From positions 581,774-645,773 of the forward strand of contig NZ_CP036264.1 of NCBI RefSeq assembly GCF_008035925.1: a stretch of DNA of 64,000 nucleotides, in the 5' to 3' direction. The DNA is from Stieleria maiorica. GTDB taxonomy: Bacteria > Planctomycetota > Planctomycetia > Pirellulales > Pirellulaceae. The notes below the pieces were generated by a model. The model did not search any database. It was not told the origin of the DNA and saw nothing but the letters and a program-made list of their open reading frames with translations. Positions 1 to 64,000 of the stretch are shown here, one piece after another; the first letter of the stretch is position 1, and each line of letters begins with the position of its first letter. The translations under genes and the position numbers were made by a program.

Positions 1-21
1 TCGATGCATCAATGCCAGCCC

Positions 22-65
22 GAAGCGTGAGCGAGGGGTTGCGCCACGCCCCTCGCTCACGCTTC
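22..65. repeat. Perfect 17-bp inverted repeat (hairpin)
   Basis: Arms at 22-38 and 49-65 are exact reverse complements around a 10-nt loop. There is no T-run on either side, so it is not a clear intrinsic terminator. It is one of several hairpin repeat types in the gaps of this window. Confidence 0.8.
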
Positions 66-179
66 GCCCTGGCATCCAGCAGACGGGCTACGGACAGGGC
101 GACCCCGGATTGCGGCCTGCTGCGTACAGCGGCGCGAAGGTTACTTGTCCTCTCGCCGGTCCTTTTTTTCGATCGTGGA

Positions 180-209
180 TTGACGAAACCGGCTCGGCGT
201 TTCTACGAT
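180..209 (+). promoter_or_regulatory. Candidate sigma-70 promoter of rpmF
   Basis: A -35 box TTGACG at 180-185 and a -10 box TACGAT at 204-209 are separated by 18 bp. Transcription would start near 216, leaving a leader of about 45 nt before rpmF. The same TTGACG-18 bp-TAxxxT arrangement appears upstream of acpP and tRNA-Phe. It is read by eye only. Confidence 0.45.
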
Positions 210-261
210 GCTGAGCCAAAATTGATTTAGCGTCAACTCCATCCTTACCCCCCAAGCAGCC

Positions 262-444
262 ATGGCTGTCCCCAAGCGAAAACACAGCAACAGTCGAACC
301 GGCAAACGCCGCAGCCACGATCGCGTCAAGAAACGCCAAATTGCCTATTGCCCGCAGTGCAGCAGTTCGGTGCCGACGCATGCGATCTGCCCCAAATGCG
401 GTTATTACCAGGGGCGTACCGTTGTCGAGCCGACCGACGAATAG
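262..444 (+). CDS. rpmF: 50S ribosomal protein L32
   Basis: Small basic protein of 60 residues with the L32 start MAVPKRKHSNSR and two CxxC pairs (C30/C33 and C43/C46) forming the zinc-binding ribbon of the C+ type of L32. It is part of the large ribosomal subunit. Length is normal for the family. It stands first in a lipid-synthesis cluster, as in many bacteria, where rpmF is followed by plsX-fabH-fabD; here fabD follows directly. A promoter candidate lies at 180-209. Confidence 0.95.
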   Translation: MAVPKRKHSNSRTGKRRSHDRVKKRQIAYCPQCSSSVPTHAICPKCGYYQGRTVVEPTDE

Positions 445-565
445 TCGACCGTCACGTTTGAACGACTCTTTTTGACGCCTTCCGCCGCGCCGTGGTGCAT
501 CGTGTCCTGTTTTGATGCGCCGCACGATCTCGCTCGGCGGTTTTCTTTTTGAGCGGCTGTTACCA

Positions 566-1486
566 ATGGACGTAAATTCCGCCGGGATTCTATTTCCGGG
601 CCAGGGGGCGCAGGGCGTCGGCATGGGCCGATGGTTGTGCGACAACTATTCGATCGCGAAGGATCTGTTTGCCGAAGCGGGCGAGGTGCTCGGTTACGAC
701 CTGGCGGATTTGTGCCAGAACGGCCCCACGGAAAAGCTCGACGCGACGGAGTTCTGCCAGCCGGCGTTGTTCACTGTGGGCATCGCTGCGGCCCGCGTTT
801 TGGCCGCCGAACATCCCCAGCGGGTCAGCAACATCAGCGCGAGCGCGGGGCTCAGCCTGGGCGAGTACACCGCGGTTTGTTTTGCCGGCGGGCTGGACTT
901 TGCTGACGCACTGCGACTGGTCCAGCGTCGCGGCCAAGCGATGCAGTCAGCCTCGGACGCCGTCCAAAGCGGGATGGCCAGCGTGTTGGGGATGGAACTG
1001 GAACCCCTGCAAGCGTTGTGCGACGACGTTCGCGAGGCAGACGAAGTCCTGCGTCCGGCCAATCTGCTGTGTCCGGGCAACATCGCCGTGTCCGGGCACC
1101 TGACCGCGATCGAGCGTTTGCAACCGGCCGCTTTGGAAGCCGGGGCGATGAAGGTCGTGCCGCTGTCGGTGGCCGGTGCGTTTCACACCTCGCTGATGGA
1201 ACCGGCCGTCGAATCGCTCCAGCAGGCCTTGGCCGAAATCCCCATCCGTGACACCCGGATCCCGGTCTACAGCAACGTCGATGCGGCGCCGCACCAGTCG
1301 GCCGACGAGATCCGTGACCTGCTCAGCCGCCAAGTCACCCAGCCGGTGATGTGGGAAGCCAGCATCCGTCGGATGATCGACGACGGGATCGAAGGCTTTC
1401 TGGAAGCCGGCACGGGGCGTGTGTTGCGGGGCACGCTCAAGCGAATTCAGCGTAAAATCCCCACCGACGGTTTCGGCGACGAATAG
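566..1486 (+). CDS. fabD: Malonyl-CoA:ACP transacylase
   Basis: Moves the malonyl group from CoA to acyl carrier protein, giving the extender unit of type II fatty acid synthesis in the cytoplasm. Of 306 residues, the usual FabD length. It shows the FPGQGAQ motif near residues 10-16, the nucleophile motif GLSLGE with Ser97 (GHSxGE in most FabD), and the His of the GAFHT motif at 207. The frame is open up to 512, but the ATG at 566 puts the start just before the conserved strand that leads into GQGAQ, so I chose it. fabG follows after 54 bp. Because it is followed by fabG, acpP and fabF, a role in primary metabolism rather than in a polyketide pathway is likely. Confidence 0.95.
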   Translation: MDVNSAGILFPGQGAQGVGMGRWLCDNYSIAKDLFAEAGEVLGYDLADLCQNGPTEKLDATEFCQPALFTVGIAAARVLAAEHPQRVSNISASAGLSLGEYTAVCFAGGLDFADALRLVQRRGQAMQSASDAVQSGMASVLGMELEPLQALCDDVREADEVLRPANLLCPGNIAVSGHLTAIERLQPAALEAGAMKVVPLSVAGAFHTSLMEPAVESLQQALAEIPIRDTRIPVYSNVDAAPHQSADEIRDLLSRQVTQPVMWEASIRRMIDDGIEGFLEAGTGRVLRGTLKRIQRKIPTDGFGDE

Positions 1487-1540
1487 ACCTTTCGCCCCTT
1501 CCCGCTCCCACACGACATTCTTTCCCCCCAGACAAAAAAC

Positions 1541-2299
1541 ATGGAACTGACACTCAAAGCCGACCTGTCCGGCCAAGTTGCGATCGTCACCGGCGCGTCA
1601 CAAGGATTGGGCAAAGCCGTCGCGGTCGCCTTGGGCGCCAACGGCGCTACGGTCGCCTGCCTGGCGCGGAACGCGGAAAAGCTGGCCGCGACGGTTGCTG
1701 AAATCGATTCCGCCGGCGGAAAAGGGATCGCACTGGCCTGTGACGTGACCGACCGCCAAGCGACCGCAGCTGCGATCGAAGGGGTCGCCAAGGAGCACGG
1801 CCGGCTGGACATCCTGGTCAACAACGCCGGCATCACGCGCGACAAGACGATGCGTGGGATGAGCGACGAAGAGTGGGACAGCGTGATCGCGACCAATCTG
1901 ACCAGCTGTTTCGTTTGCTGTCGGGCGGCCGCCGGGATCATGCGCAAGAAGAAATACGGCCGGATCATCAACATGGCCAGCATCTCGGGGCTGATGGGCA
2001 ACCAGGGCCAGGCGAATTACTCGGCCAGCAAAGCCGGGATGATCGGCATGACGCGAACGATGAGCAAGGAATTGGTCAATCGCGGCGTCACCGTCAATGC
2101 GGTCGCCCCGGGCTTCATCGCCAGCGAGATGACCGACGCGATTCCGACCGGGATCTTGGACGAAGTCGTCAAAACGATTCCCGCCAAACGCATCGGAAAC
2201 CCCGAAGATGTCGCCGCGGCGGTGCTTTTCCTGGCCTCTCGCGACGCCGGCTACATTTCCGGACAAACGATCGTCGTCGATGGGGGCATCACCGGATAA
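1541..2299 (+). CDS. fabG: 3-oxoacyl-ACP reductase
   Basis: NADPH-dependent reductase of the short-chain dehydrogenase family that carries out the first reduction of the fatty acid elongation cycle. Of 252 residues. Visible motifs are the cofactor loop TGASQGLG (residues 17-24), NNAG (95-98), and the catalytic tetrad Asn119, Ser147, Tyr160 and Lys164 in the NYSASK context. The C-terminus (SGQTIVVDGG) is typical of FabG. It sits between fabD and acpP, which separates it from the many other SDR reductases. The start ATG has no clear Shine-Dalgarno sequence. Confidence 0.95.
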   Translation: MELTLKADLSGQVAIVTGASQGLGKAVAVALGANGATVACLARNAEKLAATVAEIDSAGGKGIALACDVTDRQATAAAIEGVAKEHGRLDILVNNAGITRDKTMRGMSDEEWDSVIATNLTSCFVCCRAAAGIMRKKKYGRIINMASISGLMGNQGQANYSASKAGMIGMTRTMSKELVNRGVTVNAVAPGFIASEMTDAIPTGILDEVVKTIPAKRIGNPEDVAAAVLFLASRDAGYISGQTIVVDGGITG

Positions 2300-2409
2300 C
2301 CGGCCGATTTGCCCGCCGGCTGCCCCACCGCGGGCGTCGCCACGGCTTTCGCAGTCCATCGTTCAACCTGAAAACACGACCGAGTTGGCGAGTGCAGAAT
2401 CCCGGGATA

Positions 2410-2439
2410 TTGACGTCTTTTGCTTGTTTCCCCTATCTT
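2410..2439 (+). promoter_or_regulatory. Candidate promoter of acpP
   Basis: TTGACG at 2410-2415, an 18-bp spacer and TATCTT at 2434-2439. It would give acpP its own leader of about 118 nt, which fits the high demand for acyl carrier protein compared with fabD and fabG. Confidence 0.45.
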
Positions 2440-2563
2440 TTCGGCGAATCAACGAAGCGTCTCCGGGCTCCAACCCTTGCCGTCTCGTTCCTCCCTACAG
2501 ATGAGGGGCGTTTCGTTCCCTCGAATAACTTCCCTTTGCCGATCAAACCATTGGAGATTGCTT

Positions 2564-2809
2564 ATGGCTACCGTCGAAGAACGCGTGGTCGATATCGTTG
2601 CTGAACAACTTGGTGTCGAAAAAGACAAGATCAGCCGCGAGACGTCCTTCGTGAACGACCTGGGTGCCGATTCGTTGGATACCGTCGAACTCGTGATGGA
2701 GCTTGAAGAGGAATTCAACATCAGCATTCCTGACGAAGCTGCAGAAAAGATTCAGAAGGTCGGCGAGGCTGTGGACTTCATCGAGAATGCCAAGGGCGAA
2801 GACGCCTGA
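2564..2809 (+). CDS. acpP: Acyl carrier protein
   Basis: Acidic protein of 81 residues that carries growing acyl chains on a 4'-phosphopantetheine arm during fatty acid synthesis. The attachment motif GADSLDTVE is present with Ser37. The start at 2564 is chosen because GGAG at 2553-2556 lies 7 nt upstream and because the frame upstream of it does not look like ACP. It is flanked by fabG and fabF, the classic neighbours. A separate promoter candidate lies at 2410-2439 and a possible terminator follows the gene. Confidence 0.97.
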
Positions 2810-2852
2810 TTCTCCCCCGCCCCTCGTTTGCACCCCCGTTGTTCAATCGCAT

Positions 2853-2923
2853 TGCCGCCTCATGGTCAGATGGTAAACCGGCCCACCGGGCCCGCTTGCC
2901 GATCAATCGTGGGCGGCATTTTT
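2853..2923 (+). terminator. Possible terminator or attenuator after acpP
   Basis: TGCCGCC at 2853-2859 can pair with GGCGGCA at 2912-2918, directly followed by five T. An inner GCCC/GGGC hairpin lies between. The long loop makes it less certain than a simple hairpin. It would separate acpP from fabF. Confidence 0.35.
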
Positions 2924-2989
2924 CATTCGGACTCCTCGAACGTCGCTTTAGCTTCACGTTCGCTGTATTGATCACTTGAAGGCATCACG

Positions 2990-4279
2990 ATGACCCAGGG
3001 TTCATCCGACACCGTGTCACAACCACAAGTTTTCCGAGGTGATCGCCGTGTGGTCATCACTGGCATCGGCGCCGTCACTCCGCTCGCCCTGGATGTCTCC
3101 ACGACCTGGGAGCGATTGATCGCCGGGGAAAGCGGTGTGGGGAAGATCGAACTGCTCGACACGTCGGACTACAAGGTCCACTTTGCGGGCGAGGTTTGGA
3201 ACTTCACGCTCGACGGTGTCGTCGATCCCCGCGAAGCGAAGCGTTTGGATCGCTTCACCCAATTCGCCGTGCACGCCGGCCATCAAGCGGTCACGGATTC
3301 AGGCGTCGATTTCGCCACGCTCGACCGCACACGTTGCGGCGTCATCCTGGGCAGCGGCATCGGCGGGCTGATCGAAATCGAAAACCAGATCGAACGGATG
3401 TTGACCAAAGGCCCCTCGCGGGTCAGCCCGTTCACCGTCCCCAAGATGATGGTCAACGCCGCCGGCGGGAATCTGTCGATCACCTACGGCCTGAAAGGGC
3501 CCAACTATGCCGTCGCGACGGCCTGTGCCAGCGCGACCAACGCGATGGGGGACGCACTGCGCAGCATCCGGCTCAACGAAACCGATCTGGTCATCACCGG
3601 GGGCAGCGAAGCGGCGCTGACCCGCATGGGATTGGCGGCGTTCCAAAACATGAAAGCGCTTTCGACCCGGAACGACGAACCGACCACGGCCAGCCGTCCC
3701 TTTGACGCCGATCGCGACGGGTTCGTGCTCGGCGAAGGTGCCGGGGTGTTGGTGTTCGAGGAGCTCGAGCACGCCAAGAAACGCGGCGCCAAGATCTACG
3801 GCGAAGTGCTGGGGTACGGAACCACCAGCGACGCCGGTCATATCACCGCCCCTGACGCCGACGGCATCGGCGCGGCCGCCGCGATGACGGCGGCCCTTGC
3901 CGACGCCCGCATCCAACCGACGCAGGTCGATTACATCAACGCCCACGGCACCAGCACCCCGCTGGGCGACAAAGCCGAAACCACCGCGATCAAACGCGTC
4001 TTCGGTGACGCTGCCTACCAGGTCAGCGTCAGCAGCACCAAGTCCGCGCTGGGCCACTCCCTCGGTGCCAGTGGAGGAATGGAGGCGGTGATCCTGTGCA
4101 AAACCATCGAGTCGGAAACCATCGCGCCGACCATCAATCTGCAAACGCCGGATCCCGACTGTGACCTCGACTACACCGCCAACCAGGCCAAGTCGCGGGC
4201 CGTTAAGATCGCGATGAGCAACAGTTTCGGGTTCGGCGGCCACAACGCCTGCATCGTTGTTGGTCGCTTCGACGGCTAG
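2990..4279 (+). CDS. fabF: Beta-ketoacyl-ACP synthase II
   Basis: Condenses malonyl-ACP with acyl-ACP to elongate the fatty acid chain. Of 429 residues, with a short N-terminal extension of about 18 residues before the usual VVITGIGAVTPL start. The Cys-His-His triad is visible: Cys179 in ATACASA, His319 in NAHGTS and His356 in the KSALGHSLGA motif with Lys351. The C-terminal SFGFGGHNA motif is also present. It ends the fab cluster. A paralogue acting in another pathway is unlikely given the direct acpP neighbour. No fabH (KAS III) is seen in the window. Confidence 0.95.
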   Translation: MTQGSSDTVSQPQVFRGDRRVVITGIGAVTPLALDVSTTWERLIAGESGVGKIELLDTSDYKVHFAGEVWNFTLDGVVDPREAKRLDRFTQFAVHAGHQAVTDSGVDFATLDRTRCGVILGSGIGGLIEIENQIERMLTKGPSRVSPFTVPKMMVNAAGGNLSITYGLKGPNYAVATACASATNAMGDALRSIRLNETDLVITGGSEAALTRMGLAAFQNMKALSTRNDEPTTASRPFDADRDGFVLGEGAGVLVFEELEHAKKRGAKIYGEVLGYGTTSDAGHITAPDADGIGAAAAMTAALADARIQPTQVDYINAHGTSTPLGDKAETTAIKRVFGDAAYQVSVSSTKSALGHSLGASGGMEAVILCKTIESETIAPTINLQTPDPDCDLDYTANQAKSRAVKIAMSNSFGFGGHNACIVVGRFDG

Positions 4280-4313
4280 TGGTCCGCCGCAGCTTGGTTT
4301 TCGATTGTGCCGG

Positions 4314-4396
4314 ACAGTCGCCGTCCTTTCCGAGGTCGGCTCGGGGCCAAGCTTCGCTTTTTCGCGCACGCCGAGTTCGGAGAACACGGCGACACT
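4314..4396. repeat. Imperfect inverted repeat downstream of fabF
   Basis: Arms of 27 bp at 4314-4340 and 4370-4396 match at roughly three quarters of positions after reverse complementing. It fills much of the 293-bp gap between fabF and the next gene. No T-run follows. Confidence 0.5.
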
Positions 4397-4477
4397 CGGT
4401 ACGCATCGTCAAGTGCGCAAATTGCATTGCGGTCGACGACCAGGGCGTGGTCATCGTGGGCGGCCTAAACGTCGTTG

Positions 4478-4491
4478 CCTTCGCCAGAAGG
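4478..4491. repeat. REP-like 14-mer, copy 1
   Basis: The self-pairing core CCTTCGCCAGAAGG recurs identically at 5477-5490 and 54128-54141, and in a variant inverted form at 52005-52018. All copies lie between genes. Confidence 0.6.
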
Positions 4492-4572
4492 CGGTTCCCC
4501 GGTTCCACACGCTGGCGAACGTCGTCGCGTCGCCCGTGACCCGAACACCGCATCGGTTGTTACCCTATTGGC

Positions 4573-5466
4573 ATGCCACGTCTGAACCCCAAACAGCCGA
4601 CCCAGCCGCCCGAGCGGGGCCAGATCCTCGATCGCGAGGAGTATATTGAACAGGCCCACCTGTTCGAACTGCTGCACGAGCAAGCCGGCGGCCAATTCCC
4701 GATTCAAGATCTGCTCGAACAGCTTCGTCATGAAGTCCTGGCGACCACTCGGTTGCCGATGGCGATGGAGTACATGCTGACCGAGGTCCGGCATTCGGGG
4801 TTGCTCGGCCCGGCGATGCGGCAGCTGGCCCATTACTTCACGCCGTTTCAGACTTACTTGATCGACCAGAGCGAATTGGACACGGGGCGGTTCATGATGA
4901 ACACCGCCTTCCAGATCATGCGGGCCGAGGCCGAGTATCGGGTCGAAACGGCCACCCCGGCCGGGATGTTCTTTTATCAGTTCGAGGTGCTGTGCCGAAA
5001 TCGTCTCTCCTACGATCGCGGATTGACGGCGATGAGCGGAGACCCGATCTTTGACGACCGCTGGAGCCGTTGGATCTTGGGGCTGCGAGCCCAAATCGGG
5101 CTGGTCGACTTCGCCGATCTGGTCTTCCTGGTCAGCGAAGATTATCGCAAGAAGCTCAGCGCCGCCGGCAAACCGACCGAAGACAAAGGCCCGTTCTTGT
5201 TCGGCGAAAAGGAAGGCCGGATTGCCTTGGCCAATCGCCGCAAAGACCCGCTGTATCTGTTCAGCGCCCTCCAGCGGCACCTCGGTTATCCCGCCGTTCC
5301 CAAGCCCGAGCCGGCCGAGACGACACAGGAATTGATTCCGCAAATGGCCCGGCGAATCGAGCGGCTGGAGGCGCGGATCCAACTGATGGAAGAAGAGCGC
5401 CGGGCGTCACTGGATATCACCAAGTTCTACGAGCAAAACAAGCATCGCCTGAATCTGCCCGAGTGA
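4573..5466 (+). CDS. Conserved-looking protein of unknown function
   Basis: A protein of 297 residues that I do not recognise. It has no signal peptide or membrane segment. Residues 20-50 are rich in charged helices, the middle (about 55-180) looks like an all-helical domain rich in Met, Phe and Arg, and the C-terminus (about 255-290) is a probable coiled coil (ARRIERLEARIQLMEEERR). Codon use matches neighbouring real genes and the reading frame is clean. It follows the fab cluster after a repeat-filled gap of nearly 300 bp, so it is probably transcribed on its own. Confidence 0.8.
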   Translation: MPRLNPKQPTQPPERGQILDREEYIEQAHLFELLHEQAGGQFPIQDLLEQLRHEVLATTRLPMAMEYMLTEVRHSGLLGPAMRQLAHYFTPFQTYLIDQSELDTGRFMMNTAFQIMRAEAEYRVETATPAGMFFYQFEVLCRNRLSYDRGLTAMSGDPIFDDRWSRWILGLRAQIGLVDFADLVFLVSEDYRKKLSAAGKPTEDKGPFLFGEKEGRIALANRRKDPLYLFSALQRHLGYPAVPKPEPAETTQELIPQMARRIERLEARIQLMEEERRASLDITKFYEQNKHRLNLPE

Positions 5467-5476
5467 GCAGTCGCTG

Positions 5477-5490
5477 CCTTCGCCAGAAGG
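5477..5490. repeat. REP-like 14-mer, copy 2
   Basis: Same core as at 4478-4491, 10 bp after the stop codon of the preceding gene. Confidence 0.6.
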
Positions 5491-5509
5491 TGGTGCATGA
5501 CAATGGATC

Positions 5510-5587
5510 GTCGACTCACAGCAGCCATCGCGCGCCGAAACACGAGTGGCATCAGCCGATTCGCGCCCCCAGCGTCGATGGAGGCCC
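5510..5587. repeat. Dispersed repeat, copy A
   Basis: Shares long identical blocks, including GTCGACTCACAGCAGC, CGAAACACG and CATCAGCCGATTCGCGC, in reverse orientation with 29750-29839. The copies are 24 kb apart and both intergenic. There are no transposase genes nearby. Confidence 0.65.
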
Positions 5588-5618
5588 GTAGGCTAACGCC
5601 CGGTTCCACCTGCTTTAT

Positions 5619-5693
5619 GAGCCGACGGCGCTAGCCGCGGGCCTTGGGTTGCCCTTCGAGACTTGTAAGGCCCGAGGCTAGCGCCTGCGGCTC
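5619..5693. repeat. Hairpin dispersed repeat, copy A
   Basis: Arms of 27 bp at 5619-5645 and 5667-5693 pair with three mismatches. A related inverted pair with the same GAGCCG...GGCGCTAGCC words is at 8615-8715. It lies between the convergent genes ending at 5466 (+) and 5711 (-). Confidence 0.7.
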
Positions 5694-5710
5694 AGTTTGT
5701 GATCGAAAGG

Positions 5711-6694
5711 TCACTGCGCTCGCGTCACCGACCAGCCCTCCGGCGGATCGGGCAAGCCGAACGCCTTGTGATACGCTCGCTGCCTGCGCTCGACCCAGAC
5801 CAACGTTTGCTGGTGCAGCTTGGTCGGCTTCATCCGCACGGCACGTCGCGCAAGCGACCGGGCTTGACTAAAGTCTTGACGGGCGACCGCGGCGATCGCC
5901 AGATTGTGGACCGCGACCGAGGAGAACGGATAGCGATCACGGGCCTCCTGCCACCTCGCTTCCGCCTCGCCCCAGCGGCCGGCGACCGCCAAGGCATTGC
6001 CCTGGCGGATCGCTTGCGTGCCGGGCATCAAGTAGGGGATCTCCAATTGCACCCGGTCACGCCAGACCGTCGGGGTGATCAATGGCAGGGTGTCGCGGAC
6101 GACTGCCGCCTGCAACGCCAGGTCCTGGTCCGTGGCCAAAGCTAAATCGGGATAACGTTTGAAGGCGGATTCCAGTTCCACCACGATCGGTTGACCCAGC
6201 GGTCGCCCCGCGGACTGCGCCGGGCGGTCGGCACCGACCGGCATCAATCGCCAGGAGACGGTCAGCTGCTTGCCCGCTTCGGTGATCGATCGCGGACGCC
6301 GGTCCGGCAAGATCTCGCCGCGCAGGATAAAGTCGATGCGACTCTGCTGAGCGGTTTTTGCCAGCGCCAAATCGCTCTCGTCTTCGACGCTGTACGAGAC
6401 CAGCGCGATGCCCGAATCGCCCTCCTTCGTCGATCGGCTGGCTTCTTCGGCAGAGACCAATCGAGTCGATCGCCCCGCATCGTTCGGCGCCGCCTGCAAC
6501 AGTTTCTCATGGATCGGATCGGCCAGCTCGCGAGGGCCGACGATCTTTGGCACCATCACCGAATGTCCGACCGTTGATTGCAGCGTCGGCGGTGCCCAGA
6601 CGTGAATCGGAGCTCCCATGCGGCAACCGCAAAGCGGCGTGAAACACGCCACCAGCAAGGCGCAGGAGAGTCGGCGAAAGCGATCGGCAAACAT
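5711..6694 (-). CDS. Probable TPR-containing lipoprotein
   Basis: Of 327 residues. The N-terminus has basic residues, a hydrophobic stretch and a lipobox-like LCGC with Cys24 as the likely lipidated residue, so it should be anchored on the outer side of the inner membrane or in the outer membrane. Residues about 40-220 form a domain I do not recognise, including a segment with FILRGEILPD. The C-terminal part (about 225-310) has helical repeats with AxxxGRWxEAxxxWxxA and ARRAVRMKP, typical of TPR. The exact role is unknown; a part in envelope assembly or protein binding would be normal for such architecture. Confidence 0.8.
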   Translation of the reverse strand: MFADRFRRLSCALLVACFTPLCGCRMGAPIHVWAPPTLQSTVGHSVMVPKIVGPRELADPIHEKLLQAAPNDAGRSTRLVSAEEASRSTKEGDSGIALVSYSVEDESDLALAKTAQQSRIDFILRGEILPDRRPRSITEAGKQLTVSWRLMPVGADRPAQSAGRPLGQPIVVELESAFKRYPDLALATDQDLALQAAVVRDTLPLITPTVWRDRVQLEIPYLMPGTQAIRQGNALAVAGRWGEAEARWQEARDRYPFSSVAVHNLAIAAVARQDFSQARSLARRAVRMKPTKLHQQTLVWVERRQRAYHKAFGLPDPPEGWSVTRAQ

Positions 6695-6761
6695 CCCCCA
6701 GGCGATAAGAAATCCGGGCCGATCGCGTCAAGAGCGTCTCGGTCGTTGCTTGGTTTTGGGG

Positions 6762-6825
6762 TAGTGGACGAGGCGACGAATCCATTCTGATTGCGCACTG
6801 CGGGGACTCGTCGCGTCGTCCACTA
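6762..6825. repeat. Inverted repeat in a divergent-free gap
   Basis: Arms of 22 bp at 6762-6783 and 6804-6825 pair with two mismatches around a 20-nt loop. It lies between the end of the ferrochelatase gene and the start of the lipoprotein gene, both on the minus strand, and could fold in the transcript. No T-run. Confidence 0.7.
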
Positions 6826-6890
6826 GCGCTTGCCCAGACGCCGTTTCGCGAATCACCCATGAACCCCGGGCGTCGAAAGGGAACGTAACA

Positions 6891-7931
6891 CTACGCTCGT
6901 GCCGGAGGCCGCCGCGGCGTGTAGAGACAGCAGTCGGCCGGACAGGCGTCATGCCAGGGCCCCAGGTCGCCGGCCGCATCCCGCTGCTCGCGTCGCCCGA
7001 TTCGCTCCTCCACCAACTTGCGAATCATGCTGACAAAACCGGCACTGGTGCCCGGTGTTGCGGCACGGCTCATCGCGATGCCACGCTCTCGGCAGAGTGT
7101 CGCGGCTTCATCATCCAAATCGTACAGCACCTCCATGTGGTCGCTGACAAAGCCGATCGGTACGATCACCAGGTGCTGCGGATTGTCTGCTGCATCGTCC
7201 ATCGCCGCGATCGTGTCGCACACGTCCGGCTCCAACCAAGGCTGCTGTGGCGGGCCGCTGCGGCTTTGATAGACCAAACGCCATTTGTCGATCCCGGCCG
7301 CCTGGGCGACCAGACGCGACGCTTCATTCAGCTGTTTGACATAGTCGCAGTTGTCTGCCATCCCCATCGGAATGCTGTGCGCGGTAAACAACACCGTCGC
7401 GGCCCCGGGTTCCGCCCCCAGTCCCGCCAGCGACTTGCGAACGCTGTCTGCCATGGTGTTGATGAAGTCCGGGTGATTGAACCCCATCCGCACTTTTTCA
7501 ACCATCGGCGCTCCCTCCCCGACCTCCTGCTGAGCCGCGATGATGTTCTCGCGGTACTGGCGGCAACCGCTGTAACAACTGAACATGCTGGTGAAAAACG
7601 CGATGGTGCGTTTGCAGCCGTCGGCCTTCATCTGCCGCAGCGTGTCCGGGAACAGCGGGTGCCAATTCCGATTGCCCCAATACACCGGCAAATCGATTCC
7701 ATTGGCTTCGAACTCGGCCTTGATCGCCGCCAGCAGATCGCGATTCTGTTGGTTGATCGGGCTGACCCCGCCAAAACTGTTGTAGTGCTCGGCGACTTCC
7801 AGCATCCGCTCGCGTGGCACATTCTTTCCACGCAGCACATTTTCCAGGAAGGGCATGACGTCTTCGGGGCCTTCCGGGCCACCAAAGGAAACCAGCAAGA
7901 ACGAATCGTAGGGCAGGGCTTGGTCAGGCAT
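6891..7931 (-). CDS. hemH: Ferrochelatase
   Basis: Inserts Fe2+ into a porphyrin in the last part of haem synthesis. Of 346 residues from the ATG at 7931; the frame is open to 7979 (362 residues) but the extra N-terminus looks non-conserved. Visible motifs: SFGGPEGPEDV at the N-terminus, FGGVSPIN, the catalytic His in FTAHSIPMG, and the metal-binding Glu in the DHMEVLYDLD motif. The FGGVSPINQQNR form resembles the enzymes of Actinobacteria, some of which use coproporphyrin; whether this enzyme uses protoporphyrin or coproporphyrin cannot be told from sequence alone. The CPADCCLY tail has three Cys and could bind a cluster or metal. Confidence 0.92.
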   Translation of the reverse strand: MPDQALPYDSFLLVSFGGPEGPEDVMPFLENVLRGKNVPRERMLEVAEHYNSFGGVSPINQQNRDLLAAIKAEFEANGIDLPVYWGNRNWHPLFPDTLRQMKADGCKRTIAFFTSMFSCYSGCRQYRENIIAAQQEVGEGAPMVEKVRMGFNHPDFINTMADSVRKSLAGLGAEPGAATVLFTAHSIPMGMADNCDYVKQLNEASRLVAQAAGIDKWRLVYQSRSGPPQQPWLEPDVCDTIAAMDDAADNPQHLVIVPIGFVSDHMEVLYDLDDEAATLCRERGIAMSRAATPGTSAGFVSMIRKLVEERIGRREQRDAAGDLGPWHDACPADCCLYTPRRPPARA

Positions 7932-8163
7932 TGATGGGGAGCGGGTACGAAGGAATCGGGGCTTCTGCGTCATTTTCACCGATGGTCAATTGAGACGTCA
8001 GTGGGCCACTCAAAACTGAACGCAAGGTCAGGGTTTCGGGGGGGCGACGGACGCGCGTGGGAACGACTCGATGTGGCTAACTGCCTGATTAACGCTGATT
8101 GGCATGAAATATGCGTCAAATCATTCACCGTCGGGGTACTCTGTCTTAGGTTGGGGTGACACC

Positions 8164-8412
8164 ATGGGTTGGATCTTGATCGCATCGGTATTTTTCGTCA
8201 GTTTCTTGCTGGTCTTGAATTCTGTTCGAGTCGCACTCCTGGATGACCGTCTCGATCTGAGAGAATCGAGGCTGGTCAGAAACCTGGCACAGGCCCGCCG
8301 CCGATATTCCTCTCGTGAAGGAATGTCGCAGCGAAAGTCGCGATCCGGCAGAAAGTCCGGGAACACCAAGTTCCCACCAGTACCGGGCATGGGCTCGTTC
8401 ACCGCGACCTAG
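8164..8412 (+). CDS. Small hypothetical membrane protein
   Basis: Weakly supported gene of 82 residues from the ATG at 8164 (an earlier ATG at 8104 would give 102). One membrane helix covers about residues 3-20 (WILIASVFFVSFLLVL), followed by an Arg-rich tail, so it would be a type-II-like small membrane protein with a basic cytoplasmic or DNA/RNA-facing end. No family recognised. Base composition is lower in G+C than its neighbours. It stands alone, divergent from hemH. Confidence 0.35.
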   Translation: MGWILIASVFFVSFLLVLNSVRVALLDDRLDLRESRLVRNLAQARRRYSSREGMSQRKSRSGRKSGNTKFPPVPGMGSFTAT

Positions 8413-8614
8413 ATCGTCTCGATTCGAGAATGGGTGCACATCCGCAAGCCATGGCGGGAAACCTTCCATGCTGGCAAACAAGGTGCCAGTCCCCCTGGTG
8501 AAATTCCGTACCGCGTGGATGATTGCAAGACATTCTAACGTTGGTCATCCCGAAAGAGTTCTGCCAGCGACGCCCCGAGGTGACATCGTACCCGGAACGT
8601 TCGAGCGAAAAACT
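8413..8614. other. Gap without recognised gene
   Basis: I see no convincing coding frame, RNA or promoter here. The remaining part of the 377-bp gap, up to 8789, is taken up mostly by a hairpin repeat. Confidence 0.5.
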
Positions 8615-8715
8615 GAGCCGTAGGCGCTAGCCTCGGGCGCTACATGTAGGCACTAGCCTCGGGCCTTACAAGTCGCGAAGAGCAATCCATGGCCCGCGGC
8701 GAGTGCCGTCGGCTC
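8615..8715. repeat. Hairpin dispersed repeat, copy B
   Basis: GAGCCG...GGCGCTAGCCTCGGGC at 8615-8638 can pair with 8691-8715. A second internal copy of the TAGGCxCTAGCCTCGGGC word lies at about 8647-8664. It is related to 5619-5693. Confidence 0.65.
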
Positions 8716-8789
8716 ACTCAGCCCGGGCCATTCGTATCTGGCTTTTCGCGGACCACCCATCAACACGAACATCGAATTGGAACAAGACG

Positions 8790-9608
8790 CTAGGTGCCGC
8801 TGACCAATCGAGTCGCCTCCTTCAAGCCGGCCTCCGCATCGTCAACAGGCCAGTATTCCAGTCCGACGTACCCGTCGTAGTCTGTTTCGCGGATCGCGCG
8901 AAAGATCTCGGCGTAATTCAGCTCGCCCCGTGTCAGTTCGTTCCGACCCGGGTTTCCGGCCGCATGAAAGTGGCCGATCCGATTGATGTTGGCGGTCGCG
9001 TTGCGAATCACATTGCCTTCGCTGATCTGCTGGTGATAGATGTCAAAGACGACCTTCACGTTTTCGCTGTCGACCTGGTCGACGATCGCAAACGCTTGCT
9101 CGCTTCGCACCAAGTAGTATCCGACGTGGTCGATCAGATCGTTCAGCGGTTCAAAGACCAGGGTGACGCCGGCCTGCTCCAGCATCGGCGCCGCTTCGCG
9201 CAGGCCATCAACCAGGCAATCGTGTTGGGCTTCATGGGAAGTGTCAGGGCAAAAGTCACCGACCTGGGAAATCAGCGTCGGGCATCCGAGGCGTTTGGCC
9301 GCTTCGATCGACTGGCCCAGCCCGTCCAGGTATTCCGCCCGCGTCGCCGGATCGACCAAGCTGATGAACTTGGTGCAACAGGCGGCGATCTTCATTTCGT
9401 GCTCGGCCGCGGCGTCCTGGATCTCGGCAAGGTCTTTATCCCACCAGCCCCAGAATTCGAAGGCATCGATCCCACACGCTTTGACGCGGGCGATCGCGTC
9501 GCGGCGGGCGACGTCTTCGAAGACCGCGTCGATGCATACCGATGGACGGAGTACAGACGGTTTGGTTTGACCCGTTGTTGATTCACCGGATGACGTTTCG
9601 CTGCTCAT
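8790..9608 (-). CDS. Hydroxypyruvate isomerase-like TIM-barrel protein
   Basis: Of 272 residues, in the xylose-isomerase-like / AP-endonuclease-2 TIM-barrel superfamily. Features that fit hydroxypyruvate isomerase and related sugar epimerases: FEFWGWWDKD near the N-terminus, TLVFEPLND and VVFDIYHQQ with metal-binding Glu and Asp, HFHAAGNPGRNE, and GYVGLEYWP with the last Glu. The ATG at 9608 overlaps the stop codon of the upstream aminotransferase gene (ATGA), so the two are translationally coupled. The exact substrate is uncertain; a 3-keto-sugar or hydroxypyruvate isomerase is most likely. Confidence 0.8.
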   Translation of the reverse strand: MSSETSSGESTTGQTKPSVLRPSVCIDAVFEDVARRDAIARVKACGIDAFEFWGWWDKDLAEIQDAAAEHEMKIAACCTKFISLVDPATRAEYLDGLGQSIEAAKRLGCPTLISQVGDFCPDTSHEAQHDCLVDGLREAAPMLEQAGVTLVFEPLNDLIDHVGYYLVRSEQAFAIVDQVDSENVKVVFDIYHQQISEGNVIRNATANINRIGHFHAAGNPGRNELTRGELNYAEIFRAIRETDYDGYVGLEYWPVDDAEAGLKEATRLVSGT

Positions 9609-10801
9609 GACATCACCGAGGCCACGGCCTCGCAAAGGGAGTTCATTTTGGTTTCGTTCATTCCGGCGACGTTGATCCGACCGCTGCCGACGATGTAAAT
9701 GCCGTACTTGCTCTTCAGCTCGTCGACTTGCAGCGGGCTGAGTCCGCTGTAGGAGAACATGCCTCGCTGGCGAAGCAGGAATGAAAAGTCGTGGCCGGCG
9801 CCGGTGGACTTCATGGTTTCGACGAACTGCTCTCGCAGACGCGTGATTCGTGAACGCATCGCGTCGAGTTCCTCTTTCCAAAGCTTCGTCAGATCGTCAT
9901 CGGCCAGAATCGTCGCGACGATCGCGCCGCCGTGGCGTGGCGGATTGCTGTAGTTGGTGCGAACGACCCGTTTGAGTTGGCTGAGCGCCGCGCCGCATTG
10001 TTGGGCATCGGCGGCGACCAACGAGACCGCGCCGACACGCTCGCTGTACAGGCCGAAGTTTTTGGAAAACGAGGTGCAGACGATCGCTTCTTCGACGTGC
10101 TGGAGAATCGTTCGCAATCCAACCGCGTCTTGTTCGATTCCGTCGCCGAATCCCTGGTAGGCGAAATCGATCAGTGGCAACAGGTTCTTTTCGGCGACCA
10201 CCGCTGCGATCTGTTTCCAATCCTCGGGCGTCGGGTCGATGCCGGTCGGGTTGTGGCAGCAACCGTGCAACAAGATGGCGTCACCGGGTTTGGCGTTCTC
10301 TTTGAGCGCACCGAGCATGCCGTCCAGGTCCAGCGAGGTGCGATCGTCGCCGAGGTAGCGGTAGGTTTCGGTCGGCAGCCCGGACGCTTCAAAAATCGCC
10401 GGGTGATTGGCCCACGTGGGGTTCGGCATCCAGATTCGTGCTGCGGGTAATTGGGTCCGCATGAAATCGGCGGCGACTCGCAACGCCCCGGTGCCGCCGG
10501 GGGTCTGCAGCACCGCCACACGATCGGCCGACAGCGATTGGCCGAACACCAGATTGCGGACATCGTCGCGGTACTCGGGCAAACCGTCGATCGACAGGTA
10601 GCCCTTGGTCGCTTCCGTGTCCAAGATCTTTTGCTCGGCTGCTTTGACCGATTTCAGGATCGGGGTTTGTCCGTTTTCGTCCTTGTAGACACCGACCGAC
10701 AGGTTCATTTTGTTCGGGTTCGGGTCTGCATTGAATGCTTCGGTCAGCCCCAGGATCGAATCCGGGGGAGCGGTTTGAATGACGGAAAAACGATGGCTCA
10801 T
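9605..10801 (-). CDS. Aspartate/aromatic aminotransferase
   Basis: PLP-dependent class I aminotransferase of 398 residues, of the AspC/TyrB type. It shows the YKDENGQTPILKSVKAAE region, the substrate and cofactor segment LLHGCCHNPTGIDPT, and the PLP lysine in SFSKNFGLYSERVG. It transfers amino groups between aspartate or aromatic amino acids and 2-oxoglutarate in the cytoplasm. The start at 10801 was chosen over one five codons upstream because SHRFSVIQTAPPDSILGL aligns with the usual family start. It is first in a two-gene unit with the isomerase-like gene and overlaps it by 4 bp. Confidence 0.9.
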   Translation of the reverse strand: MSHRFSVIQTAPPDSILGLTEAFNADPNPNKMNLSVGVYKDENGQTPILKSVKAAEQKILDTEATKGYLSIDGLPEYRDDVRNLVFGQSLSADRVAVLQTPGGTGALRVAADFMRTQLPAARIWMPNPTWANHPAIFEASGLPTETYRYLGDDRTSLDLDGMLGALKENAKPGDAILLHGCCHNPTGIDPTPEDWKQIAAVVAEKNLLPLIDFAYQGFGDGIEQDAVGLRTILQHVEEAIVCTSFSKNFGLYSERVGAVSLVAADAQQCGAALSQLKRVVRTNYSNPPRHGGAIVATILADDDLTKLWKEELDAMRSRITRLREQFVETMKSTGAGHDFSFLLRQRGMFSYSGLSPLQVDELKSKYGIYIVGSGRINVAGMNETKMNSLCEAVASVMS

Positions 10802-10966
10802 GAGGTTGGCTCGCACGCGGGCTAGGCCTGGGGCCTGAAAGGAACAGTGCCGATTTCGGCGAATCGTAGTGCAACGGCGGCATTTCGGCTATCCTGCCCG
10901 CCCTCGGGGCCGTCATTTTCGATGTTCGTTCCCCCCTCGGCGGGCCCGGCATGCCGGCTCGTCTCC

Positions 10967-11001
10967 GACGCATCCGGCGTGCCGCCGGACGCGGATGCGT
11001 C
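10967..11001 (-). terminator. Hairpin just after the giant gene
   Basis: GACGCATCCG at 10967-10976 and CGGATGCGTC at 10992-11001 form a perfect 10-bp stem directly abutting the stop codon at 11002. No T-run follows on the minus strand, so it may act with Rho or protect the 3' end. Confidence 0.4.
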
Positions 11002-14000
11002 TCACTCAAACGGCAATGATTGCAGGAAGCGTTGGCCGAAGCGTCCATAGTCTTGTCCGTCAACGTCACCGTCTCCGTCGCTGTCGAACGCGTCATCGAA
11101 CCCCGGCTGCCCTTCGCTCTTCAAGAACGATAGCCCGAACCGTCCATAGTCTTGGCCATCGACATCGCGGTCTCCGTCGCTGTCACCGAACAGTCGGAAA
11201 AAACCGTCGGCGGCTTCTTCACCGAAGTGATACAGGCCTCCGGGGGTGCCGTTTCCGTCGGCATCGAAGTTTGTGCCCCCGCCGGCAGAGCGGATCTTGG
11301 TGCCGTCGATCGTCAGCTGATAGTTGCCATCGATAAGCGAACCTCCCGTCTCGGCGTACGCCCCGGTGAAGGTCAACGTCGCGGTCGTCTTGCCGCCGCT
11401 GTGTTCGAGCGAGACGACGACATCCACCATGCCATCGCTGCCGCGGTGACGAATCGAAAACGCGCCGGGATCCACGTCGACTTGGCCGTCAAATGCGATC
11501 GATAGCGACGTCAGCGAAGAATGTTCTGGTGAAGCCCCGTCGCCGAGAGCAATCGGCGCCATTTCCAGCACGTCGACGACGTCCAAGGCCACCGCTTTCT
11601 CAAACGCTTGCCCGGTCGTATCGGTGACTTTCAACCGAATGCGATACTCGTCTTGCGATTCATGGTCGACCACTTCGCCCTGTTTGAGCAGCAGTTGGTT
11701 TCCGACAATTCTGAATCGTGCATTGTCCCCATCATCGGCGCCGGAAACCAGTTCATAGGAGTGTCCGGTGGGCGTGTCCGAATCGACGGTCGAAAGCTCT
11801 GCGATCAGCGTGTCGGAGGCAGACGTGTCAAGATTCTCGACGATCGACGAGCTGGAAAGCACGATGTCGCTCGGTGCGATCGGGTCGTAGATGGACCCGA
11901 AATTGACACCTTGAACGACCTGTCCCACCCCGACCGAAACGGAGTGCCAACTGGTCTCGGCGGCAAGCTGGTTCAAGTCAACCGAATACAGACCACCGCC
12001 CTGTGGAATCGTCGTCAGGTCGGTTGCGGCAGAGTTGAAGGTGACCGTCGAACCGTCATTGGAGATCCGCACCCAGTCGCTGGTGCCGTCCCCGGATCCG
12101 CCCGAGACCGATTGGCTGAGCAACGTCACGGTATCCGTCTCGATCTCATAGAGGTATGCGTCGCTATTGCTGTCCGAATCGTTGTCGACCAAATTGTTGG
12201 CCCACGAATTAAACACGACCCATCGTCCGTCGCCACTGATCAACGGGGTGACAGTCGCTTGATCGGGAGACACGCCAGACGAATTGCGTCCCAGCACTTT
12301 GAGATCGCCCGTTGTTCGATCTTTCAAGAACACTTGTGGCCCCACGCTGCCGGTCACATCGTCCAGTGTCTTGGCGCGGGAATGGAAAACGATGTACCGT
12401 CCGTCGTCGGAAATGCTGACATCGAACGCGTTGTCGTCACTCTGTCCGCCCGCCGAAGAGGTGCTGACGCGTTCGGTGATACCGGTTTGACGGTCCAGCA
12501 AAAACGCATCCGAGACTCCATTGGTATCGTCGGGCACCAAGTTGTCAGCCCAACTCCAAAATGCGACGAATCGACCGTCGGCGCTGAGGTGCCCGTCATA
12601 GGTGTCTCCTCCGGACGCCTGGCCGCCGTCGGGTGCCAGGTTGAGTCGCTCGGTTGTCCCCAGTTGCAAATCACGGAGAAATAAATCCGCCCGGCCGTTC
12701 GTATCGCCGGGAACCAAGTCTGTCGCTCTGGACTGAAAGGTCACATAGCGACCATCGCTGCTGATGCCAAAGCGATAGGCAAAGCTTTCACCATTGCCCG
12801 AAGCACCTCCGGTCGACAACGTCGGATCGACCGCACTGACCAACGACGTGGTCCCCATTTGACGGTCACGGACAAATACATCACGCGCGTTGTTGTTGTC
12901 ATTGGCAACAAAGTTCGTGCCGGCGGACAAGAAGAAAACGTATCGGCCATCAGCGCTGATGGCCGGATGCACACTTCGGTCGTCGCCGACGACCTCATCC
13001 GAGGTGACAGAAATCAATTCCAGCTGGCCCGTCGCCGTCTCCAGGACATAGATGTCGGTTTCGGCATTGGTATCTTCGGGCAACAGAGCGTTGAAGGTTG
13101 AAAACGCAATGAATGCACCATCATCACTGGCGGCCGAATCATAGAAACGATTGGCACCGTTGTTTTGGCCCGCCACATAGCCATTGTCGGCGACTCGATG
13201 GATGTCGAAGGCACCGGTGCTGGGATAGGTTTGCCTCCAACCGGGCGGCAACACCTGAACAACGTCATGAGTCCCCGGCGTCACGTCGTCGAATCGGTAG
13301 CGTCCCGTTTCGTCGATTCCCGTCGTCGCCGGATCATCGGTCAGCGTCACGGTGAAGGGCTCGCCGCTGTCCAGCACGCCGTTGTGATTGTCATCCAAGA
13401 ACACGGTTCGGCCGGCCAACAAGTCTTCGCCCGCATCGATCACGCCGTCTTCATTCGCGTCGTCCCACAGCACACCCTCCACGGACGCCGGCCCGGTGAC
13501 TTGTTGATAGAAATCCAGATCAACGTGGTCGACACCCGGCGCCGCCCGCACGACGTGTTCACTCAACGGCACCGATGCGGCGCCGATTCCATACGGCGTT
13601 TGGAGGGGGTCCACGTCGCGAATCAAGCCTTCCAACATTGACTCCACGCGGATCCGTCCATTGATGACGCGGTAGATCTCTCCCCCCGCCCCGGAGATTC
13701 CGGTCGTGCCCGAATTTGTGGGGATGCGTGGTTCGTAAATTCCCGTCGCGGGATCCAAAACGATCGTGCCGCCGCCGGAATGCAAACGCGTCATCAATCG
13801 CGTCACGTCAGGTGTTTCGCCCAAGTTGTCTTGGAAGTCGACTCCCGAGGGTCCGGGCGGATTGACAGCGTTCACATCGATCGTCTCGATCGTCTGCAGC
13901 GTGTCGACGTCGATTTTGTACAACACATTGCTTGACGCATCGATCGCATACACGGTAGCGTCGATTGCTGCCAAGCCGCCGTATTCACCCGCGGGGAGCT

Positions 14001-17000
14001 GGACGGAATCGAGAATCGTTCCGTCATCCGGATCAAGTTTCCAGAGCGTCGAATTCGCCGAATAAAACAACCCCGAATCGTCCAACGCCAATCCGGCGAA
14101 CGTCGTGCTCGTTCCCGGAGCCGGGAATTCACGCAACACCTGGCCGGTGATCGGATCGTACTTGCGAATCGTCGAAACGCCTTGGTCGACTTCCAAGGAG
14201 AACAATTCCACGCCATCGGTGTCGGTCAGCGCTTTCAAGCTGGCCGGCTGATCGACCCGCACCGTGTAATCCCCTGGTGCAAGATCCACAAACGAATAGG
14301 TCCCGTCGGCGTCGGTCAGGGTTTCGGGTTCTCCGCTGTCGAACCGGCCGTTGCGATTGGAGTCCAAATAAACGCGGACGCCGCCCACAGCGGGCTCACC
14401 GTCGTCGGCGGCGCGGTTCTGATTAAAGTCATCGCGTACCGTCCCGGAGATCGTCGTTGCGTCGGATTGGTGCCCCAGGTCGATCCCCGTCGTGGCATCG
14501 GTGGCGGTGACTGTCGCGACGATTCCGATATCGACATAGCCCCCTCCGCCCATTCCCGACGTCCCGGGATTGGCCAGCGTGCGGACCAAGTTGTACTGGC
14601 TGTCGTAAACATCCACGGCGCCTTGGATGCTGGAGGACCGGACGAATAATTCGCCGCCGACGGCCCCCACACTCCAATCGCCACCATCGGTGCGTGGCAA
14701 ATCGATCACGGTCGTCATCCGCGCGGTTTGCGGATCGATCACAAACACGCGTGAATCGATGATGGAAAACGCCAGGATCGATTGTCCGTCCGGCGATTCG
14801 CTCAGTGAAAGTGACAATTGCGGCAATCCGTTCAGTTCGTTGGCCGAATCGATGTAGCGCGAGATCGGCATCGCCCCATAGAACGTGTTCGCGTCGGCGT
14901 CGTAACGGATCAACTGCATTGGCATCGAACCGCCGACGGTCATCAAATAGATCGTCCCGTCGATCACCACTGGCCCCTGCGAAAAGACGGTCGCACCATC
15001 TTGCCCAGGCAGCGGCGTTTGATCGATCAGGGTTCCATCCAGCCCGACTTCGAACAGCAGGTCAAGGTTGTTGTCGACCACAATCAATCGTCGCCCATCA
15101 AATGCGGCGGTTTGGGCCACGGTCATCGCGATCGTCGTGTCGATCGTGCTGATCCGATCCCCGGTGACCGGGTCGATTTCACGAATCTGCAGGTAGTTGC
15201 CGGTGGGACTTTCCGTGTTGCTGACGGCTGAGACACCGAACAGTCGGTCGCGGACGCCGCTGAAATTGGTCGGGCGATGAAGATCGGGCGACTCGGCGCG
15301 AATCAGGTGCTGGCCCACCGGGACATCGGCAAACAGGTACGTCCCGTCGGCCGCGCTGACGGTTTGCCGCTCCCCGGGATCGGCAAACCCGTTGGCGTTT
15401 TCATCGATAAACACGGTGACGCCGGCCAACGGCGATTCACCGACGTCGCGGATGCCGTTGCCGTTGTCATCGCTGAACTGCACACCGCTGACCGTGCCCA
15501 CCTCGGGCTGATTTCCAAAATCGATCCCGGTGACCGAATCACCGTGCGTCACCCAGACGGTGTGCTCGGCGGCCAGGTCGACTTCGGCGCCATAGTCGCT
15601 GACCGTTCCAGCGACCCCGGAATAGAGGTTGCGATACGTCACCGCCCCGGGCGCGTTGTACGGTTCGGTGGACGTCGTCGCGATCGTCCGCAGAACGAAG
15701 CCTTGCGTGGCGAAGGTAAACGATTCACCTCCGGCGGCGGCCAAGTAAGCGTTCCAGGGGAAACTGTGGGCCGGCGTGTGCGGGATGATCAGCCCGGTGC
15801 GAAAGTCGACGTTGTACGTTCCCGAACGCATCTCGAGAATGAAACTTTCGCGGTCGACCGCGGCTCCTTGGGTGCGAATGACATATCCGAGTCCGGTGAT
15901 GTTGTTGATCGCGTGAATGTCAAGCTGCGTGATCAAGCGGCGGCGGCGAAGGTCGAATTGTTCGATCCCCTCGCCGTTGTATTGAGTCATGTAGGCGATG
16001 CCTTCGCGGATTTCGATCGCGTCTTTCAACCCCGGCGTGGTGGGAATCGTTTCCAAGACCTCACCGCTGTCCGGATCGATGCGGAACAATTGATTCGACT
16101 TGGCCAGATACAGATCGCCTTCGTACATCGTCATGCCGGCGTGGGCTTCGACGGCTCCGGGCGATGGGAACTGATTCACCACCGCCCCCGAATCGGTGTC
16201 GATTTCATAGATCGTTGAAACACCGTCGTCGGTCCCCTGCGTGAACAGTCGGGTGATCGGGTCGGCGACGGCAAACCCGTCGTGATCGGCCGGTGCAACC
16301 TGACGAACGGTGTATCGATCGGGAATCAATCCGCCGATCGTGTAGTCACCGTTCGGGTCACTGACCGCCGAGGGTTCGCCGGGATCGAATTGCCAGTTTC
16401 GGTTCAGGTCGATATACACCGTCACGTCGGCCAGCGCCGGTTCACCCGCATCGATGGTCCCGCTGACGTCCAGATCCCTGGCAACGTTGCCGCTGATCGA
16501 TCCCAATTCGGCGTGATGGAAATGATTGACATCGGCAACCGATTCACGTTCGGCCAGGGTGACGACAATCCCGTTGTCGCGGTACAGCCCGCCGGCCAGT
16601 CCCTGCTGCGCCGGGAATCCGTTTAATGTTCGGTTGATGCCGCCGGAGTTGTTGTAAACGATGATCTGGCCGTCCGTGTTGGTGAACGGCACCGGGTAGG
16701 CCACGAACACTTCGTCACCGATTCGCGCCATGCCGCGTTCATAATCCGCGGTGTTGAAATCGTTGACCAATACGGCGGTCTGCGAGTACGGATCGATCTG
16801 CAGCCAATGGTTCAGAAACGGCGCCGAGGCGTTCACGCCGACCAGGATGTTTCGCCCGTCGGCCGAAGTCGTGCTGGCTCGCATCAGCGACAGCGTCACG
16901 CCCTGTGTTGCCGGTGGATTGGTCAACGTGATCGGGCCGAGGAATTTCCAGTCGCCGGCGGAAATGTAATTTGCGCCCAATCCATCGGGATACAAATCCG

Positions 17001-20000
17001 TTCGCCACAATTCCATGTTGTCCGTCCTCGAACCGGCAACGATGAACAAAAACCCGCCGATCATCACCGGATTGGACACGCCGAAGACCGGGTAGGGGGC
17101 CCCGGTCGCTTCTCGCGGCAGTTTGAACTCCAGGATCTCCGTTCCATCGAACGCCAATTGATTCAGCTCGTGAGCATCGCTGTTGATCAGAACCAGATTC
17201 TGTCCGTCGAAGGTGAGCGTGGTCTCGGTTGTGTCTGGATTATCCACAACGAATTCCCCCAACACATCCCCGCTGACCGGGTCGAATTCGAAGAGCGTCA
17301 GTTTGTTGTGGTTTCCCAACTGGAAGTGTCGGTCGGAGATGCCGAACAATCGCTCGCGCGACGGGTACGAGGCGCTGGGACGATAATACTCCGGTGAAAT
17401 CGCGCGGATGGTGAACGTTCCCGGTTGCGTCCCGGTGAGCACGTAGTCGCCATCGGATCCCGATGTCGTCTGTGGCTCGCCGGAATCCGGAAAACCGTTG
17501 TCGTTTAAATCGGCAAACACTACGACGCCGCTCAGCGGTGGTTCGCCCGCGTCGCGCACTCCGTTGTCGTTCAAGTCATCAAACTGCGTGCCGGAGATTT
17601 GGTAGCCGAGGTAACGTGCGCCGAAATTCAGATCGGTGATCACCTGATTGAGTGCGACCGTTACGTTGTGTGCCGGACTTGTCGCTTCGTGCAACGGCGG
17701 CAGCGTTGCACGCAAGACATAGTCGCCAGGAACGACATGCAGCAATTCGTAATGTCCGTCCGCAGCGCTGTATTGGTACGGTTCCCCGACATTGTAGGAT
17801 TCGCTGTTGTTGAGATCCAAATACACCCGCGCACCGGACACCCCGACTTCTCCGGCATCCCGGACGCCATCGCGATCGACGTCGTCAAAGACATAACCGG
17901 AAAGCGTTGTGTCGTTGGCCACCAACGCGAAACTGACGTCTGCCGTGTCGGTGCTGGCCGTGAACGAGACGGACACCGGATTTGGACTGGTGTTCAAGTA
18001 ACTCGTGGGCTGCGACGCATAGACCACATGGGTTCCCAGGCCGATCGTCGTGAACTCGAACATCCCCGCTTCATCGATCGACGTCGTCCCCGGATCATCG
18101 GCCAAGGTCTGCATCGTCGGTTCGCCGGAATCCCATTGACCGTTCTGGTTTTCATCCAGGAACACCGTCCAATCGGCCAGCCCCGATTCACCGGCCGAGC
18201 GAATGCCGTCGCCATCGCTGTCGTTGAAAACCGCGCCGCTGATTCGCGTCAAATTCGGAGTGGTCCCGAAATTGGCGATTTCGACACTCGTCCCGCCGGC
18301 GATCGTGCGGTCCAAATACGTAGGTGTCGTTGAAAAGAACTCCGGCCGGCTGACCAACTGCACCCGGTGTGATTGGAATTCGAGCGGCGAGAACGAATAC
18401 CGTCCGGTTTCATCCTCGGGGGTTTGCGGGTCATCGGCCGACGTCACCGCCGTGCGTTCGCCCGCGTCCAATTGGTCGTTTTGGTTATCGTCGATGTACA
18501 GCGTCCATCCTGCCAATCCGGGTTCGCCCGCGTCCAGCACGCCGTCTCGGTTCAAGTCGTCATAAACCAGGCCGTTGATCGCCGCCAGGTTTTCCGTCAC
18601 GCCTAAATCGGCAACTCCTTCAGTCGTCGTGAATTCCAGTGTCACGGACGTAAAGTTGTTGATGTCATCGATCCAACGCACATCGGGCCGGACACGCAAA
18701 ATGTACTGCCCCAGGGGAAGGCTGCCGAAGCGATAGAATCCGCCTTCGTCCACGCCGGGCGTTTGCGGGTTATCGCTGGCCGCTGTGCCGACCGGCTCAT
18801 TCGCGTCACGTTGACCATCATTGTCCAAATCGAGATAGACCACCGCCGCGTCGACTCCGCGTTCCCCCGGGTCACGGACACCATCCCCATCGGTGTCAAA
18901 GAAGATGTGCCCCGATAGGGCGCGACGAGGGGATCGCTCAACGGGCACGATCTCGCTGGAATGGTCACCATTGCCGAGCCCCGGTCCGCCCAGCGGATTG
19001 CCGAGCCCATCGATGATCGTGTCGTTGTCCACCAGCGACAATTGGATGGTGCCATCCAAAGATCCCGAATCGACGAGCACCTGGAACGTTCTGCCGTCGG
19101 GAAGTCCGGTGACGGACCGGATCGATGTCCCCACAACGCCGGACCGGAGGATCGAGAAATCTGCGGCATCGACGTTAAACACCGACTCGGAGAAGGTGAC
19201 TTCGAACAGGATGTCGGAGTAATCCAACAGCGGCGACGGATCGGCGGTGATGGACGAAACGGAGGGGTTGGAAAAATCAACTTGGACCGTGTCCGACCGA
19301 GGCGTGGTCGGTGAAACCCCGACGCCGTCGTAAGGGATCGACCGGCCGTTGATGATCGAGTCGTCGTCCTTCAGGAACACGTAAAATTCGCCTTGTCCGG
19401 TGACGGAGGCAAGGTCCACCGTGACGGTGTAAACGGTCGGGCCATCGGCAACCGAAGCCATGGAAACTCCCGCCAAATCACCGGAAACGAATTCCAAGTC
19501 GAAATCAGACACGTCGACGCCCGTGACACTCTGGTTGAACGTCGCGGTGAACTGCATCTCGCTGGCCGTCCCGCTGGTGAACACCAATGAATCCAACGTC
19601 GGCGCGGGCAAATCGATCGTAATCACCGGTGAGACCGCTGCCGAACCGACGCCGTATCCCAGCAGCGGTACATCGCGATCATTCCTGATCGTGTCGTCGT
19701 CAATCAGTTCGATCGACAGATCACCTTGTCCGTAAGCAGAGCTCAGGTCGACTGTGACGCTGTACGTCGTCCCGCTTCCGCTTACCGCATCGATCGCCGC
19801 ACCGCTGATCGAGGACGACAGGATTTGGAAATCGCCGGCATCGACACCGGTGACGTCTTCATTGAAGGTGACCTCGTACTGCAACGAGTCGCCGGTCCAG
19901 GGACTCGTCGCCGTGGTCGTCACCGACACCACTTCCGGTGCCGGTGTGGTGACGCCCAGGTCGGCGTCAGTGACAGTCGCCGACGCTACCGTCACCGTGA

Positions 20001-23000
20001 TCGCTTCCCTCCGCTCGCCGCGATAGAGTTCGATCGACCCGGACCGGTTATTGACGCGAACCACGGCGTCACCCGCCGCAGAAACCGCCATCAAGGACGA
20101 CGTGTTTTGATAGATATTAGTGATCGAAGGATCCTTGGTGCCGTAGATCGGTCCCTCGGTCAAACTGCCATCGGGCGACCGGTACAGAATCTGAATCGCG
20201 TCGTCCAATCCCAACGCTGCGAACAAGACGTCCCCATCCGGGCTGAGTTGCAGGTCCATCGGCAGATCACGAACCCCATCGTGATCGAGATCCAACTTGC
20301 TGAAGTACGACAGCGTCCCGTCGGCCGCCGCGTGGAAATGCCAGACCAGATCATTCAGCGGTGCCGCGACGTACACGTCACGGTCGTTGTCGGCGATTTC
20401 GACCGACCAATTGCTGTAAAGATTGGGGGTGCTTTGTGAGCCGGTCGCCTGGATCTGCGTGATCCCGCCGGTTGCGGGGTCGCGTGTGTAGACCCGCATC
20501 AGGACGTTGCCGTAATCGACGGCGTACAGCTTGGTCCCGTCACTGCTGAAGGCAATGTCTTGGACCCGTGCCGGCGTGTCGGTTCTGGCAAGCCCGGTCA
20601 ACGTCCCTTCATCAGGGTTGATCGCGTACGGCGCGATGTAGCCTCCGCCGAGGTACAGGTGCTTGCCATCGGGCGAGACCTCCAAAGTGTAGGGGCCGAT
20701 GTCCTGTGCCAAAACCAATTGTTTTCGAACCAACGTGCCGTCACTGGTATTCCGCGCGTACACTGCGACGCGTCTGCTGCTGTCTTCTGACACGTACATG
20801 AACGCGCCGTCAGGCGTGAACGCGATGTCACCGGCGTAATTGGTGAATTCGTCGAATTGATCGGCCAAGACTTGAACTTCGGTCAAGGAGTCCGATGCGG
20901 TTTGCGGCATTGCCAAGACCGCAATTGAGTTCGTCACGTGATCAAACACGTACAGGTGACGTCCATCGGGACTCAGACGCAGCGACTTGTTGTCAGCCCT
21001 GAAGGTTACCTGGTCCGTGTACGTGCTGGCCGTCACGTTTTCCCAGTCGGTGTCCGCCAACGCACTCCACACGGCGGAGTCGACACGCACGGAATACTCG
21101 CCCGGATCGACGTTGAAGAGTTGATACCGTCCGGCTTCGTCGTCTTGCACGGTGCCCGGATCGTCGGCATCGGTCACGTCACTCGGCTCGGTCGCGGCGT
21201 CGAACTGACCGTTGTCGTTTAGATCCAGATAAACCGTGACCCCGACGACACCGCCTTCGGCCTGGTCACGTACGCCGTTCTCGTTGAAGTCATGCCACAG
21301 CGTTCCCGTGATCGTCCCCGTCTTGATGATCGTCACCGCATTTGAACTTGAATCGCCATTGCCGACACCTGGACCGCCCAGCGGTTGCGCCAGTAGGTCG
21401 GTGATCGAATCGTTGTCGACCAGTTGCACCGTCAGCGTTCCGTCGCCGCTGCCGGTATTGACGTTGATCGTGTACGTGTCATCGGCCCCGGTCACATCCA
21501 CGATCGACGCCCCGGTGACGTCGACGGCGTCCAGCTGGAAATCATCGACGTCGACACCCTGGACGGGCTCGTCAAAGGTCACGGTAAACGCGATCACTGC
21601 GTCGGTCGTCGTGGTCCCGGCACCGGGCAGCCATCCCTGCACTGACGGAGCGACATTGTCGACCGAAAACGAAATCAAGGACAGGGCTTCGGTTCCGACT
21701 CCGCCGAGCGGTGCGCCGAGGGAGTCGACCACCGTATCATCATCATTCAAAATCAACTCGACCTGACTCGACCCCGCCAGTCCGGTCAAGGTGACCGAGT
21801 ACGTCGACGGCCCACCGGTGACGGTTCCGATCGTCGCTGTCGGGAACTCCGTCAACGTCGCGGCGGTGAAGGACAAGTCGTCGGAATCGAATCCGGTCAC
21901 CGGTTCATCGAATTCGATGCTGATCGTCGCCGAGGATTCTGTGGTCGGGTCATTGCGATTTGAAGTCGCCGACACCAGCGTCGGCGGCGGGTTGAAGATT
22001 CCAAAGTTGAAGGTTGTGTCTTGGGCACCAAATTCAAGCGACGTCAAGTGAGGGATGACGCTGCGATTTCCCTGGTCACGCGTGAAAAGGTGTAGGTTGC
22101 GTTCAAACCCGTTGACGGCATACAGGTACCTGCCGTCGGGGCTGACGGCGGTGTCATCGACGCCGCGCATTCCTGGCACGTCGACATCATCGGTTAACAC
22201 ATCCAGCGCCGTGAACGCACCGGTCACCGGGTCGCGGGTCAGGGTGTTCAAATCCGCGTAATCGTCGTCGGCATAGTGCAGCGACGTGCCATCGGGCGAC
22301 AGTGACGCCCCCGAGGGCGTCGCCGGCATCACGCGTCGTGAATGAACGCTCAATAACCCCGTCTCCGGATCGCGCCGCAACGTGACCAGGTCCTGACCCG
22401 TGAAGGTGTCCCAAGCACTGACGATGATGAATTCGCCGTCGGGTGAACTGAGTAACCGCGACGGACGACGCACATCGGGCAGTTCTTGGATCTTGGTCAG
22501 CGTGCCATCGATCGGATCGCGATCAAACGCGTTGATGTAGTATTCGGCAAAACTGCCGACATAGACGTGCCGGCCGTCCGGAGAAATCGTCAGTCCCGAT
22601 GCGTTTTGCAGTCGCGGCGTTTCGGCCCAGTCGTGGAAGGTCTGAAGCAGTGTGACCACGCCCGTGGCCGGATCGACGCCGAACACGCGAAGCGTGCTTT
22701 CGGAATAGGACGTCGCGTACAGGTTTTTTCCGTCGGGACTGATCCGCAGATCCAGATTGGCAAAATTGCTGGGGATGGCCGCCGCCAGATCTAGACTTTG
22801 CACCTGCGTGAGCGAACCGTCGCCCAAGTCAAATGCATAGGTTTGCAGTCGCTTACTCTGCTTGGAATAGAGGAACAGAAACTCGCCGGTGGGGGAGAAC
22901 GTCGGCGATTGCGGATCGCCAAAATCGGTCAAGCTGCCCGCAGGATACCAGTGCAATGACTCCAACGTCCCTTCAGAGTGCTGTCGAAACACCGCGATAC

Positions 23001-26000
23001 CGCCCCCATCATCGGTCACCTGCAGCACGACGAAGTTGCCATCCGGTGAAACTTCGACGCCGTAACTGCCGAACACAGTCACCGCCAGCGGGTCGGTGGT
23101 GATGGTTTGCTGGTGCGTCAGAAATCCCGTGCCACCGCTGAATTGCCGGGGCGAGGTCTGCAGGTATTGCGACGAGGCGAGATCGATGGCCAGCGTCGCC
23201 GGGCCGGTTTGTTCGGTCGTGATCGAATAGGTCCCCGACTCGTCGATGCCGGTCGTTCCCGGATCGTCATCGGCCGTCACGACAAACGGTTCGCCGGCGT
23301 CTCGGATGCCGTTCGTGTTTTCATCCAGATAGACGGTGATGCCTCCGATCCCCGGTTCGGCGACATCACCGTATCCGTCGTCATCCAGGTCGTGAAAGAT
23401 GCGGCCGGTCAACAACGCTGGTTCGACTTGTTGGGCCGCACCGGCGAAGTCTCCGTTGCCCAAACCTGTCCCACCCAGCGGGAGCCCGACGACGTCAATG
23501 ATGGTGTCATCGTCAACCAGACTGAGCGTCAAGGTTCCCGTGCCGGCGGTGTTGGTGACCACGACCGTGTAGCGATCATCAGCACCGGTGACCGAATCGA
23601 TCGCGACATCCGACAGTCCGTTGGCAACCACTTGAAAGTCACTTGTGTCGACTTGAGTGACGGGTTCGCTGAACGTTACCTCAAACTCCAGTCGACGGAT
23701 CGAGGTCGCGGCGTTGACGATGTTTTCGATGGATGCGACGACCGGAGCGAGTCGGTCGACATCGAACACCGGAGAAGAAAACGTGCCGTCGCCGATGGCG
23801 GGGCCGCCCAGGTCAAGTCCGTAGGCGTCGTCGATCGATCCGTCGTCCAGCACCGTGACGACCAGCGTGCCCTGCTCGATACCCAGGGAGATCGTCGCGG
23901 TGTAATTGCTGCCCGATCCGACCACGTCGGTCACCGTTGCCGAGGTGAGTGAACCGCCCAGTTGCACGTCGTCGGCGTCAAACCCGACCACCGGTTCACT
24001 GAAGGTGATCTGGACGTCGATCGTGTCGGCGGTGACCGGAAGGGGACCGTCGTAGTCGATCGAGACACCTTGTGGGGCGACGTTGAACGCTGCGAATTCG
24101 GGCAGGTTGGTCGTCGTCCCGGTCGACACGGACGCCTGGACCGTTGCCGCGACCCATGGACCGGCGTTGCGGTCAAAAATGACGACGGCGTCGTCGTAGG
24201 CACCGACCACATAGAGAGAGCGCCCGTCATCGGAAAACTCGGCGTCCCACGCGCCATTCAAACCGTCCACGCCGCCGACACCGTCGCGGAACTGCTGTGA
24301 CAACGTCAACTGCCCGGTCGACGGGTCACGATCAAAGATTTGGATGGCATCGTACAATTCATACATCGCCACGACATGGTGTCCGTCCGGACTGGCCAAC
24401 ACCGAAATTGGACCCGCAACTGAACCGCCGTTGGGATCAGCAGTCGTATGAAGGAACGACAACAAACCGGTTGTGGTGTCGCGATCAAACACGGCGATCT
24501 TGTCGCCATAATATCCTGCCGCGTACACGTTCTTGCCGTCGGGGCTGACCGACATGCCGACAACGCCAGAGAGTCCATCGACGCCCGCGTCCGACTGACG
24601 AACGGTCTGTTTCAAACTCAACAATCCGCTCGACGCGTCACGATCGTAAACGGTGATCGCCGAACTGCTCGTTCCGGAAACATAAACGTGTCGTTGGTCG
24701 GGACTGATTTCGGCGGCAAAGGCGCCATTGGTGCTGCCGACATACTTTCGCGTGTAAGAAACCAGTCCCGTGGACGGATCGCGTGTGAACGCGGTGACCG
24801 AATCGTCGCCCACTGCCGCGACGTACAGATGGATGCCGTCGTCGCTGACTTGAACTCCGACGGCTTCGTTAAGCCCATCCACTCCACCGATTCCGTCGGT
24901 CAGTTTCCCCAGGAACGTCAACTGACCGGTCAGCGGGTCGCGGTCGAACATCACCAGGGCGTTGTCGAGCGCGGACGCCACGTACAGGTTTTCACCATCC
25001 TGTGTGATCGCGATCGACTGGGCGCCCCATAAACCTGACACGCCACCAACGTTGTCGACGACCTGCTGGACGACGGTCAATTGCCCCGTCACGGCATCGC
25101 GAGAAAACACCGTGACCGAATCGTCGTTGAAGGACGCAACGTACAAGTAGTTGCCGTCCGGGCTGGTCGTGACCCCGGCGGCTTCATCCAAATAGTTCGC
25201 CCCCGACGTCCCATCTTTGATCGACCGGACGAAGTACGTGTTCCCGACCGGTGCGGCGCGGTTCGCCGGGTTGGACAGTTCAAAGCCTGGCGGCGGGATC
25301 ACAACGATCACGGCATCCCCGGGGGCGACACCCTGGACGCGATAGGTCCCCGCTTCATCGACACCTGTCGTCGCCGGATCATCGGCGAGCGACACTGCAA
25401 ACGGCTCGTCCGGATCAAGCACACCGTTGGCATTGACATCCACGAAGACCGTGGCGCCGGCAAGCCCGACTTCGCCCAGGTCTGCATAGCCGTCTTCATC
25501 CACATCATGAACCAGACGGCCGGCGATGTTCCCCGTTTTTTGAATCGTTACCGGATCCGAAAGCAGGCCACCGTTGCCCGCGCCGACGCCGCCGAGCGGA
25601 TAGGATGCCGCATTGACGATGCTGTCATCATCCACCAGTCGCAACTGCAGCGTTCCGTCGCCGCTGCCTGTGTCAATCACGACGTTGTACTGTGTCGGTC
25701 CGCCGGTCACCTCGACGATCGATGCATCATGGATCCCCGTCGATTCGATCTGGAAATCCTCTGGCCCCACTCCGCTGACCGCTTCGTCAAACGTTGCCGT
25801 GAACGTCAGCGTCGGATCCGAGATCGGGCCGGCGACGGCTGAGACGAAATCGGTGACCGAAGGAAACAAATTGCGAATTCCGAAGTCGACGCCGCCGGTT
25901 TCGCGATGGGTCGTCGTGATCGCGTGTGGTCGTTCGGTCACGGCGCCGCTGAGCCGCGTCAACCGAGTCAAGCTGTGATCCTGCGACGCGGCGGCAAACA

Positions 26001-29000
26001 ATTCTCGCCCGTCCGGCGACAACTTGATGAACTCGACACCGTTTAACGAATCGTGTGGTGTAACGTCGTTGAGCGTTTGCAACAGCGTCAGCGCGCCGGA
26101 TTGGGTGTCACGCGAAAAGGCGATGACAGCGTCCGCCGTTGCATCGGCCACATACACAAAACGTCCGTCCGCACTGATTTCCAGATCACGCGGGTTGTTC
26201 AATCCGACGCTGGTGCCGGGCAGTTGCGTCCATTGGCCGGCGTCCAAGTGGAACACTCGGATCTTGTCGGATGTGGTGGACTGGCTGGTGGAGTAGGCGA
26301 AATCTCCGTCCGGCGAAAAGGCGATGTCGAAAGCGGAGGGGACCGACGCGAAAAACTTGGATTCGACCAGACGGCCGCTTCCCGGCGTGACGGCATAGAT
26401 GGTCATTGCCGCTTTGAAGAAGGAATGGACAAAGACATACGCCCCGTCTGGCGAGACCTGAACCCTGTCGGGATAGTCCAAGCCTTGGACGCCGTCGACT
26501 CCCTGTCGCAGTTCTTGGATCAGCGCTAACGCCCCCGTCGTGGCGTCGATCCGATACACCGAAAGCGTGTCGCTATAAACACCGGCGGTGTAGAGATACT
26601 GACCGTCGGGGCTGATCGACGCAGAAAAAATACGGTGAAACGTGCTGTCGTCACTGGTCGCACCGTCGACCGTGCTGGTGACACTCAATTCACCACTGAC
26701 GCGGTCGCGCTGGACCACATAGATCGTATTGCCCGCCAACAGGTACCCGAACTGTTCATCGGGACGGAAGATCAACAAGGTTGGACTTGCCAGTCCCGAA
26801 AACCCTGGTGTGGCGTCCGACCAAGAGGTTTCATAAGCAAACGGGGCACTGACCGATTCACGCGTGAACAGGCTGACCTTGTTACCAAACGGCGAGATCG
26901 CATAGAGCTGCTTTCCGTCGTTGGTCACCGTGATGCCGTCAACGCTATACAGGGAATCCGACGTGCTGGAGCCCCCAAAAACAGAATCCGCAAACGTCAG
27001 CGTCCCATCATCGACGGCGTACAAAACAGGTGTGGTTTGACGATGTTGAGACGAATCGATACGCAATGAGTACGTCGTTCCCGTCGCAAGGCTGGTCAAT
27101 TCGTAGGTCCCGGATTCATCGACCTCACTTGTCCCAGGGTCATCGCTCTGGGTGACCGCGGATGGTTCGCCCGCGTCCAGCGTTCCATTCAGATTGGTGT
27201 CGGCGTAGACCGTGATACCGGGTTGGCCGAACTCGTCGGAATCGAATAAGCCATCGCCGTTGCCATCGATCCGAACGCGTCCGACGATCCGGGCATCATC
27301 GATCACGGCTGCGGACGATTGAAACGATCCGTCACCGGATGCACCGCCGGCGGTGCCGACATCACCGAGCGGGTTGGCAGCCACATCAACGATCGTGTCG
27401 TCGTCGATCAGCCGGAGCGCAACGCTTCCCGCCGTACCGCTTACGCTGACATCGATCCGGTAGACACTCGCATCACCCGTTGCGACCACGGCGTCGACCG
27501 TTCCCACCGCGCCGCCGGCGTCCATGGTTTGAAAGTCAGTGACATCGACGCCGCTGACCGATTCGTCAAACGTCACGTAGAACGAGAGGGCACGTGCCAT
27601 CGGAGCGACATCGTTGGACGCCGCAAGGGCGACAACTTGCGGCGGCAGAGAATCGACCAGAAGTGGTGCCGTCCGAGCTGCCACCGCCCCCGTGCCGTTG
27701 CCGCCCAATGGAACCGAATTCACGTCAACAATCGTGTCGTCGTCGACCAGTTGCAGTTGCAGATTGCCCGAATAGTTCGGTGTGGATACGGTGACTGTGT
27801 AGTCGGTTCCACTGCCGCTGACTGAGGTGATCGCCGCTTGAGGCAAGCCACTGTCAATCAGCTGGAAATCACTCGTGTCGACGCCCGTCACCGCCTCATC
27901 AAACACGACGGCAAAGGTGACCGAGTCGGCAGGTTCGGGGCTGACCGACGTCGTTGAAATCTCCGTCACCCGCGGTGAAGCGTCGCTGACCGCAAAGTTG
28001 ATGTCCGTGACGGTTTGCCCACTGATCGTGGTGACCAACGATGGCACCGGAGTCTGCCCCGTGGCGTTCGTCCAAAAGGTTTGAATTCGATTGCTACGTT
28101 GCGAGGCTAGGTAAAGATGCTTGCCATCGGGGCTGATCGCAATGCCCTCGGCGTCCGACAACCCCGACACATCGCTCGGGTCAAAGGTCTGGTCCAACGT
28201 CACTGCGCCGCTGGCCGGGTCGCGATGGAATGTCAAAAGTGAATCGGTGTAGCTGGACGTCGCGTAGATCCCGGCTTGATCGGGGCGCATCACCAATTTG
28301 TCCAAACGCTTCGTGCCCAGGTTGATCGAACCTTGGACCTGGACATCCCCGTTGACTTCGTCCCGAGTCAACGTCCACAGCCGCCCATTGAAATCGGCGA
28401 CGTATAGAAACCGCCCGTCGTCGGAGAAGATGACGTCCCGGTTGGACCCCAACGCCAGACTCGTGCCGCTGGGCGTGACGATTCCCGTCACCGGATCGCG
28501 GTCCAACAACGTCAGCGGATTACCGCTCGCTTGGGTTGCGACGGCGACCAACGTTCCATCGGGGGAAACTCTCGCCTGAGCCGGAAAATTCAAACCCGTG
28601 ACACCGTCAACGCCTTCTTTGAAGGTTTGCGACAAGGTCAGTGTGCCGGAGGCAGAATCGACATCATAGATCAACAATGATTTTGTTGTGGTTGACGTCG
28701 CCAGCAGTTGTGATCCGTCCGGTGCAAGCGTTAATGCGTTGACCCGGTCCAGGTTGCTGTCCGCGCTGATCGTGATCGTTTGGACGACTGACAGCGTTCC
28801 CGCCGAATCGATTTGCAACACGTTGATTGCATCGGAGTACTCCGCCGGAACGTACAGAAAGTTTCCGTCCGATGATGCTACGCTGCGACGAATCCCATAC
28901 AACTCGGTGTCGTACAATTCCGACTGGTACGCCAGTTGGCCGTCTTGGACACGCCGGGTAAACGTCGTGATCCGTCGCCCTTGGTCCCACCCGACAAACA

Positions 29001-29502
29001 CAAATTGACCGTCGGCGGAGACCTGAATGTCCGACGGCCCGGAGCCGTTGGTTTGGACCGGTCGAATCGCGTCTTCGAACAGGCGTAACGCCATGCCCGT
29101 GGCCGGTGAAAACGGCGCGGTCTGCCGCGTGTTCGCCGACAGCTCGATCGTCACGTGATGGGTCTGCTCGCTCAGGTTGTCGATCACGTAGCGGCCGAGT
29201 TCGTCCACGCCCGGCGTTCCCGGATCATCGGCCGTGGTTTGCGTGAACGGCTCGCCGGCGTCCCGCGTGCCGTTGCTGTTCAAGTCGGAATAGACCGTGA
29301 CGCCGGCGATCCCCGTTTCGGCAAGGTTCTGGATGCCATCTTGATTGGTGTCGCCGAAGACCAAACCTTCGATCGACGCCGTCAACAAATGACGCGCTTC
29401 CAATGCCTCGTAAAGCATCCGGCGTCGTGATTGAGAAGGCTGTCGCGAGGCGACACGGCGAGACGTTGAGCGTCGGAGCTTGCGTGGGGAGTGCATCATC
29501 AT
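11002..29502 (-). CDS. Giant modular surface/extracellular protein (SdrD-B, propeller, Ig-like, dockerin-like)
   Basis: About 6,166 residues from three successive ATG codons at 29502/29499/29496. The frame stays open to 29742, but that stretch holds a dispersed repeat and the export signal fits the later start. A basic, Ser/Arg-rich N-terminus leads to LEARHLLTAS (about residues 34-43), the planctomycete L-E-x-R-x-L-L export-type motif. Then follow 14 SdrD/B-like repeats (GxVFDDxNxDGxxDxGExGLxGVTVYxDxNxNG), propellers with SPDGxxLYV words, about ten Ig-like repeats with VTFxExVxGVDxxDF, PD40-like repeats, a cadherin-like domain, and two DSDGDxDVDGQDYGRFG calcium-loop repeats at the C-terminus. 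It is probably an outer-surface or matrix protein. No sortase or transmembrane anchor is seen. No frameshift found along 18.5 kb. Confidence 0.9.
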   Translation of the reverse strand: MMMHSPRKLRRSTSRRVASRQPSQSRRRMLYEALEARHLLTASIEGLVFGDTNQDGIQNLAETGIAGVTVYSDLNSNGTRDAGEPFTQTTADDPGTPGVDELGRYVIDNLSEQTHHVTIELSANTRQTAPFSPATGMALRLFEDAIRPVQTNGSGPSDIQVSADGQFVFVGWDQGRRITTFTRRVQDGQLAYQSELYDTELYGIRRSVASSDGNFLYVPAEYSDAINVLQIDSAGTLSVVQTITISADSNLDRVNALTLAPDGSQLLATSTTTKSLLIYDVDSASGTLTLSQTFKEGVDGVTGLNFPAQARVSPDGTLVAVATQASGNPLTLLDRDPVTGIVTPSGTSLALGSNRDVIFSDDGRFLYVADFNGRLWTLTRDEVNGDVQVQGSINLGTKRLDKLVMRPDQAGIYATSSYTDSLLTFHRDPASGAVTLDQTFDPSDVSGLSDAEGIAISPDGKHLYLASQRSNRIQTFWTNATGQTPVPSLVTTISGQTVTDINFAVSDASPRVTEISTTSVSPEPADSVTFAVVFDEAVTGVDTSDFQLIDSGLPQAAITSVSGSGTDYTVTVSTPNYSGNLQLQLVDDDTIVDVNSVPLGGNGTGAVAARTAPLLVDSLPPQVVALAASNDVAPMARALSFYVTFDESVSGVDVTDFQTMDAGGAVGTVDAVVATGDASVYRIDVSVSGTAGSVALRLIDDDTIVDVAANPLGDVGTAGGASGDGSFQSSAAVIDDARIVGRVRIDGNGDGLFDSDEFGQPGITVYADTNLNGTLDAGEPSAVTQSDDPGTSEVDESGTYELTSLATGTTYSLRIDSSQHRQTTPVLYAVDDGTLTFADSVFGGSSTSDSLYSVDGITVTNDGKQLYAISPFGNKVSLFTRESVSAPFAYETSWSDATPGFSGLASPTLLIFRPDEQFGYLLAGNTIYVVQRDRVSGELSVTSTVDGATSDDSTFHRIFSASISPDGQYLYTAGVYSDTLSVYRIDATTGALALIQELRQGVDGVQGLDYPDRVQVSPDGAYVFVHSFFKAAMTIYAVTPGSGRLVESKFFASVPSAFDIAFSPDGDFAYSTSQSTTSDKIRVFHLDAGQWTQLPGTSVGLNNPRDLEISADGRFVYVADATADAVIAFSRDTQSGALTLLQTLNDVTPHDSLNGVEFIKLSPDGRELFAAASQDHSLTRLTRLSGAVTERPHAITTTHRETGGVDFGIRNLFPSVTDFVSAVAGPISDPTLTFTATFDEAVSGVGPEDFQIESTGIHDASIVEVTGGPTQYNVVIDTGSGDGTLQLRLVDDDSIVNAASYPLGGVGAGNGGLLSDPVTIQKTGNIAGRLVHDVDEDGYADLGEVGLAGATVFVDVNANGVLDPDEPFAVSLADDPATTGVDEAGTYRVQGVAPGDAVIVVIPPPGFELSNPANRAAPVGNTYFVRSIKDGTSGANYLDEAAGVTTSPDGNYLYVASFNDDSVTVFSRDAVTGQLTVVQQVVDNVGGVSGLWGAQSIAITQDGENLYVASALDNALVMFDRDPLTGQLTFLGKLTDGIGGVDGLNEAVGVQVSDDGIHLYVAAVGDDSVTAFTRDPSTGLVSYTRKYVGSTNGAFAAEISPDQRHVYVSGTSSSAITVYDRDASSGLLSLKQTVRQSDAGVDGLSGVVGMSVSPDGKNVYAAGYYGDKIAVFDRDTTTGLLSFLHTTADPNGGSVAGPISVLASPDGHHVVAMYELYDAIQIFDRDPSTGQLTLSQQFRDGVGGVDGLNGAWDAEFSDDGRSLYVVGAYDDAVVIFDRNAGPWVAATVQASVSTGTTTNLPEFAAFNVAPQGVSIDYDGPLPVTADTIDVQITFSEPVVGFDADDVQLGGSLTSATVTDVVGSGSNYTATISLGIEQGTLVVTVLDDGSIDDAYGLDLGGPAIGDGTFSSPVFDVDRLAPVVASIENIVNAATSIRRLEFEVTFSEPVTQVDTSDFQVVANGLSDVAIDSVTGADDRYTVVVTNTAGTGTLTLSLVDDDTIIDVVGLPLGGTGLGNGDFAGAAQQVEPALLTGRIFHDLDDDGYGDVAEPGIGGITVYLDENTNGIRDAGEPFVVTADDDPGTTGIDESGTYSITTEQTGPATLAIDLASSQYLQTSPRQFSGGTGFLTHQQTITTDPLAVTVFGSYGVEVSPDGNFVVLQVTDDGGGIAVFRQHSEGTLESLHWYPAGSLTDFGDPQSPTFSPTGEFLFLYSKQSKRLQTYAFDLGDGSLTQVQSLDLAAAIPSNFANLDLRISPDGKNLYATSYSESTLRVFGVDPATGVVTLLQTFHDWAETPRLQNASGLTISPDGRHVYVGSFAEYYINAFDRDPIDGTLTKIQELPDVRRPSRLLSSPDGEFIIVSAWDTFTGQDLVTLRRDPETGLLSVHSRRVMPATPSGASLSPDGTSLHYADDDYADLNTLTRDPVTGAFTALDVLTDDVDVPGMRGVDDTAVSPDGRYLYAVNGFERNLHLFTRDQGNRSVIPHLTSLEFGAQDTTFNFGIFNPPPTLVSATSNRNDPTTESSATISIEFDEPVTGFDSDDLSFTAATLTEFPTATIGTVTGGPSTYSVTLTGLAGSSQVELILNDDDTVVDSLGAPLGGVGTEALSLISFSVDNVAPSVQGWLPGAGTTTTDAVIAFTVTFDEPVQGVDVDDFQLDAVDVTGASIVDVTGADDTYTINVNTGSGDGTLTVQLVDNDSITDLLAQPLGGPGVGNGDSSSNAVTIIKTGTITGTLWHDFNENGVRDQAEGGVVGVTVYLDLNDNGQFDAATEPSDVTDADDPGTVQDDEAGRYQLFNVDPGEYSVRVDSAVWSALADTDWENVTASTYTDQVTFRADNKSLRLSPDGRHLYVFDHVTNSIAVLAMPQTASDSLTEVQVLADQFDEFTNYAGDIAFTPDGAFMYVSEDSSRRVAVYARNTSDGTLVRKQLVLAQDIGPYTLEVSPDGKHLYLGGGYIAPYAINPDEGTLTGLARTDTPARVQDIAFSSDGTKLYAVDYGNVLMRVYTRDPATGGITQIQATGSQSTPNLYSNWSVEIADNDRDVYVAAPLNDLVWHFHAAADGTLSYFSKLDLDHDGVRDLPMDLQLSPDGDVLFAALGLDDAIQILYRSPDGSLTEGPIYGTKDPSITNIYQNTSSLMAVSAAGDAVVRVNNRSGSIELYRGERREAITVTVASATVTDADLGVTTPAPEVVSVTTTATSPWTGDSLQYEVTFNEDVTGVDAGDFQILSSSISGAAIDAVSGSGTTYSVTVDLSSAYGQGDLSIELIDDDTIRNDRDVPLLGYGVGSAAVSPVITIDLPAPTLDSLVFTSGTASEMQFTATFNQSVTGVDVSDFDLEFVSGDLAGVSMASVADGPTVYTVTVDLASVTGQGEFYVFLKDDDSIINGRSIPYDGVGVSPTTPRSDTVQVDFSNPSVSSITADPSPLLDYSDILFEVTFSESVFNVDAADFSILRSGVVGTSIRSVTGLPDGRTFQVLVDSGSLDGTIQLSLVDNDTIIDGLGNPLGGPGLGNGDHSSEIVPVERSPRRALSGHIFFDTDGDGVRDPGERGVDAAVVYLDLDNDGQRDANEPVGTAASDNPQTPGVDEGGFYRFGSLPLGQYILRVRPDVRWIDDINNFTSVTLEFTTTEGVADLGVTENLAAINGLVYDDLNRDGVLDAGEPGLAGWTLYIDDNQNDQLDAGERTAVTSADDPQTPEDETGRYSFSPLEFQSHRVQLVSRPEFFSTTPTYLDRTIAGGTSVEIANFGTTPNLTRISGAVFNDSDGDGIRSAGESGLADWTVFLDENQNGQWDSGEPTMQTLADDPGTTSIDEAGMFEFTTIGLGTHVVYASQPTSYLNTSPNPVSVSFTASTDTADVSFALVANDTTLSGYVFDDVDRDGVRDAGEVGVSGARVYLDLNNSESYNVGEPYQYSAADGHYELLHVVPGDYVLRATLPPLHEATSPAHNVTVALNQVITDLNFGARYLGYQISGTQFDDLNDNGVRDAGEPPLSGVVVFADLNDNGFPDSGEPQTTSGSDGDYVLTGTQPGTFTIRAISPEYYRPSASYPSRERLFGISDRHFQLGNHNKLTLFEFDPVSGDVLGEFVVDNPDTTETTLTFDGQNLVLINSDAHELNQLAFDGTEILEFKLPREATGAPYPVFGVSNPVMIGGFLFIVAGSRTDNMELWRTDLYPDGLGANYISAGDWKFLGPITLTNPPATQGVTLSLMRASTTSADGRNILVGVNASAPFLNHWLQIDPYSQTAVLVNDFNTADYERGMARIGDEVFVAYPVPFTNTDGQIIVYNNSGGINRTLNGFPAQQGLAGGLYRDNGIVVTLAERESVADVNHFHHAELGSISGNVARDLDVSGTIDAGEPALADVTVYIDLNRNWQFDPGEPSAVSDPNGDYTIGGLIPDRYTVRQVAPADHDGFAVADPITRLFTQGTDDGVSTIYEIDTDSGAVVNQFPSPGAVEAHAGMTMYEGDLYLAKSNQLFRIDPDSGEVLETIPTTPGLKDAIEIREGIAYMTQYNGEGIEQFDLRRRRLITQLDIHAINNITGLGYVIRTQGAAVDRESFILEMRSGTYNVDFRTGLIIPHTPAHSFPWNAYLAAAGGESFTFATQGFVLRTIATTSTEPYNAPGAVTYRNLYSGVAGTVSDYGAEVDLAAEHTVWVTHGDSVTGIDFGNQPEVGTVSGVQFSDDNGNGIRDVGESPLAGVTVFIDENANGFADPGERQTVSAADGTYLFADVPVGQHLIRAESPDLHRPTNFSGVRDRLFGVSAVSNTESPTGNYLQIREIDPVTGDRISTIDTTIAMTVAQTAAFDGRRLIVVDNNLDLLFEVGLDGTLIDQTPLPGQDGATVFSQGPVVIDGTIYLMTVGGSMPMQLIRYDADANTFYGAMPISRYIDSANELNGLPQLSLSLSESPDGQSILAFSIIDSRVFVIDPQTARMTTVIDLPRTDGGDWSVGAVGGELFVRSSSIQGAVDVYDSQYNLVRTLANPGTSGMGGGGYVDIGIVATVTATDATTGIDLGHQSDATTISGTVRDDFNQNRAADDGEPAVGGVRVYLDSNRNGRFDSGEPETLTDADGTYSFVDLAPGDYTVRVDQPASLKALTDTDGVELFSLEVDQGVSTIRKYDPITGQVLREFPAPGTSTTFAGLALDDSGLFYSANSTLWKLDPDDGTILDSVQLPAGEYGGLAAIDATVYAIDASSNVLYKIDVDTLQTIETIDVNAVNPPGPSGVDFQDNLGETPDVTRLMTRLHSGGGTIVLDPATGIYEPRIPTNSGTTGISGAGGEIYRVINGRIRVESMLEGLIRDVDPLQTPYGIGAASVPLSEHVVRAAPGVDHVDLDFYQQVTGPASVEGVLWDDANEDGVIDAGEDLLAGRTVFLDDNHNGVLDSGEPFTVTLTDDPATTGIDETGRYRFDDVTPGTHDVVQVLPPGWRQTYPSTGAFDIHRVADNGYVAGQNNGANRFYDSAASDDGAFIAFSTFNALLPEDTNAETDIYVLETATGQLELISVTSDEVVGDDRSVHPAISADGRYVFFLSAGTNFVANDNNNARDVFVRDRQMGTTSLVSAVDPTLSTGGASGNGESFAYRFGISSDGRYVTFQSRATDLVPGDTNGRADLFLRDLQLGTTERLNLAPDGGQASGGDTYDGHLSADGRFVAFWSWADNLVPDDTNGVSDAFLLDRQTGITERVSTSSAGGQSDDNAFDVSISDDGRYIVFHSRAKTLDDVTGSVGPQVFLKDRTTGDLKVLGRNSSGVSPDQATVTPLISGDGRWVVFNSWANNLVDNDSDSNSDAYLYEIETDTVTLLSQSVSGGSGDGTSDWVRISNDGSTVTFNSAATDLTTIPQGGGLYSVDLNQLAAETSWHSVSVGVGQVVQGVNFGSIYDPIAPSDIVLSSSSIVENLDTSASDTLIAELSTVDSDTPTGHSYELVSGADDGDNARFRIVGNQLLLKQGEVVDHESQDEYRIRLKVTDTTGQAFEKAVALDVVDVLEMAPIALGDGASPEHSSLTSLSIAFDGQVDVDPGAFSIRHRGSDGMVDVVVSLEHSGGKTTATLTFTGAYAETGGSLIDGNYQLTIDGTKIRSAGGGTNFDADGNGTPGGLYHFGEEAADGFFRLFGDSDGDRDVDGQDYGRFGLSFLKSEGQPGFDDAFDSDGDGDVDGQDYGRFGQRFLQSLPFE
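11008..11190 (-). other. Dockerin-like double calcium repeat of the giant protein
   Basis: Two copies of DGDxDVDGQDYGRFG with 12-residue Asp-rich loops close the protein, the last ending about ten residues before the C-terminus. In cellulosome systems such repeats bind cohesins; in planctomycetes they occur on many large exported proteins with unknown partners. Confidence 0.7.
11560..11885 (-). other. Cadherin-like domain of the giant protein
   Basis: The segment IVLSSSSIVENLDTSASDTL up to about VALDVVDVLE follows the cadherin pattern (xxENxxxGTxVxxLxxxDxD...FxixgxxxxxxxxxdxexxxxyxxxvxxxD). Confidence 0.6.
11950..13500 (-). other. SdrD-B repeat plus PD40-like beta-propeller
   Basis: SdrD-B repeat 14 (about 13490-13220) is followed by six or more blades with the word ISxDGRYVxFxSxAxNLVxxDxNxxxDxFxxD, as in TolB/PD40 propellers. 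Confidence 0.65.
13500..17612 (-). other. Four SdrD-B plus NHL/PQQ-like propeller modules
   Basis: Four units start with SdrD-B repeats at about 17610, 16490, 15500 and 14450. Each is followed by a propeller-like stretch with words such as YDPxTGxVLxxFxxP and LxRIDPDSGEVL, and an RLFGVS or RLFT motif. Unit length is about 1 kb. Confidence 0.6.
17380..18925 (-). other. Tandem array of SdrD-B-like repeats
   Basis: Five SdrD-B-like repeats in a row begin at about 18915, 18585, 18250, 17910 and 17610, each about 330 bp, with GxxFxDxDGDGxRDxGExG starts and DDPxTxxDExGxYxFxxLxxG middles. These may form a stalk. Confidence 0.7.
18930..29400 (-). other. Five-fold repeated module of about 2 kb inside the giant gene
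   Basis: Each module is one SdrD-B repeat (starting at about 29385, 27300, 25530, 23415 and 21310), a seven-blade-like lactonase-type propeller with repeated SPDGxxLYVA, and one to three Ig-like repeats with the word GVDxxDF. The spacing of 1.8-2.4 kb points to internal duplication followed by divergence. Confidence 0.75.
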
Positions 29503-29749
29503 GAGCGCACCAGCCACCGAGTCGCCGGGAGGGAAAGCGAACGCGGAGGCTTGGTGATCCGGAGGAGGAGGAAGGGAAGCAGACCGGTGGTATGAGTGGT
29601 CCGCTAGCTTAACGGTTGCCGCGCCGCGCCGCAAAAAACTGGCGGGTCCCCGCCAAGGGCGGTGTTTCCAGCCGCATGCCAGCGGGAAGCGCCACGGCCT
29701 GTTGATTGGATCAGCCGTATGGAGCCAGCCTACGGGCTTCATGGACGCT
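29503..29749. other. Upstream region of the giant gene
   Basis: About 250 bp upstream of the preferred start. The giant frame stays open here but its residues are of low quality. I see no convincing promoter. The gap to 30046 is completed by two repeats. Confidence 0.4.
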
Positions 29750-29839
29750 GGGCCTCCATCGATGCTTGCGGCCCGAACGCTTGCGCGAATCGGCTGATGT
29801 TACGCGTGTTTCGTCGCTCGATAGCTGCTGTGAGTCGAC
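29750..29839. repeat. Dispersed repeat, copy B
   Basis: Inverted partner of 5510-5587, with identical blocks and a slightly longer middle. Confidence 0.65.
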
Positions 29840-29906
29840 CGTTCGTCGCGGAATGATTTCGCTTGAATTCTGAACCACCGCAGGATCCCGATCTTGCGCA
29901 GCCCAG

Positions 29907-29963
29907 GCTCCGCCTCGCGATGGCAGCTCCGCCTCGCGATGGCAGCTCCGCCTCGCGATGGCA
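29907..29963. repeat. Three perfect tandem copies of a 19-bp unit
   Basis: The unit GCTCCGCCTCGCGATGGCA is repeated three times without spacers (29907-29925, 29926-29944, 29945-29963). Further AGGCGGAGCC words and an imperfect TCCCAGGC/GCCTTGGGA hairpin follow up to about 30018. Confidence 0.85.
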
Positions 29964-30046
29964 GTCGACGTGTGGCGGAGCCACGCCGGCATTTGCGTTC
30001 CCAGGCGGAGCCTTGGGACGAGGGCGACAGAACGCGGGCGGCGCGT

Positions 30047-31378
30047 TCAACGGCCGCGTAGCAGCGACCGGACGTAGTCCGCAAAGCCTCGCATGTCGGC
30101 CGGCAGCGGATGCTTGTCCGAAGGTCCGATCACGATCGGGCCGTCGATCGGATCCGGGTGCAGACCATGGCTGCCGCGGACCAGCGTCGCATCCAACGGA
30201 ATCACGTCCATCTTGTAGCGCATGCCGAGCTTCTTTTGCAGCAACCGCCCCGCCATCCGTGCCTTGCTGGTCATGAACAGCTCGCACGGGTCGTAGCCCG
30301 GTTTGCGATGGATATCCACCGTGCGGGCGAAATCGGGTGCCAGTGCGTCGTCGTTCCAGTAGTAGTACGTGAACCAGGCATCGCGATCGGCTAATGCGAT
30401 CAGTTCGCCGCTGCGTGGATGATCCAATTCAAGTTCGCCGGGTTCAAACACGCCGTCGATCCCCGGGGCCGATTCCAGTTCCCTTCGCACCGCGGCAACC
30501 GAGCCCGGGTCGTTGACGTAGACGTGCGCCAATTGATGGTCGGCGACTGCAAACGCCTTCGATTCCCCCGGCATCAGCACCTCACCGAACGGACCGTTCC
30601 GCACCGACAGCCATCCGGCCTGGCGAAGAATTCGATTGATGTGAATCGGGCGGTTGGCGGGGACCAATCCGTACTCCGACACAATCACCACCTGCGCCCC
30701 GATGTCATCGGCGGCGGACAAGATGGTTTGGACGCACTGGTCGACTTCGGCAACGCGGGCCGGATCATGATCGGGGAACCGTTGGAAGTCGTAATCCAGA
30801 TGCGGCAGATAGGCGAGCGCGATCTGCGGCTGCTTTTCACGCATCACCGTCGCCGTCGCTTCGGCGATCCAGCGGCTGCACGGCAACCCGGCACCGGGGC
30901 CCCAGAAGGTGAAAAAGGGGAACGCGCCGTGCCGCGCGGTCAAGTCGCACTCGGTGTGGTCCAGGACGTCGAAGACTTTGCTGCCGTCACACCCGTAGTG
31001 TGGCTTGGGCGTACAGCTGTATCGCGCCGTCGACGACTGGTTGAACCACCAAAACATCTTTGCGGTTTCGAAGCCGTCATAGAACGCCGGCCCCTGGACC
31101 AGCGAGCGGGCTTGTTGCCAGAACCGAATCTCCTGCGTCTCGCGATAGTACCAACCGTTGCCGACCACGCCGTGATCGCGTGGCGCCAATCCGGTCAGCA
31201 TCGTCGCCTGGGACGTGCACGTGACCGCCGGCAACGGGCTCGTCCACGGCATGAAGTTCTTGCCGCCCGCGGCGAGCGCGTCACGCGACGGGTTGCCGGC
31301 GAGCGAACGAATCGCCGGCGCGTCGGCGAGCAGCCGAGCGGTCAGCCCGACCACATTGATCACACAAACCCGATCCAT
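30047..31378 (-). CDS. Type I phosphodiesterase / alkaline phosphatase family protein
   Basis: Of 443 residues, in the alkaline phosphatase superfamily close to nucleotide pyrophosphatases. The nucleophile region PLPAVTCTSQATMLTG, with Thr53 as probable nucleophile, is followed by LAPRDHG. Metal ligands are plausible in YLPHLDYDFQRF and in VIVSEYGL. No signal peptide, so probably cytoplasmic. Substrate unknown; nucleotides, phosphate diesters or phosphonates are possible. It starts 15 bp after the small MetS-like gene and so is probably the last gene of an operon that begins with the Na+ symporter. Confidence 0.85.
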   Translation of the reverse strand: MDRVCVINVVGLTARLLADAPAIRSLAGNPSRDALAAGGKNFMPWTSPLPAVTCTSQATMLTGLAPRDHGVVGNGWYYRETQEIRFWQQARSLVQGPAFYDGFETAKMFWWFNQSSTARYSCTPKPHYGCDGSKVFDVLDHTECDLTARHGAFPFFTFWGPGAGLPCSRWIAEATATVMREKQPQIALAYLPHLDYDFQRFPDHDPARVAEVDQCVQTILSAADDIGAQVVIVSEYGLVPANRPIHINRILRQAGWLSVRNGPFGEVLMPGESKAFAVADHQLAHVYVNDPGSVAAVRRELESAPGIDGVFEPGELELDHPRSGELIALADRDAWFTYYYWNDDALAPDFARTVDIHRKPGYDPCELFMTSKARMAGRLLQKKLGMRYKMDVIPLDATLVRGSHGLHPDPIDGPIVIGPSDKHPLPADMRGFADYVRSLLRGR

Positions 31379-31393
31379 TCACTCAGGTCCGCT

Positions 31394-31516
31394 TCAGGTT
31401 TCGGGATCGTCATCGGGGACCGGCGGCATCGTCAGCACGCGGTACAGACAATACGTCAACAAGGTCACCACCGAGCCGACCGAGGCCGTCATCACGATCC
31501 AGCCATAGGTATTCAT
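31394..31516 (-). CDS. MetS-like small subunit of NSS transporter
   Basis: A 40-residue protein beginning MNTYGWIVMT, with one membrane helix (about residues 5-28) and a short acidic Pro-rich tail (PPVPDDDPET). Small single-helix proteins directly downstream of NSS symporters are known as accessory subunits (MetS with MetP in Corynebacterium glutamicum). Here it lies 28 bp after the symporter stop codon and 15 bp before the phosphatase start, on the same strand. Its size and place make it easy to miss in automated annotation. Confidence 0.75.
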   Translation of the reverse strand: MNTYGWIVMTASVGSVVTLLTYCLYRVLTMPPVPDDDPET

Positions 31517-31544
31517 TGAATTCAAAGTCCAGGTTTCAGGTAAC

Positions 31545-33146
31545 TCATTTCAAATTGTCGAATCGGCCCTGCTGTCGCCAGCGAATTCCGGCCACGTGCA
31601 CCATCACTGCCAAAAACGCGATCGTGCCTCCGATGAACAACAGCGACATCAGGATGACTTCGTCGCCGGCGATCTTTGACAGGTATCCCTGAGTGACGGC
31701 GCCCGTTTCCGGATCGGTTTTGTCCAACACATTTTCCCAAGCGAACGCGATGAAGATCACACCCAGATAGACGGGGACGACGTACTTGAGCATGTACTGC
31801 ACGGCGGTGGGGATTTTCAGGTGCGATCCATGATTGGACTCTTCGGCCCCGCGCTCGATCCCGAACACCCAGCCGTACATCACCGCCTGGACCATTGCGA
31901 GCACGAAGATCAAGAACGTGCCGACCCAGAAATCAAACGTGTCGAGCGCTTTCAGTCCGGCGGAAAAGTACATCACGAATCCGCTGCCCGAGAGTGAGAT
32001 GATTCCCAGTAGCGACACCGACGCGCCACGCTGCATCCCGAAGCCTTCTTCGAAGAACGCGATCACCGGTTGCAGCATCGACAAACTGCTGGTGATCGCC
32101 GCCAAGAACAACATGAAGAACCACAAGAACCCGAAAAACTGGCCGGCCGGCATCTGCGCGAACACGTTCGGCAGCGCCGTGAACCCCAATCCGAACGTGC
32201 CCTGCTGGCCGACCGCCGCGCCGAGAAAGATGAATGCGGCCGGCAACGTGATCAGCCCGCCCAGGCAGACTTCAAAAAACTCATTCATGCTGCACGCGGT
32301 CAATCCGCTCAGCACCACGTCGTCCTTTTTCTTCAGGTAGCTGGCATAGTTGACGATGACGCCGAACCCGACCGACAGGGAAAAGAAAATCTGGCCCGAC
32401 GCGGCCAACCAAGTCTTTGAATTCAGCAGCGCCGAAAAATCAGGGTTCCACATGAACCCCAGCCCGGCGTTCACCTGATCGGCGGGCAAGGTCAATACCC
32501 GGACCAAAACGCACAGGGCGCACACGACCATCAGCGGGATCGCATAGCGACAGAACGTCTCGATTCCCTTGGCGACGCCCCGATAGATAAAAATAAAGTT
32601 GATGACGAAGGTGACGATGACGAAGTACAGCAACGAGGACTCGCCGCGGAACGCTGCCCCGTTTTGCCCCTCGCCGCTGCCCACGAAACTGCTGAAAAAC
32701 GATCCGTAAGCGTCGGTGTCCTCACCCAGCATCAGCGATCCGTTGAGATACGAAAACGCGTACGCCAGGCACCAGGACTCGATGACGACGTAATACATGT
32801 AAATCACCAGCGGGATCAACAACGCCGGCACCGCCAAATACCGCGCCTTGGCACTTCGGCAGACGACGCTAAAGATCCCCGGCGATGAATTGAATCCGTG
32901 GTGCCCCCCGTACCGCCCCATCGTCCATTCGGCCCAGCACAACGGAATCCCCAGCACCAGCAGCGAGATGAAGTACGGCAGCAAGAATGCCCCGCCGCCG
33001 TTCTGTGCCGCTTGGCCGGGGAACCTCAAAAAATTCCCCAGACCGACGGCGGAACCGGCCACCGCCAAAATCACGCCGATCCGAGTCCCCCACTGTTCGT
33101 TGCTGCCATGGTTTTGTGCCGGTTGATTTTCGGATGAATTTTCCAC
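31545..33146 (-). CDS. Na+-dependent amino-acid symporter, NSS/SLC6 family
   Basis: Of 533 residues, with about 12 membrane helices. The first helix carries the sodium and substrate motif [14 protein letters not shown] followed by [11 protein letters not shown], typical of LeuT-like transporters. Other family words include [12 protein letters not shown] and [18 protein letters not shown]. It moves amino acids or related compounds with Na+ across the inner membrane. The start is GTG at 33146. It is first in an operon with the MetS-like subunit and the phosphodiesterase-family gene. The exact substrate is not readable from sequence. Confidence 0.92.
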
Positions 33147-33533
33147 GTCTTTCCAGTCTTTGGAGCGGGACAGGCGGACAGGCGAGTGGTCAGTTTACCC
33201 GGCAATGTCAATTTTTGGCGACGGCAAGTCAGAATTCTGCTGCCGCGGAAATTCGCCCTCGAAAATTCGCAAAGATTTTTGTTCGCCCGGCCAGCCAGCC
33301 GTCGCCCCTTTCACCGGACGACCATTGGCCGGCCCATGGGGATCTGCAAGTCGAGGTCCGACGCGACCCGCGATTTTTCAGCCGCGCCGCAGCCGATGCT
33401 GCCAAGGCAACCGGAGTCTGCGTCAGGGCCGCCGCCAGGGGACCACAGCAGGTGGGGTTTTCGGCGGCAGGACGCGTCTCGCTGGGGTGGGCCCCCCAAG
33501 GGAACTTGAGAGACGGGACGCGTCAAAGAAAAG
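33147..33533. other. Gap upstream of the symporter gene
   Basis: About 390 bp between the symporter start and the 3' end of tRNA-Phe, both on the minus strand. I see no gene. The A/T-rich stretch near 33210-33275 on the minus strand may hold the symporter promoter but no clear hexamer pair with normal spacing was found. Confidence 0.4.
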
Positions 33534-33606
33534 TGGTCAGGGCCGGGCTCGAACCGGCGACACCGGCCTTTTCAGGGCCGTGCTCTACCAACTGAGCTAC
33601 CTGACC
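33534..33606 (-). tRNA. tRNA-Phe (anticodon GAA)
   Basis: A 73-nt cloverleaf on the minus strand. Acceptor arms GGTCAGG and CCTGACC with discriminator A, D-arm GCTC/GAGC with AGTTGGTA, anticodon stem CGGCC/GGCCG with loop CTGAAAA giving GAA, five-base variable loop, and T-arm GCCGG-TTCGAGC-CCGGC. The 3' CCA is not encoded; the next bases are CTTTTC, so a short T-run may end transcription. Confidence 0.97.
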
Positions 33607-33634
33607 AGCTGGAAGATTCATTCGATCTGCGGGG

Positions 33635-33664
33635 ATCCTAGGCTATGATGCCATGGTTCGTCAA
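33635..33664 (-). promoter_or_regulatory. Candidate promoter of tRNA-Phe
   Basis: On the minus strand, TTGACG (33664-33659) and TAGGAT (33640-33635) are 18 bp apart, and the -10 box lies 28 bp before the mature tRNA 5' end. Confidence 0.5.
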
Positions 33665-33708
33665 TTGGTTCACTTCACTTGAGACATCTTTGATTTTGGC
33701 ACCGACGT

Positions 33709-33736
33709 TTGGCAGATGCTTCCGACACCGTATGAT
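33709..33736 (+). promoter_or_regulatory. Candidate promoter of the ExbB/ExbD operon
   Basis: TTGGCA (33709-33714), a 16-bp spacer and TATGAT (33731-33736), each five of six to consensus. The leader would be about 190 nt. Together with the terminator at 45079-45104 it frames an eight-gene operon. I see no gene in 33607-33934. Confidence 0.5.
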
Positions 33737-33934
33737 AGCTCGAATTATCTCCCCAAACGGCGATTTCGTCACCTCGGTGATTCGTTCGCCAACTTTTCAG
33801 ACCAATTATCTGCCTGCACTCGCGGCCCATGGGTTTTCCGATCACACTAAACGATCGTCAGCCCATCAGACTTTTCGGGTCGACACACGAATCAAGGATT
33901 CCGGCCACGTTCGCTTGGGCGGAGGTATCTAAAG

Positions 33935-34861
33935 ATGTCATCGATCATTGATCAAGAAAAAAAAACGGATCAACTGGAAGCGGCGCGGCAGGAGCGCGAA
34001 CTCGAACGCGAAAAGCTGAAACTCAGCCGCTTCGACTCGGTGACGTCCCTGTTCCTGGCCTTGATCCTGTTTCTGGGCGCCTTCGTGTTCATGATGTTCG
34101 TCGTCTGGCTGCTCAGCGGTGAACCCAAGCCGATCGCATTGGCACCGATCATCGAAAACCCGCCGGGCCGCGGCGAAAACCCGGAGGGGTTCGAACGCGA
34201 TTTCGAGCCGCCGGGGGCCGAAGAGGTCGAAGACCTGATGGAACCGACCCTGGCCGACACGATCGAAGCGGTCACCGACGCGGTCAGCAGCGTGGCCGCC
34301 TCGCTGACGACCGCCGACACCAACGCCGCCGCCTCGACCCAAGGCACCGGCCAGGGCGACAGTCGACCGCCGGGCCCCATGGGCGAGGGGGATGACATCA
34401 TCGGCCGCTGGGAACGCTGGGAATTGACGTTCAACGCCAAAGGCAAAACGGACTACGCCAAACAACTGGATTACTACAACATCGAATTGGCCGCGTTCGG
34501 CGGCGGCGGCCCCAACGTCATCGAAATGGCCAGCAACTTGTCCGGGTCGCCGACCAAGCGAGTCAACACCGAGCCCAAGACCGAAGAACGGCTGTATTTT
34601 TCCTGGAAACTGTCCAACCCCCTGATGCAGTTTGACCGCCAACTGCTCAGTGCGGCCGGAATCAGTGTCGACGGCCGAAATGTGATCCGGTTCGTCCCCA
34701 AGGATCTCGAAAACCGGCTCGCCAACATGGAAAAGGAATACGCCGAAGGCAAGGGAAAGAAATTCCCCCACTCGATCGCCAAAACCGTGTTCGAGAGCAC
34801 CGCCGACGGCAGCGGGTACACGTTCAACATCATCAGCCAGCGTTACCGAAAAGGTTATTGA
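33935..34861 (+). CDS. TonB-like single-pass membrane protein of unknown function
   Basis: Of 308 residues. A charged N-terminal helix of about 35 residues (likely coiled coil), one membrane helix at about 37-60 (SLFLALILFLGAFVFMMFVV), then a Pro/Glu-rich stretch (about 62-105), a low-complexity Ala/Thr linker, and a C-terminal domain of about 170 residues containing WERWELTFNAKGKTDYAKQL. The layout of anchor, extended spacer and folded periplasmic domain is like that of TonB/TolA, and it is the first gene in front of exbB and exbD. No TonB C-terminal motif is visible, so the comparison is by architecture only. Confidence 0.8.
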   Translation: MSSIIDQEKKTDQLEAARQERELEREKLKLSRFDSVTSLFLALILFLGAFVFMMFVVWLLSGEPKPIALAPIIENPPGRGENPEGFERDFEPPGAEEVEDLMEPTLADTIEAVTDAVSSVAASLTTADTNAAASTQGTGQGDSRPPGPMGEGDDIIGRWERWELTFNAKGKTDYAKQLDYYNIELAAFGGGGPNVIEMASNLSGSPTKRVNTEPKTEERLYFSWKLSNPLMQFDRQLLSAAGISVDGRNVIRFVPKDLENRLANMEKEYAEGKGKKFPHSIAKTVFESTADGSGYTFNIISQRYRKGY

Positions 34862-34949
34862 ACCCCAAGGCTATTGAACCCGACCGACCGTTCTCCTCCC
34901 CCCCTTCAACCAAACACAATCAACTTATCAATCAACGGGAAAGACACGA

Positions 34950-35606
34950 ATGTCAATGATCCTTGCGTACTCGCTTTTCAACATGATCGCCGATGCGACC
35001 TACCTGGCACTCGCGGCGGTGGCACTTTGGGGGTTGTACTGCATCGTCGTCGTCTGGAACCGCGTCGGACAAAAGCGGTTCAAGTCCGAAGACGAACAAG
35101 ACCAGTTCCTGGATGACATCGAACAGATGATCCAGTCCGGCGATTTCGAAGGCACGATCGATTACTGCGAAGGCGACGCGCGGGCGCTGCCCCAAATCAT
35201 TGAACTGACCGTCAGCCACCGCAACCTGGGCTACAACCGGGCCCGCAAGTTCATGATGGATCGCTTTCAACGCGACGTGATGAGCGACCTGGATTACCGG
35301 CTCAGCTGGGTCAGCACCGTCATCAAAGCCGCCCCCATGATCGGGCTGTTCGGCACCGTGTTCGGGATGATGGGGGCGTTCCAGACCCTGGCCACCGCCG
35401 AATCGGTCGAACCGAGCAAGCTGGCCGGCGACATTCGCGTCGCACTGGTCACGACCGCCAGCGGACTGGCGATCGCGATTCCGTTGATGATCCTGGTCGC
35501 CAACGTCAACATCAAAATCGCCAAAATGGAAGACCTGGTCGGTTCGGGACTCAGCCGTTTCATGGACGCCTTCAAAGCCGGACTCGCCCGCAGCGGGGGA
35601 CGCTGA
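34950..35606 (+). CDS. exbB: MotA/TolQ/ExbB proton channel family protein
   Basis: Of 218 residues with three membrane helices (about 13-35, 120-148 and 165-192) and a cytoplasmic loop between the first two. The family segment IKAAPMIGLFGTVFGMMGAFQTLA is clear, as is the ALVTTASGLAIAIPLMI helix. ExbB/TolQ proteins form pentameric channels around ExbD/TolR dimers and use the proton motive force to drive envelope processes. Just upstream of three ExbD genes, the first after 6 bp, so one channel subunit may serve several ExbD partners. Confidence 0.9.
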   Translation: MSMILAYSLFNMIADATYLALAAVALWGLYCIVVVWNRVGQKRFKSEDEQDQFLDDIEQMIQSGDFEGTIDYCEGDARALPQIIELTVSHRNLGYNRARKFMMDRFQRDVMSDLDYRLSWVSTVIKAAPMIGLFGTVFGMMGAFQTLATAESVEPSKLAGDIRVALVTTASGLAIAIPLMILVANVNIKIAKMEDLVGSGLSRFMDAFKAGLARSGGR

Positions 35607-35612
35607 TCCATC

Positions 35613-36101
35613 ATGAGTAGCGTGATCGAAGACGATGTTCTGGAGGAAGATGACGATTTCCAAATGCCTCGCAGCAAGCGAGACGATGACGAAATGGACA
35701 TCACCCCCATGATCGACATCACCTTCCTGTTGCTGATCTTTTTCGTCGTCTGCTCCAAAATGGATCCGACCCAAATGGGAAAGATCCCCGAGGCACAAAA
35801 CGGCATCGCCATCAGCGCCAAAGAATCCGCCGTCGTGTTCATCGAGCCGGCCGGCAAGGACAAGGTCGTGCTGAAGCGAATCGACGGCACCGAATTCAGC
35901 ACCGACGAGGAAACGCAAACCACCGAACTGATCGAATACATCACCGAAGAACTCAAGACCACCCGTGGCGAAGAAAAGAACCACGTGATGATCATGGGCG
36001 ACGGAGAAGTCGTGGTCGGCGAAGTCACCCGTGTGCAGAAAATCATCGGCGATGCGTTCGAGGATATTTCCTCCACCTACATCGCGGTCAAAGAATTATG
36101 A
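35613..36101 (+). CDS. exbD: ExbD/TolR family protein, first of three
   Basis: Of 162 residues. A cytoplasmic N-terminus rich in Asp and Glu, then the family signature DITPMIDITFLLLIFF, whose Asp35 is the expected proton-carrying residue at the start of the single membrane helix, then a periplasmic domain of about 110 residues. The stop codon overlaps the start of the next ExbD gene (ATGA), so the two are translationally coupled. The acidic N-terminal extension of about 25 residues is longer than in E. coli ExbD. Confidence 0.9.
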   Translation: MSSVIEDDVLEEDDDFQMPRSKRDDDEMDITPMIDITFLLLIFFVVCSKMDPTQMGKIPEAQNGIAISAKESAVVFIEPAGKDKVVLKRIDGTEFSTDEETQTTELIEYITEELKTTRGEEKNHVMIMGDGEVVVGEVTRVQKIIGDAFEDISSTYIAVKEL

Positions 36102-36523
36102 CGCGCCGCAACGAACAAGAACTTGACCTGACGCCGATGATCGACGTCACGTTTTTGATCCTGATCTTCTTCATGGTCACCGCATCCTTTTCGTTGCAAC
36201 ATGCGATCGAGACGCCGACTCCGGAGAGCGATCAAGCCAGCCGCGATGTGATTGCCACGCAACTCGATCCGATCCGATTGCATGTCGACCGCCACGGCAG
36301 CTTTTTGTTGATGACAACCGACTGGCAAAAGGAAATTGTCGGCAAGCAGGAATTGGTGAACCAACTGGCCGCGGCGAAAGGGAGGGGGGCGATGCACGTC
36401 GAACTGCGGATCGAAGTTGAGTCCGCTGCCCGTTTGCAACACATGGTCGACGCGATGGATGCCGCGACGATTGCCGGATTCGATCGGTACCAGCTGGCTG
36501 AATCCGATTCCGAATTGATTTAA
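36098..36523 (+). CDS. exbD: ExbD/TolR family protein, second of three
   Basis: Of 141 residues, the most classical of the three in length. The signature LDLTPMIDVTFLILIFFMV has Asp16 as the probable proton site. A periplasmic domain follows, with the C-terminal ARLQHMVDAMDAATIAGFDR segment that recurs in the third copy as LQYLVDAMDAGTIAGFTE; copies 2 and 3 are therefore closer to each other than to copy 1. It starts 4 bp inside the preceding gene. Confidence 0.9.
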   Translation: MTRRNEQELDLTPMIDVTFLILIFFMVTASFSLQHAIETPTPESDQASRDVIATQLDPIRLHVDRHGSFLLMTTDWQKEIVGKQELVNQLAAAKGRGAMHVELRIEVESAARLQHMVDAMDAATIAGFDRYQLAESDSELI

Positions 36524-36555
36524 CAAGACAAAACTTTTCTTCCTTTTCCGAGCGC

Positions 36556-37344
36556 ATGTCGATTCCAGTTACCTGTCCCCAGTGTGGCGCGACCAACAAG
36601 GTCAACGATTCGTTGGCCGGTCGTCGCGTGCGCTGCCCCCAGTGCGACACCGCGGTGCATGTCCCCGAGTGGGACGAAACGGCGGCCCCGCCGCCGCTGC
36701 CCAGCGACGTGCCGGTCGAAACCGAGGCCCCGGCCGCCGAGTCCGTGGAAATCCCCGCGGCCCAGCCCGTCACCGTCGAACCGGCGGCCACCCCGGCGGT
36801 CGACACGACCCCGCCGGCTGACGCAGCGGTATCTGCGTTTCCCAGCAGCCCGTCGCCGCCCGCGCCGCCCGGCGATGACGATGATGACGATGATGACGAC
36901 GAGCCGATCTTCCAAAAATCAAAGCGTGAGGAAGAAGAGCTCGACATGACGCCGATGGTCGACGTCACCTTCCTGCTGTTGATCTTCTTCATGGTCACCG
37001 CGGCGTTCAGCCTGCAAAAATCAATCGAAATGCCGCGGCAACAGACCGACGCCCCCAGCACGACCGTCGTCGAAGAGGAAGAGGAAGACCTGGAAATGGT
37101 CGAAGTCCAAGTCGACGAATTCGGGTCGTTTCTGGTCCTGGCGACCGATTGGCAAGAAGAAACGCCCGGTAAACAAAATCTGATCACCACCCTCAAACGC
37201 GCCAACGAAAGCGGTAACCCGGCGCGACTGGTGATCAAAGTCCATGAGCTGTGCAAGCTGCAGTACCTGGTCGACGCGATGGACGCTGGAACCATTGCGG
37301 GATTCACCGAAACTCAGGTCACCCAGGTCGAGGAGTTTGACTAA
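36556..37344 (+). CDS. exbD: ExbD/TolR family protein with N-terminal zinc ribbon, third of three
   Basis: Of 262 residues, about 120 more than its neighbour. The N-terminus has two CPQC motifs (C7/C10 and C27/C30) in the MJ0042-like ribbon pattern CPxCG...V.D..AG....CPxC. Then come a Pro/Ala/Glu linker of about 70 residues and a run of Asp (about 113-121). The ExbD signature follows, with Asp136 in DMTPMVDVTFLLLIFFMV, and a periplasmic domain with a C-terminus like that of copy 2. The ribbon lies on the cytoplasmic side, where it could sense metal or redox state or recruit a partner. Gap to the previous gene 32 bp. Confidence 0.88.
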   Translation: MSIPVTCPQCGATNKVNDSLAGRRVRCPQCDTAVHVPEWDETAAPPPLPSDVPVETEAPAAESVEIPAAQPVTVEPAATPAVDTTPPADAAVSAFPSSPSPPAPPGDDDDDDDDDEPIFQKSKREEEELDMTPMVDVTFLLLIFFMVTAAFSLQKSIEMPRQQTDAPSTTVVEEEEEDLEMVEVQVDEFGSFLVLATDWQEETPGKQNLITTLKRANESGNPARLVIKVHELCKLQYLVDAMDAGTIAGFTETQVTQVEEFD

Positions 37345-37471
37345 CGGGACCCTGCGAGGTGCGTTCCGCGTTTGACGCATTACCGATTCACTTGACCAGT
37401 TCCGTGACGCTCGGCGGCGGCACCACGGGACGATTGACAAATCACTTTTCACCACCACTTTCTTGAACACG

Positions 37472-40400
37472 ATGCTTGCTAACGAACTGATCGATCAACT
37501 GGAGCGACGCGGTCTGCTGGACCAGGAGATCATCGAGGCGCTGCGCGAACAACTCGACCAGGGCGGCGCACGGGTGACGCCCGAGGCCGTGGCAAAGTTG
37601 CTGGTCGACAACGGACAACTGACCCGTTTTCAAGCGACCAAGCTGATCGGCGAACTGCGCAGCGGCGAATATGCCGACGATTCAACCATGGCCGCCGCCG
37701 AGATCGTCGAAGAGGATTTGATCGCGATCGACGAGGACGATGCGATCGAAGTCGAAGCCGTCGAGGCCGTTCCGGTGGACGAGGACGCCGACCTGTTTGA
37801 TGAATTCGGCCAAGCCGAAGCCGTGCCCGTGGCAGCCGTCCCGGTCGCCGGCGCCCCCGTCAATGACTTGGCGGCTGGTGCTCCCGAACGTGAGCGACCG
37901 CGGACCCGACGAACCAAACCGGAACCGAAAGATAATCAATGGGATTCGTTCAAGATCTACGGCTTTCTGGGCATCATCGGATTCCTGCTGTTGTCCGGCG
38001 GAGGACTCTATTGGATCCTTTCGCGCGGCAACGCGGATGAACGCATCAAGATCGCCAACGAGCTTTACGACAACCAGAACTACACCCCGGCCCAAGAAAA
38101 ATACTTGGAGTTTCTCGATTCATTCGGCAATTCCAACGAACACAGCACTCTGGCGCGAACCCGTGTCATCATGACCGAACTGTATCGGGCCGAAGGGATG
38201 ACCGATCCGACGTACGCGACCGAACTGGCACAGGAAAAACTGCCGACCATCGAAGACGAAGAAGGGCTGAACGAAGAACGGGGCAACCTGGCCGCGCTGC
38301 TGGTCAAGATCGCCGAGAACATCGTCGCCGAAGCCAACGAAAAATCGGAAACGACCGCCAAGCGGCAGTTGCTCGATAAGCTGAACGAGCAAATCGAACT
38401 GACCAACAATCCGCTGTACATGACCGGCGCCATGCGGACCACGTTGTCGGGGCGGCTGAAAGAGATCGATGAGGCCCGCGGTCGGGTCGAACGCGAAATC
38501 AATCGCAACGAACAGTTGGACGCCGCGGTCGAAAAGATGACCGCCCTGTTGGCGGAAAAGAACACCAAAGCGGCTTATGACGTGCGTTATGAATTGCTGC
38601 AGTCGTTTCCCGAACTCGGCGACAACGAACGGCTGATCACGTTGATCGCCAGGGCCAGCGAAATCCAACAGCAATTGGTGGAAACCACCGCGGCGCTGCC
38701 AAAGCGGATCGAAGCCGAATTGCAAACCGACCTCCGCCCGATCGTGTTGACCGCACGTTCGGGTGATCGCGTGCCGGATTTGCGTGACGAAGTGATCTTT
38801 ATCCGCACCAAAGGCAGTGTGTTGGCCTTCAACGGCGAAGACGGCACGCTGCTGTGGCGTCGCTACGTCGGAAACTCGCTGGCCCACAGCCCGATCCGCT
38901 TGGACGGCGGTACCGCCGTGCTCTTGACCGGTTCGGCCAAACTGACGGTCGAACGCTGCGACGGCCGCAGCGGTGACATCGATTGGCGCGTCGAGATCGG
39001 CGAACCCTTCAATCAGCCTGTGGTCAGCGACAACGAAATCTATCTCTCGACCAAATCGGGACGTTTGATCGCCCTGGACGCCACCACCGGTGATGCCAAG
39101 TGGGCTCAGCAGATTCCGCAAGCCTTGGAAGTCGGCCCCGGCGTCGATGACCGCGCCTCGATCGCCTACATCCCCGGTGACCACAGCAACCTGTACGTGC
39201 TGGACAGCAACAACGGCGACAGCGTGCAAAGCTACTACATGGGGCACAAGGCCGGGACGATCGCGGTGCCGCCCACGCCGCTGCTGGAACACCTGTTTGT
39301 GATCGAAAACAAAGGCCCCGAGTACTGCCTGGTTCACATCCTGGGGGTCGACCAGTCGGGCATGAACGTGAAAAAGGTTCAGGACCCGGTGCGGATGAGT
39401 GGCAACGTGGTCGTTTCGCCGATCGTTGCCCAACAACGTCGTCTGGTCGTGCTGACCGACCTGGGGGAGATCTCGGTGTTCGACGTCGAAGTGACCAGCG
39501 AAACCGACAAGGTTTCCGTCGTCGCCAACCAGCTCGCTTCCTACGGCACGCCGACGCTGACACAAATGGCCGTCGGACGCAGCCAAATGTGGACGACCGG
39601 GTCGCGAATCGGACGCTATGAATTGCAGGTCAATCGTGGCCGCGTCGTCCCGGACTGGTTCAAACACGAAGGCGACCGATTCGTCGGGCAACCGCTGGCG
39701 ATCGGCGACGCGCTCGTCCACGCGCGTCAGCTTCGCGGGACCTCCGGAATCCGTGTCTCCGCGGTCGATCCCAAGTCGGGCGAGGAATTGTGGCGCAATG
39801 ATATCGGCGCCCCCGTCGCGATGCTCCGCCGCGCCGAGGCGGGCGTGCACGCATTGACCAGCCAAGCGGCCCTGTTCGAATTGGACCGATCGGCCATCGG
39901 CAGCGGCGCGACACGGGCGCCGATCGAGAACCGAGGCAGTGTGGGCGTGATCATGCGGTTCGAAGACCCGTTGAAGATCGACGACGATCGCGCCGTGTTG
40001 CTCAACAAAGCCGGCGGCGAAGGCGGTCAACAAGTGGCCGTCTATGACCCGACCCGCAACACCGAAAAGCTGCGGCTGGTCAGTTTGAACGTGCTGTCGG
40101 GCAAACCTTCCGGCCGCGGTCTGGTCGCCGGGGGCGGGTTGTTTCTAACGCTCGACAACGGACGCGCCGTCGTGATGAACTTCCAAACCGGATCGCAGAT
40201 GGGGAATCCCTTCCAGCCGGTCAGCAGCCCCGTCGAAAAGGTCACCTGGACCAACGCCGTCGCGCTTCCCGATGACCCGGGCCAGGTCGTCGTCGCCGAC
40301 AGCCGTAGCGGGCTGTATCGGTTGCGTGTCGGCGAGCGGACGACACCGCTGGCCGAAACCAAACTGCCCGCGCCGACGTTGGGGACCATCGCGGGCGTGG

Positions 40401-40846
40401 GGATGACGCTGATGGCCGCCACCAGCGGGCCGGCCGCCGATGTGGTCATCGGCCGCGATCTGGCGACACTGAAAGAAAAGTTCCAAACGCAAATGGACGG
40501 TCGCGTCATCTGGGGACCGGTCACCGCCGGCGATCAGGCGGTCGTGTTGACCGACGATCAAGTCTTACGCGGCATCACGACCGACGGCCGTCCCACCTTT
40601 GCCGTCACCGTCCCACGCGGGTTGCCGGTCGGAGACCCCGTGATCCACCAAGACAACATCATCATCGTTTCCGATACCGGCTGGATCGTGGTGATCGATC
40701 CGGCCTCCAATGATCCGGTCGGCCTGACCGAGATCGGCGAACCGTTCTCGGCAACTCCCCTGGTCCTGCAAGATCGATTGCTGGTCCCCGGCGAAGAAGG
40801 TGTCGTCTACGTCGTCAAGATTCCCAGTGGGGTGAGTGGTCAATGA
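37472..40846 (+). CDS. Membrane-anchored PQQ-type beta-propeller protein
   Basis: Of 1,124 residues from the ATG at 37472 (an in-frame TTG lies three codons earlier). Order: a helical N-terminal domain (about 1-70) with the phrase VDNGQLTRFQATKL that also occurs in planctomycete kinases, an acidic linker, one membrane helix (about 162-183), a helical TPR-like part (about 185-400), and a propeller (about 430 onward) with BamB/PQQ blade words such as GEDGTLLWRRYVG and ALDATTGDAKWAQQIP. The propeller would sit outside the inner membrane, as BamB does. It overlaps the next gene by 4 bp (ATGA). A role in scaffolding or signalling for the ExbB/D machine is inference. Confidence 0.85.
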   Translation: MLANELIDQLERRGLLDQEIIEALREQLDQGGARVTPEAVAKLLVDNGQLTRFQATKLIGELRSGEYADDSTMAAAEIVEEDLIAIDEDDAIEVEAVEAVPVDEDADLFDEFGQAEAVPVAAVPVAGAPVNDLAAGAPERERPRTRRTKPEPKDNQWDSFKIYGFLGIIGFLLLSGGGLYWILSRGNADERIKIANELYDNQNYTPAQEKYLEFLDSFGNSNEHSTLARTRVIMTELYRAEGMTDPTYATELAQEKLPTIEDEEGLNEERGNLAALLVKIAENIVAEANEKSETTAKRQLLDKLNEQIELTNNPLYMTGAMRTTLSGRLKEIDEARGRVEREINRNEQLDAAVEKMTALLAEKNTKAAYDVRYELLQSFPELGDNERLITLIARASEIQQQLVETTAALPKRIEAELQTDLRPIVLTARSGDRVPDLRDEVIFIRTKGSVLAFNGEDGTLLWRRYVGNSLAHSPIRLDGGTAVLLTGSAKLTVERCDGRSGDIDWRVEIGEPFNQPVVSDNEIYLSTKSGRLIALDATTGDAKWAQQIPQALEVGPGVDDRASIAYIPGDHSNLYVLDSNNGDSVQSYYMGHKAGTIAVPPTPLLEHLFVIENKGPEYCLVHILGVDQSGMNVKKVQDPVRMSGNVVVSPIVAQQRRLVVLTDLGEISVFDVEVTSETDKVSVVANQLASYGTPTLTQMAVGRSQMWTTGSRIGRYELQVNRGRVVPDWFKHEGDRFVGQPLAIGDALVHARQLRGTSGIRVSAVDPKSGEELWRNDIGAPVAMLRRAEAGVHALTSQAALFELDRSAIGSGATRAPIENRGSVGVIMRFEDPLKIDDDRAVLLNKAGGEGGQQVAVYDPTRNTEKLRLVSLNVLSGKPSGRGLVAGGGLFLTLDNGRAVVMNFQTGSQMGNPFQPVSSPVEKVTWTNAVALPDDPGQVVVADSRSGLYRLRVGERTTPLAETKLPAPTLGTIAGVGMTLMAATSGPAADVVIGRDLATLKEKFQTQMDGRVIWGPVTAGDQAVVLTDDQVLRGITTDGRPTFAVTVPRGLPVGDPVIHQDNIIIVSDTGWIVVIDPASNDPVGLTEIGEPFSATPLVLQDRLLVPGEEGVVYVVKIPSGVSGQ

Positions 40847-43197
40847 AGTTTCCGTTTCAATTCAACCCAACGGCGACCGGATTCGCGCTGGCTTTGATCG
40901 CCCTGATCGGATCGGCACTGCACGCCCCGGCGTCGGCGCAAACCCTGACGTACGCCGAATCTGGCAAACCCGAAGATTCCGGGCTGGGGCTGTTGCAAGA
41001 AGCCCCCCACGACATCATCTATTTCACCGATTCCTCCGGGGGCGGCTGGGCCAAGGTCCAGCTGTTGCCCATCCGTGACATGCCGGCCACGACGCGTGGT
41101 TCGTTGCGGTTTTCCATTTTGGGAATCGAGCTCGATGAATTTGTCGCCAAGTGGACGGATATCGAACGCATCGATTTCTGGGAAAAGCGACTCGAACGTG
41201 AAACCGCCTCGCGAATCGCCAACGGGGACTTCGTCGGTGCCTATCCGTTCCTATCGATCTTGATTCGCGACTATCCGCGACGTCCGGGCCTGAAAACCCT
41301 GCGATCGGAGTTCCTGTGGCGCAACGCCATCCAACGCGCCTCGGGCAGCCAACGCGCCGAGTCGCTGGCGATGCTGGAAGAATTGCATCGCTATGATCCC
41401 CAGTACAACCAAGCCCAAGTGCTCAAGGCGATCAGTTTGACCACCGGATCGCTGATGCAGTCCCTGATCGACGAAGGGGACTTGGATAACGCACAGCAGT
41501 TGCTGGCCCGACTGAAAGAAGACTATGGGCGATTCGATTTGCCGGCGATCGCGAAGTGGGAAGGCGAGTTTCTGCGGATGGCGACCGAGAAACGAAACGA
41601 GGCGATCGAAGCGGTCAAGCGAAAGGATTTTCGATCCGCGCGTAAACTGGCCCGGGAAAGTTTGTATCTGAAACCCGACATCGACGGCGGGCGTGACCTG
41701 GTCAAAAAGATCGACGAAGCCTACCCGCTGGTTTCGGTCGGTGTGTTGCAGGCGGCGCGCATTTACGACCCCGTCCGCATGGACAACTGGGCGGCCCGGC
41801 GCGCCGGCCGATTGCTCTACCGCAACCTGTTCGAAATCCAAGGCGCCGCACCTGAAGGCGGCGAATACGATTTTCTGTTCGGATCGGCGGAAACCACACC
41901 CGACCGCCAAGTCTTGGAGTTGACTCTGGAAACCGCCAAACTGCCCAACCCGCTCAACCGCATCGAAGTCGACTTCTTGGCCGATCAATTGGCCCTGCGG
42001 GCGATGCCCGAATCGGAAACCTACTTTTCCCCCTGGGCGGCATCGGTCACGGGCATCGGAATCGACGGCCCGCAACGCATCGAGTGTGTCCTGCGTCGTC
42101 CCCACGTGCTGCCCACCTGCTTGCTTCAAATCAACGTCGATGCCAGCTGGTTCGGCGGAGAAAAGGGCGGCGCGACCGGGGACTATTTCACCGATGTCGT
42201 CAACGATGAAGAAACCCGCTTCATGCTGACGGAGGATGCGCGGCGGGCCAGCGGTGACAGCGGCAAACCCCGCGAAATCGTCGAGGTCCGATGCAACACC
42301 GGCAGCGAATCGGTCTCCAAATTGCTCAGCGGCGAGATCGACGTGTTGGATCAACTGTTCCCCGCCGACGCGATCAAACTCAAAGAGCGACGTGACGTCA
42401 AAGTCGTCGAGTACCCGTTGCCCACGATCCACATGCTGGTCCCTTGCTCGGACCATCAGTTCGTCGCCGACAAAAATTTCCGCCGGGCGCTGCTGTACGG
42501 CATCAACCGCGAAGACATCCTTCAAGGCGAACTATTGGAAAACCATGCGTCGCCGGGCTGTCGCGTCCTCTCCGGGCCCTTCCCCGCCGGTCTCAGCCAG
42601 GACGACCCGCTGGGTTATGCCTACGACACGACGATCCTGCCGCGACGCTTCGAACCCAGCTTGGCCCAGTTGCTGGTCGCGCTCAGCAAGAATTTGAAAA
42701 TCGCTGAAGCGAAGCGCAAGGATGAACCGGAACCGAAACTTCGTGCCGTACGACTGGCATTTCCCGCCGATAACCTCTCACGCGTCGCTTGCGAAGCGAT
42801 TCGCAGCCAATGGGAATTGATCGGGTTGGATGTTGAATTGGTCGAGCTGCCGATCGGACGCACTTATCCGGACCCCGACACCGCAGATCTGGTTTATGTT
42901 TCCTGTGCGATCTGGGAACCCATCATTGATGCGCGTCGATTGCTCGGGCCGCGCGGATTGGCCCGCAGCGAAGACCAATTGATCGGGCTCGGATTGCGGC
43001 GGCTGGAAGAAGCGCGAAACTGGAAAGAAGTTCGCGACCGTTTGTTGGTCCTGCATTCGATCTCGCATCACGAATTGCCGGTCTTGCCGCTATGGCAAAT
43101 GGTCGATTCGTTTGCGTACCGAAACAACCTGGTGGGGATGGGCAGCAACATCGTTTCGCTTTATCAGAATGCCGGGAATTGGAGATTGGAATTTTGA
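40843..43197 (+). CDS. Family-5 extracellular solute-binding protein with N-terminal helical region
   Basis: Of 784 residues. Signal peptide (about 1-32, cleavage near APASAQ), a region of about 270 residues with TPR-like helices (FLRMATEKRNEAIEAVKRKDF), then the SBP_bac_5 fold of oligopeptide and nickel binding proteins, seen in FRRALLYGINREDIL and in the C-terminal ELPVLPLWQ. No ABC permease or ATPase gene is near, which is unusual for this family. It is coupled to the propeller gene by an ATGA overlap. It may deliver a ligand to, or act as a structural part of, the envelope machine rather than serve an ABC importer. Confidence 0.82.
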   Translation: MKFPFQFNPTATGFALALIALIGSALHAPASAQTLTYAESGKPEDSGLGLLQEAPHDIIYFTDSSGGGWAKVQLLPIRDMPATTRGSLRFSILGIELDEFVAKWTDIERIDFWEKRLERETASRIANGDFVGAYPFLSILIRDYPRRPGLKTLRSEFLWRNAIQRASGSQRAESLAMLEELHRYDPQYNQAQVLKAISLTTGSLMQSLIDEGDLDNAQQLLARLKEDYGRFDLPAIAKWEGEFLRMATEKRNEAIEAVKRKDFRSARKLARESLYLKPDIDGGRDLVKKIDEAYPLVSVGVLQAARIYDPVRMDNWAARRAGRLLYRNLFEIQGAAPEGGEYDFLFGSAETTPDRQVLELTLETAKLPNPLNRIEVDFLADQLALRAMPESETYFSPWAASVTGIGIDGPQRIECVLRRPHVLPTCLLQINVDASWFGGEKGGATGDYFTDVVNDEETRFMLTEDARRASGDSGKPREIVEVRCNTGSESVSKLLSGEIDVLDQLFPADAIKLKERRDVKVVEYPLPTIHMLVPCSDHQFVADKNFRRALLYGINREDILQGELLENHASPGCRVLSGPFPAGLSQDDPLGYAYDTTILPRRFEPSLAQLLVALSKNLKIAEAKRKDEPEPKLRAVRLAFPADNLSRVACEAIRSQWELIGLDVELVELPIGRTYPDPDTADLVYVSCAIWEPIIDARRLLGPRGLARSEDQLIGLGLRRLEEARNWKEVRDRLLVLHSISHHELPVLPLWQMVDSFAYRNNLVGMGSNIVSLYQNAGNWRLEF

Positions 43198-45056
43198 ACC
43201 GCATCACCACCACCCCGACCAAACTTGTCTTCGCCGTCGCCGTCGTCGCGTTGCTGTTTTCGACGGCGACGCCTTCGTTGTCGGCGCAGACCGCCGACGC
43301 CCCCGACAACGCCTCGTCGGCTGAACCGGAAAGCGATGCCCCCCTCACCGAGCCCGATCCGCGAGCCGATGAGCCCTGGGATTATTCTCCCTATCGCGTG
43401 CTGATCTGGATCGCATCGCGGGACCCGCGGTTCACCGCCGAAACGCTTCACGAGCCCCTGGCGGACTACTTGGATCGCGATTTCAACGCGCTCTGGCGAA
43501 CGACGATCGAAGACGCGCCGGCGTCGGTGGCCACCGCGGCGTTTCGTTCGATGGACGATTTGACGTACGACCGCATCGCCGCATCCGACCCGGTCATCGC
43601 GGTCAAACGTGACCACGAGGACGCGATCCGCATCCAGTCGGTACGCAGCCTGCCACAATACGTCAACGCCGTGCCCACGACCAAAGGCATGCAGGCCAAC
43701 GTGCTGCGTCGTGCAACCGAATACGGTGACGCGACCATGGGCGGCACATCGGCCAAGTTGCAACCGATCGAAGGCGACGCGATTGCGTTGGCGGAATTCT
43801 GGAACGATGCGTCGACCGAAGCCTTGTTGGTCACCCGCGGACAAGCGACCACGTTTTCCAAGCCCGGGGCGAAGATCGTGCCCTTGCCCGTGACCGGATT
43901 GGTCGCCTCGACCGTCCGACGTTACGACAAAGTCTTCATCGTCCGAATCCTGCAGGAGGCCAGCGGGTCGAACGTCGCAGTGATCGAAATGGAGACGTTG
44001 ATGCGGTCCTTCGGCGCCGTCGTCCAGGCACCTTTTCTGTCGGCCTATGACCTGCCCAACGTCGTCGGGCACACCGTCACGCGGGCGTTCTCGCCGATGG
44101 TGCGGATCGACGATGCCGGGCAGAGTACGGCAACCGGAATGATCCGCGCCGGCAATCTGATCCTGGACCCGGAATCCCCCGCCGACGTCCCCGTGGGAAG
44201 CGCTCTGCAACCGATGATCCGCAAGAATGATCGCAACGGGAAACCGATCGCGATCGGCCGAATCGAGTGGGCGTACCTGATCGCGACCGAACGCGAAGGC
44301 CCCAACGTAAAGATGGATTACTACTCCGGCATGGCCGGTGGTCTGCAGGGCCGAAAGAATTCACGGACCTTTAAAATGGCCATGCTGCTCAAACCGCTCC
44401 GCGACGAAACGATGCTGCGGCTGCACGTCAAAGGACGCGAGGACCTGCCTTTGATCGGCTATGAACTCTATGAACGCGAATTGAAAAGCAAGTCCATGAC
44501 CTTCGTCGGACGGACCGACTGGAATGGACGACTGGCGATCGAAAAGACGGACGACCCGCTGCGTTTGCTGTACGTCAAGAACGGCGGCGCCGTGTTGGCG
44601 CGACTGCCCCTGGTGCCGGGACTGACGCCCCAGGAGGTCGCCGATCTGACCGGCGATGACATGCGGTTGCAGGCCGAAGCGTATATCCGGGGCGTGCAAA
44701 ACGCCATCATCGACTTGGTCGCCATCCGCAAGCTGTTGGCCGCTCGGATCCGCATGCGGTTGAAGAATGGGCAGATGGAGCAGGCCGAAGAACTGCTCAA
44801 TGCGCTGCGTGAGCAACCGACCAACGAGCAACTCGCCGACGACATGGGAAAGAAGCAAGGGGATTTCTTGAAGGAGATCGGCAATCGCAATCCCAACCAG
44901 CGCCGCAAGGTGGACATCATGTTCAAAGAAACTCGCGAAATGCTGGGCAAGCAAATCAACCCGACCGTTATCCGCGATTTGGAATCCGACGTCCAACGCG
45001 CCAAAGACAACGGCGGTAAACTGCCGGACGAACCGGCCGAAGACGAAAACGCCTGA
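43194..45056 (+). CDS. Exported protein of unknown function, TTG start
   Basis: Of 620 residues. I place the start at TTG 43194, which overlaps the stop of the preceding gene (TTGA) and has GGAG at 43181-43184 nine bases upstream. It gives a good signal peptide, LNRITTTPTKLVFAVAVV, ending near SLSAQ. A start at 43092 would bury the signal behind 34 residues. The mature part begins with an acidic Pro-rich stretch, then domains I do not recognise, and ends with helical repeats (LKNGQMEQAEELLNALREQPTN) and a charged tail. Last gene of the ExbB/ExbD operon; an intrinsic terminator follows 22 bp after the stop codon. Confidence 0.85.
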   Translation: MNRITTTPTKLVFAVAVVALLFSTATPSLSAQTADAPDNASSAEPESDAPLTEPDPRADEPWDYSPYRVLIWIASRDPRFTAETLHEPLADYLDRDFNALWRTTIEDAPASVATAAFRSMDDLTYDRIAASDPVIAVKRDHEDAIRIQSVRSLPQYVNAVPTTKGMQANVLRRATEYGDATMGGTSAKLQPIEGDAIALAEFWNDASTEALLVTRGQATTFSKPGAKIVPLPVTGLVASTVRRYDKVFIVRILQEASGSNVAVIEMETLMRSFGAVVQAPFLSAYDLPNVVGHTVTRAFSPMVRIDDAGQSTATGMIRAGNLILDPESPADVPVGSALQPMIRKNDRNGKPIAIGRIEWAYLIATEREGPNVKMDYYSGMAGGLQGRKNSRTFKMAMLLKPLRDETMLRLHVKGREDLPLIGYELYERELKSKSMTFVGRTDWNGRLAIEKTDDPLRLLYVKNGGAVLARLPLVPGLTPQEVADLTGDDMRLQAEAYIRGVQNAIIDLVAIRKLLAARIRMRLKNGQMEQAEELLNALREQPTNEQLADDMGKKQGDFLKEIGNRNPNQRRKVDIMFKETREMLGKQINPTVIRDLESDVQRAKDNGGKLPDEPAEDENA

Positions 45057-45078
45057 GGGGGCGGTGCGATGGCGACGT

Positions 45079-45104
45079 GCTGAAAAGGATTTTCAGCGTT
45101 TTTT
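45079..45104 (+). terminator. Intrinsic terminator of the ExbB/ExbD operon
   Basis: GCTGAAAA (45079-45086), loop GGA, TTTTCAGC (45090-45097), then GTTTTTT. A textbook stem with a T-run, placed 22 bp after the last gene of the operon. Confidence 0.85.
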
Positions 45105-45188
45105 CCGACTTTCGCCGCCATGTTCCCGCCGCAAATCTGTTTTTATTAAGAGGAGACACTTTTCCAAACGCCGGCGGCGAGGGCCACG

Positions 45189-46721
45189 ATGATACGTCTG
45201 ATGAACGCGTCCCTGTTGATTTGTCTACTGATTCCGTCGGCCCATGCGGCCGATCATTTGTACGGGACAATCGATGGTTGGGGACAGATGGTCGATCCGG
45301 ATGGCGATTGCCGTTTCCAGGTGGGAAAGAACGGCGTCACGGTTGGTTTTGGTCCCGGCCCCCATGGTTTGGACGCGGAAAGCAATCGCATGAATGCCCC
45401 CCGCGTCCTGCGTTCGATCAGCGGCGATCACTCCGTCTCGGTCATCGTGCAAGGCAATCTGCCGCTACCGGAACTGCCCTACGCCTACGTCAGCGGCGGT
45501 TTGATACTGATACAGGATTTGCGGAGCTACATCCGGCTGGAACGCGCCAGCTTCATCCGCAACGGCAAAAAATCTTTCTACACCAACTTCGAGCAACGCA
45601 TCGATGCGAAGCGGACGCGGATGGGACGGTTCGCCGATTACCCGCTCGACGCGGCCCGGGATGTCGAATTGCGGTTGGAAATCAGCGGATCGATTGTCCG
45701 GGGACTCGTCCGCCATGTCGGCGAGGAGTGGCACGAAATGGGGACCGCGAAGGTCCCCGCCGGCCGCAACTTTCACGCGGGTATCTCGGGCGTGAAGACG
45801 ATTCCCGATGAAGTCGACGTCACGTTCAGCGACTTCCGAATTCAACCCGCACGGAGTGTCGAGGCCTCGGACAGTTCCGAGATCGACCTTTCACCCGCTG
45901 CCCAGTCGGCGGCCCTGCCAACGCTGCCCAATTCCGCTTTAATGAAATTATTGCCTCGGATCAATCAACTACAGGCACGATCGAAAAACGTCAGCGAGAT
46001 GTCCGATGAAGAAATCGACCAGTTGATCGAGGACGCCAAAGCACTGGCCGCCGAAGACGTCGATGGTCTGCCGCAACCGCTTGCATTGGGCATCGCCAAC
46101 GGGCTGGCAAGCTCCTTTCGCCAGGCCGGAAATCCGCACACCGCGGTCAGAGTGTACCGCGAGTTCGCAGATCTTCTTCAGCAACGTGGCGAAGACGATC
46201 CGAAAATCAAGTCCCCGATCGCAAGTTTGAAACGCTCGGCCGACAAACTTCAAGCGAAACTTGACCTGATCGGAAAGCCGATCGTTGTCGACGGAGTGCT
46301 AATCAGCGGCGAGCCGATCGACTGGACAGACTATGAAGGCAAAGTCGTCTTGGTCGATTTTTGGGCGTCGTGGTGTGGCCCCTGCCGACGCGAGATCCCC
46401 AACATCAAAGAGCAGTACGAAGCCTATCATGACCGCGGCTTCGATGTTGTCGGCGTTTGTTTGGACCGCGATCGCGACAAGGCCGAAGAATACATTGACT
46501 CGGCCGAAATCCCCTGGCCTTCGATCTACGATCCGGACGCCAAGGGGAAGTCAATGGCCGAGCGGTACGATATCACCGTAATTCCAACGGCCATCCTGGT
46601 CGATCAAGATGGCAAGATTGTTTCGCTGGAAGCTCGCGGCGAAACGTTGCCCGCGCTGTTGGAGGAGTTGATCGGGCCCGCCGAAAGTCCTGAAGCAGAG
46701 GAAAGTCCTGAGACGTCATGA
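45189..46721 (+). CDS. Exported thioredoxin-fold (TlpA/ResA-like) protein
   Basis: Of 510 residues. Signal peptide (about 1-20, ending SAHAAD), a beta-rich domain of about 200 residues resembling DUF1349/concanavalin-like folds (SFYTNFEQRIDAK, GLVRHVGEEWHEMGTAKV), a helical linker, and a C-terminal TlpA-like thioredoxin domain (about 360-500) with the WCGPC active site at Cys396 and Cys399 and the cis-Pro loop VIPTAIL. It acts outside the cytoplasm, probably as a thiol-disulfide reductant. A GAGGG ribosome site lies just before the ATG. It overlaps the next gene by 4 bp. Confidence 0.87.
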   Translation: MIRLMNASLLICLLIPSAHAADHLYGTIDGWGQMVDPDGDCRFQVGKNGVTVGFGPGPHGLDAESNRMNAPRVLRSISGDHSVSVIVQGNLPLPELPYAYVSGGLILIQDLRSYIRLERASFIRNGKKSFYTNFEQRIDAKRTRMGRFADYPLDAARDVELRLEISGSIVRGLVRHVGEEWHEMGTAKVPAGRNFHAGISGVKTIPDEVDVTFSDFRIQPARSVEASDSSEIDLSPAAQSAALPTLPNSALMKLLPRINQLQARSKNVSEMSDEEIDQLIEDAKALAAEDVDGLPQPLALGIANGLASSFRQAGNPHTAVRVYREFADLLQQRGEDDPKIKSPIASLKRSADKLQAKLDLIGKPIVVDGVLISGEPIDWTDYEGKVVLVDFWASWCGPCRREIPNIKEQYEAYHDRGFDVVGVCLDRDRDKAEEYIDSAEIPWPSIYDPDAKGKSMAERYDITVIPTAILVDQDGKIVSLEARGETLPALLEELIGPAESPEAEESPETS

Positions 46722-47077
46722 ATACTCAGGCTCTCGTGCTGCTTTGTGGCATCTTGCTGATACTCGTATTCTTCATCACCATCGCGATCACACTTCTTGC
46801 GATGTTTCGTCCGTGGCTGCAATGTTTTCTAAGCGGCACACCGGTGCCACTGTTCAAGATCGTGGGAATGCGGCTGAGGAACGCACCCGTGCGAAGGATT
46901 TGCGAACAGCGTATCAAGGCCGGCTCTGTCGGCGTCGACTTGCCCGTTGAACAATTAGAAGACGCTCATCGAAAAGGCGCGGACATTGAAAAGTTGACCG
47001 ACTCGCTGTGTCTCGCCCGGCGGAGCGACCGCGACGTGACTTGGGACGAGCTATTGCACACGGAGCTGGTCGCCTGA
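46718..47077 (+). CDS. FloA-like (flotillin-type) N-terminal stub
   Basis: Of 119 residues, against about 330 for FloA. One membrane helix (about 8-30), then words that match the N-terminal part of FloA: FLSGTPVPLFKIVGMRLRN (FloA: ISIFTLVGMRLRR), an IKAGxxGVDLPVEQLE equivalent to KAGLNxxxxQLE, and KGADIEKLTDSLCLARRSD equivalent to the GGNVDRVVNALIAAQRAN region. It ends with its own stop codon before the SPFH core and coiled coil. Coupled to the thioredoxin-fold gene by ATGA. It could be a decayed copy or a small partner of a full FloA elsewhere. Confidence 0.65.
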   Translation: MNTQALVLLCGILLILVFFITIAITLLAMFRPWLQCFLSGTPVPLFKIVGMRLRNAPVRRICEQRIKAGSVGVDLPVEQLEDAHRKGADIEKLTDSLCLARRSDRDVTWDELLHTELVA

Positions 47078-47149
47078 TCTCGGTATCGGCGGCGCGAGTG
47101 CTGCGTCAACTTTCAAACTTAGGGTGCCGCGGAAAAGGGACACAGCAAT

Positions 47150-47227
47150 CGCCGGTGTTCAGGCTTTAGCCGCCCAGTGTCGCTGTGAAGCAGCGACCGA
47201 GAATCGCCTAAAAGCTAGACACCAGCG
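47150..47227. repeat. Nested inverted repeat between convergent genes
   Basis: Outer arms of 23 bp (47150-47172 and 47205-47227) pair imperfectly; inside is a perfect GTCGCTG/CAGCGAC hairpin (47179-47197). It lies between the FloA-like stub and the cold-shock-domain gene and could fold in both transcripts. Confidence 0.65.
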
Positions 47228-47331
47228 CTTATGCCCGTGCCATTCGTACCTGACCCCCTATCCGCTCGACAAACGCAACCCGAAGATTTGATGCTGACAG
47301 AGCACTGGGGTGGCAAGCAGTTCTCGGCGTT

Positions 47332-47769
47332 TCAATTCCGCCAGTCGGGGCGTTTGCGACGTGCTTTGGGGTGATGGGTGACGACATTGAATGTCGCGTC
47401 GCGGCCCGACAGCTTTCGGCCCTTGGGACGTTTGGTCAATCGGACCGCTTTGGCACGCAGACGCTGTTCCGATTCAAAGATCTCGTCATCGATCTCGAAC
47501 TCGACAAACTTCGTCACCAATTCTTCGGGGACCAGCTTTCGCGGTTGCTCCGAGTTGTTTTGACGCAGTTCGACCGGCCCCTCTGATTCCGCGCCCCCGA
47601 ACTGCCAAACGGTGTGGTGAAAGAACACGTCCTCGCGAAAGTCCTCCGCCTCGATGAAGCCGTAATCACCCTTGGGGTCGATGAAACGGATCGTCCCGAG
47701 ACGCTTGCGGGTGATCCGAAATTTTTTGGGGCGTTCGTCTTCGGTCGGTTGGGGTTGATCTTCGGACAC
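47332..47769 (-). CDS. Cold-shock-domain RNA-binding protein
   Basis: About 145 residues from GTG 47769 (TTG at 47787 is an alternative). The cold-shock fold is seen in KRLGTIRFIDPKGDYGFIEAED, with DYGFI as RNP1, and DVFFHH as RNP2. It differs from CspA by a long insertion and a basic C-terminal tail of about 30 residues (PKARRKRPDWRN), which suggests stronger nucleic-acid binding. It probably binds single-stranded RNA or DNA in the cytoplasm. Stands alone on the minus strand. Confidence 0.8.
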   Translation of the reverse strand: MSEDQPQPTEDERPKKFRITRKRLGTIRFIDPKGDYGFIEAEDFREDVFFHHTVWQFGGAESEGPVELRQNNSEQPRKLVPEELVTKFVEFEIDDEIFESEQRLRAKAVRLTKRPKGRKLSGRDATFNVVTHHPKARRKRPDWRN

Positions 47770-47908
47770 GGCAAACGGGCAACACAAGGATGGAACGGGA
47801 CGGGGGCTAGACCGCTAAAACGTGCTCCAAAGGTACCAAGAATGCAGATCCGCGATAGCCGAAATTCCTGGCCGATGATCGGCCGCGTCGACGCAAGCTG
47901 CGCGCGAA

Positions 47909-48679
47909 CTAATTCACCTCTGCGGCAAATGGTGTGTCCGGGATCCCCAGCCAGTTGGCCAGCGAACGCGTGGTCGCCCGGCGAATGACCGTCGGCCACA
48001 GTTCATGGTCGCCCGCAAAGACGTCTTCATCGGTGGCATCGATCATGTGCCAGAAACCCGCTTCACGTTCGGCACGAAGCTGCTCGTTGGTCCAGCCCAG
48101 GTGCCCCACGATCAAGCGGAACGGTCCCGGCTGTTGTCGGACCAGGGTCTCCAACATGTCCCGCTGGGCGGCCACATAAATCCCCTTTCCCGCCTGTGCT
48201 TCGGCATGCTCGCTAGAGTTGTGAACGGCCACGACCGGACCGGATAGCGGGCCGCCGAAATGGATCGTCCCCAGCGACTTGGATGCCTCGGCAGCCGCCT
48301 GGGCGGCCAACGCATGCTTGTTTTCCGGCGTCGAGTTCGTGGCGGACGGCCCCGTCGCCTCCGAACCCGTCCCCGGCAAATTCGTCGGAAAAGACACCTC
48401 GCCCGCGGGGGGAGTGGACTTCCCGAGCCGCCCCTGCGACGCAATCGGATCGCTCGTACCCGCCGATGTTGCCTTGCCGGCCGAGGATCCGAGCAGTTTT
48501 GCCAAGCCCGCCGGAGCGGTCATGGGGCGATTGAGCAGCACTGCAAACACGTTGTCGCTATCCTGATGCACGATCAGGGAAACGGATCGGCTCAACACCG
48601 GGTCTTGCACAGACGTCGATGCAACGAGCAGCTTTCCGATCATGGATTCTGACGGTTGGAGAGGGTTCAATTCCTGCAT
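47909..48679 (-). CDS. YqgE/AlgH family protein (UPF0301) with internal insertion
   Basis: Of 256 residues against about 187 in E. coli YqgE. Family words are clear: MIGKLLVASTSVQDPVLSRS, VFAVLLNRPM, HFGGPLSGPV, FRLIVGHLGWTNEQL and HELWPTVIRR. A low-complexity stretch rich in Ser, Thr, Gly and Pro (about 64-136) interrupts the fold after LNRP. The start at 48679 has AGGTG just upstream; an ATG at 48715 is possible. Function of the family is not established, although AlgH was first tied to transcriptional control in Pseudomonas. Divergent from pdxH with a palindrome between. Confidence 0.88.
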   Translation of the reverse strand: MQELNPLQPSESMIGKLLVASTSVQDPVLSRSVSLIVHQDSDNVFAVLLNRPMTAPAGLAKLLGSSAGKATSAGTSDPIASQGRLGKSTPPAGEVSFPTNLPGTGSEATGPSATNSTPENKHALAAQAAAEASKSLGTIHFGGPLSGPVVAVHNSSEHAEAQAGKGIYVAAQRDMLETLVRQQPGPFRLIVGHLGWTNEQLRAEREAGFWHMIDATDEDVFAGDHELWPTVIRRATTRSLANWLGIPDTPFAAEVN

Positions 48680-48703
48680 GACTTCACCTATAAACAAGAC
48701 AAT

Positions 48704-48728
48704 GCGAGCTGCCAAATTGGCAGCTCGC
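48704..48728. promoter_or_regulatory. Near-perfect 25-bp palindrome between divergent genes
   Basis: GCGAGCTGCCAA and TTGGCAGCTCGC flank one central base, with all 12 positions of each arm matching. The almost absent loop fits a dimeric DNA-binding protein better than an RNA hairpin. It lies 25 bp upstream of yqgE and 64 bp upstream of the pdxH start. Confidence 0.5.
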
Positions 48729-48792
48729 AGATTCGCCGAGACCTCTTAGTGCACCGGGCGTGCCAACCGAGTCGCCCCGAGAAGAGACGCCC

Positions 48793-49437
48793 ATGAGCCT
48801 TTACGAAATGCGGCAGAGCTACAAGCTCGGCCGGCTGGAAGAAAAAGACATTGCTGCGGACCCGATGGTTCAGTTCCGCATCTGGCTGGGCGAGGCGATC
48901 GAGGGGCCGCTGCCGGATTGGGTCGAAGCCAACGCGATGACGCTGTCCACCAGCGATGGGCAAGGCGGGGTGACCAGCCGCATCGTCTTGCTCAAGGGGC
49001 TCGACGACGACAAGTTCTGGTTCTACACCAACTACCAGTCCCATAAGGCCGGGCAGATCCGTTCCAACCCCAACGTCTCGCTGTGCTTTCTATGGCCACA
49101 CGTCCAGCGCCAGGTGCGGATCGAAGGCACCGCGGCTCAGGCATCGCGGGATCAATCCGTCCGCTACTTTCGAAGTCGGCCGCGCGACAGCCAGCTCGGC
49201 GCCCTGGTCAGCCAGCAATCGGCCGTCGTCGATTCCCGCGATGTGTTAGAAAAACGTTTGGCCGAGTTGAAGAAGCGGTATGCCGACAAAGAGATCCCTT
49301 GCCCGGAGGATTGGGGCGGATACTGTATCACCCCCGGCCGGTTTGAATTCTGGCAAGGCCGTGAGAGTCGTCTGCACGACCGACTTTGTTATCGAAAACA
49401 AGATTCACGGTGGATCCTTCAGCGGCTTTCCCCTTAA
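48793..49437 (+). CDS. pdxH: Pyridoxamine 5'-phosphate oxidase
   Basis: FMN-dependent enzyme that makes pyridoxal 5'-phosphate from pyridoxamine or pyridoxine 5'-phosphate. Of 214 residues, close to the 218 of E. coli. Recognisable parts: FRIWLGEAIE, the FMN-binding SRIVLLKGLDDDKFWFYTNYQSHKA region (read in two parts), RQVRIEGTA, SRPRDSQLGALVSQQS, and the C-terminal FEFWQGRESRLHDR followed by WILQRLSP. A GTG at 48760 would add 11 residues; the ATG is preferred for length. Confidence 0.94.
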   Translation: MSLYEMRQSYKLGRLEEKDIAADPMVQFRIWLGEAIEGPLPDWVEANAMTLSTSDGQGGVTSRIVLLKGLDDDKFWFYTNYQSHKAGQIRSNPNVSLCFLWPHVQRQVRIEGTAAQASRDQSVRYFRSRPRDSQLGALVSQQSAVVDSRDVLEKRLAELKKRYADKEIPCPEDWGGYCITPGRFEFWQGRESRLHDRLCYRKQDSRWILQRLSP

Positions 49438-49469
49438 GACCGGTGGCCGGCCGACGTTTTCAGATCGAC

Positions 49470-50207
49470 ATGACACGCAATCGTAAAGCAATCGTCATCT
49501 CACTCGCCTTTCACGTCTGCTTGTTGGCCGTGTTGTTGGTGTGGTACGTGCCCCGCGGCGATGTGGCATTGCCCCCGACGGCGGCCACCAGCGCCGCGGA
49601 TGAATCGTCATCTCCGTCACTGACCTCCCCGATCGTTGACGAGCAAGCGGATCTCCAACAAGCCGAGGTGCCGCCGCCGCAGGTTCCGCCAGAACAGATT
49701 CGGCGTTCGGTCGACTCGCAGATCCTGGCGACCGAAAAGCTTTCCGATCAGCGCAAGTTGACGGAGCTGGAACGGAATCTCAAGCGACTGGAGTCGGTCG
49801 CCAATGAACAATCGGTCCAACAGGTTTCGTCGACCATCGCCCAGTCATTGGGGCTGGATGTCGACCAGTACGCCAGCAAAACGCCATCTGGTGAAGGCAC
49901 CTTCGATATCGATACGGCACAGCTGTCGGATGTCTTGCGGACTCGAGATGAGTCGGGAGCCTGGCAATACGAAACCGTCATGGTCGATGCGCAGGGCCGT
50001 CAGATGCGCGTGCCGACCGATGCCGTCGGCGGCCAACAGTTGTATGACACGTTCGAATTGATGAGGCGGTATCCCATGGCCCGCGGCGTGTATCAAAGCG
50101 TCGTCATGCCGATGCTGCAATCGATGCTCGAAGGCCCCGAACAACCCCGGCCGAGCCAGCCGGTTGAGATCCAGCCGGCCGAGACACCACCGACTGACGA
50201 GAATTGA
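49470..50207 (+). CDS. Single-pass membrane protein with TonB-like layout
   Basis: Of 245 residues from ATG 49470. A short basic N-terminus and one membrane helix (about 7-25, AIVISLAFHVCLLAVLLVW) resemble the N-terminal anchor of TonB, then a Pro-rich stretch (about 60-72, EVPPPQVPPEQI), a likely coiled coil (about 80-110), and a region with GRQMRVPTDAVGGQQLYDTFEL. It ends in a Pro-rich tail. It follows pdxH after 32 bp and may be cotranscribed. I do not recognise the family. Confidence 0.75.
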   Translation: MTRNRKAIVISLAFHVCLLAVLLVWYVPRGDVALPPTAATSAADESSSPSLTSPIVDEQADLQQAEVPPPQVPPEQIRRSVDSQILATEKLSDQRKLTELERNLKRLESVANEQSVQQVSSTIAQSLGLDVDQYASKTPSGEGTFDIDTAQLSDVLRTRDESGAWQYETVMVDAQGRQMRVPTDAVGGQQLYDTFELMRRYPMARGVYQSVVMPMLQSMLEGPEQPRPSQPVEIQPAETPPTDEN

Positions 50208-50488
50208 TGCGTCCGGGCGGGTTCCCGCTGGCAACGGGTGAAAACGAGATGGGAGAGGATTCCAGCTTGTCAACGCATGGTTTTTGCGTGCCCTTCGGGT
50301 TTCAATGAATGGAGAATCCCTCCCGGTTTGGGACATTCATTTTCGATGCGTATCTGGTACGCTCTAAGGTTCCTTCGAACTTTGAGCACTCGTGTTTGTG
50401 GAATGACTCCAAGGCTGGCGACGCGAGCTATCTGCAGGTCTGATCGGGGCATGCTCGTGACGACTTCATTTCTAACCCATAAACCACG

Positions 50489-51361
50489 ATGCCCAATCTT
50501 TCTCCGACCGGTCAGCAAATCGTCCAGTCTCTCGCCAATCGTTACGGCCTTTCCACCGATGCGGTGACCCACATGTTGACCGCCGTCTACTACGGCAACG
50601 GATCCATGGCCCAGTTCAATCATCCCGAGTTCTGCGGATCGGGCCAATGGATGCGCGGCGGCATGACCATGGTCAGCGATCTGTTCAATAACAACTTGAA
50701 AAGTCTCGTCGACAACCTGTGCAATGACATCGCCAACGAATTGGCGAACCATCAAACAACACCCTTCAGCGGTTCGTTTCAATCGCAAAGCCAGGGCGGG
50801 ATGAATTCGCAGGCTCAGGCGAGTGGGCAAATGGGCTCGGCCAACAGCCTGTTCGTTCCCGATCCGACGACAAACTGGTGGCCGCGGGAACTGGGGACGC
50901 CGACCTCGCTGGGGTCGCAGAACAGTCTTCGCTACGCCTACTTTGCCGACAAGCATCGCTTGGCGGTGACGACCGGAGGCACGCCGTGGGTGTATGATAC
51001 GTTGGACCATCAGATCGGCGGATTCAGTCAGCAACAAGGCGGTGGACAGTCCATCCTGTTGACCAGCCAATACGGAACAGTCGATCTTTCAACGCTACCG
51101 GTGATCTCGCGCGACGGCACGCTTCCCGCGTCGCCTTCGATGTCAACCGGCCCCGCCCCAACGCAAAGCCACGCTGCTCCCGTCGAAAGCCAACCGTCGA
51201 ACGGTTCAACGCCCAACGCGCCGAGCGACTCCGGCACGGCCCCGCAGTCTCGCGAAGATGTCATTGAAACGCTGGAACGACTCGGGGCACTCAAAGAAAA
51301 GGGCTACATCACCGATGAAGAATTCGCCAACAAGAAAAGCGAATTGTTGGCTCGCCTGTAA
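50489..51361 (+). CDS. SHOCT-domain protein of unknown function
   Basis: Of 290 residues. The N-terminal 90 residues form a helical region (MPNLSPTGQQIVQSLANRYG). A Gln/Ser/Gly-rich linker follows, then a domain with YAYFADKHRLAVTTGGTPWVYDT (about 145-200), a Pro/Ser/Thr-rich linker, and at the C-terminus the short helical SHOCT motif (ETLERLGALKEKGYITDEEF). SHOCT is usually an oligomerisation or interaction motif at the end of bacterial proteins. No signal peptide or membrane helix. It seems to stand alone, with gaps on both sides. Confidence 0.82.
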   Translation: MPNLSPTGQQIVQSLANRYGLSTDAVTHMLTAVYYGNGSMAQFNHPEFCGSGQWMRGGMTMVSDLFNNNLKSLVDNLCNDIANELANHQTTPFSGSFQSQSQGGMNSQAQASGQMGSANSLFVPDPTTNWWPRELGTPTSLGSQNSLRYAYFADKHRLAVTTGGTPWVYDTLDHQIGGFSQQQGGGQSILLTSQYGTVDLSTLPVISRDGTLPASPSMSTGPAPTQSHAAPVESQPSNGSTPNAPSDSGTAPQSREDVIETLERLGALKEKGYITDEEFANKKSELLARL

Positions 51362-51426
51362 TCAACCAAATTGCCCTGTTCGCGTCGCCAGGCAACCGGT
51401 CGAGATTCTCTCCATCTGGGAGAGAC

Positions 51427-51451
51427 GGCGTTTGCGCAGCAAGCAAACGCC
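51427..51451. repeat. Hairpin after the SHOCT gene
   Basis: GGCGTTTGC and GCAAACGCC form a perfect 9-bp stem with a 7-nt loop. A second short CTCTCC/GGGAGAG stem lies just before it. Confidence 0.65.
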
Positions 51452-51481
51452 AGAGAGGGCTCGCGCTGCGAAAGTCGCCGT

Positions 51482-51506
51482 TTGACACCTCACATTCCGG
51501 TATAAT
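51482..51506 (+). promoter_or_regulatory. Promoter-like hexamers with short spacing
   Basis: Perfect TTGACA (51482-51487) and perfect TATAAT (51501-51506), but only 13 bp apart, too short for normal sigma-70 recognition. It lies at the upstream edge of a degraded gene. Confidence 0.25.
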
Positions 51507-51507
51507 C

Positions 51508-51713
51508 GCAGGTCTAGTCTCCCAACCATCGGCGGGCGCGAGCACGACGGACATCTTAATCGGGCTGTTGATCGGAAATTGCCTGGCGATTGCCAGCTGG
51601 ACGTTGATCGCGGTGCCGATCGCGGTGCAGACCCGGCTGAGTCTGTACACGTATCTGCACAAGATCGCCAGCGATTCGATGGCCGATCTGTACAACTGGG
51701 CCAACTTGTTGAT
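51508..51713 (+). pseudogene. Internal fragment of a multi-pass permease
   Basis: The frame reads TDILIGLLIGNCLAIASWTL then PIAVQTRLSLYTYLHKIASDS and YNWANLLIF, hydrophobic and patterned like purine/cytosine (NCS1-type) permeases, as far as I can recall the family. There is no start codon in a sensible place and the frame is lost at about 51713, where a second unrelated fragment begins. Confidence 0.45.
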
Positions 51714-51941
51714 CTTTACGGTAGACGTCTGGAAGTGGTCGACGAGACGAAAGAGGAATTGTGCCAAGCCGCCAGCGGGACCAAGGATGACAAGCTTTCA
51801 TTCTTGAAACTCACGACGGTGTTTGGTGATCTGGCGTCGAGTCCGCGGTTTGCCGACACTTATGCGGCGATGATCGACCGTGTATACGAAAACCCGGACG
51901 TCTCGGTTCAGATGCGAGGCGTGATCGAGAGCGACGGTTAG
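51711..51941 (+). pseudogene. C-terminal fragment of a mannitol-dehydrogenase-like protein
   Basis: Starting in another frame at DLYGRRLEVVDE, 76 residues follow that include TTVFGDLASSPRFADTY and end with an in-frame stop. This resembles the C-terminus of long-chain mannitol dehydrogenases (xFGDLxxxPxFxxxxxxxLxxLYxxG). Only about one sixth of such a protein remains, with no start. Joined directly to the permease fragment, it suggests a deletion that removed the region between two former neighbours. Confidence 0.45.
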
Positions 51942-52004
51942 CTGGACAACATGAGTTGTGATGTAGCGACGCTCGATGCGAGCGTGGAAATCACCGGGGA
52001 TCCA

Positions 52005-52018
52005 CCTCTTGGCGAAGG
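52005..52018. repeat. REP-like 14-mer, variant inverted copy
   Basis: Reads CCTTCGCCAAGAGG on the minus strand. The flanks (GGATCCACC and GTAGCTAC) also match those of the copy at 54128-54141, so the repeated unit is longer, about 51966-52025. Confidence 0.55.
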
Positions 52019-52039
52019 TAGCTACATTTGACAGGGTGA

Positions 52040-52057
52040 AGCCTGAAATGCCAGGCT
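52040..52057. repeat. Hairpin just after csrA
   Basis: AGCCTG and CAGGCT pair around a 6-nt loop, 6 bp after the csrA stop codon on the minus strand. No T-run. Confidence 0.45.
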
Positions 52058-52063
52058 GGAAGC

Positions 52064-52243
52064 CTATCCCACGGTTTCTTCGGGCTCGGCGGCCGGCACC
52101 GTCAGCTCGCCGCGCTGAATCGAAACCCATTTCGGGGCTTCGATGGCGATGGAAACTCGATTGCCTTTGATCCGCGAGACGACGATCTGGATTTCATCAT
52201 TGACAACGATCCGCTCGCCCAGTTTTCTTGACAACACCAACAT
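52064..52243 (-). CDS. csrA: Carbon storage regulator CsrA
   Basis: A 59-residue RNA-binding regulator that blocks or alters translation by binding GGA motifs near ribosome sites. Key residues are present: Leu4, Arg6, the GNRVSI strand, APKWVSI and Arg44 in SIQRGEL. The start at 52243 has a strong GGAGGA ribosome site 4-9 nt upstream, itself a GGA-containing sequence, so CsrA could limit its own synthesis (inference). A further 71 upstream codons in frame are not CsrA-like. Divergent from pgm. Confidence 0.93.
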   Translation of the reverse strand: MLVLSRKLGERIVVNDEIQIVVSRIKGNRVSIAIEAPKWVSIQRGELTVPAAEPEETVG

Positions 52244-52444
52244 GGCTCTCCTCCGTGGGTTTGGCTCTTCTGGAGTAGGCCGAAAGGTTGACGCAATTGT
52301 CACGGTCGATCGTGCTTTTTTTTGCGATTGTCCCACGAAGGGCGCCGATTGGCTGGCATCGCCGGCCTGGGGCGTCGTTGGGGGCACGAGGAATGTTAGG
52401 ATACCGCTTCCAAAGCGAACCACTCCTCCGAACGAGATCCGACC

Positions 52445-54088
52445 ATGACGTTGCACGAACTTGCCGGCCAGCCCGTTCCGATCGACCTACTTGAGAACAT
52501 CCCGCGGCTGATTTCGTCGTATTACACGCTGAAACCTGACCCCAGCGAACGGGCTCAGGCGGTCGAATTCGGCACTTCCGGTCACCGCGGCACCTCCAAG
52601 ACCGGCCGCTTCAACGAGCACCATATCCTGGCCATCGCCCAGGCGATCTGTGAGTATCGGTCGGCCCAGGGGATCAGCGGACCGCTGTACTTGGGCATGG
52701 ACACGCACGCGCTGTCCGAACCCGCCTTCTCGTCGGCCTTGGAAGTGTTTGCCGCCAACGGTGTCACCACCGTAATCGACGCCCAGCGTGGCTTCACGCC
52801 CACGCCGGTGGTCTCGCACGCGATCCTGGTGCACAACCGAGGCCGCAGCGAAGGATTGGCCGACGGCGTCGTGATCACGCCGAGTCACAATCCGCCGTCC
52901 GACGGCGGGTTCAAGTACAACGCGACCAACGGCGGACCGGCCGACGCGGCGACGACGACCACGATCCAGAACCGGGCGAACGAGATCCTGGGTAACGGGT
53001 TGGCCGACGTCAAACGCATCGGACTTGCGGCCGCACTGGCGTCGGAGTTCGTCAAGGAACACGACTACGTCACCCCTTACGTCGACGACCTGCAGAACGT
53101 CGTCGACATGAACGCCATCCAGGCGGCGGGCCTACGGATCGGCGTCGACCCCATGGGCGGTGCGGGAATCGGCTATTGGCAGCCGATCGCCGATCGCTAT
53201 GGATTGAATATCGAAATCGTCAATCGGCGTGTCGATCCGACGTTCTCCTTCATGCGAGTCGACAAGGACGGCAAGATCCGCATGGACTGTTCCTCGCCGT
53301 CGGCCATGGCCGGGCTGATCGATTTGAAGGACCGCTTCGACATCGCCTTTGGTAACGACCCCGACTACGACCGACACGGGATCGTGACGCCGTCGGTGGG
53401 GCTGATGAATCCGAACCACTACCTGGCCGTCGCGATCGAGTACCTGTTCCAAAATCGTCCGGGCTGGGGCGCGGATGTCGCGGTCGGAAAGACACTGGTA
53501 TCTAGCTCGATGGTCGACCGCGTCGCGGCGGACCTGGGCCGAACGCTGTGCGAAGTCCCGGTGGGATTCAAGTGGTTCGTCGACGGACTGGTCGATGGCT
53601 CGTTGGGCTTCGGCGGTGAAGAAAGCGCCGGAGCCTCGTTCCTGCGGATGGACGGAACGACTTGGACCACCGACAAGGACGGGATCATCATGGACTTGCT
53701 GGCGGCCGAGATCCTGGCCAAGACCGGCAAGGATCCCGGGCAGCACTACCAGGCGTTGGTCGAAAAATTCGGCGCCCCGGTCTACGACCGCATCGATGCA
53801 CCGGCGACCCCGGAACAAAAGAGCGCGCTGAAGGCATTGAGTCCCGAATCGGTTCGCTCGCAAGAGTTGGCCGGGGACGCGATCGAAGCACGTCTGACCG
53901 AAGCCCCCGGCAACAAGGCTGCCATCGGCGGGCTGAAGGTCGTCACGAAAAACGGCTGGTTCGCCGCCCGACCCTCGGGAACCGAGGACATCTACAAGAT
54001 CTATGCCGAAAGCTTTGTGGGAGCCGAGCACCTGCAGCGGATCCAAACCGAGGCGAAGCAAATCGTCTCCGACGCTCTGGCCGGCTGA
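52445..54088 (+). CDS. pgm: Phosphoglucomutase (alpha-D-glucose phosphate-specific)
   Basis: Interconverts glucose 1-phosphate and glucose 6-phosphate, linking glycolysis to glycogen and cell-surface sugar synthesis. Of 547 residues, almost exactly the length of E. coli Pgm. Visible: [17 protein letters not shown] at the N-terminus, the catalytic serine loop [11 protein letters not shown] with Ser147, the metal-binding loop NDPDYDRHG (about 304-312), the sugar-binding GEESAGASF and the phosphate-binding [13 protein letters not shown] near the C-terminus. Stands alone, divergent from csrA, which in other bacteria controls glycogen metabolism; this pairing may be chance. Confidence 0.96.
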
Positions 54089-54127
54089 CCTGAGCCGACA
54101 GTTCCGCGCGTAGGTAAATCGTAGCTA

Positions 54128-54141
54128 CCTTCGCCAGAAGG
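54128..54141. repeat. REP-like 14-mer, copy 3
   Basis: Identical core to 4478-4491 and 5477-5490, in flanks GTAGCTA and TGGATCC shared with the variant copy near 52010. Confidence 0.6.
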
Positions 54142-54180
54142 TGGATCCTCGCTTTCACGCTGGTCCGTCGCAACGAATAA

Positions 54181-54257
54181 AACCCACGGATGGCAGCGCG
54201 AACCCACGGATGGTGAGCAGTCAGGGATCCGTGGGTTCGCGCTGCCATCCGTGGGTT
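54181..54257. repeat. Perfect 31-bp inverted repeat between convergent genes
   Basis: Arms 54181-54211 and 54227-54257 are exact reverse complements with a 15-nt loop. Within each arm the word AACCCACGGA occurs twice. It sits between the ends of pgm (+) and cotH (-), where it could end or protect both transcripts. No T-run. Longest perfect hairpin in the window. Confidence 0.9.
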
Positions 54258-54286
54258 AGTTTAATTCCGGCTCGGGTGTCGACCGC

Positions 54287-56131
54287 CTATTTCCGCAGGT
54301 ACTCGCTTCGCTCGACGGCGAACTTGTGGATCGACATTTGCTCTCCGCCGTCATCGGTGCCGGTTGCCGCGACGAAGGCGTCGTAGGTGTCCAACTTTCG
54401 CGTGTCCGCTTTGACCAGCGGGTCGATCAAGTCGCGATAGTCGTTGACGACAGGTCCGAGCTTCGACCACGACAATGATTCCTCGACGATTTGGTCGACG
54501 TACTGCAAGTAACGTTCACGCAAATGAGGGATCGCCAGCAAGCGGCTTCGCAGCGGCATGCGATCGTTGTCCAGGCCGACCAGCGGATCCAGATCGACGC
54601 TGCCGTGTCCCGGTCCACGGCCACCCGGTCCACGGCCACCCGGTCCACGGCCACCCGGTCCACGTCCACCGGGGCCGCGTCCTTCCGGTCCGCCGCCTTC
54701 GGGGCCACGGCGACGTTGGTCGCGTGGTTCGCCGTCAGCGACCGGCGGACGATCAGCGGGCGGAGGCCCGAAGTCAAAGCCGCCGAATCCGAATCCGCCA
54801 AAGCCTCCCCTGCGTTCACCGCCTGGTCCGCCGGGACCTCCCGGCCCACGGCCTTCTGGCCCACCCGGCCCTCGGGCACCCGGCCCGCCGGGACCATGGC
54901 CGGCCAACGCGAACGCTTCGTTCATGTCGTGGGGCATCACGTGGAACTTGCCGTCTTTGTCGCGGAACAAGTTGTAGTCACTCGCCCGCGTCCAGTAGCC
55001 GTCGCTGTTGGCCAGCACGACATCCAAGGCCAGGAACTTGAGCGTGCCGTCGATGTCCAGGATCGGTTCGAGTGCGGATTCGAGCTGATCGAGCGGCGTT
55101 TCGTTGAGCGTCTTGCACAGTTCGATCAGCGCCAACCACTGTTTCTTGCCGTCGTCGGACTTCATTTCGAACCGTGCCTTGTAGTCTTCCAGGTCGTCGC
55201 CCAAGTAGCGGAGTCCGCCGTCGCCGGCGGGGCTGCCGCTGACCTTCCAGCGAGTTCCCTTGGCGCCGTCAAAGTTCTCTGCGATGAATTGTTTGTCGAA
55301 TTGCTGGACGCTGTTGTACAGCCCCCAACTTTCTCCGTTGACGACCACGTGCACGAAGTTGGCTTTGGGGGCGGGGATGTATTGGCGTGCGATGTGCGAA
55401 TACAGCACCGAACTCATCATCGACGGATCGCCGTGGCAATTCAGCAGATTCAACGTTTTGTAGCCGTCGATCCGCTGATCCTCATCGGCCATGTCCATTG
55501 AAATGTTGAAGGAGCGTTTGCTGCCGCGGGGAACATGTCCGTAGGAGGATGCGCCGCGGAAGTGAACGCCGACGTTCGGATAACGTTTGCCGTCGACCAG
55601 CATCTGCGCGGGGACGTCGACATCGGTTTCCTTGAACGCTTCCAATTCCTCCTCCCAATCCTTGTCTTCAAACTCCAAGAAGATTGTTCGCAGCACGCCG
55701 GTGTCGTACAACGGTTTGTCGCTGTAGGAAGCGACGGAATCCGCTGTGACCGTCGGGCCCGGTGTACCGGGTTGCATGTTGCCGCCGCGACCTCCGGGGC
55801 CTCGTCGACCGGGTCCACCAAAGCCGGGTCCGCCCCCCGGACCTCTACGACGCCCGAATCCGCCGCGATCGTCCGATTCGAGGGCCTTGCGAGCGACGGC
55901 GCGTTCGCTTTGATTCAGCCAGCCGTCACCGTCGCTGTCATGTTCCTCGACCAGCTTGCGTTTTTCACGGTTCGGGCCGCCGGGGCCGCCAGGTCCTCCA
56001 AAGCCGGGCGGTCCGCCAAAGCCACCGGGGCCGCCGAAGCCGAACGAGCCCGGGGGTTGTGAGAAGACGAGCCCGCCGACCAGCATCCCGGTCGAGGTGA
56101 TCACCAGCGCGGTGAGCGTGAGTTTTTTCAT
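54287..56131 (-). CDS. CotH kinase family protein with EF-hand and Gly/Pro-rich insertion
   Basis: Of 614 residues from ATG 56131, which has AGGAG 6 nt upstream. Signal peptide (about 1-25), a Gly/Pro-rich stretch, an EF-hand loop with DSDGDGWLNQSE (65-76), a second Gly/Arg-rich stretch, then the CotH domain (about 150 to the end) with FRGASSYGH, KRSFNISMD and the metal-site word MPHDMNEAF. Right after MPHDMNEAF an insertion of about 105 residues of GPGG/GRGPGG repeats breaks the domain (about 409-514). CotH proteins are atypical kinases that can phosphorylate exported proteins. Last gene of a VTC-DUF4956-CotH operon. Confidence 0.88.
   Translation of the reverse strand: MKKLTLTALVITSTGMLVGGLVFSQPPGSFGFGGPGGFGGPPGFGGPGGPGGPNREKRKLVEEHDSDGDGWLNQSERAVARKALESDDRGGFGRRRGPGGGPGFGGPGRRGPGGRGGNMQPGTPGPTVTADSVASYSDKPLYDTGVLRTIFLEFEDKDWEEELEAFKETDVDVPAQMLVDGKRYPNVGVHFRGASSYGHVPRGSKRSFNISMDMADEDQRIDGYKTLNLLNCHGDPSMMSSVLYSHIARQYIPAPKANFVHVVVNGESWGLYNSVQQFDKQFIAENFDGAKGTRWKVSGSPAGDGGLRYLGDDLEDYKARFEMKSDDGKKQWLALIELCKTLNETPLDQLESALEPILDIDGTLKFLALDVVLANSDGYWTRASDYNLFRDKDGKFHVMPHDMNEAFALAGHGPGGPGARGPGGPEGRGPGGPGGPGGERRGGFGGFGFGGFDFGPPPADRPPVADGEPRDQRRRGPEGGGPEGRGPGGRGPGGRGPGGRGPGGRGPGHGSVDLDPLVGLDNDRMPLRSRLLAIPHLRERYLQYVDQIVEESLSWSKLGPVVNDYRDLIDPLVKADTRKLDTYDAFVAATGTDDGGEQMSIHKFAVERSEYLRK
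54612..54671. repeat. 15-bp tandem repeat inside cotH
   Basis: Three exact copies of GGTCCACGGCCACCC and a fourth with two changes, coding for GRGPG-type repeats. Likely variable in length between strains. Confidence 0.85.
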
Positions 56132-56184
56132 GGAAGACTCCTGAGTTGGTTTTGGGAGAAGGTGAGAGGTTTCGAAGGACAAGA

Positions 56185-56874
56185 TCAACTCTGACGCAGT
56201 TCGACGCTTTGCACGCCTTCGATCAGGTTCAATTGGTTGATCAGATCGGTCGGTGCGAAGTCGGGTTGCAAGCAGACCTGATAGGTCAAATCAATCGATG
56301 CGCCTTGCTTGCTCGTTGCCCCGGCGGAAAGTTGCACATGGCGGAGCGCCTGAGCAAACACGTCTTTGAACACGACGTCGGGGTCACGTCCGGCGCCGAG
56401 TCGGATTTGCAGTTTCGCTCCTCGGTCAAAGGACGGTCCGTTTGAACCTTTGGGGCGAAACAGGAACGCAGCCATTCCGGTAACCGCCATGCCGACGACC
56501 GCGACGGTCATCTGATCCGCACCGACCGCCATCCCGGTCAAAACAGCGAAGATGACGAAGGTGATGTCTTGGGTGTCCTCCACGACCGTGCGGAAACGGA
56601 CGATCGACAGGGCGCCGACCAGGCCGAACGCCCAAGCCACGTTCTGACCGATCACCAGTGGCAACATCGCACACAGGATGGCCAGCAAGACCAATGTCGC
56701 CGGGAACGTGGGCATGAACTGCTCGCGCGGTCGCACGGCCCAGTAGATCCCAGCGATCACACATCCGCATAAGAACGCCGCACCCAACCGCAACGCCATC
56801 TGCAGCGCGTCGCTGTCACCCGGCGTGCCCATCCATGCGGTGGTGTCGATCGGATCGGTTAGCCAACTTGGCAT
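56185..56874 (-). CDS. DUF4956 family membrane protein
   Basis: Of 229 residues. About four membrane helices (near 27-45, 55-75, 78-100 and 110-130), with the family word GALSIVRFRTVVEDTQDITFV in the middle, then a cytoplasmic domain of about 80 residues with the DLINQLNLIEGVQSVELRQS end, a ferredoxin-like or ACT-like pattern. DUF4956 genes are commonly found next to VTC-domain polyphosphate polymerases and CotH genes, as here. It overlaps the end of the VTC-like gene by 16 bp and precedes cotH by 53 bp. Confidence 0.87.
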   Translation of the reverse strand: MPSWLTDPIDTTAWMGTPGDSDALQMALRLGAAFLCGCVIAGIYWAVRPREQFMPTFPATLVLLAILCAMLPLVIGQNVAWAFGLVGALSIVRFRTVVEDTQDITFVIFAVLTGMAVGADQMTVAVVGMAVTGMAAFLFRPKGSNGPSFDRGAKLQIRLGAGRDPDVVFKDVFAQALRHVQLSAGATSKQGASIDLTYQVCLQPDFAPTDLINQLNLIEGVQSVELRQS

Positions 56875-57635
56875 GTCGTTACCTCTCGGCCGGAGCCGAA
56901 CAAAGTGCTTGTCGTTTTGGTTGAATTCAGGGGATCGGCAATCGTGGCGTCGGCTTGCGTGGCGTCGATCGAAGCCTTCGCGAGTGCCGCGTTGGCGAGG
57001 TCAAACAAGACCGTCGGTTGCTCGGGCAACAACGCGAACTCATAAACCAGCGTTTTGAAAGTTGCTGGCAATGAAACGGCGAAATTCATCCGCACCAAAA
57101 TCGTCGGCACGCAAGCGGTTTGGCGGTTCGACGGCGTCTGGATCCGGCTGGCATGAAGCTCGCGATCGATCGTCAGCCGAATCTCGCCGTCCAGTGTTCG
57201 GTGTTTCCAGGTGGTTCGATCGAAACAGGTTTCTAGCGAAGGGACCAAGTCGTGCTTGAGCTGTTTTTTGTGAAACCATTTACCCCGCCACGCCGGATCG
57301 ATGTTCGACGCATCCAGGCACACCAATTCGTTGGACGGCACCGTGGTTTGACGCAGTGAACGCAGCTCGCCATCCCAGCTGACATGTTCCAGGGACACGT
57401 CCCAGCAACGGTCGACCCGCCGCACGCGGAGCTGTCGTCGGCGAGAAAGTTTCGCCTTGGCCCGCTGTGTGCCCTCGGCCGGTTCGTAGTAGCAGTCCGA
57501 GACGTGTTGGCGGTGCGTGCCGGCCGGCATCTGACGTGATGCGGAATCGGCCAACGCGTCGGCGGTTGGGCGATCCAGGGCAAAGACCCACTGGAACTGA
57601 GGTGTGGATTTCAAGGCGGTTCCTCGCAAGAGCAT
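56859..57635 (-). CDS. Divergent VTC-domain-like protein
   Basis: Of 258 residues. The best family word is EIRLTIDRELHASR, corresponding to the RITFDRNLRA segment of VTC domains, which in yeast Vtc4 make polyphosphate. The start of the fold (FQWVFALDRPTADALADSA) occupies the place of the usual RxExKYxL word, but the basic residues of that word appear lost, while CYYEPAE, LSRRRQLRVRRV and MNFAVSLPATFKTLVYEF fit later strands. Place in the VTC-DUF4956-CotH order supports the assignment. Whether it is catalytically active is unclear. Confidence 0.6.
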   Translation of the reverse strand: MLLRGTALKSTPQFQWVFALDRPTADALADSASRQMPAGTHRQHVSDCYYEPAEGTQRAKAKLSRRRQLRVRRVDRCWDVSLEHVSWDGELRSLRQTTVPSNELVCLDASNIDPAWRGKWFHKKQLKHDLVPSLETCFDRTTWKHRTLDGEIRLTIDRELHASRIQTPSNRQTACVPTILVRMNFAVSLPATFKTLVYEFALLPEQPTVLFDLANAALAKASIDATQADATIADPLNSTKTTSTLFGSGREVTTCQVG

Positions 57636-57752
57636 TCCGTTTCTTCGAGCCTTTCGCTCGGTCAGGACGTCATGCGTGCCGCAGGCCGACAGTGGGCCAA
57701 AAAAATTCGTACATTTCTCGAGGACAGATTTGGCAAGCCGCCGCTCCGCGTC

Positions 57753-57831
57753 GTAGCGGAAGCCGCCAAGGCTTTCGGTCCGCTGTGCGGCGTCACCGCG
57801 TCGGTGCGAAACTCTTGGCGAGTTCCGCTAC
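57753..57831. repeat. Inverted repeat between kinase and VTC-like genes
   Basis: GTAGCGGAAGCCGCCAAG (57753-57770) and its near reverse complement (57814-57831) differ at three central positions. It occupies most of the 223-bp gap between two minus-strand genes. Confidence 0.65.
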
Positions 57832-57858
57832 CCGAGAACCTTGCTGCGAGAGACCAAC

Positions 57859-60285
57859 TTACAGTTGCAACAGATCTCGCGCCGTTTTTTGGGCCGCGAC
57901 AAGCCGTGGATCCAATTCCGCGTCGGTCCCCAACACCTCGCGTGTGGCTTCGCGGTGCAAGATGATCATTTCCAGCAAATCGATCCAGGGCCTGCGCCGG
58001 TCGGGTGACTCGATCGCTTCACTGATCGCCTTGTCCAGCGCGTTGTCCGCCCGCCGCATCTCCGCGGTGGCTTGTTCGGTTTCCCCGGTCCGATGCAGTG
58101 CGATCGCGCGCAGCGAATGCACCATGTCGCCGCTGGGGCCGCGCGAATTCGACGCCGCATCCAGGTGCTCCAACGCTTTTTGTTCTTCGCCGGCGCGGAG
58201 GCTGGCCCACGCCGCGACGTACTGCATCACGCTCTGCGGTACGCGATCTTCGAACGACGGACGTCGCGGCCCACCACCTGGCTCGGGACCGGAGAATCCA
58301 GGACCAGCCGGCGGTGGCTCACCCGGTTCGGGGCGATTGAAATCGAACCCATCTGGTCCGGGAGGCCTGGGGCCGCGGTCAGTCCCGTCGCGTCGGAAGT
58401 CGCGATCGCGATTCGGGCGTCCCCAGGAGCCTGGTCCCCACGGCCCCCCGGGCGGTCCGGCGGAGCGTGCGAGCATCGATTCGATTTCCGCTGCCAACTG
58501 TCGTGCGTCGGGCACATCGGCCGGGGAGATCAGGCAGGCGCGAATCGAATGGAAGTTCAGCGGCGGAGGGTTGTCGGTGGGCGGTTCCATCAGCCGCGAA
58601 TAGATCGCTCGGTAGTCGTCCGTCCGGTCGCCCAAGTGAAAGATCGCCGCGGCTCCCTCCCACTGGCGGCTATCGATCGGAGCCTCCAAACGCATCGCGG
58701 CGGCAAAGTCGTCGGCCGCTTCGTCCCACAAATGCAACCGTCCCCGCAGCGCCGCCCGCTGCACCCAAACCAGATAGTAGTTGGGCACCAAGTCGACCGC
58801 TTCGCTGTAGGCCGCATCGGCGGCGGCATACTGCTGTGAATCTTCGTACGACCGGGCGTTGCCGAGCAAGACGTTCGCCGTCTTGAGCCGTTCGGTAAAA
58901 CTTTCCACCTCCTGACGCGCGTTGATCGCATCCCGCAGCGCGATCTCTTTTTCGTTGCGTTCGGCGATCGCGACCGAAGCCTGGTACAGGCTGACGGCGG
59001 TGCCGACGACCAGGGCGGCGGCGACCAAGGAACCAGTCAATAACGCCGCGCGGTTGCGTGCGGCGAACTTGCGAAGCCGATAGCCTCGCGAAGGCGGGCG
59101 CGCTTCGATCGGCTCTTCCGACAAGAAACGCCTGACATCGGCGCTCATCGCCGCCGCCGATTCGTACCTCCGATTGCGATCCTTCTCCATCGCCTTCATC
59201 ACGATCCAGTCCAGGTCGCTGGGGATCGATTCACGTCGGGCGGCCGCCTTGAGAGCCTGGGGCTCGGACTCGCGCGGCGCGGTTACGGTCGGTGAATTCA
59301 GCGACTGGATCGTGGTCAACCGGGTGCTGGGTTTGGGCGGATCCTCTTCGCGAATGATCCGCCGCATTTCGTCATAGCCTGCCGAATCGAGTCGCTTGCG
59401 ATCAAACGGCGTCGTGCCGGTCAGCAATTCGTACAACAACACGCCCAGGGAATAGATGTCGCTGCGGGTGTCCACGTCCAACCCGCTCATCGCCGCTTGC
59501 TCGGGACTCATGTACAGCGGTGTTCCGATCATCGAATAGAATCGCGTGTAGATCGTCGCGTCGGTCAGGCTTTGTCCCATGGCTTTGGCCACCCCAAAGT
59601 CGATCACCTTCACGACCGGTTTGTCATCGTGCAGGGTGACCATCACGTTGGATGGTTTCAGGTCGCGATGGACGACGCCTTTCTGGTGCGCGTGGTGAGT
59701 CGCGGCGCAAACGTCTTGAAACAACTGCAATCGATCGCGCAAGGAAAGTCCGTGGCGGTCACAAAAGTCCGTGACCGGCTCGCCGCGAACCAACTCCATC
59801 ACGAAATACGGCCGCGCGTCCTTGGTCACGCCCGCATCGAACACACGCGCGATGTTGGGATGATCCATCATCGCCACGGCTTGGCGTTCGGCGTCAAAGC
59901 GAGCCAACACCTCCTGCGAACCGGTTCCGGGCTTGATGATCTTTAAGGCCACTTTGCGCCGAACGGGTTTTTCTTGCTGGGCGACAAACACCAGACCGAA
60001 TCCGCCTTCGCCGATCTGCTCCATCAATCGATACACGCCGATCGTCATGCCGATGTGCTCGGAGGGTCCGGCCAAATCGGCGACCAGCGTCGGGTCCAGC
60101 GGACTGGTCAGCGGACTCTGATCCAGCGGATTGGCGGGCCGCTCGTGGGCGGCCAACAGCGATTCCACCGACGCACGCAACTCCGCATCGTCACCGCAAA
60201 CCGACGCCAAGTAGGCTTCGCGTTGATCCGCGGTTTCCTGGTCCAGGGCTTCCAGGAAAACGGTGCGTGGGCTCGGGTGACTCAT
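57859..60285 (-). CDS. Ser/Thr protein kinase with membrane helix and TPR-like region
   Basis: Of 808 residues. N-terminal helical segment (about 1-60), a Hanks-type kinase domain (about 84-370) with GEGGFG (92-97), Lys115, HRDLK (206-210, catalytic Asp208), DFG (229-231) and MSPEQA, then one membrane helix (about 425-445), a TPR-like part, a Pro/Gly/Arg-rich stretch (about 625-690) and more helices. The kinase is cytoplasmic and the TPR part outside the membrane. It lies 85 bp downstream of an ECF sigma gene on the same strand, a pairing often found in planctomycetes. Confidence 0.93.
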   Translation of the reverse strand: MSHPSPRTVFLEALDQETADQREAYLASVCGDDAELRASVESLLAAHERPANPLDQSPLTSPLDPTLVADLAGPSEHIGMTIGVYRLMEQIGEGGFGLVFVAQQEKPVRRKVALKIIKPGTGSQEVLARFDAERQAVAMMDHPNIARVFDAGVTKDARPYFVMELVRGEPVTDFCDRHGLSLRDRLQLFQDVCAATHHAHQKGVVHRDLKPSNVMVTLHDDKPVVKVIDFGVAKAMGQSLTDATIYTRFYSMIGTPLYMSPEQAAMSGLDVDTRSDIYSLGVLLYELLTGTTPFDRKRLDSAGYDEMRRIIREEDPPKPSTRLTTIQSLNSPTVTAPRESEPQALKAAARRESIPSDLDWIVMKAMEKDRNRRYESAAAMSADVRRFLSEEPIEARPPSRGYRLRKFAARNRAALLTGSLVAAALVVGTAVSLYQASVAIAERNEKEIALRDAINARQEVESFTERLKTANVLLGNARSYEDSQQYAAADAAYSEAVDLVPNYYLVWVQRAALRGRLHLWDEAADDFAAAMRLEAPIDSRQWEGAAAIFHLGDRTDDYRAIYSRLMEPPTDNPPPLNFHSIRACLISPADVPDARQLAAEIESMLARSAGPPGGPWGPGSWGRPNRDRDFRRDGTDRGPRPPGPDGFDFNRPEPGEPPPAGPGFSGPEPGGGPRRPSFEDRVPQSVMQYVAAWASLRAGEEQKALEHLDAASNSRGPSGDMVHSLRAIALHRTGETEQATAEMRRADNALDKAISEAIESPDRRRPWIDLLEMIILHREATREVLGTDAELDPRLVAAQKTARDLLQL

Positions 60286-60370
60286 GGATTTCTTGTGCCG
60301 ATCGGTGATGGGGGTGGAAAACAGTTCGTCCGGCGGTTCATGCGTGATCGGCAGTAAGACCGGGCCAAAT

Positions 60371-60952
60371 TTATTCCTCGGCGTCCATGGCGCGGCGGAG
60401 CCAAGCTCGTGCGTAGGTCCAATGTCGCTTGACGGTCCTGGCCGAGACGCCCAGCACGTCGGCGGTTTCTTCGATCGTCAGCCCCGTGAAATAGCGAAGC
60501 TGGACCAGTTTTGCCAGTTCCGCGTCCTCGGCGGCAAGTTTGGTCAGGGCGTCGTCGAGCGACAACAGGGTGGCGTCGTCCTGGTGGTCCAGAATCGCGT
60601 CGTCCTCGGTGAACTCGCAACGCTGCATCCCACCGCCACGCTTTTGAGCATTCCGTCGGCGGGCGCTTTCGACCAGGATGCGGCGCATCGATTCGGCCGC
60701 GGCGGCAAAGAAGTGCCCGCGACCATCCCACTTGTGTGGATCATCGCCGTCGGCCTCTCCGCTGACCAACCGCACAAACGCCTCGTGGACCAGCGCAGTG
60801 GGCTGCAGCGTGTGCCCCTGTTTCTCCTGCGCCATCTTGTTGGATGCCAACCGGCGCAGCTCTTCATAGACCAGCGGCAACAACTGGCTGGCCGCATGCT
60901 GGTCCCCGTTCTCGATCTGGTGCAGAATTTGACTGACTTCGCTTTTTACCAT
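60371..60952 (-). CDS. ECF-type RNA polymerase sigma factor
   Basis: Of 193 residues, in the planctomycete-rich ECF_sigma70 group. Region 2 is seen in LVYEELRRLASNKMAQE and ALVHEAFVRLV, with HFFAAAAESMRRILVESARRR after it. Region 4 is seen in LRYFTGLTIEETADVLGVSARTVKR, the helix-turn-helix that reads the -35 element. No anti-sigma gene is visible; the adjacent kinase may control it by phosphorylation, as proposed for related ECF/kinase pairs. It begins 20 bp after the stop codon of the matrixin gene. Confidence 0.93.
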   Translation of the reverse strand: MVKSEVSQILHQIENGDQHAASQLLPLVYEELRRLASNKMAQEKQGHTLQPTALVHEAFVRLVSGEADGDDPHKWDGRGHFFAAAAESMRRILVESARRRNAQKRGGGMQRCEFTEDDAILDHQDDATLLSLDDALTKLAAEDAELAKLVQLRYFTGLTIEETADVLGVSARTVKRHWTYARAWLRRAMDAEE

Positions 60953-60972
60953 TCCAGCATTCTAGCGATGAT

Positions 60973-62211
60973 CTACCGCCTGCGGGCGGCTCGTCCGAAC
61001 ATGGCGAACACGCGGTCCACCCGTCGAACGTGCCGAGGCGGGTGCCGCTGTCGGCGGAATCGATCGGCGTCGTCGTCGGCTCGATCGGCCAGTCGCTGTT
61101 CCCGCAGGGCTTCCAACTCCTCAAACGACACGCCGCCGTCCTCGTCGACATCGGCCGCGGAAATCCGCATCCAGAATCGCTCCGAGACTTCGCTTTCGGT
61201 CAACAGGCCGTCGGCATCGGTGTCTCGTTCGTCAAACGCTTCTTGGCGCGCGGCCGTCAAGGCGGTCTCAAGTTCCGCCAGCGTGACCAAGCCGTCGGCA
61301 TCGGTATCCGCTTCGATGTCGACGAACTTGTCCCACAACCGCTCGGGCACCTCGTCTTGCGACAACGCGGCGTCATCGTCGGTGTCGAATCGTGTGATCA
61401 GCGTCTCGGCGTCTTTGCCGAACCGCCCGACGTTGACGACGAAGTGGTGATGGCGGAAGCCGCGCTCCGCGTCATCGCCGCTGTCGTCCGTCACTCCCCC
61501 GTCATCAATGGTCTCTTCGTCGGTGGTTTCTTCGTCCGTGTCAACCGAGTCATCCACTTTGTCGCTCGTCTCATCGTCGACTTCGGCGGTCAGGGGCGTT
61601 TCCTCGTCGGCCGCAGCATACAACTGCTGGATCGCTGCGGCGTCGCTGGCTTCGAGCGTGGTGAACACTTGGCCGGCCGAGACGAACGGTTCCAGCACGC
61701 TGTCTTCGATATCGGAATGATCCAGGCCCAGCGCGTGGCCGATCTCGTGGACGGCGACGTAGACGAGATCGAACGCTTGATTGCCGAGCGAATTGCCGAC
61801 TTCCCAGGCGTCGGAAATGTCAAATTGGATATCGCCGGCGATCCGCGCCGGGTTCACGTCGTCGGGAAAGTAGGCTTGGGCAAGCGTGCCGCCGACGCCA
61901 TCGATGTTGGTGAATGAAATGTCGATCGAATCACGCAGCCCGGCTTGTTCGGTGCGAGTGAACGTGAGGTCTGCCACGCTGGCCCAAGCATCCAGAGCCG
62001 TTTCGATCGCCGCATCGGTCTCGGCCTGTGAAAGCGAATCCGGCGAGTTGGCGATGTAGTACGTCAACTCCGCGCTGCCCAACCCCGGTCCGTCCCATCC
62101 CAAGCTGGCCGCCAGCACGCGTCGCGGCTCCAGCGACTGGACGGATAGTTGACGGCGTTGACGTGGCTGTTTTCGAAGACGATGGCGTTGTAAGAATCGT
62201 GATTCGGGCAT
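60973..62211 (-). CDS. Exported matrixin-type metalloprotease with EF-hand repeats
   Basis: Of 412 residues from ATG 62211. The N-terminus is basic and holds LEPRRVLAAS (27-36), the same kind of motif as in the giant protein. The protease domain (about 38-190) has the zinc site HEIGHALGLDH (155-165: His155, His159, His165, Glu156). An acidic Asp/Glu/Thr-rich linker follows. The C-terminal part has four EF-hand-like loops (DTDDDAALSQDE, DTDADGLVTLAE, DTDADGLLTESE, DVDEDGGVSFEE) and ends in an Arg/His-rich tail. It should act outside the cell and bind calcium. First of a close run with the ECF sigma and kinase genes. Confidence 0.9.
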   Translation of the reverse strand: MPESRFLQRHRLRKQPRQRRQLSVQSLEPRRVLAASLGWDGPGLGSAELTYYIANSPDSLSQAETDAAIETALDAWASVADLTFTRTEQAGLRDSIDISFTNIDGVGGTLAQAYFPDDVNPARIAGDIQFDISDAWEVGNSLGNQAFDLVYVAVHEIGHALGLDHSDIEDSVLEPFVSAGQVFTTLEASDAAAIQQLYAAADEETPLTAEVDDETSDKVDDSVDTDEETTDEETIDDGGVTDDSGDDAERGFRHHHFVVNVGRFGKDAETLITRFDTDDDAALSQDEVPERLWDKFVDIEADTDADGLVTLAELETALTAARQEAFDERDTDADGLLTESEVSERFWMRISAADVDEDGGVSFEELEALREQRLADRADDDADRFRRQRHPPRHVRRVDRVFAMFGRAARRR

Positions 62212-62552
62212 CGGATTGCATGTCTCGGGAATTCGGTTGTGGATGGGCCTTCCCCGCAACAGGATGCTTTCCTGCCCCGAATGTCACTCGATTCACACAA
62301 AAAACACTGCACTGTCGGTTTCCGCCAAACGACGGACACGATCGTGCCCGACGTCGCGAAGCGAGGGGCTTGGGCAGCAAGTTGAGAATTAACAGTCATG
62401 CAGTTTTTTGCGCGATCTGTTTTAGGGAGAGGGGAGCCATGTCCTCGATTGCGAGCCGACTTGTGGAGACACCGATGCCTGGCAGGGAGGATGACGAGCC
62501 TGTACGACAGAAATCGTAGAGATGAAAAACCGCACGACTTCCAGAAGCTACA
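62212..62552. other. Gap between matrixin and oxidoreductase genes
   Basis: About 340 bp. The only candidate is a 26-codon frame on the plus strand from ATG 62439 with a GGAG-like site before it, which I consider too short and without any family likeness. No clear promoter for the matrixin gene was seen. Confidence 0.4.
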
Positions 62553-64000
62553 TCAACGTTGCGTTGTCCGGTGAGACGGCGGTTCCACATACCCCGAAGG
62601 GCGTTTCCCCATCCGTTCGTCCTTGGCGATCTCGATCGGCACCAGCTGGATTCCGTCCACGTTGACGTAGCCGTCGGCGTCTTCGTTCGTGATGATCACT
62701 CGTCCGGAATTGCCAGCGTCAAAATCAAACACCCCCAGTGCGCGAGGGATTCCATCAACCATTGCCGGCTGTTTCTGATTGACCGAAACGACCTTCATCC
62801 CTTCCCTCGAATGAATCACGACCTTCACCGCTGACGAGCGATTGGGATCCGGCGTGTACAACAGTCGCACTTCGTAACGTCCCGGGGTGGAAACGTCGGG
62901 GGCGAACGTTGCCGATTTCTTCCCTCGATCGGTGTTGGCATCGTGCCGGTAGGAGTTGCCGATCATCGGGGGCACTCCGGAGCTTTGCACCCAATGTCCG
63001 GTGTACACCGCTTCGTCATCATCCACCGCGATCCCCGGCAGGTCGGCGGAGTTGACTGTTCGGCGGGGCGGCTTTTTTTTGCCGTGTTTCCACTCCAGCA
63101 CTTGGCCGTCGGCGATCAGACGTTTCCGCAGTTTGTCATAGTCGACCTGCTGGACCGAAACGTTCGCGTCGATCGCCTGGCACGCGGCGGTCGCGGCTGA
63201 TTGACTGGTCACCATCAAAACCGGCTCCATCCGAATACTGGCGAACGCGGTGTGGCTGGCGGAAAGTGCAAACGTGACCAACAGGTTTTCGCACTCCGCC
63301 TGCTTTGGCACGATGGCGCCGTACCCGATGTCGTATGGGCCATAACCGCCGCGCCCCGACGCAACCTTGCCTTCACGCATGACGACGGAATCTTTGACGA
63401 TGCGGCGGATTTCATGTACGTCGGTGCCGTACGACCCCAGGCCGATACACCGCGGCGCGATCTCACGTCCAAAGGTGTGATGCTCGGTCAGCACCAGATC
63501 GCTGACCATTCGTCGTCCTTCGCGGACATAGATCTGATGCGGCCAACCACCGTTGTCCGTGAATTCGTCTTTGGGCAATCCGAATCGGCGTGTCTCCTTT
63601 CGCAGCTTCGCCGGCACTCGGGGATCGGTTGCCAGGAAGTGGAACAAGCCGCGGTGGTAATTTTCGATTTCCTTGGCGATTCGCTCGCGTCGGTCGTAGC
63701 TGGCTTCCGGCCATTCCCAACTCGCTCCCGGCAGGTTCCCGCCGAACGTCGCCGTGTTGAAATCCCATTTGTCGTTGGGCAGGGGATCGTGTTTGCTGAA
63801 CCACCGCAGGTCCAGTTCGTCGCCGTTTTCAAGACAGGCCTCGATGAATCGGGCGACCAGTTCATAGCGTTTCGGGTCATAGTTTTCCGGTGCTTCGATC
63901 GGCAGCATATTGGACGCGTCGGTCGTCAGGCATAGCCGGAAACAATATGCCATCACTCCCGGGGCAGGGTCGCCGGGATTGCCAGGGGCGCCTTCGCTGA
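62553..64000 (-). CDS. FAD-dependent oxidoreductase, C-terminal part (runs off the window)
   Basis: The frame stays open past the GTG at 63956 to the window edge, and the extra residues (EGAPGNPGDPAPGVMAYCF) fit the family, so the gene is cut. What is visible: the AYCFRLCLTTD word typical of planctomycete FAD-dependent oxidoreductases of the FAD_oxidored type, an IYVREGRRMVSD segment, and GYGAIVPKQAECENLLV followed by AATAACQAID, close to the end of the FAD domain. The last about 150 residues form a beta-rich domain (VYTGHWVQSSGVPPMIGNSY) like carbohydrate-binding or xanthan-lyase C-terminal domains. The nucleotide-binding N-terminus lies outside the window. Confidence 0.85.
   Translation of the reverse strand, partial: SEGAPGNPGDPAPGVMAYCFRLCLTTDASNMLPIEAPENYDPKRYELVARFIEACLENGDELDLRWFSKHDPLPNDKWDFNTATFGGNLPGASWEWPEASYDRRERIAKEIENYHRGLFHFLATDPRVPAKLRKETRRFGLPKDEFTDNGGWPHQIYVREGRRMVSDLVLTEHHTFGREIAPRCIGLGSYGTDVHEIRRIVKDSVVMREGKVASGRGGYGPYDIGYGAIVPKQAECENLLVTFALSASHTAFASIRMEPVLMVTSQSAATAACQAIDANVSVQQVDYDKLRKRLIADGQVLEWKHGKKKPPRRTVNSADLPGIAVDDDEAVYTGHWVQSSGVPPMIGNSYRHDANTDRGKKSATFAPDVSTPGRYEVRLLYTPDPNRSSAVKVVIHSREGMKVVSVNQKQPAMVDGIPRALGVFDFDAGNSGRVIITNEDADGYVNVDGIQLVPIEIAKDERMGKRPSGYVEPPSHRTTQR

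Follow-up and report, generated by a model that had tools for sequence, protein, structure and literature searches.

The operon described here bears on how planctomycetes link membrane energy to their outer membrane. Recognisable FtsZ is missing from Planctomycetes (PMC5147048, excerpt), and the excerpted text of PMC8871954 reports Tol-Pal as largely reduced in them, with which our own count agrees: TolB and Pal exceeded the curated cut-offs in 0 of 39 class genomes. Weaker matches (E≤1e-3) to the TolB profile in 38 and to the Pal profile in 20 of the 39 allow for a diverged Tol-Pal. Among 14 control genomes TolB was matched in 10 and Pal in 4, over cut-off in 2 each, and E. coli and Caulobacter were among the controls with a match of either strength. 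Neither exb nor tol genes are mentioned in the main text of the P. limnophila study of essential genes (PMC10632474). The host group, budding bacteria, would appear to live without a standard Tol-Pal-type machine.

Composition and boundaries of the locus

The window analysed is a stretch of 64,000 nucleotides from Stieleria maiorica (NZ_CP036264.1). An ORF check confirmed eight same-strand ORFs in it (g1–g8, Table 1), encoding a TonB-shaped membrane protein, one ExbB, three ExbDs, a PQQ propeller with TPR, a family-5 binding protein likewise with TPR, and an exported protein. The eight-gene set of the original prediction was thereby found in place, and the Pfam families agree for g2–g7. Four junctions overlap or lie within 6 bp, as had been predicted: g2/g3 (+6 bp), g3/g4 (-4), g6/g7 (-4) and, provided that g8 starts with the TTG at 43194, g7/g8 (-4); the remaining three measure 88, 32 and 118 bp. 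The absence of an ABC permease likewise holds for the ten ORFs scanned with Pfam, in which no permease domain was found.

The upstream promoter candidate is unsupported because sigma-70-like sites in the region are rarer than in shuffles (3 observed vs 4.4). Nor do terminator-like sites as a whole show enrichment (16 vs 21.9 in shuffles). The hairpin 20 bp 3′ of g8 is the sole site in 17 kb, both strands considered, that passes a stricter rule, which it does in three overlapping forms; at least one passing site occurred anywhere in 12 of 60 shuffles. A terminator there is plausible.

Table 1. Features of the locus, in window coordinates.
Feature	Position	Strand	Evidence
Promoter candidate TTGGCA-16-TATGAT	33709..33736	+	10/12 matches; weak, not above chance
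g1, inner-membrane protein with TonB/TolA-like topology	33935..34861	+	no Pfam family
g2, ExbB/TolQ-type proton channel, cluster-specific subfamily	34950..35606	+	Pfam MotA_ExbB 5.9e-24
g3, ExbD/TolR-type with DxTPMxD	35613..36101	+	Pfam ExbD 3.9e-16
g4, third ExbD, g5-like, lineage-specific	36098..36523	+	Pfam ExbD 5.5e-22
g5, ExbD with N-terminal MJ0042-type zinc ribbon and acidic/proline-rich linker	36556..37344	+	Pfam ExbD 7.6e-20
g6, N-terminal domain, one TM, TPR-like helices, PQQ/BamB-type propeller	37463..40846	+	Pfam PQQ_2 6.6e-23
g7, exported, TPR-like N-terminal half and family-5 solute-binding domain	40843..43197	+	Pfam SBP_bac_5 2.2e-15
g8, exported protein	43194..45056	+	TTG start; no Pfam family
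Intrinsic terminator candidate	45077..45099	+	8 perfect pairs, 10 with G-T pairs; loop 3; T-rich tail

The motor genes exceed the cut-offs of PF01618 and PF02472 and carry the conserved Asp of the ExbD helix and Thr residues in the ExbB TM helices. ExbB T136 and T169 are invariant (n=27 sequences), DxTPMxD occurs in 93/97 g3 and 89/94 g5 homologues, and the zinc-ribbon cysteines, which we infer to lie on the cytoplasmic side, are found in 81 of 94 g5 homologues; as far as these sequences show, most homologues keep the motor residues. TolQ and TolR are the best NCBIfam models, at scores far below their cut-offs (tolQ, 71.1 vs 221 bits; tolR, 38.3, 45.9 and 46.6 vs 127.3). Across 18 genomes the cluster ExbB is set apart from other ExbBs (172–340 vs ≤109 bits), with one second copy reaching 142 bits (genome G152). 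The three predicted ExbDs are present here, but two are usual elsewhere, and the third is restricted to close relatives or of separate origin; g4 sits between g3 and g5 in loci L137–L140, L142 and L144. In R. baltica, exbB RB12053 and exbD RB12055, which are not mapped to this block, have been reported to be induced by salt (PMC2754498, excerpt).

g1 had been called a TonB-like anchor, and its predicted three-part layout bears this out: a cytoplasmic helix, a TM helix (32–60), a linker of disordered but partly conserved stretches, and a globular C-terminal domain (about 155–305). The name fails at the level of domain and motif. Neither TonB_C nor another TonB family was matched in 62 g1 members (E≤1), and the SHLS-type TM histidine of TonB/TolA is found in 0/62 close members, the aligned position being Ala in 47 and Ser in 15. 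Eight of 131 sequences in a wider set were flagged for a TM histidine; it is genuine in five diverged or remote members (L119, L122, L123, L124, L126), whereas L125 and L140 are mis-picked windows and the His of L185 precedes the motif position. L126 is a diverged cluster in which ExbB is immediately preceded by a g1 gene whose membrane helix reads S-x3-H, like TonB. The domain scan and helix motif rule out canonical TonB or TolA, and a vWA transducer is ruled out by the lack of any vWA match in the 62 members; a Pfam scan confined to g1 members found no FHA domain in them. Because the motor-contacting histidine is missing from all close members, coupling of g1 to the motor is assumed only. 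No match at E≤0.001 came from a fold search with g1, and structural re-alignment of its C-terminal domain reached Z 3.3 at most; the domain may still have a known fold because this re-alignment was confined to Foldseek's own hits. PDB sequence searches with the g1 and g8 profiles returned nothing useful.

In g6, the TM (about 161–188) and TPR-like helices were assigned by eye, and the propeller belongs with BamB/PQQ and not with TolB (Pfam, NCBIfam). An RFQA-like motif occurs in 61 of 95 g6 homologues; the DNA pattern for it matches g6 alone in the S. maiorica genome. The family-5 domain of g7 scores 57.1 bits against a PF00496 cut-off of 32.4, and its TPR-like half has a weak TPR_19 match (E 0.065).

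The TTG start gives g8 a signal-peptide-like N-terminus, so that the "exported unknown" of the original prediction stands as exported, but now has FlgT as best fold match, with low TM-scores. The match of the predicted model covers about residues 25–368 of the mature chain, in which a part like a binding-protein lobe and an F1-barrel-like part are seen; an Ig-like domain and C-terminal helices follow. FlgT leads the PDB matches (8z5n, E 3.3e-6, prob 1.00; 3w1e, 9.8e-5); its TM-scores are 0.17 and 0.24 and its rmsd 12.6 over 392 columns, and structural re-alignment (VIA) gave Z 8.8 and an rmsd of 10.3 over 201 residues. None of 37 g8 members has a FlgT-type Pfam match. The TolB structure 7mx5 is also among the top fold matches (E 8.3e-5), and, apart from FlgT, most re-alignment rows match a single domain.

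Conservation in Planctomycetia

The gene order is conserved in relatives, and the locus is more than a chance grouping. Exactly g1-ExbB-ExbD-ExbD-g6-g7-g8 was found in 68 of 95 usable loci, so the neighbourhood search proposed with the original prediction came out in its favour. Two further loci have g1 and g2 swapped, 11 have g1 only, 9 have g1-g6-g7-g8, 3 end after g6, 1 ends after g7 and 1 is rearranged. The usable loci remained from 133 after removal of those with short downstream sequence (31), duplicates (5) and those without g1 (2); 53 stretches (L077–L129) were hand-picked from g1 or g7 matches, long contigs being favoured. The rows with g1 only consist mostly of distant relatives and second copies.

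The block is conserved in several families of Planctomycetia. g1 or a remote relative occurs in 166/198 class genomes (E≤1e-3), ExbB in 133 (E≤1e-40), and cluster-type ExbB together with g7 (E≤1e-90) in 129; ExbB alone was found in 4, g7 alone in 5 and neither in 60. These counts are of species, not independent events, so that kinship confounds a Fisher test, on which nothing here relies. Absences of g7, which was scored from 5 candidates per genome, are soft. Within the family, g7 is present in 112/119 genomes. ExbB and g7 are linked in 75 of the 129, lie on different contigs in 43 (28 of these from family f87; assembly breaks may account for some) and on the same contig but apart or rearranged in 11. 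All 37 f87 genomes with both genes lack linkage, 9 having them at least 97 kb apart on one contig and 28 on different contigs. The ExbB-ExbD-ExbD trio is intact in the nine split genomes inspected, namely seven of f87, G243 and G202. G184 retains g1-g6-g7-g8, and G204 has a diverged, rearranged version; no cluster-type ExbB was found in either, while in G212 ExbB is in place but below cut-off. Divergent g7-like loci of other families (L252–L257) hold g7 alone, or g6-g7 in L255, the rest being absent from the stretch. Since the order is conserved and the components co-occur where the block is split, the genes would form one functional unit around the ExbB/ExbD motor.

A proposed force-transmitting machine and its alternatives

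On this basis we cautiously favour the view that the operon encodes one trans-envelope, PMF-driven force machine, Tol-Pal- or Agl-Glt-like. To judge from family and residues, the g2 ExbB and two different ExbDs (g3, g5) would form a 5:2-type motor, with g4 a putative lineage-specific spare. The predicted topology of g1 suggests a dedicated single-pass transducer beside it, whose flexible linker would span the periplasm and present a C-terminal domain without a recognised known fold. Inner-membrane g6, exported g7 and FlgT-like g8 may serve as periplasmic scaffold or motor load. The work would most likely be mechanical, coupling or remodelling inner membrane, cell wall and outer membrane, and not the import of a single nutrient. 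A more specific version is tentative: in much of Planctomycetia the machine might stand in for Tol-Pal, a hetero-ExbD motor, one subunit bearing a cytoplasmic zinc-ribbon switch, pulling a new-fold transducer against a propeller/TPR/FlgT-like ring assembly and so holding or moving the outer membrane of budding bacteria that have no FtsZ.

The original prediction had a proton-driven machine that senses or moves a periplasmic ligand. Its first half, one unit around an ExbB/ExbD motor, is favoured by conserved order, co-occurrence and motor residues; its second half keeps some probability through the binding-protein domain of g7. Here g7 would capture a peptide-like or other ligand, and motor and g1 would energise its passage in TonB fashion. 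PQQ propellers are able to bind ligands, and g7 exceeds the SBP_bac_5 cut-off with no ABC permease among the ten ORFs scanned. We nevertheless consider this reading rather unlikely, as these ten ORFs include no TonB-dependent receptor, g1 has no TonB_C, g6 and g8 resemble scaffold parts and in g7 the binding domain is joined to a long TPR-like half. The partners other than the g7 binding domain point to force transmission or scaffolding.

There is a similarly small chance that the motor drives a surface apparatus or one for adhesion, either of a gliding-like kind or associated with the planctomycete crateriform envelope pits and fibres. One TolQ-like, two TolR-like and TPR proteins are the Agl-Glt make-up (PMC3169522, excerpt), crateriform structures join outer and inner membrane (PMC5394234, excerpt), and g8 matches a ring protein best in fold, but no outer-membrane barrel or fibre family occurs among the ORFs scanned, and a literature search found no paper combining Planctomycet, ExbB and crateriform.

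That the genes are merely co-regulated, the motor serving other transducers and the rest being independent periplasmic proteins, seems improbable to us. The separate places of motor and partners in f87 and the 8 ExbB-family matches in the S. maiorica genome would fit, yet both motor and g7 are retained in the 37 genomes despite separation, and the cluster ExbB is distinct.

A flagellar accessory, with g8 as H-ring protein and g2–g5 as alternative stator, is very unlikely: FlgT, which g8 matches best, is part of the H-ring in the Vibrio outer-membrane stator scaffold (PMC7990780, excerpt), and FlgI is found in 115/119 family genomes by Pfam's own cut-off, so that most block-bearing genomes may be flagellate, but many FlgI matches are weak (about 50–82 bits, profile 1–234, ORFs about 600 aa) and in our judgement look like another protein, g3–g5 are ExbD-type and not MotB (Pfam, NCBIfam), and g7 occurs in 16/16 hand-picked genomes (completeness of 95% or more, no FlgI match as strong as E 1e-20) and in 3 of 4 genomes without any FlgI match (G343, G353 and G384, not G391). 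Among the 16, G180 may contain parts of a true FlgI.

This conserved motor operon, with parts retained even when apart, is a defined gene set for deletion in a tractable planctomycete, and g1 offers a transducer domain without a recognised fold as a structural target.

Comparison with known systems

A machine of this composition would be a so far undescribed one. The premise that known systems pair one channel with one ExbD does not hold: Agl gliding motors have one TolQ-like and two TolR-like subunits (PMC3169522, excerpt), and PVC vWA transducers adjoin two TolR-like genes (PMC12204202).

FlgT of the Vibrio flagellar H-ring is the best PDB fold match for g8, with low TM-scores; no FlgT sequence family was matched in the 37 g8 members, and the Ig-like and helical C-terminal parts of g8 are additional. 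TonB-ExbB-ExbD has the same motor families and transducer topology, whereas the block is without TonB_C and, in close g1 members, the histidine, and has extra conserved partners. The PVC vWA loci share one TolQ, two unlike TolR genes, a TPR protein and a TonB-like three-part transducer; their transducers carry a vWA domain and in many cases also the SHLS motif (PMC12204202), in contrast to g1, which has no vWA match and in its close members no such histidine.

The Agl-Glt core of Myxococcus (AglR, AglQ, AglS, GltG, GltD, GltE, GltC) resembles the block in combining a single TolQ-like subunit with two of TolR type, and in having TPR proteins and a transducer in the membrane (PMC3169522, excerpt). 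GltG carries FHA and TonB domains and g1 neither by Pfam, so none of the g1 members scanned is of the GltG type; the propeller, binding protein and FlgT-like part are not described for Agl-Glt in that excerpt. Tol-Pal (TolQ-TolR-TolA-TolB-Pal, CpoB) differs in that the motor of the block scores far below the tolQ/tolR cut-offs, g1 lacks a TonB-type domain, the propeller is of BamB/PQQ type, the block has no Pal gene, and two ExbDs and a binding-protein domain are added; the two share a PMF-type motor, a membrane-anchored transducer, a propeller and TPR parts.

Gene layout and motor components

Eight open reading frames lie on the plus strand where the original prediction had placed them, and Pfam agrees with the one ExbB, three ExbDs, PQQ-type propeller and family-5 binding protein proposed among their products. 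NCBIfam scores of g2 and g3-g5 were all far under the equivalog cut-offs.

Features of the gene block and its flanks (window coordinates)
Feature	Position	Strand	Assignment	Remarks
tRNA-Phe (GAA)	33533-33606	-		just upstream of the operon
g1, TonB/TolA-like topology	33935-34861	+	no Pfam family	
g2, ExbB	34950-35606	+	Pfam MotA_ExbB	NCBIfam nearest TolQ
g3, ExbD	35613-36101	+	Pfam ExbD	NCBIfam nearest TolR
g4, ExbD	36098-36523	+	Pfam ExbD	NCBIfam nearest TolR
g5, ExbD	36556-37344	+	Pfam ExbD	NCBIfam nearest TolR; MJ0042 zinc ribbon at N-terminal start
g6, propeller	37463-40846	+	Pfam PQQ_2	
g7, binding protein	40843-43197	+	Pfam SBP_bac_5	
g8, exported protein	43194-45056	+	no Pfam family	TTG start
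Terminator candidate	45077-45099			20 bp past last gene
Downstream pair	45189-47077			weak DUF1349 match and ResA/TlpA-like thioredoxin domain in one protein; 119-aa piece resembling FloA start

As for the signals thought to frame the block, the promoter candidate did not rise above chance; the terminator candidate is the sole strict match in 17 kb, but 12 of 60 shuffles hold one somewhere. Comparison of the locus with relatives places the downstream thioredoxin and FloA-like genes outside the conserved block.

The motif DxTPMxD, which includes the proton-carrying aspartate of ExbD/TolR, was present in 93 of 97 g3 and 89 of 94 g5 homologues, the zinc-ribbon cysteines of g5 were retained in 81/94, and T136 and T169 of ExbB were invariant (n = 27 sequences). 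Three ExbDs occur in the window, but two unlike ExbDs are the rule among relatives, since the extra g4 between g3 and g5 exists only there and in L137-L140, L142 and L144, while L145 and L148 carry a different third ExbD after g5. Elsewhere in the genome, a single 9.89-Mb contig, an ExbD gene pair lies close to a transketolase gene (L134:5221-6181, near 1704232-1705063; no ExbB detected in this stretch), and two other ExbB/ExbD loci (L132, L133) have TPR proteins as neighbours, together with proteins whose squalene-hopene-cyclase-like matches are weak.

Conservation, separation and distribution of the block

The expected conservation of gene order is borne out: 68 of 95 non-duplicate loci with enough sequence share the exact order g1-ExbB-ExbD-ExbD-g6-g7-g8, and two have g1 and ExbB swapped. 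The closest named locus belongs to Rhodopirellula sp. JC639 (g1 95% identical), followed by Rhodopirellula sp. SM50, strain TBK1r and Stieleria sedimenti (g1 92%), which makes the window probably Stieleria-like. The binding protein g7 was found in 112/119 genomes of the family, and g1 or a remote relative in 166/198 genomes of the class; g7 occurred in 12 of 149 genomes sampled phylum-wide, the best matches after the window itself coming from the same family and class. Copies of g1 without the rest of the block exist in Stieleria and Rhodopirellula relatives (L169, L170, L192, L201, L202, L214).

Nine loci have the order g1-g6-g7-g8, without the motor. In eight of these genomes the profile of the block's own ExbB subfamily matches a gene elsewhere with 172-231 bits, against 109 bits at most for other ExbBs in 18 searched genomes; in the ninth, G184, this profile found no such ExbB. 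At the distant sites of those eight genomes and in G202, where g1 is detached and the trio precedes g6-g7-g8, ExbB-ExbD-ExbD stayed together (9/9). At cut-offs of E<=1e-40 for this ExbB and E<=1e-90 for g7, 129 of 198 class genomes hold both and 60 neither. ExbB occurs without g7 in four (G202, G222, G272, G308), although G202 does hold a diverged g7; absences of g7 are soft in general, as no more than five candidates per genome were scored for it. The reverse applies to five (G184, G280, G284, G296, G300), the last four being 68-85% complete. In 75 of the 129, ExbB precedes g7 in the same orientation and within 13 kb. In one family, f87, all 37 genomes with both genes have them unlinked: nine carry the two on the same contig but separated by 97 kb or more, and 28 on different contigs. 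Because both genes were kept after separation, these data argue for a shared function of ExbB and g7 rather than mere proximity.

Candidate transducer and associated proteins

The AlphaFold2 model of g1 (62 sequences) predicts a helix, probably on the cytoplasmic side, a transmembrane helix (32-60), a mostly low-confidence stretch, parts of which are strongly conserved (e.g., GDSRPPG), and a confident domain (~155-305). The TonB-like anchor proposed for g1 thus holds for the predicted topology, which follows the overall plan of TonB/TolA, but none of the 62 members matched TonB_C, and four residues past the conserved serine, where TonB/TolA have His, they carry Ala (47/62) or Ser (15/62). One exception, from the diverged cluster L126, speaks for a transducer role of g1: there, the g1 copy immediately before ExbB carries an S-x3-H helix. 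A helix histidine is also present in remote relatives (L119, L122-L124). The g1 domain yielded no PDB fold match at E<=0.001 and may still have a known fold.

The g6 protein combines an N-terminal domain and BamB-like propeller with one transmembrane segment and TPR-like helices, the last two assigned by eye, and in g7 a TPR-like half precedes the binding-protein domain. The predicted fold of g8 (mean pLDDT 88.6) best matched FlgT (8z5n chain 0, E 3.3e-6, probability 1.00, low TM-scores of 0.17 and 0.24), then TolB of Acinetobacter (E 8.3e-5) and FlgT 3w1e (E 9.8e-5), again with low TM-scores; a second structural alignment with FlgT gave Z 8.8 over 201 residues at rmsd 10.3. Parts of g8 also drew matches of their own: a binding-protein lobe and an F1-type barrel, besides the Ig-like domain and the C-terminal helices. 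Together with this rmsd, these make the modelled likeness to FlgT one of successive domains rather than of a single rigid body.

PMC7990780 assigns FlgT to the Vibrio H-ring, and FlgI exceeded its cut-off in 115/119 family genomes. A flagellar role of the block is unlikely, though: many of these are weak matches from ORFs of ~600 aa, and g7 is present in 16 hand-picked genomes (>=95% complete) with weak FlgI matches alone (G180 uncertain), as well as in three of the four genomes without any FlgI match. The ~600-aa ORF (~50-82 bits, profile positions ~1-234; e.g., G000:C1:5776238-5776933) is widespread in the family, also without strong FlgI.

Relation to known trans-envelope systems

Searches of open-licence literature turned up no description of the block. 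Its products probably form a complex, which would be proton-driven and perform mechanical work on the envelope. Motor, transducer, propeller and TPR parts overlap with the Tol-Pal list, but agreement with Tol-Pal ends at the motor families; TolB and Pal were over the cut-off in none of 39 class genomes (weaker matches in 38 and 20, respectively), and a survey terms Tol-Pal largely reduced in Planctomycetes (PMC8871954). One TolQ-like and two TolR-like subunits with a transducer and TPR proteins make up Agl-Glt (PMC3169522) and the PVC vWA transducer systems (PMC12204202); the block resembles both in its one ExbB with two ExbDs, candidate transducer and TPR parts. We therefore call the block a variant, itself new, of the ExbB/TolQ-driven trans-envelope machines.
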